From Mycoplasma elephantis ATCC 51980 (GTDB lineage Bacteria > Bacillota_I > Bacilli_A > Mycoplasmatales > Metamycoplasmataceae): a stretch of DNA of 36,689 nt. The stretch lies in the NCBI RefSeq assembly GCF_000687815.1, contig NZ_JHXU01000010.1:1-36689 (forward strand), in the 5' to 3' direction. Below, piece by piece: positions 1-36,689 of this stretch; positions within the stretch are counted from its first letter, which is position 1; each line of letters begins with the position of its first letter. The translations under genes and the position numbers were made by a program. A model generated the notes under the pieces. The model did not search any database and was not told where the DNA came from. It saw only the letters and a program-made list of their open reading frames with translations.

Positions 1-900
1 ATGTATAAGGAAAATTTCTTAATAGAAAATAAAAAATATTTTAATAAAGATATTATTTCTGAAATTGAAAGATGATTTTTTGGTGAATTAAATAACGAAA
101 ATAAAAACATTATTGAAAACAACATTATTGAAAACAATTTTTCAATTAATCTTATGTGAACTATTATTTCCATAACTAAATTAAAAGAAATTAAACACAT
201 ATTTTTTAAAACTATTAATGATTCTAGTAATATTGAAAAAAATGAATTATATAAAATTGAGACACAAAATCTTCCAAAATCTAGTGAATTTTTTATATTA
301 GAAAATACTAAAAATGCTAATATTCGCTCAAAAAAATATGCTTATGAAAATAATAAATCAAAAAGTAAAAATAATAAAAATATTAATTACTTTGATTCAA
401 AAATTGAACTCAATTTTTTAAAAAAATTAAATAAAAGAATTATTGATAATGAAAATAGTAAATACCAAATAAAAGTATGAACAAAGAATCCTGTTTTTCA
501 CGGATTATATTTAGAATATTTAGATGAGGAAGCAAGTATTGCAACTTCATATCCTGATTTTGTTGTTAAAATAATTCCAAATGAAAAAGAACATTCAAAT
601 AAAAAAGAATATTGTTTTTATATTGAGGTAAAAGATATTAACGATAAATCAAACAAAGTAACAAATATTATAAAAGGATATGAAAAATATTTTGAAAATG
701 AAAATATATCATTATTTGAAGAACCCGACAAAAATAATTTAACACTTATTTTAGCTAAAGTAGATGGAAATGAAGGAAGTAATACAATTACTTTTTATGG
801 TTCAAGTTCAAATGAAAAAATACAAAAATTATTAAAAGAAAATAATAATAAACAAAGATCTATTTCATTTTTAAATGAATTATTTGAAAAAATAAATTAA
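1..900 (+). CDS. PD-(D/E)XK nuclease-domain protein, probably the C-terminal part of a type III restriction (Res-like) enzyme, 5' end probably outside the window
   Basis: The frame is open from the first base to TAA at 898-900 and gives 299 residues when TGA is read as Trp. The ATG at base 1 may be an internal Met. The C-terminal half holds a PD-(D/E)XK nuclease signature: P185-D186 in SYPDFVVKI and E209-V-K211 in FYIEVKD, separated by a charged loop. The lead-in (DSKIELNFLKKLNKR, then VWTKNP) resembles the segment before the nuclease domain of type III restriction Res subunits. No helicase motifs lie inside the window; they would be upstream. The motif is visible directly; the Res assignment is inference, and a stand-alone nuclease is the alternative. 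The gene converges on rplQ across a shared terminator. Confidence 0.6.
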
Positions 901-934
901 AAACATGGCAAAATAATCTAAAAAATATAATAAT

Positions 935-960
935 AAAAAGCAACATTTTTGTTGCTTTTT
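935..960. terminator. Bidirectional intrinsic terminator between the nuclease gene and rplQ
   Basis: AAAAAGCAAC at 935-944 pairs perfectly with GTTGCTTTTT at 951-960 around a six-base loop. Both strands therefore end the stem in a T run. It lies 34 bases after the plus-strand stop and 10 bases beyond the rplQ stop, so it can end transcription of both convergent units, including the whole ribosomal superoperon. Confidence 0.85.
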
Positions 961-970
961 ACATATCAAA

Positions 971-1333
971 TTAAACAAGTTCAATTACTGCCATTCTTGT
1001 GTTATCACCTAGGCGACGAGGTAATTTAATTATTCTTGTATAACCACCATTACGGTTTGCGTATTTGGGCCCTAATTTGCTAAATAAGTATTGTAAAACA
1101 GTTTCTTTTTCTGATATATTAATATTTCTTAGAAATGCAGCAGCTTGTCTTCTTGATGCTAGAGTATTTGTTTTTGCTTTTGTTATCATTTTTTCAACAT
1201 GTTTACGAAGTTCTTTTGCTCTTGTAATTGTAGTTGTAATTTTTCCATATCTCATGACATCTGTTGTTAATGAACGCATTACACCATGTCTTCATGCTGT
1301 ATTACGACGATAAAGTTGTATTGGATTAGCCAT
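971..1333 (-). CDS. rplQ: 50S ribosomal protein L17
   Basis: This gene encodes 120 residues starting [20 protein letters not shown], the usual L17 N-terminus, with one TGA read as Trp at residue 14. The start is the ATG at 1331-1333, not the later Met at residue 19, because the upstream residues are conserved in the family. Its ATG shares one base with the rpoA stop (TAATG), which implies translational coupling. L17 is a large-subunit protein near the exit tunnel. The gene is last in the alpha section of the superoperon and is followed by a bidirectional terminator. Confidence 0.96.
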
Positions 1334-2349
1334 TATTCTTCTCCTTCTTTAAGTTCATATCCGTGTTCCTTTAATTTAGCAACTATTTCTTTTACAGATA
1401 AATCACCCAAATTTCTTATTTGTCTTAATTCTTCAAGTCTCATTTGTGTTAGTTGATGTATTGATGTTATACCATGTCTACAAAGTGAATTACTACTACG
1501 TGGAGATAATTCAAGTTCACTTAATTCTAATGTAATAGTAGAAGCTTCTGTGGTTTTATTAACTTCTTTTTCAAATACATCTATTTCATCTAAATTTTCC
1601 ACCTTACCTATAACTTGGAAATGAGCTATAAGAATTTGAGCAGCTTGAGATAAAACATCTTTTGCTGAAACAGTGTTGTTTGTTGTAATATCAATGGTTA
1701 ATTTTTCTTCTATTTTTGCTGACGCTGAATTTAGTTCTTCAACAAAAATATTTACATTTTTAATTGGTGAAAAATCACTATCTATTGCAATTAATTTAGA
1801 ACTTGAAAACGCAGAGTTTGATGTAACTAATTTTGCTGATTTATAATTAACAAATTCTTTATTTTCTTCAAAAGATCTAAAACCACGACCTGAAGTTAAA
1901 AATAATTCAAATTCTAATTTACCTTTATCTGCAGTAGCAATTTCAACATCTCTGTTAACAACTTGCACTCCGCCTTCGCCTGATACGATTAAATCTTGTC
2001 CTGTATATGTTTGACGACCTGGTTTATCAGCTTTGAATGAAACCTTTACAATTTCATCATCTTTAAATAATTCAGGATTATATGAAAAATTAATTTTTCT
2101 AACATTAAGAATTAATCTTGCCATATCTTCAACAACACCTGGCAATGTTTCAAATTCATGTCTAACATTTGCAAAACGAATTGCAAATGGAGCTATGCCT
2201 GAAATAGATGATAAAAGTGTTCTTCTTAAAGCAACACCAATTGTGTTACCCAATCCTCTTTCAAGAGGTTGAACAGTAAATTGAGATTGAAATTCAGAAA
2301 TTGATTTTTCTTTTGTTTCACGGTATTTTAGTTTTGTATATTTATCCAT
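1333..2349 (-). CDS. rpoA: DNA-directed RNA polymerase subunit alpha
   Basis: The product is 338 residues, a normal length for alpha. The N-terminal dimerisation domain includes FTVQPLERGLGNTIGVALRR, the family signature that drives polymerase assembly. The C-terminal domain (about residues 270-335) has the helix-hairpin-helix region around RNLGDLSVKEIVAKLKEHG that contacts UP elements and activators. No TGA interrupts the gene. It sits nine bases after rpsK and overlaps the rplQ start by one base. This is the usual alpha-operon position, although rpsD, which precedes rpoA in many bacteria, is absent here. Confidence 0.97.
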   Translation of the reverse strand: MDKYTKLKYRETKEKSISEFQSQFTVQPLERGLGNTIGVALRRTLLSSISGIAPFAIRFANVRHEFETLPGVVEDMARLILNVRKINFSYNPELFKDDEIVKVSFKADKPGRQTYTGQDLIVSGEGGVQVVNRDVEIATADKGKLEFELFLTSGRGFRSFEENKEFVNYKSAKLVTSNSAFSSSKLIAIDSDFSPIKNVNIFVEELNSASAKIEEKLTIDITTNNTVSAKDVLSQAAQILIAHFQVIGKVENLDEIDVFEKEVNKTTEASTITLELSELELSPRSSNSLCRHGITSIHQLTQMRLEELRQIRNLGDLSVKEIVAKLKEHGYELKEGEE

Positions 2350-2358
2350 TTTTACCTA

Positions 2359-2769
2359 CTATACCTTTAATCTTTTAAGAACTTTTTTGGGTGGTCTTGT
2401 TCCATTGTGTGGAACTGGAGTTACATCTTTAATTTCTTTAACAGTTATACCTGAAACTTCTATTTGTTTACGAGCAGCATCTTTTCCAGAACCTAAACCT
2501 TTAAGTTCAACTTTTACTTCTTTTATTCCGTGTTCTTTAGCAGCTTCACTTGCAGCTGCTGCTGCTAAACCTGCTGCATAAGGAGTTTTTTTCTTTGTAC
2601 CTTTGTAGCCTATTGCTCCAGAACTACTTCATGCAATTACATTTCCTTTTAAATCAGTGAATGTAACAATTGTATTTTGATGTGTTGAGTGAATATGTGC
2701 TATACCTGAAGTTATATTTTTACTTTTTGTTTTCTTAACTGGTTTTGCTTTTGTTTTAGGTGTGGCCAT
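2359..2769 (-). CDS. rpsK: 30S ribosomal protein S11
   Basis: Read with one TGA as Trp, the frame gives 136 residues. They begin [18 protein letters not shown] and run into the S11 core ([18 protein letters not shown]). The end is the typical [19 protein letters not shown] followed by TAG. The Trp lies in VIAWSSSG, a conserved position. S11 is a small-subunit platform protein that helps shape the mRNA exit region. The gene lies between rpsM (two bases upstream) and rpoA (nine bases downstream), the conserved alpha-operon order. Confidence 0.96.
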
Positions 2770-2771
2770 GA

Positions 2772-3140
2772 TTATTTACCTTTCTTTCCTGCTACGGTTT
2801 TTCTTGGGCCTTTTCTTGTACGGGCATTCTTTTGAGTTACTTGACCTCTAACAGGTAGGCCTTTTCTATGTCTTATACCACGATATGATTTAATTTCCAT
2901 TAAACGTTTTATATTTAATGAAGTTTCACGACGTAAATCACCTTCAGTTTGGTATTTTTTTGCTTCTTCACGAATTGCGGTCAATTGTTCTTCACTTAGA
3001 TCTTTAACGCGTATATTTTCATTTATATTTACTTTAGCCAAAATACGTTGCGCTAAAGTTTTACCTATTCCGTAAATATATGTTAAAGAAATTACGACTC
3101 TTTTGTCATTTGGTATTTCTACGTTTAAAATTCTAGCCAT
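2772..3140 (-). CDS. rpsM: 30S ribosomal protein S13
   Basis: The protein has 122 residues, starting [20 protein letters not shown] and ending in the basic tail of S13 ([15 protein letters not shown]). It includes the motifs [11 protein letters not shown] and [15 protein letters not shown]13 sits in the head of the small subunit and contacts the P-site tRNA and the large subunit. It follows rpmJ after two bases and precedes rpsK, as in other bacteria. There is nothing unusual in length or composition. Confidence 0.97.
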
Positions 3141-3142
3141 AT

Positions 3143-3259
3143 TTATCCTTGTCTTTGTTTGTGTTTAGGATTAGTTTTGCAAATAATTCTAATAACACTA
3201 TTTCTTTTAATAATTTTACAGTCCTTGCAAATTGTTTTTACACTTGCTCTTACTTTCAT
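3143..3259 (-). CDS. rpmJ: 50S ribosomal protein L36
   Basis: This short gene encodes 38 residues: [20 protein letters not shown], then a segment ending HKQRQG. The zinc-ribbon ligands C11, C14, C27 and H33 are all present, so this is the zinc-binding form of L36. It lies nine bases after infA and two before rpsM, the standard infA-rpmJ-rpsM order. The size and the four ligands make the call safe despite the short length. Confidence 0.95.
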
Positions 3260-3268
3260 GTTTGCTCC

Positions 3269-3484
3269 TTATTTGTGTCTGTAAGTAATTCGTCCTTTTT
3301 GTAAATCATAAGGACTAATTTCAATATCGACTGTATCACCAGGCAAAATTCTTATATGAAATTGACGAATTTTACCGGATATATGGCAATTGATTACCAT
3401 GCCATTTTCTAAAGTAACTTCATAGCTTTCGTTAGAGTGCATTTTAGTTACTTTACCTTGCATTTTTATTGCATCTTTTGCCAT
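3269..3484 (-). CDS. infA: Translation initiation factor IF-1
   Basis: The product is 71 residues, the normal IF-1 size, and forms a single S1/OB-fold domain. It starts [20 protein letters not shown] and contains the typical [27 protein letters not shown] region. IF-1 occupies the A site of the 30S subunit during initiation. The ATG directly abuts the TAG of map with no spacer, so it is likely coupled to map translation. The map-infA-rpmJ-rpsM order is widely conserved. Confidence 0.96.
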
Positions 3485-4234
3485 CTAAATTCCTTTCGAT
3501 AAAATAATTCCTTTACCATCTTTAATTAAGACAGTATGTTCATAATGTGCTGTGTTTTTTTTATCTTGACTTAAAACAGTTCAGCCATCTGATGCGATTT
3601 TAATTTTTGGTGAATTTTGCAAGATCATTGGCTCGATACAAATAACCATTCCATCTTGAAGTTTCATGCCTGTACCAGGTTTACCTTCGTTTGGAACATA
3701 TGGATCCTCATGAAGTTTTTTTCCTATTCCATGACCGGTGAATTCCTTTGGAGTAAAATATCCTTGTTTTTTTATATATGAGCCAATTGCATATGATATA
3801 TCACCAACATGAGCGCCTTTTTTAATTGCTTTTAACCCTTCATAAAAAGCGTTTTTTGCTATTTCAACTAGTTTTTGGTCTAAATATGTACCTTTACCAA
3901 CTATTTTTGTAAATGCAGAATCTGAATTATATCCTTCATAAATACAACCCGCATCTATTTTAACAACATCATTTTCTTTTAATACATAATTACTTGGTAT
4001 TCCATGAATAAGCTCATCATTAACACTTATACAAATTGTTTTTGGAAAACCATATAAACCAAGAAATGCTGGTTCTGCATTTCTTTTTTTAATTTCTTTA
4101 AAAGCAATCGCATCTAATGCTTCTAAAGAAATTCCTGGACTTATGAGATCATATAAAATTTGTTTTACCTCTGCCAGGATTTCGCACGATTTAGTTATTT
4201 TAGCTATTTCATCAGGTGTTTTGATTAATGACAT
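3485..4234 (-). CDS. map: Methionine aminopeptidase, type I
   Basis: The protein is 249 residues when TGA at 3578-3580 is read as Trp; without it the C-terminal 33 residues would be lost. It removes the initiator Met from nascent proteins. The metal-binding residues are visible: Asp in KIDAGC and in YNSDSAF, His in FTGHGIGKKLHEDP, Glu in CIEPM, and the last Glu in HYEHTVLI, which lies beyond the TGA and confirms the extension. It sits between adk (stop directly next to the map ATG) and infA, the usual spc-operon position. Confidence 0.96.
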
Positions 4235-4879
4235 TTAGTATAAATCCTTCATAATTAATGCTGCTATTTTGTCCGATTTATTGTCAGCATTATAGGTTTG
4301 TAAAAGGTTTAAATCTTTATAATATTTAATTAATGGAAGCGTTTGTGCTTCATACACTTTTAAACGTTTTTTAATAGCTTCAGGTTTATCATCTTTACGT
4401 TGAACTAAACGTGTTTTATCTACTTCACATAAATCAATCAACTTACTTGGAGAAAATTTAATATGATAGTTTTTTTGGCATTGAGGACAAAAACGACGAC
4501 CACTTAAACGTTCAATTAAAACTTTTTCTGGCGCTTCTAAAAGAATAGCTTTAGTAATTTTTATATCTTCTTGTTCAAGAGAAGTTAAAAATTTTGCTTG
4601 ATTTATAGTGCGAGGATATCCATCAAGTATGAAAGATCTTGATTCTTTTTTAAGATTGTTAGTTACTTTTTTAACGAGTAAATTTGTTAATTCATCATCT
4701 ACATAACTACCTGATTCAACTATTGATTTTAGTTTTAAACCTAGCTCTGAGTTGCTTGCTATTTCTTTGCGAAATAAAACTCCAGTAGATATATGTTCAA
4801 CATTTTTTTCATTAGCTATAATGCTAGCAACGGTACCTTTACCAACTCCTGGGGCACCTAAAAATAAAATATTTATCAT
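4235..4879 (-). CDS. adk: Adenylate kinase, zinc-lid type
   Basis: This 214-residue enzyme converts AMP and ATP into two ADP. The P-loop is GAPGVGKG at residues 8-15 and the conserved LDGYPRT is at 85-91. The LID domain carries a four-ligand zinc site: C131 and C134 in CPQC, then C151 and D154 in CEVD. This is the zinc-stabilised form common in Firmicutes and relatives. The ATG lies inside the end of secY (TTATGATAA), giving a seven-base overlap. The gene order secY-adk-map is conserved. Confidence 0.97.
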   Translation of the reverse strand: MINILFLGAPGVGKGTVASIIANEKNVEHISTGVLFRKEIASNSELGLKLKSIVESGSYVDDELTNLLVKKVTNNLKKESRSFILDGYPRTINQAKFLTSLEQEDIKITKAILLEAPEKVLIERLSGRRFCPQCQKNYHIKFSPSKLIDLCEVDKTRLVQRKDDKPEAIKKRLKVYEAQTLPLIKYYKDLNLLQTYNADNKSDKIAALIMKDLY

Positions 4880-6255
4880 AATAATCCTTTATAGTCTTTA
4901 GATGATTTTGCTTTTTTATTGCTTTTTGACATTTTTTGTGTTTTAAAGCGAGCTTTTACTTGTGAAACAGTTTCGATTGAAACAGAAACAAGAATCATCA
5001 TTGATGTACCACCAAACGCTATCATTTGTGGCATACCTAACATAACCATAATAAATTGTAAACTAGCCAAAAACGTTAAGTAAAAAGCAGAAAAAATAGA
5101 CAACCTAAATACCACTCCGATTAAATAATTTTCAGTATCCTCTCCAGGTCTAACCCCTGGAATAAATGTACTAGATTTAACAAAATCTTCAGCAATTTTA
5201 TCTATTCTTGGTTGTTGCAATCCTATAATTATTGAAAATGTAAATGTTACTATAACAAGAAGCGCAAAACCTATTGGTTGATGAAATTGTAAATTATTTT
5301 GAATTCAATATTTACCATAGTTGTTATCACTTAAAAGTCCGGCGATCATATTTGGAAAAGAAAGAGCCATAAATGCAAAAATTATTGGCATTATTCCTGC
5401 TGGGTTTGCTTTAATTGGTAATTTACCCATCTCTTTAACTTGACTACTTCTACCAGCTCCTATTTGTTGAATTGGAATATGACGTTCAGCTAAGTAGAAA
5501 TAAATAATTACAACAAGTAATATTAAATAAGCTATTAAATATGTAATAAATTTAATTAACCCATTTAAAAACCCTGGTGAATCAATATTTCCTACATAAA
5601 ATCTAAATGCCATTTGAAATGATGCTGGCAATCCCATAGCAATACCAACAAAAATAATTAAACTTGTTCCGTTACCAATTCCTTTAGAAGTAATTTCCTC
5701 TCCCAAAAATAAAGCAATAAGACTTCCGCCAACAAGAATAAATGGGATAAAAACATAAATAATAAAAATATTATTTGTACTAAAATTAATTATTCCACCA
5801 GCTTGTAATGATTTTGCTAACAAAATTGCCTGCGGAAAAGATAATATAAGTGTCAAAACACGTGTAATTACATTTATTTTTCTTCTGCCTTGCGGACCTG
5901 ATTGGCTCAGCTTTAACATTGGGGGACATAATCTTGTTTGTAAAAGCGACATAATTAAACTTGCAGATATGAATGGACTTATACCCAAAGCCATTAATGA
6001 GAATTGTTTAAGCCCTCCACCTGATACCATGTTTAAAGTACTAAAGAATGTACTATTTTCTACGCCTTGACCAATTTTTACATAAGGAATCCGAATTTGA
6101 GTTCCTACAATAAAAATAAATAGTAAGAAAAAGGTAAAAAGTCCTTTTTTTAGCACTGAATGGTTGTCTCAAAAATGATTCCATTTCTTTTTAAAGAAAT
6201 AGAATAAATTTAAAATTTTGAGTCAAAGATTGCTAAAAAAATTATTTTTATCCAT
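4873..6255 (-). CDS. secY: Protein translocase subunit SecY
   Basis: This 460-residue membrane protein forms the core channel of the Sec translocon. It begins [20 protein letters not shown] at the ATG at 6253-6255, which overlaps the rplO stop by one base. Several TGA codons are read as Trp, including two near the N-terminus and one in the middle. Hydrophobic helices run throughout; the plug-region segment LMALGISPFISASLIM and the cytoplasmic loop with KEMGKLPIKANPAGIMPIIF are recognisable. The last sense codon is TGA, immediately followed by TAA, so the protein ends LLW and overlaps adk by seven bases. Confidence 0.96.
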
Positions 6256-6692
6256 TAAATTACCTCTATTTTTCCTCCAAGTTTTTCAATAGCTTGTTGT
6301 GCCGAATTAGACACAGCATTTACTTGTACAGTTAATTTTTTAGTTAATGTTCCATTACCTAAAAGTTTGATATTTAAATAATTTTTTGATGCTAATTTTA
6401 AATCTCTAATTTTTTCTATTGTAACAGTATCATTATCTTTAAAATGCTTTTCTAGATCATGAAGATTAATGATTTGATATTCAATATGATTAACATTATT
6501 GAAACCGCGTTTACCAATTCTTCTAAATCAAGGAGTTTGACCACCTTCAAAACCTAATCTATGACCTTTACGTTTATTTTGTCCAGATTGACCTTTACCA
6601 GCTTGTTTACCTTTTCCTGCCGCTTCACCACGACCTTTACGGTGTTTTTCTGGACGAGAATTATTTGTTGCTTTTAAATTATGTAATTCCAT
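6255..6692 (-). CDS. rplO: 50S ribosomal protein L15
   Basis: The gene encodes 145 residues beginning [20 protein letters not shown]. The Gly/Lys-rich L15 N-terminal region follows ([20 protein letters not shown]), then the motif [18 protein letters not shown], whose Trp is a TGA. The TAA stop shares one base with the secY ATG. The gene sits directly after rpsE, with nine bases between. In many bacteria rpmD (L30) separates rpsE and rplO; it is absent here. Confidence 0.96.
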
Positions 6693-6701
6693 ATTTGCTC
6701 C

Positions 6702-7409
6702 TTAAATAATTTCCTCTAGTTTTTTGTCACGAAGAGCAGCAATTTGTTCTGGAGTTCTTAGCATTTTTAATGCTTTTAATGTTGCCTTAACAACATTTGT
6801 TTTTGAACGTGAACCATATGTTTTAGTAACAATATCACTATAACCAGCTAATTCAACTACTGCACGAACAGAACCTGAGGCAATAATTCCTTTTCCTTTT
6901 GGTGCAGGTTTTAAAATTACTTTAGAACTTAAAAATTTAGATGTGATTTCATGAGGTATTGTTGTTTTATTTTTAATTAAAGGTACCTCTGTTAAATGGT
7001 TCCTTGCGTCTTTAACTGCTTTTTTGATTGCATCTGGAACTTCTTTTGATTTACCATGACCATAACCTACACTACCTTTTTTATTACCAACAACAACAAA
7101 GGCTGAAAACGAGAAATTACGTCCACCTTTAACTACTTTTGTTACACGAGCAACATCAATAACTTTTTCTGAAAATTCATTTTCTGTTTTTTTATTAAAT
7201 TGATTTTTTTTATTTTCACGTTGTCTTTCACGTGCTTGATGCGGATTGTGGTGCGAACTTGTAGCAGATTTTTCGTTCTTAAGATCACGTTTTTCTACAA
7301 TATCATCTTTTTTATTTTTATCTGCTTCTGTTTTACCAGGTTTAATAACTTTTGTAGTAGCGGCAGGCTTTTTAGGTTGTTTAAATTCTTTTTCTTTTTT
7401 ATCTTCCAT
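6702..7409 (-). CDS. rpsE: 30S ribosomal protein S5 with a long N-terminal extension
   Basis: The product has 235 residues against about 165 for typical S5. The core starts near residue 79 ([20 protein letters not shown]) and includes [18 protein letters not shown] and the usual C-terminal [13 protein letters not shown]. Residues 1-78 are a Lys/Glu/Pro-rich, probably disordered extension. The start at 7407-7409 is supported by its TAATG overlap with the rplR stop, so the extension looks genuine and not an upstream misread. S5 helps control decoding accuracy and mRNA entry. Confidence 0.95.
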
Positions 7410-7756
7410 TAGAATTTCACTCCTTCTTTTCTAACTGCGTCCGCAAAGGCTTTAACACGACCATGATAAATATAACCTGAACGGTCAAAAACAACTGTTT
7501 TTATTTTTTTAGAAATTAATAATTTACCAAATTCGCTTCCTAATTCTGCAGCAGCTAAAATATTACCACTATATTTTTTATTTTTAGATGTATCTGATGA
7601 TGCTAATGTAACCCCATTTTCATCATCGATAGCTTGAGCATAGAAGTTTGTAAGTGATTTGAAAACGCTAATTCTAGGCACCTTTTTTGTACCAGATAAG
7701 TTTTTACGTATTCTTGCATGTTTAATTTTACGTGCTTGATTTCTTGATAATTGCAT
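7409..7756 (-). CDS. rplR: 50S ribosomal protein L18
   Basis: The protein is 115 residues, beginning [20 protein letters not shown] and ending in the conserved [19 protein letters not shown], which fits L18. L18 binds 5S rRNA in the central protuberance. The stop overlaps the rpsE start by one base (TAATG), and rplF lies 18 bases upstream. Length and gene order (rplF-rplR-rpsE) are normal. Confidence 0.96.
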
Positions 7757-7774
7757 ATATTTTCCTTATCTTGC

Positions 7775-8314
7775 TTATTTAGAAGCAGTTTTCCCTTCTT
7801 TAATTTTAATCACTTCATCCTTGTATGCCATACCTTTTCCAGAATATGGATTAGGAGTTCTTACTTTTCTTAGTTTTGCAGCAAACTCACCAACTGCTTG
7901 TTTATCAATACCAGAAACTGTAACTTCTAGTGGTTTTGGTAACTCTACCTTTAAATTACTTGGAATTTCTAATAAAACTGGATGTGAGTAACCAACTAAA
8001 ATTTCAATTTGGTTACCTTTAAGAGTCATTTTGTAACCAACCCCTTTAAGAACTAATTCTTTTTTAAAACCTTTTGTAACACCAATTAACATTGAAGATA
8101 AAAGAGAGTTTGTTGTTCCATGCAATTGTTTTGTGTGTTTTTCTTCATTTGAACGTTTTGTTGATAATTGATTGTTGTTAACATCAATTGTAATTAGATT
8201 GCTGAATTGTCTTGATAATTCACCTTTTGGACCTTTAACTACAACAAAATTGTTGTTATTTGTGATTTCTACTCCCGCAGGAATAGTTAAAATACGATTT
8301 CCTACCCGAGACAT
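7775..8314 (-). CDS. rplF: 50S ribosomal protein L6
   Basis: This 179-residue protein begins MSRVGNRILTIPAGVEI and has two repeats of the L6 fold. The C-terminal signature RKVRTPNPYSGKGMAYKDE is clear. L6 lies near the factor-binding site and sarcin-ricin loop. Its ATG is separated from the rpsH stop by one base, typical of the tight spc cluster. The length matches the family. Confidence 0.97.
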   Translation of the reverse strand: MSRVGNRILTIPAGVEITNNNNFVVVKGPKGELSRQFSNLITIDVNNNQLSTKRSNEEKHTKQLHGTTNSLLSSMLIGVTKGFKKELVLKGVGYKMTLKGNQIEILVGYSHPVLLEIPSNLKVELPKPLEVTVSGIDKQAVGEFAAKLRKVRTPNPYSGKGMAYKDEVIKIKEGKTASK

Positions 8315-8315
8315 A

Positions 8316-8717
8316 CTATCACACGAAAGCGATTACTTCACCGCCAACGTTTTCCTTTCTTGCTTGTTTATCAGTTAAAAGACCTTTTGAAGTAGAAATA
8401 ATTGCAACGCCATATCCAGATAATACATTAGGCACATCATCAGCTTGAACATATACACGAAGACCTGGTTTAGATATACGTTTAATATTTGTTATAACTG
8501 GGGTGTTACCTTTATACTTAAGAGTAACAAGTAATTCTTTTTTCTTATCTTTATTTGTTACAACTTCAAAATCTTGAATAAATCCTTGTTCTTTTACAAT
8601 TTTAAGAATAGCTTCTTTTTTAGTTGAGTGAGGCATAGAAACATTTTTGTGTTTACGTTGTGAAGCATTTTTAATACGCACAATCATATCTGAAATTGGA
8701 TCTGTTATAAAAGCCAT
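8316..8717 (-). CDS. rpsH: 30S ribosomal protein S8
   Basis: The protein has 133 residues starting [20 protein letters not shown]. An in-frame TTG three codons upstream is not preferred, because the ATG matches the family start. The C-terminus contains the S8 motif [20 protein letters not shown] and ends VIAFVW, where the final Trp is a TGA followed directly by TAG. A terminal Trp at this place is conserved in S8, so the extension beyond TGA is well supported. S8 organises the 16S rRNA central domain. Confidence 0.96.
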
Positions 8718-8719
8718 AA

Positions 8720-8905
8720 CTATCAACTCGCTTTCTTAATTCCAGGAATTTTGCCTTCATGAGCTAAATTTCTGAAACAAATTCTACAAATTTTAAATTT
8801 ACGCATTACAGAATGATTACGTCCACATAATTGACAACGAGTATAAGCTCTTGTTGAGAATTTTGGATGTTTTTCTGCTTTAGCTTTTAATGATGTTTTT
8901 GCCAT
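8720..8905 (-). CDS. rpsN: 30S ribosomal protein S14, zinc-binding (type Z)
   Basis: The 61 residues begin [20 protein letters not shown] and contain the zinc ligands C24, C27, C40 and C43 (CQLC and CRIC). The length is exactly that of the short zinc form of S14. The terminal residue is Trp encoded by TGA, followed by TAG, and the ending KKASW matches the family. The ATG at 8903-8905 is chosen over an in-frame upstream alternative that would overlap rplE. S14 sits in the head of the 30S subunit. Confidence 0.96.
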
Positions 8906-8906
8906 T

Positions 8907-9452
8907 CTATTTCTCACTTCCTGCAAATGGCATTCCTAACTTTTCTAGCAATGCTCTTGCTTCTTTGTCGGTTTTTGCTGTTGTTACAATAATTACATCA
9001 AGACCTTTAATTTTACGAATTTTATCGAATTCAATTTCTGGGAAAATTATTTGTTCTTTTATACCTAAAGCAAAATTTCCACGTCCATCAAATGCTTTAG
9101 GATTAACTCCTCTAAAATCTCTTATACGTGGCATAGCAACATGAATTAATTTTTCTAAAAAGTCTCACATTCTTTGACGTCTTAGTGTAACTTTACCTCC
9201 CATTGGCATACCTTCACGTAATTTTCATGAAGCTAGAGATTTTTTTGCAACTGTTTGATATGGTTTTTGACTTGAAATTTGTTTAAGTTCATTCATAACT
9301 TCTTCAATTGCTTTTGAGTTTGTTACTTCACGACCAGCGGTCATATTTAACATAATTTTTTCTATACGAGGAATTTGCATCGAAGATTTATAGTTAAATT
9401 CTTTTAATAATTCATTACGAACTTGTGAATTATATAATTCTTTTATTCTCAT
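8907..9452 (-). CDS. rplE: 50S ribosomal protein L5
   Basis: The gene gives 181 residues when two TGA codons are read as Trp; otherwise it would appear as two fragments. It starts [20 protein letters not shown] and contains [12 protein letters not shown], the loop [20 protein letters not shown], and the typical [21 protein letters not shown]5 binds 5S rRNA and contacts P-site tRNA. The stop lies one base before the rpsN start. Position and length are normal. Confidence 0.96.
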
Positions 9453-9455
9453 CTT

Positions 9456-9785
9456 CTACACCTCTTTTCCTGTTTTACGGGCAAATCTAATTTTTTTACC
9501 ATCTTTGTTAGTTTTTGTGCCTAATTTTGAATGTTCTGCAGGTTTACCTTTTGATGCTTTTTTGGTAAGTAATGATAAATTCGATAAGTTTATTGGACCT
9601 TCAAATGTTACAATACCACCTTCTGTATTTTGTTGCGATGGTTTTCTATGCTTTGTTTGCATGTTCAATTCTTGAACTTTAGCTGTATTTTTTTTATTTT
9701 GAATAGATAGAATACGTCCGGTTTTACCTTTTTCTTTACCAGCAATAACTACTACTTCATCATTTTTCTTGAGTTTTGTCTTCAT
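9456..9785 (-). CDS. rplX: 50S ribosomal protein L24
   Basis: The product is 109 residues beginning MKTKLKKNDEVVVIAGKEKG, with the KOW motif (VVVIAGKEKGKTGRILSI) near the N-terminus. The ATG at 9783-9785 is preferred over an upstream in-frame GTG because it follows a GGAG ribosome-binding site six bases away and matches the family start. L24 is an early assembly protein at the base of the large subunit. It sits between rplN and rplE as usual. Confidence 0.95.
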   Translation of the reverse strand: MKTKLKKNDEVVVIAGKEKGKTGRILSIQNKKNTAKVQELNMQTKHRKPSQQNTEGGIVTFEGPINLSNLSLLTKKASKGKPAEHSKLGTKTNKDGKKIRFARKTGKEV

Positions 9786-9793
9786 TATTACTC

Positions 9794-10162
9794 CTATCAC
9801 ACTTCTGGTGCTAATGAAACTATTTTAGCAAACCCTAAATCACGTAATTCACGAGCGACTGGTCCGAATACACGAGTCCCACGTGGTGTTTTATCTTCTT
9901 TAATAAGAACTACAGCATTATCATCAAAACGAATATATGAACCATTTGTACGACGAATACCATATTTACTACGAACAACAACCGCTTTTACAACCTGACC
10001 TTCTTTAACGATACCATCTGGTTGTGCTTTAATAACTGAACATGTAACTATATCACCAATATATGAAGATTTTTTAACGCTACCACCAACATTTCTAATA
10101 ACTCTTATCAACTTTGCGCCTGAGTTGTCGGCAACATTTGCAACCGATAATTCTTGAATCAT
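9794..10162 (-). CDS. rplN: 50S ribosomal protein L14
   Basis: The 122 residues match L14 in size. They begin [20 protein letters not shown] and include FDDNAVVLI and the signature [14 protein letters not shown]. The end is SLAPEVW, where Trp is TGA followed at once by TAG. Most L14 proteins end in a small aliphatic residue at this place, so the terminal Trp is slightly unusual. L14 lies at the subunit interface. The start shares one base with the rpsQ stop (TAATG). Confidence 0.96.
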
Positions 10163-10428
10163 TATTCAGCTCCTTGAATTGCTTTTTCTTTAATTAATAC
10201 TAGACGAAAATGTTTTGTTTTTGAATATGCACGTGTTTCCATTATTGAGACAATATCATTCAAATTTGCTTGTTTATTTTCATCATGTACTGCAAAACGT
10301 TTAGTTGATTTAAAATGTTTTTGATATGTTGGGTGGTTTTTATATGTTTCAACAGCAACAATAATAGTTTTTTCATTTTTTGTTGAAACAACCTTACCTA
10401 CAAGAGTTTTTCTAGATGTTTCGCGCAT
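10162..10428 (-). CDS. rpsQ: 30S ribosomal protein S17
   Basis: This 88-residue protein starts [20 protein letters not shown] and has the S17 OB-fold pattern, including [20 protein letters not shown] and the end [11 protein letters not shown]17 is a primary 16S rRNA binder. It overlaps rpmC and rplN by single bases at each end (TAATG at both), so the three genes are probably translated in a coupled way. Confidence 0.95.
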
Positions 10429-10625
10429 TATTTATCTCCTTTTTGAAGGGAATTAAGAGCAGTTAATGCTCTTGCAATATCTCTTCTAATTGCTTGAATG
10501 TGGTGTGTTTGATCAGCTTGTCCAGTTTTATTTTTAAATCTTAAGGTAAATAATTTAGCTTTAAGATCTTCTATAAGAGTCTTAAGTTCTTGTTCACTTT
10601 TTTCACTAAAAACTTTATATTTCAT
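10428..10625 (-). CDS. rpmC: 50S ribosomal protein L29
   Basis: The protein is 65 residues, [20 protein letters not shown] onward, with the helical-hairpin L29 pattern including LKAKLFTLRFKNKTGQ. L29 lies at the polypeptide exit, where trigger factor and SRP dock with L23. It overlaps rplP and rpsQ by one base each. In some mycoplasmas L29 is much longer; here it has the ordinary length, while L23 and L22 carry the extensions. Confidence 0.94.
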   Translation of the reverse strand: MKYKVFSEKSEQELKTLIEDLKAKLFTLRFKNKTGQADQTHHIQAIRRDIARALTALNSLQKGDK

Positions 10626-11047
10626 TATTTACCTCCATCTTCTTTTTTAACAATTTTAAATTTAACAGGTAATTTATGACCACCTAACCTTAGAGCTTCA
10701 CGAGCCATTGTTTCATTAACACCTTTTACTTCAAACATCATAGTATCAACTTTAACAACTGCTGCTCATTTTTCAGGAGAACCTTTACCAGAACCCATAC
10801 GAACACCAATTGGTTTTGATGTTAATGATAAATGAGGGAATATCCTAATAAAAACTTGACCCTCTCTACCCATATGACGAGTAATGGCGATACGAGCTGC
10901 TTCTATTTGTCTAGCAGAAATTCATGCACTTGTTTGAGCTTGTAATCCGTATTCACCAAATGCAACAGTATTACCTTTAAAAGCTTTTGTTTTATCGTGA
11001 GAAATTCTAAATACACGTCTGTGTTTAGTCTTTTTTGGTTGTAACAT
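10625..11047 (-). CDS. rplP: 50S ribosomal protein L16
   Basis: Two TGA codons read as Trp give 140 residues, beginning [20 protein letters not shown]. The conserved core includes [20 protein letters not shown] and [16 protein letters not shown]; both Trp in these motifs are TGA. L16 contacts the A-site tRNA elbow and is needed for peptidyl-transfer geometry. The start lies inside the 3' end of rpsC, a 23-base overlap that is the longest in the cluster. Confidence 0.96.
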
Positions 11048-11699
11048 TTTTGTTACCTCCTTCAAGTATTTCACCTAATGAAATCCAAACTTTAACACCA
11101 ATTGCACCATATGTTGTGCGAGCTGTTGCTCTTGCATACTCAACTTTTTGTCTTAATGTATGAAGTTTCATTTCACCTTCACTATATCCTTCAGTACGAG
11201 CCATATCAACACCGTTAAGACGACCAGATACTGATGTTTTAATTCCTTTAGCTCCAGCTTTCATAGCATTTCTAATTGCAAATTTTTGCGCAATTCTGAA
11301 ACTTTCACGATTTTCTAATTTAATAGCGATTTGTTCAGCTGCTAAACGAGCATTTAATTCAGGTTTTGCAATATTTTGAACATCAATTGCAATTTCTAAT
11401 TTACGATTCTTTACTACTTTTTGAAGTTTTGTAGTAATTAATTTAATATTTTCGCCATTTTGTCCTAAAAGAGCCCCTGATTTAGCGCTATGTACTCTAA
11501 TTAATACTTTGTTTTCTTTATTACGTTTAATTTCTACGCTACCAATTTGATATTGACGAACCAATTTATCAAAAAATTTATAAATCTTTTGATCTTCTAA
11601 AAGCAATGTACTAAATTTTGATTTATCAGCAAATCATTTTGTATTATGTTCTTTTGTAATTCCGTAACGGAATCCATTTGGATTAACTTTTTGTCCCAT
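11025..11699 (-). CDS. rpsC: 30S ribosomal protein S3
   Basis: The gene encodes 224 residues starting [24 protein letters not shown] read as Trp (KWFADKSK) lies near residue 22, so the first 31 residues would be lost under the standard code. The KH domain includes [20 protein letters not shown], and the C-terminal domain has [19 protein letters not shown]3 forms part of the mRNA entry channel and helicase centre. The start overlaps the rplV stop by one base, and the 3' end overlaps rplP by 23 bases. Confidence 0.96.
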
Positions 11700-12268
11700 T
11701 ATTTTGTTCCTTTTGCTTTTGGTTCTTTTTTAGGTTTGGTTTCTTTATTTGTGGTAGATTTTTTTGTGACAGTTGCCTTAGGTTTTGATGGTTTTTCTTC
11801 TTTTTTAACTTCTTTTGTTGGTTTTGATGGTTTTTCTTTTTTAGCTTCTATGGTTGGTTTTACAACTTCTTTCTTAACTGATTTTTCTTTTGCTTCAACA
11901 ACTTTTGTATTTGTTGATTGTTCTGTAACTGGAACTGATACTCCAATTGTTAAATGAGATGTTCTTTTTAAAATTGGTTTAGCGGTTCCTCTTGAGTGAG
12001 GTTGAAATCTTTTAAGAGTTGGTCCTTCATTAACAAGCACTTCTGACACTACTAATTTAGATGCTTCTAAACCATTATTGTTAACAGCATTCGCAATAGC
12101 AGAGTTAAGTAATTCAATAAATAATAATGATGCTTTTTTACGGGTATTTCTAAGAATATCAACAGCTTGCGCAACAGTTTTGCCACGGAATAAATCGGCA
12201 ACTAAACGTGCTTTACGAGCTGAAATTCGTTGCATTTTTTTGTGAGCGTAAATAATATTTTTTTTCAT
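11699..12268 (-). CDS. rplV: 50S ribosomal protein L22 with a long basic C-terminal tail
   Basis: The product is 189 residues, while L22 is usually about 110. Residues 1-112 are a standard L22 domain: [19 protein letters not shown], then the tunnel hairpin region with [20 protein letters not shown]. The remaining roughly 75 residues are rich in Lys, Glu, Pro and Thr with repeated KPSKP and KPKKE-like segments, probably disordered. L22 lines the exit tunnel. The frame is uninterrupted and ends in a TAATG overlap with rpsC, so the tail is genuinely encoded. Confidence 0.95.
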
Positions 12269-12546
12269 TATTTCTTCTTACCTTTATCTGCTCCATGACC
12301 CGTAAATGTTCTTGTTGGACTAAATTCTCCAAGTTTGTGACCAACCATATCATCTGTTACATAAACTTCAATAAACTTATTACCATTGTGAACCAAGAAA
12401 GTTAAACCAATAAAATCTGGAAATATAGTTGAACGACGCGATCAAGTTTTGATTGGTTTTTTTGGTGCTTTTTTGTTAATGATTGCATCTACTTTCTTAA
12501 GTAGATGTTCATCAGCGAATGGACCTTTTTCTAAACTTCTAGCCAT
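12268..12546 (-). CDS. rpsS: 30S ribosomal protein S19
   Basis: The 92 residues begin [20 protein letters not shown] and include [20 protein letters not shown], whose Trp is TGA, and [20 protein letters not shown]. These are hallmark S19 segments. S19 sits in the 30S head beside S13. It shares one base with the rplB stop upstream and with the rplV start downstream. Confidence 0.96.
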
Positions 12547-13391
12547 TATTTAGTTTCCTTTCTTCTTCTTAAAATCAATTTAGTTGAAGCTTTTTTAGTT
12601 TTTCTTGTTTTAACACCAAGAGCTTTTTTACCTCATGGTGTAAGTGGTGATTTACGTCCGATAGGTTGTTTACCTTCCCCTCCACCATGTGGGTGGTCAT
12701 TAGGGTTCATAACTGAACCACGAACAGTTGGTCTTATACCTTTGTGACGATTAATTCCCGCTTTACCAACGTTAACAAGTAAGTGTTCCTCGTTCCCTAC
12801 TTCACCAATTGTTGCTCTACATCTTGATAAAATACGACGCATTTCGCCAGATTTTAACCTTAAAACAACATATTTACCATCATCATCTTTACCAAGGATT
12901 TGGGCGCTATTACCAGCAGATCTAGCAATAACTCCACCTCCACCTGGTTGCATTTCAATATTGTGTACAACAGTACCTTCAGGAATATTCGCTAATGGAA
13001 GAGAGTTTCCAATTAAAATATCAACATTATCTCCTGAAATTATTTTTGCACCAAGTTTAATATCTTTAGGTGCTAATATATATCTTTTTTCACCATCAAC
13101 ATATGTTACTAAACAAATATTTGCTGAACGGTTAGGATCGTATTCAATTGTTTTAACAATTGCTGGAATATTATCTTTATTACGTTTAAAGTCAATTATA
13201 CGATAGAAGCGTTTTCCTCTTCCACCTTTATGACGAACTGTAATTTTACCTTGATTATTACGTCCCGAATTCTTTTTAAGAATTGTCAATAATGATTTTT
13301 CTGGTTCATGTCCAGAAAGAGTAATTGAATAATCAAGTTGAGACATATTACGACGACCATTTGTTGTTGGCTTAAAATGTTTTAATGCCAT
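12546..13391 (-). CDS. rplB: 50S ribosomal protein L2
   Basis: This 281-residue protein has [20 protein letters not shown] at the N-terminus and the catalytic-centre-proximal motif [24 protein letters not shown] read as Trp (TPWGKKALG) is followed by 27 further residues to TAA. L2 is essential for subunit joining and peptidyl transfer. Unlike its neighbours it does not overlap the gene before it: 67 bases separate it from rplW. A strong ribosome-binding site (AAAGGAGACAAA before ATG) and an inverted repeat occupy that gap. Confidence 0.97.
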
Positions 13392-13402
13392 TTTGTCTCC
13401 TT

Positions 13403-13437
13403 TGCTTAAAAATAATTGCGGTTTTCTCTTTTAAGCA
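13403..13437 (-). promoter_or_regulatory. Inverted repeat next to the rplB ribosome-binding site
   Basis: TGCTTAAAA at 13403-13411 and TTTTAAGCA at 13429-13437 are exact complements around a 17-base loop. In the minus-strand mRNA the 3' arm ends directly before the AAGGAG of rplB. This lies in the only sizeable gap of the S10 section (13392-13458). It could modulate rplB translation or partly end transcription after the long rplW tail, but the stem is A/U-rich and the role is inference. Confidence 0.5.
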
Positions 13438-13458
13438 GTTATGTTCCGCTATTAATTA

Positions 13459-14463
13459 TTATTTATTTTCTTCTGCTTCTTTATCTTTTTTAGATTTTCT
13501 TGTTTTTTTAACAGGAATTTCACCTGTTTCATTTATTGATTTTGTGATTGCTTCTTTAACAATCTTATTTTCAACAGTTTTTATTTTTTTTCTAGCTGAT
13601 TCAAGAATTTCTGCTAATTCTAGCATATCTTCTCCTGCCCCAGCACTTTCTAATTGAGCTTGAAGTTTTGTTTGTTTTTTAGCTCTTGTTCTTTTTGGTT
13701 TTTCCTCACCTGACTCTGAAGTTGTTTCTTCTTTTTTAGCTCTAGGTTTTCTAGTTGTCTTTGGTTTGTCTTCACCTAATTCCGAAGGTGTTTCTTCTTT
13801 TTTGGTTCTAGTTCTTTTTGGTTTTACTTCGACATTTTCTGAAGATACTTCTTCTTTTTTAGTTCTAGGTTTTCTAGTTGTTTTAGCTTTTTCGGTTTTT
13901 TGTTTTTCTTCAGCTTCAGCTATAATTTCTTCAGCATTTTTCTTAGTTACTTTTCTAACTCTTTTTTGAGTTTCTGAAGGTTGATCTTTAATCATTAATG
14001 TAGCTTCTGGTGCTTTTGGTTTTTCATCTTCTACTTTAATTTTTGGTTTTTTAGATTTTTCTTTTTTTGCAGCTATTTTAGCTTCTACATCTTTTAATTT
14101 TTTAGCTGTATCTTGCTTACTTTGTTTATCTAATTTATCTTTAGTTGCATCTTTTTTATCTTTTGAATTAGTTTTATCTTCTTCAGGGATAAATACGATT
14201 GAATCCCCTTCAACTAACTTAACAATAGCTTTTTTATAACGATCAGTTCAACCTTTTGAACGGCCTAATGAGGTAGGTTGTTTTTCAAGACGAATAATAT
14301 TAACTCTTGCTACTTTTACCTTATATATAAACTCTATTGCTTTTTTAATTTCAATCTTATTTGTTTTGATATCAACTTTAAAAACATATTCATTATTATT
14401 TGCTGATAATAAATTTGTTTTTTCAGTCATAATTGGCGACTTAATAACTTCTGTATAATGCAT
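13459..14463 (-). CDS. rplW: 50S ribosomal protein L23 with a roughly 235-residue C-terminal extension
   Basis: The frame runs from ATG at 14461-14463 to TAA at 13459 and gives 334 residues, about three times normal L23. Residues 1-97 are the L23 domain ([40 protein letters not shown], then GWTDRYKKAIV with Trp as TGA). I read codon by codon across 13996-14247, between core and tail, and found no TAA or TAG, so the two are one protein. The tail is Lys/Glu-rich, contains degenerate repeats at residues 193-263, then a likely helical stretch (LQAQLESAGAGEDMLELAEI). L23 is the docking site of trigger factor and SRP at the tunnel exit. Confidence 0.92.
13675..13887 (-). repeat. Degenerate tandem repeats in the L23 tail
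   Basis: This section encodes L23 residues 193-263. A unit of about 20-22 residues recurs three to four times, with the consensus KPK-x-TR-x-(KPR)-x-KKEE-x-x-SE-x-x-E. Alternate copies are closer to each other: the KTTRKPR-type and KRTRTKK-type units alternate. The matching DNA copies are similar but not identical. Such repeats can change copy number between strains. Confidence 0.75.
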
Positions 14464-15164
14464 TATTTCACCAACCCTTCTAAGTATTGAATATCATTTT
14501 TGCTAATTATTAATTTATCTGTTCACAATAAATCTTCAACAGAAATTGATGTAACTTTTGTTGTAATTACTTTAGGTAAATTACGAGCACTTAAAAAAAC
14601 ATTTGTATCACTTGTAACAATTAAAGTTTTTAAATTGTTAGAACCTAATTTTTTAAGTTCTGAAACAAGTTCTTTTGTTGAAATTTTAGATACTTTTGTT
14701 TCAGAAACAATAACACCATTTTTTTGTGCTAATAATGTCAAAGCAGAAATAAGTGCATTTTTTCTAATTTTTTTATTAACTTTAAGTTTGTAATTACGTT
14801 CAGGTGTTGGTCCAAATACTCTTCCTCCACCAACAAATACTGGAGTTTTTAAGGAACCAGTCCTTGCTCTACCTGTACCTTTTTGTTGTCATGGTTTTTT
14901 ACCAGTACCTGAAACTTCGCCACGATTTTTTACATCATGTGTGCCTTGTCTTCTTGATGCTCTATCACTAATAACAACATCAAAAATTGCTTGTTTGTAT
15001 ATTTTTTCACTACCAAATAATGAAACTGGTAATTCTTTATTTAATGTATTAGATGCTTTAGTTGATGCAGTTTTTTTTGTTTCTTTTGCTTTTGCTTGAG
15101 TTGTTGTTTTAGAAGTAGATACTTTTTTAACTTTATCTGTTTTAGTAACTTTTGATTCAGCCAT
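14463..15164 (-). CDS. rplD: 50S ribosomal protein L4 with an N-terminal extension
   Basis: The product is 233 residues once two TGA codons are read as Trp ([19 protein letters not shown] and [11 protein letters not shown]). The L4 core shows [20 protein letters not shown] and [17 protein letters not shown]. Residues 1-40 are Lys/Thr-rich and precede the usual start, an extension relative to the roughly 207-residue family norm. L4 lines the exit tunnel with L22. In E. coli it also represses the S10 operon; whether it does so here is unknown. Both ends overlap neighbours in TAATG. Confidence 0.95.
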
Positions 15165-15976
15165 TATTTATCTCCATTCTTTTCATTTTCAACATTCTTT
15201 TTAGCTTCAGCAATAGCATTTTCTATATCTTCATTAGACATTTCAGTTGTAACTTCTACTTTTAATTGTTTAGCTTCATCAAGTAGTAAGTTTCTTTGGT
15301 GGGCTGCTTTTACATCTACTAATTTAATTGCTTCTTTTGATTTTACATTAGGTTTAATTGCTTCTTTTAAGATAACAATCGATTTTTTAGGTCCAGGAAT
15401 TGAACCTCTAACGATAATCAAATTATTTTTAATATCTACTTTAACAATTTCTAAATTTTGAATTGTAGTTTTTTCATGACCAAGTTGCCCAGGCATTGTC
15501 ATACCTTTAACAACTTTGTTTCCAGAAATATCACCAAGTGAACCAGTTTGTCTTATTGGTTGCGAACCACCACCACCACCATGTGATTTTGGTCCTATAG
15601 CTTGATTCCAACGCTTAATTGTACCAGCAAACCCTTTACCTTTTGATGTGCCAGTAATATCGATTAAGTCACCATCTTTAAAAATTGATGCGTTAACCAC
15701 TTGTCCTAATTCATAACCTTGCATGTTACGAATTTCTTTAATGTAGCGCTTAGGTGTTGTGTTAGCTTTTTTGAGCTTTCCAAGAACAGGTTTACTTACT
15801 CTTGATTCTTTTTGTTCGAAAGCAGCAAGTTGAGTAGCAATATAACCATTTTTTTCTTTACTCAAAACAGCCGTAACAACATTAGGTTGAACTTCAATTA
15901 CTGTAACGGGTAATGCATTACCTTCAGCAGTAAAGATTTGAGTCATCCCTATTTTGCGTCCTAAGATTCCTTTCAT
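15164..15976 (-). CDS. rplC: 50S ribosomal protein L3 with a C-terminal helical extension
   Basis: The 270 residues start [20 protein letters not shown]. They contain the L3 signature around [40 protein letters not shown], and the standard end [15 protein letters not shown]. The family ends near residue 210; about 58 further residues follow. Part of that tail, residues 230-260 ([13 protein letters not shown], then [15 protein letters not shown]), looks like a helix-extended-helix element. L3 is an early assembly protein near the peptidyl-transferase centre. The stop overlaps the rplD start. Confidence 0.95.
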
Positions 15977-15995
15977 TTTTTCTCCTTATTAAAAT

Positions 15996-16295
15996 TTAAT
16001 TAATTTTTATTTCTACACCAAAAGGTAATTCTGTATGTTTTAAACTTTCAACCAATTTAGCTGATGGTTTAATTAAAGTAATTAATCTTTGATGAGTTTT
16101 TTGTTCAAATTGTTCACGAGATTTTTTGTTAATGTGAACAGAACGTAAAATTGTAAATACTTCGCGTTTTGTAGGTAATGGTACAGGTCCAGAAAATTTA
16201 CATTTTGCATCTTGTGCTATTGTTACGATTTTCTTTGCTGTTATATCAACTAACTCGTGTTCAAATCCTTTAATTTTAATTGTTATTTTTTCCAT
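15996..16295 (-). CDS. rpsJ: 30S ribosomal protein S10
   Basis: This is the first gene of the superoperon. It encodes 99 residues, MEKITIKIKGFEHELVDITA onward, with FSGPVPLPTKREVFTILRSV and HINKKSREQFEQKTHQRLI typical of S10. S10 is a 30S head protein that also takes part in antitermination with NusB in other bacteria. A strong ribosome-binding site (AAAGGAGACAA) precedes the ATG, and a roughly 110-base leader with an inverted repeat lies upstream. No other gene precedes it on this strand for 220 bases, so this is the operon start. Confidence 0.96.
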   Translation of the reverse strand: MEKITIKIKGFEHELVDITAKKIVTIAQDAKCKFSGPVPLPTKREVFTILRSVHINKKSREQFEQKTHQRLITLIKPSAKLVESLKHTELPFGVEIKIN

Positions 16296-16341
16296 TTTGT
16301 TGTCTCCTTTGTTCTTTGCCGAACTAACTCCACATAAAAAC

Positions 16342-16379
16342 CTGAATTACACTCTCAACAACTAATTTTAGTGTATCAG
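16342..16379 (-). promoter_or_regulatory. Structured leader of the ribosomal superoperon
   Basis: CTGA (16342-16345) and TACACT (16348-16353) are complementary to AGTGTA (16370-16375) and TCAG (16376-16379), giving a ten-base-pair stem broken only by a two-base bulge. It lies about 47-84 bases upstream of the rpsJ start. The position suggests a leader hairpin that could be bound by an r-protein, as L4 does in the E. coli S10 leader. The pairing is visible; the function is inference. Confidence 0.5.
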
Positions 16380-16412
16380 CAACCTTATGCTTCAAAGTTT
16401 AGTAGCTTTTCA

Positions 16413-16441
16413 ATTATATAATAAAGAGAAGGTTTTATTAT
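16413..16441 (-). promoter_or_regulatory. Probable promoter of the S10-spc-alpha superoperon
   Basis: A TATAAT box on the minus strand lies at 16413-16418. The -35 position (about 16436-16441) is AT-rich and weak, as is common in mycoplasmas. Transcription would start near 16406, leaving a leader of about 110 bases before rpsJ. Other TATA-like hexamers nearby leave some doubt about which is used. Confidence 0.45.
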
Positions 16442-16448
16442 ATATAAT

Positions 16449-16500
16449 ATAAAAAAAATAAAAAATACCAAAATTAAGTTAAAAACAACTTAAAAATGGT
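16449..16500 (-). terminator. Intrinsic terminator after the ymdB-type gene
   Basis: On the minus strand, ACCA and TTAAGTT pair with AACTTAA and TGGT across a three-by-three internal loop (plus-strand positions 16467-16480 and 16487-16500). A T-rich run follows in the direction of transcription (16449-16466). It ends 19 bases after the phosphoesterase stop and just upstream of the rpsJ promoter, which would insulate the ribosomal operon. Confidence 0.65.
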
Positions 16501-16518
16501 TTTTTATTAATTATTGAT

Positions 16519-17316
16519 TTATGCAATGTTTATTTTCTTTATGATGTTTTTTTGTTTATCCGTATTTAAATTTAACACAACTCCATTAATTTGAGTTTTA
16601 TTTTTCGACACCTGAAATTTAACAAAATTGCCATACCTCATATGTTGATACACATCATCAAAATTAGCACCTATTGCTGAATTTTGCGGACCGCACATCC
16701 CAGCATCAGTAATGTATAATGTACCATTAGGCAATTTCTTGTCGTCGTTTGTTTGTACATGTGTGTGCGTGCCAAGAACGGCGCTAACTTTACCATCAAC
16801 ATATAATCCAAGGACATATTTTTCGCTAGTTGTTTCAGCATGAAAATCAATAATATGAAAGTCAGATTTATCATTTTCTATTATTGAATCAATAGTATCA
16901 AAAAATGAGTTAGCATATTCTTGTTTTCATGGAGACATAAGTTTATTAAAAGTAATACCCATTAATGAGGTTACTCTTACATTCTTTTCCTTAACATTAA
17001 AAACTCTTGAACCTGTTCCTGGATAACTAACATCTACATTTGCGGGTCTTATAACATCATTATTTTTAATAATATCTAAAATATCTTTTTTTGCTCATAC
17101 ATGATTACCTAAAGTAAATGCATTTATACCTGATTTTTTTAATCTTAAATAATCAGATTTTATTAATCCTTTTCTACCTGAAACATTTTCTGATTGAGCT
17201 ATAACAAAATCTATCTTATATTTCTTAATAAGTTCTTGTAATTTTGTTTCAATTGTACAAATCCCTGGTTCTCCAAAAATATCACCTAAAAACAAAATGT
17301 TAATTTTTTTGTTCAT
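16519..17316 (-). CDS. YmdB-family metallophosphoesterase
   Basis: The gene gives 265 residues when TGA codons are read as Trp. Metal-binding motifs are in order: LFLGDIFGEPG, QSENVSGRKG, TLGNHVW, IDFHAETTSEK and VLGTHTHVQTND. These match the TIGR00282/YmdB family, whose B. subtilis member is a phosphodiesterase affecting RNA turnover and multicellular behaviour. It begins 12 bases after the recA stop, which resembles the recA-rny-ymdB neighbourhood of Firmicutes, here without rny. The substrate cannot be told from the sequence. Confidence 0.9.
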
Positions 17317-17328
17317 AGGTTTATTATA

Positions 17329-18300
17329 TTAAATTAATGACACAATTTCTTGATACATTTCTTTGTTTTCTTTAAGGAGGGATACTAAATTAGATAAACC
17401 TTGTGCAATATTTTCATTTTTATATGAATATCAAGCTCCTTTTCGTTCGAGAATCTTTTTTTCTAAAGCTAATTGAATTATTTCGCCCACTTTATTTATT
17501 CCAAGAGAATAAATTATCTCTGATTCTACTGTTTTAAATGGTGCAGAAAGTTTATTTTTTACTACTTTCATCTTGATTATATTTCCTGTTGCTTCAGCAT
17601 TATTAATAATTTGACTAGCTTTTCTTACCTCTAATCTAATTGTTGCATAAAATTTAAGTGCTCTTCCGCCCGGAGTTGTTTCCGGATTGCCAAACATAAT
17701 TCCTATTTTTTCACGAATTTGATTAATAAAAATTATACTTGTTTTATTTTTTGCTAAATTACCCGTAATTTTGCGAAGAGCCTTAGACATTAATCGAGCT
17801 TGACCACCTATTGTTTGATCTTTCATTTCTCCATTTAGTTCCGCTTCAGTAGCTAATGCAGCTACAGAATCTAAAATAATTAAATCTACAGCTCCTGATC
17901 GCGCTAATATATCCACTATTTCCATAGCTTGCTCACCACTATCTGGTTGTGATAATAATAGCTTATCTATATCAACACCTAAATTTTTTGCATAATTTGG
18001 ATCAATTGAATGCTCAACATCAATAAATGCGGCCACTCCGCCTTGTTTTTGAATCTCTGCAATTGCATGCAAACTTAATGTAGTTTTCCCTGATGACTCA
18101 GGACCATAAATTTCTATAATTCTACCTTTAGGTCATCCACCACATCCTAAAGCTCTATCTAAAAGAACTGAACCAGTCGGAAATGTTTCAACATTAAATT
18201 CCTGTTTTTCTCCTAAAAGCATCAATGATTCTTTTCCGAATTTTTTTGTAATTTCTTTAATTGCTATTTCTATTTCTTTTTGTTTATTTTTATATTCCAT
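17329..18300 (-). CDS. recA: Recombinase RecA
   Basis: The protein is 323 residues, slightly short for RecA. The start at 18298-18300 gives [20 protein letters not shown]. The Walker A motif GPESSGKT is at residues 66-73 and the Walker B strand [11 protein letters not shown] is at about 139-149. The DNA-binding loop L2 region follows [20 protein letters not shown]. Two TGA codons are Trp: in CGGWPKGR before Walker A and in ERKGAWYSYK near the C-terminus. The acidic C-terminal tail of E. coli RecA is missing. A GGTGAGG ribosome-binding site precedes the gene. Confidence 0.97.
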
Positions 18301-18379
18301 AACTTTACCTCACCTATATATGTGCAAAAAATCTTAAAAAATGTAAAAAATAAAAAAAATTATGAAAAATGAGCCAAAA

Positions 18380-20053
18380 TTACCGTTTTTTATCAAGATA
18401 TGAGGCAAGTGCAGCTATTAATAAAACCAATAATATTGCAAAAGGACCTCAATAAATAAAGTATGGAACCTCAAATTTTCCGTCTGGACCCAAAAATTTA
18501 TATAGCACACTATAAGCTGCTATACCAGCAAAAATCAAAACTGTAAATTGAAGAATTCCGGAATTTATAGCTTTTTTCTTTTCTCTTTTTGCATCTTCTA
18601 CTGTAAATTTTGTTTCAAGTGCAGAAATGCAATAATCTAGTTTAAATTCTATTTCCGAATTATCAAAAATATCTTTTTTGAAATTAAATTCGTTTTTATC
18701 ATTTATGAATAAATGAAATTCATTTACCTGGTTTTTATAGTATTTAAAAACAGGAACAATATTTTTTAAACCATAAAAATCATATTGAATGCGAGACAAA
18801 TTATAAACTATTGAATCACAAAGAGCTCTAAATGATTGGATATAGTTATAAAAAACGATAAAATCTTTTATAGTCATTGCTTCTTTTATTCCATCTTTAT
18901 CTTTTTTATCATAATTTAATATACTATATAGATCTTTTTTATCTGTTGCTATATACCCGTCATTCGCTACACACTTAGTGATACGATCATTTGTTTTTGA
19001 TTCTGATTTTTCTTCTTTTTTAAAATTAGCTATTTCATTTCATTTTTCGAAATTAATTATTTTTTTGTAAATTGATGAATTTAAAAAATTATTGTATCCC
19101 AAACGACTTGAATCTTTAGAATCTAAAAAAATTGTATTAACAGAACTCAAACCTTCATAATCTATTTCGGGATAATTATTTGATAAAGATAATAAACGAT
19201 CAATTTTACGAGATGATTTTAGTTTAGTTTTTTCGGTAGCTAATTTTAATTTATTTACATATAACGGTGAATATAATGCGCCTTTTAATCTATTTATAAA
19301 TTTAAGTAAGCTTGTTCTTTTTTTAATAAAAATCAATGAAGAGTAGTCTATATTTTTTTCGTTTCTTGAAATTTCACCATAATTTAAAAACAAGTAATTA
19401 ACATGTTCTTTTATAAAATTTAATTTTGCTAAATCGGATAATTTAGAAAAATCACTTAAAATATCTTCATGTTTAAAAATAACATGAAATTTTCTTAGAA
19501 TGTATAAGCTTTTAAAAAAGATTTTTTCTTCATCATTTGATATTAAATCATTAATAGAATACATATAATTAAAATTTAAAATACCTGTGTCATATAATGA
19601 ATAAAAACAATTTGATTCCTTTTGATTTTTATCTCAAATATTTACCATTAGCTCTTCAAAATCAAAATTTGTTTTTTTCACTCTTTCGGCAAAGTCATTA
19701 GAATCATAGTAATTAAATTTATTTTTTAGATTGTATTCCAAAAATAAGTTTTCTTCTTGTTTCATTTCCATTTTTAAAAATTTACTTATTTTCTTAAAGT
19801 TGTCATTGGTTTTATTGTTTTTAGATTGAAATGGTAGGTTTAAGAATTTGCCCAAATCTACAGGAATAATATTCAAAATTTGCGTATCTTTAATATGACG
19901 TATTTGATTATTAAATCAATCGCAAAATTTATCAAAATTACCTCAATCAATTTCAGAAAAATCAGAGTTTTTTAACGCTTGTTTTTTTTTCTTATTTTTT
20001 TGTCTTTTATATTCTCATATTATCTTTCAAGGTATAAATTTTTTATTTTCCAT
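18380..20053 (-). CDS. Protein of unknown function, 557 residues, with two C-terminal membrane helices
   Basis: One long frame with TGA as Trp (at least seven TGA, no TGG seen) runs from ATG at 20051-20053 to TAA at 18380. I do not recognise a family. It has a long, Lys/Asn-rich, probably cytoplasmic region (1-490) with no signal peptide, then a charged helical lead-in (EIEFKLDYCISALETKF, AKREKKKA). Two hydrophobic segments follow, at about 497-519 and 531-551, joined by a short loop (LGPDGKFEVPYF), and the end is basic (DKKR). The layout recalls CorA-type 2-TM-GxN channels, but the GMN motif is absent. A good -35/-10 pair lies immediately upstream. It is separated from recA by 79 bases. Confidence 0.8.
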
Positions 20054-20061
20054 AATAGTTT

Positions 20062-20091
20062 ATTATAAGTTATTTAGTAATATAGTTTCAA
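20062..20091 (-). promoter_or_regulatory. Promoter of the 557-residue gene, likely leaderless
   Basis: On the minus strand, TTGAAA (20086-20091) and TATAAT (20062-20067) are separated by 18 bases, the best consensus match in the window. The -10 box ends only eight bases before the ATG at 20053, and no Shine-Dalgarno sequence fits between. The transcript should therefore begin at or within two or three bases of the start codon. Confidence 0.65.
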
Positions 20092-20194
20092 AAAATAAAA
20101 AGAATTTATTTATCATTTTTTGTTTTTAATTGTTTAAAAATATTCATTTTTCAAAGAATTTATTTATTTTTTGATTCAAAAAATTATCTTATTC

Positions 20195-20252
20195 TTAACA
20201 TAAATAACTTATTAATAATTAATATGTTAAAATTATAGAGATTATTTATAAT
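20195..20252 (+). promoter_or_regulatory. Probable rpsB promoter with an upstream inverted repeat
   Basis: TATAAT at 20247-20252 is a good -10 box; transcription would start near 20259, giving an 86-base leader. The -35 region is weak. Just upstream, TTAACATA (20195-20202) and TATGTTAA (20223-20230) form an exact inverted repeat. The rest of the 291-base gap (20054-20344) is very AT-rich, with a 15-base direct repeat (AAAGAATTTATTTAT at 20099-20113 and 20153-20167). I saw no gene or structural RNA in it. Confidence 0.45.
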
Positions 20253-20271
20253 CAAACACTAATATGAATTT

Positions 20272-20301
20272 CATAAGTGTGCTTTGAGAAAAAGTCTTAT
20301 G
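20272..20301 (+). promoter_or_regulatory. Hairpin in the rpsB leader
   Basis: CATAAG (20272-20277) pairs with CTTATG (20296-20301), and an inner CTTT/AAAG stem closes a GAGA-type loop. The element lies 43 bases upstream of the rpsB start and downstream of the predicted promoter, so it is in the mRNA. In E. coli and relatives, S2 represses its own rpsB-tsf operon through a structured leader; a comparable role here is inference. Confidence 0.45.
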
Positions 20302-20344
20302 TTTCGAAATATTAGGAAGTAAAACAAAAAAAGGAATTAAATTT

Positions 20345-21403
20345 ATGGAAAAAATAGAACAAGAAAAGAAAGAAAAAAAACTTTCTACCGATAAACCAAA
20401 AAGAGTTAAAAAAGAGGAAAAAGTAACTGATGCAACTTTAAAAAATACTAGTGAAAAAAGAAGAAAATTAGTTACAGAACCAACAGAAAAAACAAAATTA
20501 GAAAACACAGAAAAAAATGTACAAAAAGAAAATTCAACTGAGTCTTCTAAACCAATAGTTTCAAAAGATAAATTATTAGAATCAGGAGCATACTTCGGAC
20601 ACAAAACATCATTTAGAAACCCTAATATGCAACAATATATTCACATGTCTAAATTTGGAACACATATTATTGATTTAGTTAAAACAACTTTAGCACTTGA
20701 ATTTGCTTATAGAATAATTAATAAGGCTGCGCAAAAAAATGCTTCATTTATATTTGTTGGAACAAAAAGCCAAGCTAAAAAAGTAACACAAGAACAAGCT
20801 ATTAGAACAAATTCATTTTATGTTACAGAAAGATGGTTAGGCGGAACATTTACAAACCATAACGAGATTTTCAAAAGAGTTGGATACTTAGAAAAATTAG
20901 AAGAACTTGAACAAAATGGATTTGCTGGTTACACCAAAAAAGAAGCTCTTGACAAAACTAAGGAATTAGAAAAATTAAAATTAAATCTTACAGGTATAAG
21001 AAAAATGAAGTACTTACCTCATTTCATGATTATTGCCGATCCGCTTGAAAACAAAAATGCTATTAGAGAAGCAAGACAAAAAGGTATAAAAATAATTGGT
21101 ATCTCTGACACAAACTTTGATCCAAACTTGATTGATATACCTATACCAGCAAATGATGACTCATCAAAAACAATTCAATTAATAATTACAATATTGGCTG
21201 ACGCTATAGCAACCGCTCAAGGTCAAAAAGCTAAATTTGCTTATGAACCAGATGAAAATATTGTTTTTGATGTTGAAGAAGAAAAAGAAAATAAAGATAA
21301 AAAACCTTTTGTTAAAAAACCATTTGTTTCAAATCAAAAACAATCAAGTAATTGAAAAGTAAGTCGTCAACCTAAAACACAACAAGAAAAAGAGGTAAAA
21401 TAA
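20345..21403 (+). CDS. rpsB: 30S ribosomal protein S2 with a long N-terminal extension
   Basis: The product is 352 residues when TGA at 21353-21355 is Trp. The S2 domain starts near residue 71 (IVSKDKLLESGAYFGHKTSF) and contains RWLGGTFTNH, MKYLPHFMIIADPLENKNAI and the conserved DTNFDPNLIDIPIPANDDS. Residues 1-70 form a Lys/Glu/Thr-rich extension, and the C-terminus after about 315 is also charged. AAGGA nine bases upstream of ATG supports this start. The stop overlaps the tsf ATG (TAATG), the conserved rpsB-tsf operon. Confidence 0.95.
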
Positions 21404-22281
21404 TGGCCGACAATAAATTAGAACTTATTAAAAAAATTAGAGAAATTACTGATGCTCCAATGTTAGATTGCAAAAAATCACTTGAAGAATCTGGTTGAGA
21501 TTTAGATAAAGCAATTCAATGATTAAATGAAAATAAATTAAAAAAAGCTGCTAAAAAATCAACAAGAATAGCTGCTGAAGGAATAGTTAAATTTATTAAA
21601 AATAATAAATATGCTGTTCTCTATGAATTAAATAGTGAAACAGACTTTGTTGTTCAAAACCAAAAATTTATTGATTTAAGTAAAAAAATCGAAGAATTGT
21701 TACTATCAAATAAATTTAATAATGAAGAAGAATTAGAAAAAATAAAAACAAAAGATAATAAAAACATTAAACTTTTATGTGACGAAGCAACAGGTGTTAT
21801 TGGTGAAAAAATAGCTTTACGTAGAGCTGTTCAATTACCGGTAAATAATAAATTGGTAGTTGGGTATACTCACAATAATAATAAAATAGCGGTTATTGTT
21901 GTAGGTGAGGGTCAAAACGAAACAATTTTAAGAAATGTTGGTATGCAAGTAGCTGCTATGAATCCGCAATATGCATTAGTAAAAGATGTTCCAAATGAAC
22001 AAATTAAAAAAATGGAAACAGAATTCAAAAAAGATCCTTCATTAGCTAAAAAACCTGAAAAAATTCAAGAAAAAATTATTGAAGGAAAAATAAATAAAGA
22101 ATTATCTGAATTCGTTTTAGAAAAACAAGCATTCGTAATGGAATCAGGAATGAGTGTAGAACAATATCTAAAACAAAACAATACGGTTCTTATTAGTTTT
22201 ATTCGTTATGAATTAGCCGAAGGGGTTGAAAAACAAGTAGTTAATTTCGCTGATGAAGTTGCTGCGCAAATGAAAAAATAA
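21403..22281 (+). CDS. tsf: Translation elongation factor Ts
   Basis: The gene encodes 292 residues. They start MADNKLELIKKIREITDAPM, followed by the UBA-like N-terminal helices (LDCKKSLEESGWDLDKAIQW, both Trp as TGA). The core motif ELNSETDFVVQN contacts EF-Tu and displaces Mg-GDP. The dimerisation region follows. EF-Ts is the nucleotide-exchange factor for EF-Tu. Translation is probably coupled to rpsB through the one-base overlap, and a terminator hairpin begins at the stop codon. Confidence 0.96.
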
Positions 22282-22306
22282 AAAAATCTGGTTAACAGAT
22301 TTTTTT
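22281..22306. terminator. Bidirectional terminator between tsf and yidC
   Basis: AAAAAATCTG at 22281-22290 is an exact complement of CAGATTTTTT at 22296-22305, with the loop GTTAA. Both strands end in T runs. It begins at the last base of the tsf stop and reaches the yidC stop, so the two convergent genes share it. Confidence 0.85.
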
Positions 22307-24281
22307 ATATTGCACTTTCTTGCTTAATAAGTTTTTTCTTTTCTTGACGTTCGCGGTATCATTTTGAAACAAGTATTTTATGAACAACATATGTTTGAAT
22401 TAATGATCATACACCACCAACCATTCAGTATACTTGAACACCAGCGGTTAACATGACAGTAAATATTATAAATACAATAATAATAATATTTTGTGTTTTA
22501 TTTTGTTTTTTCATTGTTGCTTTTTCAATAGCATTCGTTCTTTCTTTTAACCTTTTATTTGAAAGAATCCTAGGTAATAATTGAGATGCTATTTGAATTG
22601 CAATCGTAACTATTAAAATTGGTAAATAAGCAAATTGCCCACCAAATAATTCATGTCACGATGTACTTGAATAATTTATACCAAGTCATGTTGTCGATTT
22701 CATTGATGGCATAGCTTGAATTATTTTTCACATAGCAATGAATATAGGTGTTGAAATAATTATATTAATAAAGGGATCTAATAAATTAATTCCATTTTTG
22801 CGGTAAAGTTGTTGGATTTCCATTCTTTTACGGTTTTCCATCATTTTATTACCTTTATAATTAATATATTTAGCTTCTATTTTTGCTTTTTGAGCATTTA
22901 GATTTTGTTGTTTTTGAGCAGTAAATAAGGACTTATAAGTAAACGCTAAAGAAATTAAACGAGTAATAACAATAGCTATAATAATAATAATTAAACTTTC
23001 TCAACCATGCATTTCTGGCATAGCATCGCTTATAGCTATCATGAGTGATGCAAGAGGTCAAACAACCATTCCATAAAATGGACCAAGTTTTCATGCATCA
23101 CCCCAATTTGTTAAAGGATCTTGATTATTGTATGATGCGAAAAGTAAACTTTCAACTGAATTACCTTTAGCGCTATCATTACTTTTTAAATTAGTTTCTC
23201 CACCAAATTCTATTTGATTATTATATCTATTAATAGAAAACTTACACATTAACATATAATTTTTAATAACACGGTCATATGATTCAAGTAATGTTTTTTC
23301 ATCATTTGTTAAATCCCTATTTATTGGTTTATATGTGCCATCCGATTGTTTTATTGCAATTCTTTTTAAAAATGAGTTTATATCGGCATCATGTGTTTTA
23401 TTAAGAAGTTCTTTAAAATTATCTTTTCTATCTTCGATTAAAAGATCATCATTATTCGCAAAAAATGTTTTATTATAAAGAGTTTGCAAAACATCCCTAG
23501 CAAACTTAGCATTATTGTTGATAGAGTCATCACTAACATTACTGATTTCAGCGAAATTTATTGCCGTTAATTTATTAGGGTTAGAAGAATCAAATGAATA
23601 TCCCATATATTGAACTTCTTCATTGTTAGATGTATAACTTTTTGTTTGTTTTATATCTGGTTCAAAATTTAATGCTCCCGTTGCCCCAACGATTGGTATA
23701 CCATTAACTTTTTCTTGAATAAATCTTGGCATTGGAACTAGGATATTTGAAAAATCATTAACTATAGAATATTTTTTTTGTTTTTCATTTTTATACAAAT
23801 ATTTTCCATTTTTGTTGTAAATATCATCAACACTTTTTTGCATACCTTTTTTATAAAAAGTTAAAGATGATGAGTTGTAGTGTCCATAAATTTCTTCATT
23901 ATTTTGGGGTGTAAATCCTAAGTCCTTGTTTGTTTGTTCGCGAAGTTTTACAATTACGTCTTCATTATTTAAATATTTATTCCCATCAATTTTTTTATAA
24001 AAATTATCATTATTGTCATATTTCATAACGGTTACTGTAGGGGTAATTTTATTTTTTGATAAATAAAATTCCTGTCCACTACCTGAAATTGAGTCAGTTT
24101 TAAAAATAAACGTTTGAATGCACCCCGTAGTTGTTATAGTAAAAAGCAAGAAATAAATCATTGCTTTCAAAATTTTTCAAATTAGTTTTCAGGTTTTTTT
24201 AGGGTTATATTTTTTATTTTTTTCGCCACTTGTGTTATTTGAAAAATAATCTAAATGACTTGATCGATGTTGATTACCCAT
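22305..24281 (-). CDS. yidC: Membrane protein insertase YidC
   Basis: The frame gives 658 residues with many TGA as Trp. An N-terminal hydrophobic segment (about 38-60) contains TTTGC at residues 50-54, a possible lipobox. A large extracellular region follows (about 60-395). The conserved insertase domain begins near 397 (WKLGPFYGMVVWPLASLMIA) and includes VITRLISLAF, whose Arg sits in the hydrophilic groove, and several further helices. The C-terminus is basic (RERQEKKKLIKQ). The start overlaps rnpA by eight bases, in the rpmH-rnpA-yidC order seen across bacteria. Mollicute YidC proteins commonly have large ectodomains. Confidence 0.94.
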
Positions 24282-24600
24282 GTTTTTTGACCTTTCCAAA
24301 CAATTTTTTAATCGATTCTAACTTAGATTTAAAATCCAATTCTAAAAATTGTTTTCTAATAATAATTACAAAATGGTAAGTAAATTCAAAAACATTTAAA
24401 TTCGCAATAATGCTACGAACTTGTCTTCTTAAATAGTTTCTTTTTACCGCATTCGCAAATTTCTTAGGAATTGATATACCTATTTTAAATTCATTTGCTT
24501 TTTTAAAATACAAAATTAGTTCTTTATTAAGAACTTGGTTTTTCTGTTCAATAATTTGTTGGAATTCCCAATTCTTTCGTATTCTATATTTTTTATTCAT
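24274..24600 (-). CDS. rnpA: Ribonuclease P protein component
   Basis: The protein is 108 residues, [20 protein letters not shown] onward, with the diagnostic basic motif KRNYLRRQVR that binds the catalytic RNA. It processes the 5' ends of pre-tRNAs together with the P RNA, which is not in this window. The ATG shares one base with the rpmH stop (TAATG), and the 3' end overlaps yidC by eight bases, so all three are probably one transcript. Confidence 0.95.
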   Translation of the reverse strand: MNKKYRIRKNWEFQQIIEQKNQVLNKELILYFKKANEFKIGISIPKKFANAVKRNYLRRQVRSIIANLNVFEFTYHFVIIIRKQFLELDFKSKLESIKKLFGKVKKHG

Positions 24601-24743
24601 TATTTATCAGAAACAGTAAGTTGCGCTCTTCCTTTAGCACGACGTGCTGCTAAAACTTTTCTTCCACCAGCTGTCGCCATTCTTTCACGAAATCCATGAG
24701 TTTTTATGTGTTTGATTTTGTTTGGTTGATATGTTCTTTTCAT
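24600..24743 (-). CDS. rpmH: 50S ribosomal protein L34
   Basis: This small gene encodes 47 residues: [20 protein letters not shown], then [20 protein letters not shown] and a short tail. The sequence matches L34 along its whole length. It precedes rnpA with a one-base overlap. In many bacteria rpmH lies beside dnaA and the origin; here the gene upstream is a dps-like gene instead. Confidence 0.96.
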
Positions 24744-24758
24744 ATTTTCCTTTCTTCT

Positions 24759-25181
24759 TTAAATTTCTTCAGCATCAGTAATAACTGATTCAAATTGTCA
24801 TCTTGCTTTTAAAATTCATTTATTTAATTCATCAATAATTGGTTGACTTAACATGTCTCATTTGTTTGTGGTTGTAAAATCTAAAAGTTTTTCAAAATCG
24901 TCAACAATAACTGATGCTATAAATAACGAATCATATCTTTTGGCTTCAATTTGAGCAATAATCGATAATGATTTTAATGTATTTAAATCACATGTTGCAA
25001 TTTCATTTAATTGCACTATTAGTTCAGCAACATCATCAATTGACTTATGGCACAAATCAATTAATTCCCCCAACTTGTCATGAGTTTGAAAATGATCATA
25101 GCCTACAACATGTCAATGAAAATTTTTTAGTTTGTGAGCCATAATTTCTAAACTAGCATGTAGTTTTAACAAATTATTCAT
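24759..25181 (-). CDS. Dps/ferritin-like iron-storage protein
   Basis: The 140 residues are given by the ATG at 25179-25181, with a GGAGG site upstream and several TGA as Trp. The Dps ferroxidase ligands are at the family spacing: H22 (in NFHWHVVG), H34, D49 and E53 (in SIDDVAE), that is 12, 15 and 4 residues apart. Dps proteins form 12-subunit cages that oxidise and store iron and protect DNA from peroxide. The gene ends 15 bases before rpmH, and no terminator is seen between them, so read-through into rpmH-rnpA-yidC is likely. Confidence 0.88.
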
Positions 25182-25225
25182 GTTTTCCTCCTTTTAAAAA
25201 TAGTTTAAATAAATATATAATTACT

Positions 25226-25233
25226 ATTATAAT
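25226..25233. promoter_or_regulatory. Overlapping divergent promoters for dps and serS
   Basis: TATAAT occurs on the plus strand at 25228-25233 and on the minus strand at 25226-25231, so the two -10 boxes almost coincide. Each gene has a GGAGG-type ribosome-binding site (dps at 25187-25191, serS at 25252-25256). The -35 regions are weak. The whole intergenic region is 78 bases and has no room for a T-box leader. Confidence 0.55.
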
Positions 25234-25259
25234 ATAAAATAAATTATATTTGGAGGAAA

Positions 25260-26528
25260 ATGTTAGATATTAAATTTATAATAGATAACCAAGAATATGT
25301 AAAAGAAAAACTCTCTCAAAGAGGGTTTGATGTAAGTATTATTGATGAATTATCACTAAAAGCTAAAGAGCTTGGAAAAGTAATGTTTTCAAATCAAGAA
25401 ATGCAATCAAAAATTAAGGCATTATCATCTGATATTGCTAAAAATAAAAATGATAAAAAAATTGTTGAAGACATTAAAAATCAAATAACAGAAATCAAAA
25501 ATAATCAACAAAAATTAAAGAAAAAAGAAGATGAATTAAATGAATTTGTAAAATATAATTTAGAGAGAATACCAAACATTCCACTTGATGAGGTACCTGT
25601 AGGTAAGGATGAAAATAATAATGTTGTAATTGCCGAACATTCGAAACTTGGGAAAGGTCTAGTAAATCAACCAATTTCTCATGATACATTGGGAGCAGAA
25701 TTTGAAATTTTTGATATTCCTAGAGCAGTAAAACTTTCTGGTTCTAGATTTGTTTTATTTAAAAAAGATGGTGCAAAACTAATAAGAGCGATACAAAATT
25801 TTATGTTAGATGAACATATTAAACGTGGTTATATAGAATATAACACTCCTGTTTTAGTTAAAGAAAATATAATGTATGGAACAGGTCAATTACCAAAATT
25901 TGAAGAAGATCTTTTTAAACTAACAAACAATTTATATTTAATTTCAACGGCTGAAGTAAGTCTCACAAATATTTTTAATAATGAAATAGTAGATTTAACA
26001 AATCCAATAAAACTTACAGCTTTTACAGAATGTTTTAGGTCAGAAGCTGGAAGTGGTGGCAAAGATACGAAAGGTATTATTAGAAGCCATCAATTTAAAA
26101 AGGTTGAGCTTGTAAAAATTGTAAAAGAAGAAGATTCAAAGAAAGAATTTGAACTTCTTTTATCGGATGCAAAAAATATACTAGAAAAATTGGAACTTCC
26201 ATTTCGCGAAGTTATTCTTTGTACAGGTGATTTAGGGTTTAGTTCACAAAAAACAATAGATTTAGAAGTTTGAATGCCAAGCGAATTTAAATATCGTGAA
26301 ATATCAAGCGTTTCAACTTTTGGCGATTTTCAAGGTAGAAGAGCAATGATTCGTTACAAAGACAATGACGGAAATAACAAATATGCATACACAATTAATG
26401 GTTCTGGTTTAGCTATAGATAGATTAATTGCAGCAATTATTGAAAACAACTATGATGAAAAGAATAATTTAATCACAATACCAAAAGCATTATGGAGTTA
26501 TTTTGGTAAAAAAACAATAACAAAATAA
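25260..26528 (+). CDS. serS: Serine-tRNA ligase
   Basis: The enzyme is 422 residues when TGA at 26271-26273 is Trp. The N-terminal coiled-coil arm, which holds the long variable arm of tRNA-Ser, covers roughly residues 25-105. Class II motif 2 is visible as [20 protein letters not shown] and motif 3 as [18 protein letters not shown]. It charges tRNA-Ser with serine. A strong GGAGG precedes the ATG by four bases. It heads a serS-deoC-upp unit. Confidence 0.96.
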
Positions 26529-26553
26529 TAAAATATTATAAAAAGGAGTAAAA

Positions 26554-27225
26554 ATGACAAAAAAAGAAATGGCAAGAATGATTGACCACACATATTTAAA
26601 ACCAGAAGGTACAAAAAAAGAAATTGATAAATTAATAGATGAAGCTATAAAATATGACTTTAAAACAGTTTGTGTTAATTCTTCATGAGTTAAATATGTT
26701 AAAACAAAACTTGAAAAAACAAATACTGGAATTACAAGTGTAATTGGTTTTCCATTGGGTGCGGGAATAACACAATCGAAAGCACAAGAAGCAAAATTAG
26801 CAATTTCTCATGGCGCTGATGAAATAGATATGGTTATAAATATTGGTAAATTAAAGGAAAAAGAATACGAATATGTTCTTAATGATATAAAAGCAGTAAA
26901 AAAAGAGTGTGGAAAACATATATTAAAAGTTATTGTTGAAACCGCATTATTAACAAGCGAAGAAATTATTAGGGCAACAGAAATTGTTCTTAATTCGGGG
27001 GCGGAATTTGTTAAGACATCAACAGGTTTCTCATATCGCGGAGCTTCTCTTGATGATGTTAAACTTATGTACTCGATTACTCAAGGAAAAATACAAATTA
27101 AAGCTGCTGGAGGAATTTCAAATTCTAGCAACCTAGAAGCAATGTATAAAGCTGGCGCAACAAGATTTGGAACATCTCGTTCTGTTGCTATTTTGGAAGG
27201 TTTAGAAAGTAAAGAAGGTTATTAA
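26554..27225 (+). CDS. deoC: Deoxyribose-phosphate aldolase
   Basis: The 223-residue protein starts at the ATG at 26554, behind an AAGGAG site; one TGA is Trp (NSSWVKYVK). The Schiff-base lysine is K154 in [10 protein letters not shown], with the partner residues D92 (EIDMVINIG) and K183 (QIKAAGG). It cleaves 2-deoxyribose-5-phosphate to glyceraldehyde-3-phosphate and acetaldehyde, which lets the cell use deoxynucleosides as a carbon source. The stop overlaps the upp ATG (TAATG), so both salvage genes are coupled. Confidence 0.96.
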
Positions 27226-27851
27226 TGCTTAAAATAATAAACCATCCTCTAATAGATATCAAATTAACAGTAATGCGCGATAAAAACACAGATCATACAT
27301 TATTTAGGAAAAATTTAAATGAAATAGCTTCATTAATGGTATATGAAATCTTAAGAAATTACAAAACAAAGGTAAAAGAAATCTCAACTCCTATAATAGA
27401 TAATTTTAATGGTTCAACATTTGATAAAGAAATTGTTATAGTTCCTATATTAAGAGCTGGTTTAGGAATGACTCAAGGAATTTTAGATCTTGTTCCTCAA
27501 GCAAAAACTGGACACATCGGGCTTTATAGAGATGAAAAGACGTTTAAACCACAAACATATTTCTACAAAATGCCTTCTGTTCCAAAAGATAGTTACATAA
27601 TTGTTGTTGATCCAATGTTGGCAACAGGTAATAGCGCTATAGATTCTATTGAGAAATTAAAAAGAGATGGATTTGAAAATATTGAACTTGTTTGTTTGGT
27701 TGGTGCTCCTGAAGGTGTGAAAAAGATACAAGATAAATATGGAAAAAATTTAAATATTTATCTTGCTGCAATGGATGAGAAATTAAACGAAAATAACTAT
27801 ATTGTTCCAGGATTGGGTGATGCTGGAGATAGAATATTTGGTACAAAATAA
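27225..27851 (+). CDS. upp: Uracil phosphoribosyltransferase
   Basis: The gene encodes 208 residues, the standard length. The PRPP-binding loop is VVDPMLATGNSA and the uracil-binding region near the C-terminus is PGLGDAGDRIFGTK. The segment VPILRAGLGMTQGILDLVP is also typical. It makes UMP from uracil and PRPP, important in organisms without pyrimidine synthesis. It shares one base with the deoC stop, and a terminator follows at once. Confidence 0.97.
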   Translation: MLKIINHPLIDIKLTVMRDKNTDHTLFRKNLNEIASLMVYEILRNYKTKVKEISTPIIDNFNGSTFDKEIVIVPILRAGLGMTQGILDLVPQAKTGHIGLYRDEKTFKPQTYFYKMPSVPKDSYIIVVDPMLATGNSAIDSIEKLKRDGFENIELVCLVGAPEGVKKIQDKYGKNLNIYLAAMDEKLNENNYIVPGLGDAGDRIFGTK

Positions 27852-27875
27852 AAAATCAACTAAATGTTGATTTTT
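27851..27875. terminator. Bidirectional terminator between upp and ksgA
   Basis: AAAAATCAAC (27851-27860) pairs exactly with GTTGATTTTT (27866-27875) around the loop TAAAT. T runs follow on both strands. It starts at the upp stop and ends three bases before the ksgA stop, so it serves both convergent units. Confidence 0.85.
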
Positions 27876-27878
27876 TAT

Positions 27879-28643
27879 TTATTTTAATAATTCATACAAC
27901 TCTATTAATGTATCTAAAGATAATTCTTGTGCTCGGCAATTTAATGATAGATTCATTTTTTTAAATACTAATGTCAATAATTCCTTTTCATATTTTGAAA
28001 TCAAATTTTTAATCAAAATTTTTCTTCTGAATTGAAAACAAATAGAAATAAATTTTAATAAATTTTCATAATCATAATAGACATCATTTTTAAAAATGAA
28101 TTTGGCAACAGAAGAAATAACTTTAGGGGATGGAGAAAAGGAACTAGGTTTAACATCAAACAACTTTTCTACATTGGCAAATATTTTTGTTGAAATAGAT
28201 AATTTTGAATAATTTGAAGTATTTGGATAAGCCAGAATTCTATCTAATACCTCTTTTTGCATCATAATTATTGCTTCTTTTATATTTTTATGATTTTCAA
28301 ATAATTTAAAAAGTATATCAGAGGTTATATTATAAGGAATATTTGCAACGATTTTAATATCATAATTAGGCAATTCTTTTTTTAAAAAATCCCCTTCTAC
28401 CAATTCAAAATTATTGCTACTAATTTGATTTTTAAGTAATGAGACTAATTCTTTATCTACCTCATATGAAATTACTTTTTTGGCTTTTTTAATAAGTTTT
28501 TTAGTAATTGCGCCTGTTCCCGGTCCTATTTCGACAACAATATCTTCATTTGTAATATTTGCTGCTTCAATAATCTTATTTTTAATATTTTCATCTATTA
28601 AAAAATTTTGACCAAATTTCTTTTTTGGAATAATGTTATTCAT
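27879..28643 (-). CDS. ksgA: 16S rRNA (adenine1518/1519-N6)-dimethyltransferase KsgA
   Basis: The protein is 254 residues, starting MNNIIPKKKFGQNFLIDENI. The SAM-binding motif is VVEIGPGTGAITKKL, and the catalytic N-I-P-Y motif appears in VANIPYNITSD. It dimethylates two adjacent adenines in helix 45 of 16S rRNA late in 30S assembly. Its start overlaps the end of tatD by eight bases, and it is the last gene of the tig-mnmE-tatD-ksgA stretch. Confidence 0.97.
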   Translation of the reverse strand: MNNIIPKKKFGQNFLIDENIKNKIIEAANITNEDIVVEIGPGTGAITKKLIKKAKKVISYEVDKELVSLLKNQISSNNFELVEGDFLKKELPNYDIKIVANIPYNITSDILFKLFENHKNIKEAIIMMQKEVLDRILAYPNTSNYSKLSISTKIFANVEKLFDVKPSSFSPSPKVISSVAKFIFKNDVYYDYENLLKFISICFQFRRKILIKNLISKYEKELLTLVFKKMNLSLNCRAQELSLDTLIELYELLK

Positions 28644-29406
28644 TTAAGTTAAAAAACCTTTTTGTATTTTTGTATATTTTATCAGCAAGTTTATCAGGCG
28701 CTATTTCTTTTAAACCGGCAATAAAAAATAAAACATACTTAACATAATTGGGATAATTTGTTTCTCCGCGATGAGGAGGGGGGGCTAAATATGGGGAATC
28801 TGTTTCAGTAAAAATTCGATCATACGGTAATCATTTAACAACTTCTTGTGCTTTTTTGTTGTTAAAAAGTAGTGTGCCACTAAACGAAAAATATCCTCCT
28901 AAATCATAAATTTTTTTAGCATATTCTAAATCCTCACTATATGTGTGAATTGCAAACTTTAAATTTTTACTTTTATATTCTTTTAAAACATTAAGTAAAT
29001 CATTTGCCGCATCTCTTAAATGGATTACAATAGGAATATTTTTTCTTAGAGCAATTTCTATTTGACCTTTAAACATTTCTATTTGTTTTTCTTTAGAAGG
29101 ATTTTTTTCATGACTATAATCAAGCCCTATTTCCCCAATTGCTTTTACTGATTTATTTTCAACCATTTTCTCAAGCATTTCTAAATCTTTTATATTTCAT
29201 GATTGAGATGGATGAATACCTATTACTGCAAAACTATTTTTTGTAAACTTTTTTGATAATTCTATAATTTCTTCATCTTCTTTTATATTACAACCACAAA
29301 TACCTAGCACAGATAGATTTTTTTTCTCTATTGCCTCAATCATTACTTTTTCTGGTTGTTTATAATACTCTTTTAATGGGTGACAGTGAATATCAACAAA
29401 TTTCAT
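28636..29406 (-). CDS. TatD-family metal-dependent DNase
   Basis: The frame gives 256 residues with two TGA as Trp. The start is the ATG at 29404-29406 (MKFVDIHCHP); an in-frame TTG upstream is not used because it would precede the metal-binding motif by an odd extension. Metal ligands are visible: DIHCHP, AIGEIGLDY, IVIHLRDA, FAIHTYSED and TETDSPYLAPPPHRGE. Family members are 3'-5' exonucleases or deacylases. TatD next to ksgA is a common pairing in Firmicutes. The ksgA start lies inside its 3' end. Confidence 0.92.
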
Positions 29407-29411
29407 CCTAC

Positions 29412-30749
29412 CTACTTTCCTAAACAAAAATTCCTAAAAATAGAATCAATCAATTCTTCTCTATTAACTTGCCCAGTTATTTCTTTTAATGATTCTCAAG
29501 CCGCAATAACATCAATTATGATCAAATCGGGGGTTAAACTATTTTTCATAGAATTTATTGCATTATCAATATTATTTATACTTTTTCTAATCAACCCTAA
29601 TTGACGAATATTATTAATAGAATCACTTTCATTGTAATCAATATTTTTAAAATCTTCAATAAGTGTTTTTTCTAATTGCTCTATATCGTTATTTAATGCG
29701 CTAATTTTAATAATGTTTTTATCTGATTTTATTATGTCATTTTTATTTAAAACATTAATACATTTTTTATTGTTTTTCAAGACTAATTCTTTAATTTTAT
29801 TGTCATATTTATCATTTTCGCGCTCATCAAATAAATGAATTACTATATCACATTCACTTATTAAATCCAAACCTTTGTTAATTCCTATTTCCTCTATTTT
29901 ATTTTTAGGTTTTCTTATTCCGGCTGTATCAATTATTTTAAATAAAATATTATCGATTTGTATTTCTGTTTCTATTACATCTCTTGTAGTTCCCGCAATA
30001 TTTGTAACAATTGCTTTATTTTCTTTTTTAAGGGCATTAAGCAAACTTGACTTACCTACATTTGGTTTTCCTAAAATTAATATCTTTATACCTTCAAATA
30101 GTTTTATGTTTCTTTCCGATTTAGATAATAAAACTTTTAATTTTTGAGAAATATCATTGAGAACATTTAAAAATTTATCATTATTTATGTCTTCCACATC
30201 ATTATATTCTGGATAATCTATATTAACCTCCAAATTACCAATATATAATTCTAAATTTGCAATAATATTATTTAAATAGTCATATGTACCCTGAGTAAAT
30301 TTATTTGCCGATAAAAGGACTTGAGATTTTGTTTTAGCAAAAATCATATCATGTATTGCATCAGCTTTAGTTAGATCAATTTTTTTATTAAAAAAAGCTC
30401 TTTCAGTAAATTCTCCATTTTTTGCTATTCTTGCCCCATTTGCTAATAACAATTCTAGAATTCAATTAGTAACCACAGAACCACCGTGACAATTAATTTC
30501 AATCATTGTTTCACCAGTATATGTTTTATCACCATAATAAAACATAACTAAAACTTCATCAACCATTTTCTTTCCATCGTAAATAAATCCATAGCTAATT
30601 CCTTTAGAATTTTTTTTAGGATCTAATATTTTCCCGTTAAAAATTTTTTCTAAAATTTTTATTGAATCGGCACCAGACATTCTAACAATACCTATTGGTT
30701 GATTGACGTTTCTTCCAGAACTAATAGCTGCAATAGTATCTTGTATCAT
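29412..30749 (-). CDS. mnmE: tRNA modification GTPase MnmE
   Basis: The 445 residues are obtained with TGA as Trp at residue 96 and near the C-terminus. The N-terminal tetrahydrofolate-binding domain starts MIQDTIAAISSGRNVNQPIG. The G domain shows GKPNVGKS (227-234), GTTRD (253-257), DTAG (274-277) and NKND. The C-terminal CLGK carries C442, which is catalytic in the modification of wobble uridine (with MnmG). The stop is TAG at 29412-29414, five bases before the tatD start. The GTPase is followed by tatD and ksgA in one unit. Confidence 0.97.
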
Positions 30750-30766
30750 TTAGCCTCTCTTAATTA

Positions 30767-30790
30767 AAATAATGCCTTTTGGCATTATTT
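30767..30790 (-). terminator. Hairpin between tig and mnmE that includes the tig stop codon
   Basis: AAATAATGCC (30767-30776) and GGCATTATTT (30781-30790) are exact complements with a four-base loop. On the minus strand the 5' arm contains the tig TAA (30785-30787), and a short T/A-rich tract follows. It looks like a terminator, but it ends only 17 bases before the mnmE ATG and no separate mnmE promoter is evident. It may be partial (attenuating). Confidence 0.65.
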
Positions 30791-32110
30791 ATATATTATT
30801 AATTTATTTTCTTTTATTTTTTTATTGCCTTCAGTATCAAGTTCGTTAAGAAAAGCATCAAAAAACTTGTCTGTAGTAATTAATTCTTTTATGTATGAAA
30901 CTGGTTGAGCTTTTTTAAGTTCTTCTACTTTATCTTGGATTTTATATTTTTTTGCCATATCAATATAATATTTCTCAATTTCTTTATCTGACACTTTTAT
31001 TTTTAATTGCTCTATTAATCAAGCATTTATTAGTTTCTTTTGAACATTCTTGCTTGCTTCTAGTTCAAGATCTTTGTTTAATTTTTCTTTATCATATCCA
31101 CTTGTTTCGATATATTCTTCTCTTGTAAAACCAGATTTTTTTAATTTATCATCAAAAACATTATTAACTACCGAAATTTCTTTTTTAAGAAGCGGTTCTG
31201 GAACAGGAATATTATTATTTTCAGCCAATTTAGCAATTGCCTCATTTACCACTTGGTCTTTTGCATGCACTAGTTCAGATTGAATTGTTTGATTTTTAAA
31301 ACTTTCAAATAATTCATCATATGTTTTATATTGAGGTGTTTTTAGTGATTTAACAAAATTATCATCAAATTTTGGAAACTCAAGTTCCTGAACATCATTT
31401 ATTTTTACGTCAAACTCTGCATTTTTGCCATTCAAATTCATACGGTAATAATTTTCTGGCATTTTAATTTTTATCTTTTTAGATTCACCTTTTTTCATTC
31501 CATTAAGTTTAGCTTCAAATTCTGGTAGAAAACTATTTTGTCCCAACTCGATTTCCAATTCTTCAGCATCTCTGCCTTCAAATTTTTGACCATCAATAAT
31601 TCCAGTAAATGAAACATTTACTTTACTGTTATTTGTAACTTTTTCAGCAGGTTTCCAAATACCCATTGATTTAAATGATAATTTAATAGTGTTTTCGATA
31701 TCTTTTTTTGTAACTATCTTTTCTTGTAACTTAAGATTTAATTTTGAATAATCTAAATCAAAACGTTTTGGAAGAACAGGGTAAATGAATTCTAAAACAA
31801 GTGCTTCATCTTCCGCTTTTGCAATATTAAGTTTTGGTTGAGATAAAATAGTATTTTTTTTACCAGCTTCTTCTAATGCAACTTTTTCTAAATCAGGAAA
31901 AATTTTATTTAAAGCTCTGTTTATTACATCAGCTTTATTTACTGGTTTTAGTAAATGAGCTGGAGCTTTACCTTTTCTAAAACCTGGAATATTTTGTTGA
32001 GATTGTAGATATGAAGTAGCTTTTTTTTGTTTTTCTATTCAATCATTTTTATCAGCTTCTACTGCTACAGTAAGTGTAGAATCTTTATCATTGTATGTAA
32101 TTTTTGGCAT
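30785..32110 (-). CDS. tig: Trigger factor
   Basis: The protein is 441 residues with TGA as Trp in two places (NDWIEK and NAWLIEQ). The ribosome-binding signature GFRKGKAP is at 43-50 and docks on L23. The FKBP-type prolyl isomerase domain is at about 160-235 (VNVSFTGIIDGQKFEGRDAE). The helical C-terminal chaperone arms follow. A GGAG site precedes the ATG at 32108-32110, and a minus-strand TATAAT at 32143-32148 is a probable promoter. The partner L23 gene in this window has an unusually long tail. Confidence 0.96.
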
Positions 32111-32142
32111 ATTTCTCCGTTCTATAATATAAACTAAATAAA

Positions 32143-32148
32143 ATTATA
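32143..32148 (-). promoter_or_regulatory. Probable -10 box for tig
   Basis: TATAAT on the minus strand lies 33 bases upstream of the tig ATG and 20 bases after the stop of the preceding gene. The -35 region is not recognisable. A promoter here would separate tig from the lysS-HAD unit, although no terminator is seen before it. Confidence 0.4.
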
Positions 32149-32168
32149 TATAAATAATTTAATATTTT

Positions 32169-32804
32169 TTAGTTTTTAATATTAAGCATAATTTCTGCTT
32201 TACTTATAACTTCATTGATACTTGTATACTCTTTTATAAAATAATTTGGAAAATTTTTATCATAAATTTCCATTGCCAAAAGAGAAGATATTTTGTATGT
32301 AGATATATCTTTAAAAGTTTTATTCTCCAATTCTTTTAAAAATTTTTGAATTTGATTTGTTTTATACCAAAACCCAACATTACATGGATTAATTGTAAAA
32401 TTATTTATCTCAAAATCTTTGTTAATCTTATTAAAAACTAATGAATCATAAAGTGATATTTTTTTATTTATTGGTGTGTGTTTATCATTTAATTTTTTAT
32501 TTATATTTAAGATAAAAAATTCTTTCAAATCTTTGTCCTTTTCCAATGAAAAATCAACAATTTCTAATCACAAATCATTTTTTATGTTTTTAAGAATCTT
32601 TAAGTGTTTATCCTCTTTTTTATCAATATTTTTAATTTTATCTAAAATATTATTTTTATATTTTTTTAAATCTAATACTATTTCATCAAAAAGATAATAT
32701 TTTTCATTAAGATTATCGATTTCCTTAAGTAATTCATTCCAATTTTGCATTCTTTCCAAATCATACAAACGATCTCAAAATGCATCTTTATTACTAGATC
32801 TCAT
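32169..32804 (-). CDS. Protein of unknown function, 211 residues
   Basis: I do not recognise a family. The frame has TGA as Trp in at least two places (DAFWDRLYD and DLWLEIVD) and runs to TAA at 32169. The composition is Lys/Asn/Ile-rich and largely helical, with no signal peptide or membrane segment. The N-terminal half is predicted to be helical and charged (ELLKEIDNLNEKYYLFDEIV). Its ATG lies 11 bases inside the end of the HAD gene, so it is probably co-translated with it. The overlap and the conserved coding frame suggest a real gene. Confidence 0.75.
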
Positions 32805-33621
32805 TTTTTAAAAATAACCCTATTGAACCTTCATTGTGATCACCAATAATAACATCAGCTACAGATTTTAATTCCTCAGTTGCGTTACCCATGGCAACAC
32901 CAATATGAGCATTCTCTATCATTTCTATATCATTATTACTATCACCAAACGCTACTAAATGACTTGAATTTTCTCTTAATAATTTTAAAACATATTGTAT
33001 TCCTGTAAATTTTGATGTTCCGGCTGGATTTACATCTATAAAAAATCTATTTGTTATGTATGCTTTTGCATCTGTTACATGTTGGCTAATTTTATCATGT
33101 CACATGACGTTTTCTGCCTCTTTTATTCTAACGGCATACTTAGCAATTGTATTTTTATTATTACCAATTTTCATATAATCTCAAACATCTTTTTCTTTTG
33201 AATAAACACGACTATCAAACCCTGTTGTAAAATCTTCATATTTATATCATTCTGGAATAGTGTCACCATCATTTTTCACTAATGTAAAATCACGCATTGG
33301 AGTGTCTATAGTTAGCACAAGATCATATTTGTTTTTTATATCCATAAAATATTGAATGTGTTCGGGATTGAGTGTTTTAAGAATTGTATACTTATCTTTT
33401 TTAATATCATAAACAACTGCACCATTTGAACAAACAATATAATCAAAAAATGGAACTTCATCAAGAAGTAATTTAGCTGATGGCAAACCTCTTCCTGTCG
33501 CAACAACTAAAATTCCTCCATTGTTTTTAATTTTTTTTAATATTTCTTTTGTTTGAGGATGTACAACACTATCTTTTGTCAGTAAAGTTCCATCCGCATC
33601 AAATGCATAAATTTTTTTCAT
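32794..33621 (-). CDS. Cof-type HAD-superfamily phosphatase
   Basis: This gene encodes 275 residues with TGA as Trp in several places. HAD motif I is AFDADGTLL (D8 nucleophile and D10), motif II is VVATGRG, and motif IV is LVAFGDSNNDIEM. The region between has the C2-type cap of the Cof/YwpJ group. Such enzymes dephosphorylate sugar phosphates, flavin or nucleotide intermediates; the substrate cannot be read from the sequence. It follows lysS by eight bases and overlaps the unknown gene by 11 bases. Confidence 0.92.
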
Positions 33622-33629
33622 TTGTTTCC

Positions 33630-35093
33630 TTACTTTCTTTTTAAAGTAGGGAATAAAAGCACTTCCCTAATACTATCTTGATTTGTTAAAAGCATAATTA
33701 AACGATCAATACCTATTCCACATCCGCCAGCAGGTGGCATGCCATATTCAAGAGCTGTCACAAAATCATAATCTACTTCATTGGCTTCATCGTTACCCGC
33801 TTTTGCTTCATTAACTTGATCCTCAAAACGTTTTAATTGATCTATCGGATCATTTAATTCGGTATACATATTTGCATATTCTTTTTTATTTATAAATAAT
33901 TCTGCGCGCTCAGTAAATCTTTCATCACTGGATTTTGCAGAAAGAGGCGATATTTCAATAGGATGCCCTATTACAAATGTTGGTTCTACTAGTGTATGCT
34001 CTACTAATTCTTCAAATAATGCATTAATAATATGACCTATAGTAAAATATTTCTCAATTTTTATTTTGTATTTTTTCGCAATTTCACATGCTTTTTCAAA
34101 ATCTACACTTTTAAAATCAACACCTACTTGTTTAGAAACTTCATCAACCATGTTAATATTATTAAATCTTTTTGTTAATGGAAACTCTATATCATTAAAT
34201 TTGAATGAATTTATCCCTAAACTTTTACATATATGTTTTATCAATTTTTCTGTATGCTCAATCATTCCATAAACATTAGAATATGCTTCATAAAATTCAA
34301 TCGATGTAAATTCGGGGTTGTGTGTTGTATCAATACCTTCATTTCTAAATATTTTGCCTATTTCATAAACACGATCAATACCACCTACAAGCAATTTTTT
34401 AAGAGGTAATTCTGTAGCTACACGTAAATAGTAATCTTGATTTAGTGCATTATGATGAGTTTTAAAAGGTTTTGCACTAGCCCCTCCTAAATAATCATGC
34501 AATAAAGGTGTTTCCACTTCTAAATAATCGTTTTTATTAAAGTAATCGCGAATTAAGCCTATAACTTTGCTACGAACTATAAACCTATTTTTTGATTCCT
34601 CATTCATAATTAGATCAAGGTACCTTTTACGATATTTTTCTTCTGTATCAACTAAACCATGAAATTTTTCTGGTAATGGTTTTAAAGATTTAGTTACTAA
34701 TTTTAACAATGACACACGTATTGTTACCTCATTTGTATGTGTTTTCATCACTATACCTTCAACATAAATAATGTCGCCTAGGTCTAATTTTTCAAAAATA
34801 TTGTTGTATTGTTCCAAATCTTTTTTAGAATAATAAGCTTGAATTTGCCCTTTTGTATCTTGCAAAACTAAAAATGAACCTCTTTTTGCCATTACTCTTC
34901 CAGCAAATTTAACTTTAAATGGCTTTTTTGATTCTAATTCCTCTCTAGATATTTTCGAAAATTTTTCTTTTAACCTTGTAGATAAAGTCAAATCTTTAAA
35001 GTCATAACTTTTAGGATATGGATTAACATTTATGCTTTTATAATACCCTAATTTTTCTATTCTTACCAATTCTTGATCGTTCAATTTAATCAT
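33630..35093 (-). CDS. lysS: Lysine-tRNA ligase, class II
   Basis: The enzyme is 487 residues with no TGA. The N-terminal OB-fold anticodon-binding domain includes [20 protein letters not shown]. Class II motif 2 is [20 protein letters not shown] and motif 3 is [20 protein letters not shown]. It charges tRNA-Lys. An AAGGAG site lies just upstream, and a minus-strand TATAAT (35117-35122) is a probable promoter facing away from recO. It heads the lysS-HAD-unknown unit. Confidence 0.97.
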
Positions 35094-35111
35094 TATTCTC
35101 CTTATATATAA

Positions 35112-35140
35112 TTAAAATTATAATAAATATATTGTATATT
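35112..35140. promoter_or_regulatory. Divergent promoters for lysS and recO
   Basis: The minus-strand TATAAT at 35117-35122 serves lysS. On the plus strand, TTAAAA (35112-35117) and TATATT (35135-35140), 17 bases apart, face recO. The recO -10 ends seven bases before its ATG, leaving no room for a ribosome-binding site. The two promoters overlap, so their activities may interfere. Confidence 0.5.
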
Positions 35141-35147
35141 AATTAGT

Positions 35148-35816
35148 ATGGGGTTAGAGAGAAAAAAGGGAATTATAGTTAATAAAATTAATTATGATGA
35201 ATTTGATATGATTATTTCCTTACTTACAAATAAAGGTGTTTTGAATTTTTTAGCAAAGGGCATTAGAAAACCAAATAGTAAAAATTCAACAAATTTAAAT
35301 ATTTTTTCTATAGTTGAGTGCGAAATATTTCTAGCTAGGTTGGATGGTAAAATTTCCAAGTTAAAAAAAGCTATTGCTATTAAAAATTTCGACTACACAA
35401 ATAAATACAATTTATCAATAAATGATGATTTATTTTTTATATTCAAAAATACAGAATATATTAATTCTGATTTCTTACAAAAATATGAACTATTTTTGTC
35501 TAATATTGGTGATAACAAAACCAATTTTTGATTATCCTGACTTTATGCAAATTCAATAATGATAAAACCTATTATTCCCGCATATAATCATTGCCATATT
35601 TGCAATTCTAATCAAAACTTACAATACTTTTGTTGACATGATGGTGGTATGGTTTGTGAAAATCACACAAATAATAAAACAAGTGAAAAACAACTTTGAC
35701 AATATTACTATTTGTTCACAAATGTACATAAATATATTGAAAACTGTACAATTTATGACAATATTCGTATTTTAAAAGAAATAAAAATTTTTCTTAACAA
35801 CAATGGTTATTACTAA
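35148..35816 (+). CDS. recO: DNA repair protein RecO
   Basis: The protein is 222 residues with several TGA as Trp; the standard code would cut it at residue 127. It starts MGLERKKGIIVNKINYDEFD, the N-terminal OB-fold of RecO, which has the usual pattern of a conserved Gly in NFLAKGIRKP. The C-terminal zinc-type cysteines are in CHICNSNQNLQYFC and VCENH. RecO loads RecA onto SSB-coated DNA with RecR. Recognition is moderate because RecO sequences diverge, but length, start and cysteines agree. No Shine-Dalgarno is present. Confidence 0.88.
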
Positions 35817-35839
35817 AATGTGAAATATTTCCACATTTT
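35815..35839 (+). promoter_or_regulatory. Near-perfect palindrome between recO and the lacI-type gene: operator or terminator
   Basis: AAAATGTG (35815-35822) is an exact complement of CACATTTT (35832-35839), with two further symmetric A-T pairs inside; ten of twelve positions match across the 25-base dyad. It begins in the recO stop codon and covers the probable -35 region of the downstream gene. It could be a LacI-family autoregulatory operator, a weak recO terminator, or both. It lacks the central CG usual for LacI-family operators. Confidence 0.55.
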
Positions 35840-35851
35840 CATAATTTAAAG

Positions 35852-35857
35852 TATAAT
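35852..35857 (+). promoter_or_regulatory. -10 box of the lacI-type gene, likely leaderless
   Basis: TATAAT lies six bases before the ATG at 35864. No Shine-Dalgarno sequence precedes the start codon; the intervening bases are all T. The expected transcription start is at or next to the ATG. The upstream palindrome overlaps the -35 position. Confidence 0.6.
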
Positions 35858-35863
35858 TTTTTT

Positions 35864-36689
35864 ATGTCGAAATTAACATATAAAGATATAGCGAAAAAAG
35901 CAAAGGTAAGCGTAAGTACGATTTCTAGATATTATAATAATGGTTATGTTAGCAAAAAAAATAAAGCCTCAATACAAAAAATAGTAGAATATTATGACTT
36001 TGTACCCAATAGCGGGGCAAGACTAATAAGAGGACAAGTTAATATAATTTACATTATTCTACCTGAGTTATCAAGCCATGTTTTTAGTGATGTTGTAGCT
36101 GGAATTGAAGTAGAAGCATCACTTAAAGGCAAATATGTATTTGTTACACATGCTAAACCAACAACTGAAGGTTTTATAGAAAAAATTAAATACATAAATT
36201 CATGAAAACCGGGTGCTATTATTTTATTTTTACCTTATTACGATGAAAAAATAGATGAGTTTTTAAAACAACACAATGATTCAAATATCGTTGTTTATGG
36301 ATTTGAAACAAAATATGCAAAATATGCAATGTATGAAGATAAAGATATGTTTTACAAACTTGTAAAATCGTACTATCATAGTAAACCTGTTAAAAAATTA
36401 ATATTTTTAATATGTGATTCCCTTACAGAAAAACAAAAAAAAGAATGAGTAAAATCATTTAAAAAATCTACAACTGAATTAGATATAGAAAGAATTGAAT
36501 ATGTAATTAATAACTATAAAGATGCAGATGTTGATAAATTTTTAGATTTTGTAAAAACTAATAAAATTTATGACATAGTTTGTTCTACGCATGAAACATT
36601 TATGAATTTATTAGCAAAAGTTGATAGTTCATTAAACCTAAATTTGACAGACATTGGATATAAATCAATTTATGACTATAACAAAAAAT
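35864..36689 (+). CDS. LacI-family transcriptional regulator, 3' end outside the window
   Basis: The open frame covers 275 codons to the window edge, with TGA as Trp at two places. The N-terminal helix-turn-helix is the LacI type (TYKDIAKKAKVSVSTISRYY, followed by a hinge around NSGARLIRGQ). A periplasmic-binding-protein-like domain begins near residue 58 (VNIIYIILPELSSHVFSDVV) and is cut by the window end. Such regulators usually sense sugars; the inducer and target genes lie outside the window. The gene follows recO by 47 bases and appears to be leaderless. Confidence 0.9.

Follow-up and report, generated by a model that had tools for sequence, protein, structure and literature searches.

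A lineage-restricted mollicute membrane protein with a CorA-like two-helix end and no GxN motif

Introduction

What is a 557-residue protein whose C-terminus is laid out like the membrane end of CorA, but which shows GPD where CorA has GMN? The question is raised by a gene of Mycoplasma elephantis ATCC 51980, in a stretch of 36,689 nucleotides (hereafter, the window). A preliminary description compared the topology of the protein with that of 2-TM-GxN channels, and proposed either a degenerate ion channel or a mycoplasma-specific membrane anchor. This interpretation survives in part: the CorA-like topology stands, but a specific kinship to CorA is unproven. What emerges is a genuine, lineage-restricted mollicute membrane protein.

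The gene and its neighbourhood

The gene and the site upstream of it are placed as follows:

18380..20053, minus strand: whole gene, 557 amino acids, genetic code 4, ATG start, seven TGA codons read as Trp
20062..20091, minus strand: sigma-70-type promoter-like site, TTGAAA-18-TATAAT, the sole match of at least 11/12 in the window

The 557-codon frame found in code 4 is thus the one first described. recA lies downstream on the same strand, rpsB-tsf is divergent and ymdB is nearby. The ORF is real, since a sister species (G002) carries a 55% identical homologue of nearly equal length (551 amino acids) in the same recA/rpsB context. The two genes differ at 179, 122 and 275 sites in codon positions 1, 2 and 3, respectively, and dN is ~0.35 versus a dS of ~1.5; the gene is under purifying selection. 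Its absence from most relatives might suggest a gene in decay or an ORF arisen by chance, but this reading, to which we attach a negligible probability, is refuted: the gene is intact in two species and its dN lies far below dS. The promoter-like site upstream also speaks against it.

That site had been singled out as the best promoter match in the window, and at 11/12 no other is as good. The -10 hexamer TATAAT ends 8 nt from the ATG, and in the G002 homologue (upstream of L002 1468) TATAAT likewise stands 9 nt before the start codon. With the -10 element so close to the start codon in both species, the two mRNAs are probably leaderless. In a more distant relative, from genome G073 (see below), an AAGGAG Shine-Dalgarno sequence takes the place of the close TATAAT.

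Some other features of the window deserve mention. Between positions 16000 and 25000 (9 kb), the number of intrinsic-terminator-like sites is 0 on both strands, with ~2 expected by chance. The rplW gene (13459-14463, minus strand) encodes a ribosomal protein L23 of 334 amino acids, in which a normal N-terminal L23 part is followed by a Lys/Glu/Pro-rich tail of ~220 residues with degenerate KPRTKKEE-type repeats. The product of rpsB (20264-21403, plus strand) bears a charged N-terminal extension of ~70 residues, and a similar one is present in the sister species.

Anatomy of the protein

The polypeptide can be divided as follows:

18872..20053, minus strand: residues 1-394, presumed cytosolic, predicted with low confidence as mixed alpha/beta, without a recognised domain, dN ~0.4-0.5
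18383..18871, minus strand: residues 395-557, CorA-like module of three shorter helices, stalk helix into TM1, loop, TM2 and basic tail
18491..18652, minus strand: residues 468-521, stalk and TM1, predicted single 54-residue helix
18464..18490, minus strand: residues 522-530, GPDGKFEVP, outside loop where CorA has GMN
18386..18463, minus strand: residues 531-556, TM2 followed by the basic tail YLDKKR on the cytosolic side (hydropathy, AF2)

Hydropathy reveals exactly two strong membrane segments, 499-517 and 532-550, and bears out the order described for this end: charged stretch, TM1, GPDGKFEVP loop, TM2, basic tail. KREKKKA precedes TM1 and DKKR ends the tail, so that by the positive-inside rule both termini are expected to face the cytosol. 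The AF2 model of the full-length protein (pLDDT 37.5) is too poor to interpret. The fragment 395-557 gave a mean pLDDT of 73.8 and a pTM of 0.55, with helices predicted at 396-418, 426-444, 453-466 and 468-521, the last running for 54 residues through TM1, and with TM2 at 531-556.

Conservation is unevenly distributed along the protein. Between the window gene and its G002 homologue, dN is 0.41-0.50 for residues 1-394, 0.18 for 395-496 and 0.14 for 497-557; the soluble part thus changes 2-3 times faster than the hairpin and stalk. Because this is the most constrained region, the membrane module probably does more than anchor the protein. Of the proposed "mycoplasma-specific membrane anchor", the restriction to the lineage holds, while "anchor" is likely to be too modest. 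"Degenerate ion channel" fares similarly: a channel is possible, but degeneracy is doubtful in the best conserved part. The ~490-residue N-terminal part had been said to match nothing recognisable, and searches of Pfam, NCBIfam, PHROG, PADLOC and PDB sequence families yielded no match to the 557-residue protein.

Distribution and relatives

Profile searches of 320 genomes of the order detected three members of the family, in the window genome, G002 and G073, in keeping with the label "mycoplasma-specific". The G073 protein belongs to another genus of the same family. It has 515 residues, is 27% identical overall and is encoded beside rpoC and a methyltransferase gene. Its kinship is secure for the C-terminal module, with 35% identity to residues 422-521 (pairwise E 2.5e-12); the loop and TM2 are only ~20% identical. 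No homologue was matched in the third genome of the window's genus, where a different gene occupies the recA locus, or in the remaining 23 genomes of G073's genus. GTDB contigs, viral contigs, and phage and plasmid collections likewise yielded none, and the recA site of 18 relatives holds no positional counterpart with the hairpin layout.

Several candidates were rejected. An apparent relative in G045 is an ABC transporter gene matched by chance. Those low-E matches of the C-terminal profile elsewhere that were examined proved to be ABC ATPases, a P-type ATPase, permeases and coiled coils. Matches to Ig-like, uS4, hexosaminidase, YutD, competence protein and VP11 families are single-member, sub-threshold and mutually unrelated, and were attributed to chance. 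The DUF155/RMND1 family presents another helix-plus-TM outline; Pfam scans gave no match to it.

Two observations concern other genes. In a sugar-type ABC ATPase (L083:142-2364, plus strand, and L094), the nucleotide-binding domain is interrupted by several hundred residues of inserted coiled coil. Downstream of metG in G073 (L027:11904-16001, minus strand), lipoprotein-like genes with PKKEDPKKDE repeats stand in a row that includes a near-perfect tandem array, NATPKEEKQNPHVPKGQPEWEDELHKFGQPDE; these genes probably encode variable surface proteins.

Resemblance to CorA

Two readings of the C-terminal module have to be weighed. In the one that we tentatively prefer, while giving it somewhat less than an even chance, residues 395-557 would form a GxN-less, CorA-like oligomeric membrane module, remote or convergent, that carries a new cytosolic domain. 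The strongest rival is nearly as likely. It assumes an unrelated, lineage-specific cytosolic protein tethered by a C-terminal hairpin, with its N-terminal domain doing the work at the membrane face and the resemblance to CorA arising by topological convergence.

The predicted structure leans weakly towards the CorA-like module. When the 395-557 model was compared by Foldseek with 350,542 PDB chains, ranks 1-15 were all CorA, with E values of 0.06-0.36 (best 0.064), a probability of up to 0.95 and TM-scores mostly of 0.3-0.5. MjCorA and CmaX/ZntB were also among the matches, and CorA ranked first even with the poor full-length model. The preliminary description had looked for a helix of at least 50 residues into TM1 and for a CorA match in Foldseek; the 54-residue helix (pLDDT 73.8) and these E values (0.06-0.36) weakly support its idea. 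A simple hairpin anchor would leave two things poorly accounted for: CorA dominates the fold matches despite the many other long-helix proteins in the PDB, and the slow evolution of hairpin and stalk would be unusual for a passive anchor.

Sequence comparison also gives a weak signal for CorA. Unconstrained alignment by hhalign to 26 CorA sequences placed residues 498-557 along the TM1, loop, TM2 and tail of CorA and opened just one gap, of one residue (E 0.004, probability 8%; the range of probabilities versus CorA is 2-8%). G522-P523-D524 falls exactly on CorA G-M-N, as had been described, and each of the three members, aligned singly, falls on the same CorA stretch. Residues 498 and 515, which in this alignment lie on N288 and T305, polar TM1 sites of T. 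maritima CorA, each read S/S/N, polar in all three members. T305, M302 and N314 are pore residues of CorA (PMC3629940).

The tethered-protein reading draws on the same comparisons. Against CorA, the members score 23.1-25.5 and an unrelated membrane protein 23.7; among shuffles that preserve hydropathy, 9 of 300 and 15 of 300 (3-5%) do as well as the protein itself. The module profile retrieves the CorA gene in 0 of 50 CorA-bearing genomes, and residues 1-440 give no CorA profile signal. These results leave kinship of the module to CorA possible but unproven. No family matches the protein significantly in sequence or structure; PF01544 matches none of the three members, whether whole or by the C-terminal part. 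CorA was not found above the PF01544 cut-off in any of 58 genomes searched; the weak matches in relatives all lie below it, and the window genome has no match at all. It must also be noted that the lines of evidence favouring CorA are not independent, as each of them depends on the combination of long helix and hairpin.

A tentative working model

If the CorA-like module is assumed, some 490 residues, including the novel part of ~390, would be cytosolic. A helix of ~54 residues would pass straight through TM1 and be followed by a short outside loop, TM2 and a basic tail returning to the cytosol. The stalk/TM1 helices might self-assemble into a small oligomer, as in CorA, and their TM1 bundle could either line a hydrophobic, normally closed pore or transmit a signal at the membrane. 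The cytosolic N-terminal domain may control the module by binding a ligand or a partner.

A bolder version of the CorA-like module, which we regard as rather unlikely, holds that mycoplasmas, in which no ordinary CorA is detected, possess a new branch of the CorA architecture that lacks GxN. Its members would form an oligomeric pore, or a stalk that transmits signals, and would carry ~390 cytosolic residues of an undescribed kind. Should the CorA likeness be true, a pore scaffold would have lost the ion filter by which the superfamily is defined, while strong selection preserved its stalk and hairpin; such a scaffold would offer a natural test of what it does in the absence of the filter. Should it be false, the protein would still be an orphan membrane protein kept in a lineage of minimal genomes, its soluble domain recognised by no library.

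The GxN position and magnesium

Could the protein belong to the 2-TM-GxN (CorA/ZntB) family and work as a divalent-cation channel, with GPD substituted for GMN in its filter? Much of the layout is in place: two C-terminal TM helices, a short outside loop and a basic tail (hydropathy, AF2), and a long stalk helix predicted to run into TM1. The exact placing of GPD on GMN in the profile alignment adds to this. However, the position in question reads GPD in the window protein, GPG in G002 and KDS in G073. Across these three members GPD is not a conserved motif, with neither Asn nor Gly retained; such free variation also suits a hairpin that merely tethers. CorA relatives that have lost MPEL nevertheless keep GxN, where x is Met, Val or Ile (PMC9276622). 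Because the position reads GPD, GPG and KDS, the GxN that characterises the 2-TM-GxN/CorA-MIT superfamily is lacking in all three, and the 557-residue protein is not classed here as a 2-TM-GxN member.

Magnesium supply argues in the same direction. MgtE was found in the window genome and both congeners. It is a more plausible route for magnesium uptake than the 557-residue protein, whose gene is missing from one congener and from almost all relatives. With the filter absent and MgtE present, the protein appears not to be a CorA-type Mg2+ selective channel. A working divalent-cation channel is, on balance, very improbable.

Comparison with known systems

CorA (PF01544; T. maritima 2IUB/4I0U/8TMB, M. 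jannaschii 4EV6) shares with the protein the stalk helix into TM1, the short loop, TM2 and the basic tail; it provides the top PDB matches for the C-terminal module and a weak in-register profile alignment. In contrast to CorA, the 557-residue protein has neither GxN nor MPEL and reaches no significant score, its N-terminal 394 residues are longer than the CorA N-domain and devoid of CorA signal, and its lineage has no CorA above the family cut-off. ZntB/CmaX (7NH9) has the same 2-TM architecture and gives a Foldseek match of E 2.3, but members of the 2-TM-GxN group keep the GxN loop and no sequence similarity was detected. MgtE (PF01769), the Mg2+ transporter family actually present in the window genome and its relatives, is unrelated to the protein in fold and sequence.

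Another comparison is with the SAM-AMP activated, CorA-like effector of type III CRISPR systems in B. fragilis. By analogy, the protein might be a membrane effector in which a large sensor domain sits on a CorA-like C-terminal pore and ligand binding leads to depolarisation of the cell. The patchy distribution of the gene would suit such a role, as would the shared outline (PMC10600005). On the other hand, PADLOC profiles gave no match at E up to 10, and the gene lies among housekeeping rather than CRISPR or defence genes. Neither cas10 nor SAM-AMP-degrading enzymes were found beside it, the neighbours being ymdB, recA, rpsB and tsf in the window, and rpoC and the methyltransferase gene in G073. 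For want of a PADLOC match and in view of these neighbours, nothing found links the gene to defence, and a CRISPR-like effector role is very improbable, slightly more so than a divalent-cation channel.

As an analogy of design, likened by description and not by sequence, the B. fragilis protein nonetheless appears to be the closest published one in outline. Only its C-terminal 172 residues are CorA-like, beneath a different cytosolic domain (PMC10600005). This plan, a CorA-like membrane module of ~170 C-terminal residues under a cytosolic domain of another kind (PMC10600005, PMC11229360), is the one that the 557-residue protein would share.
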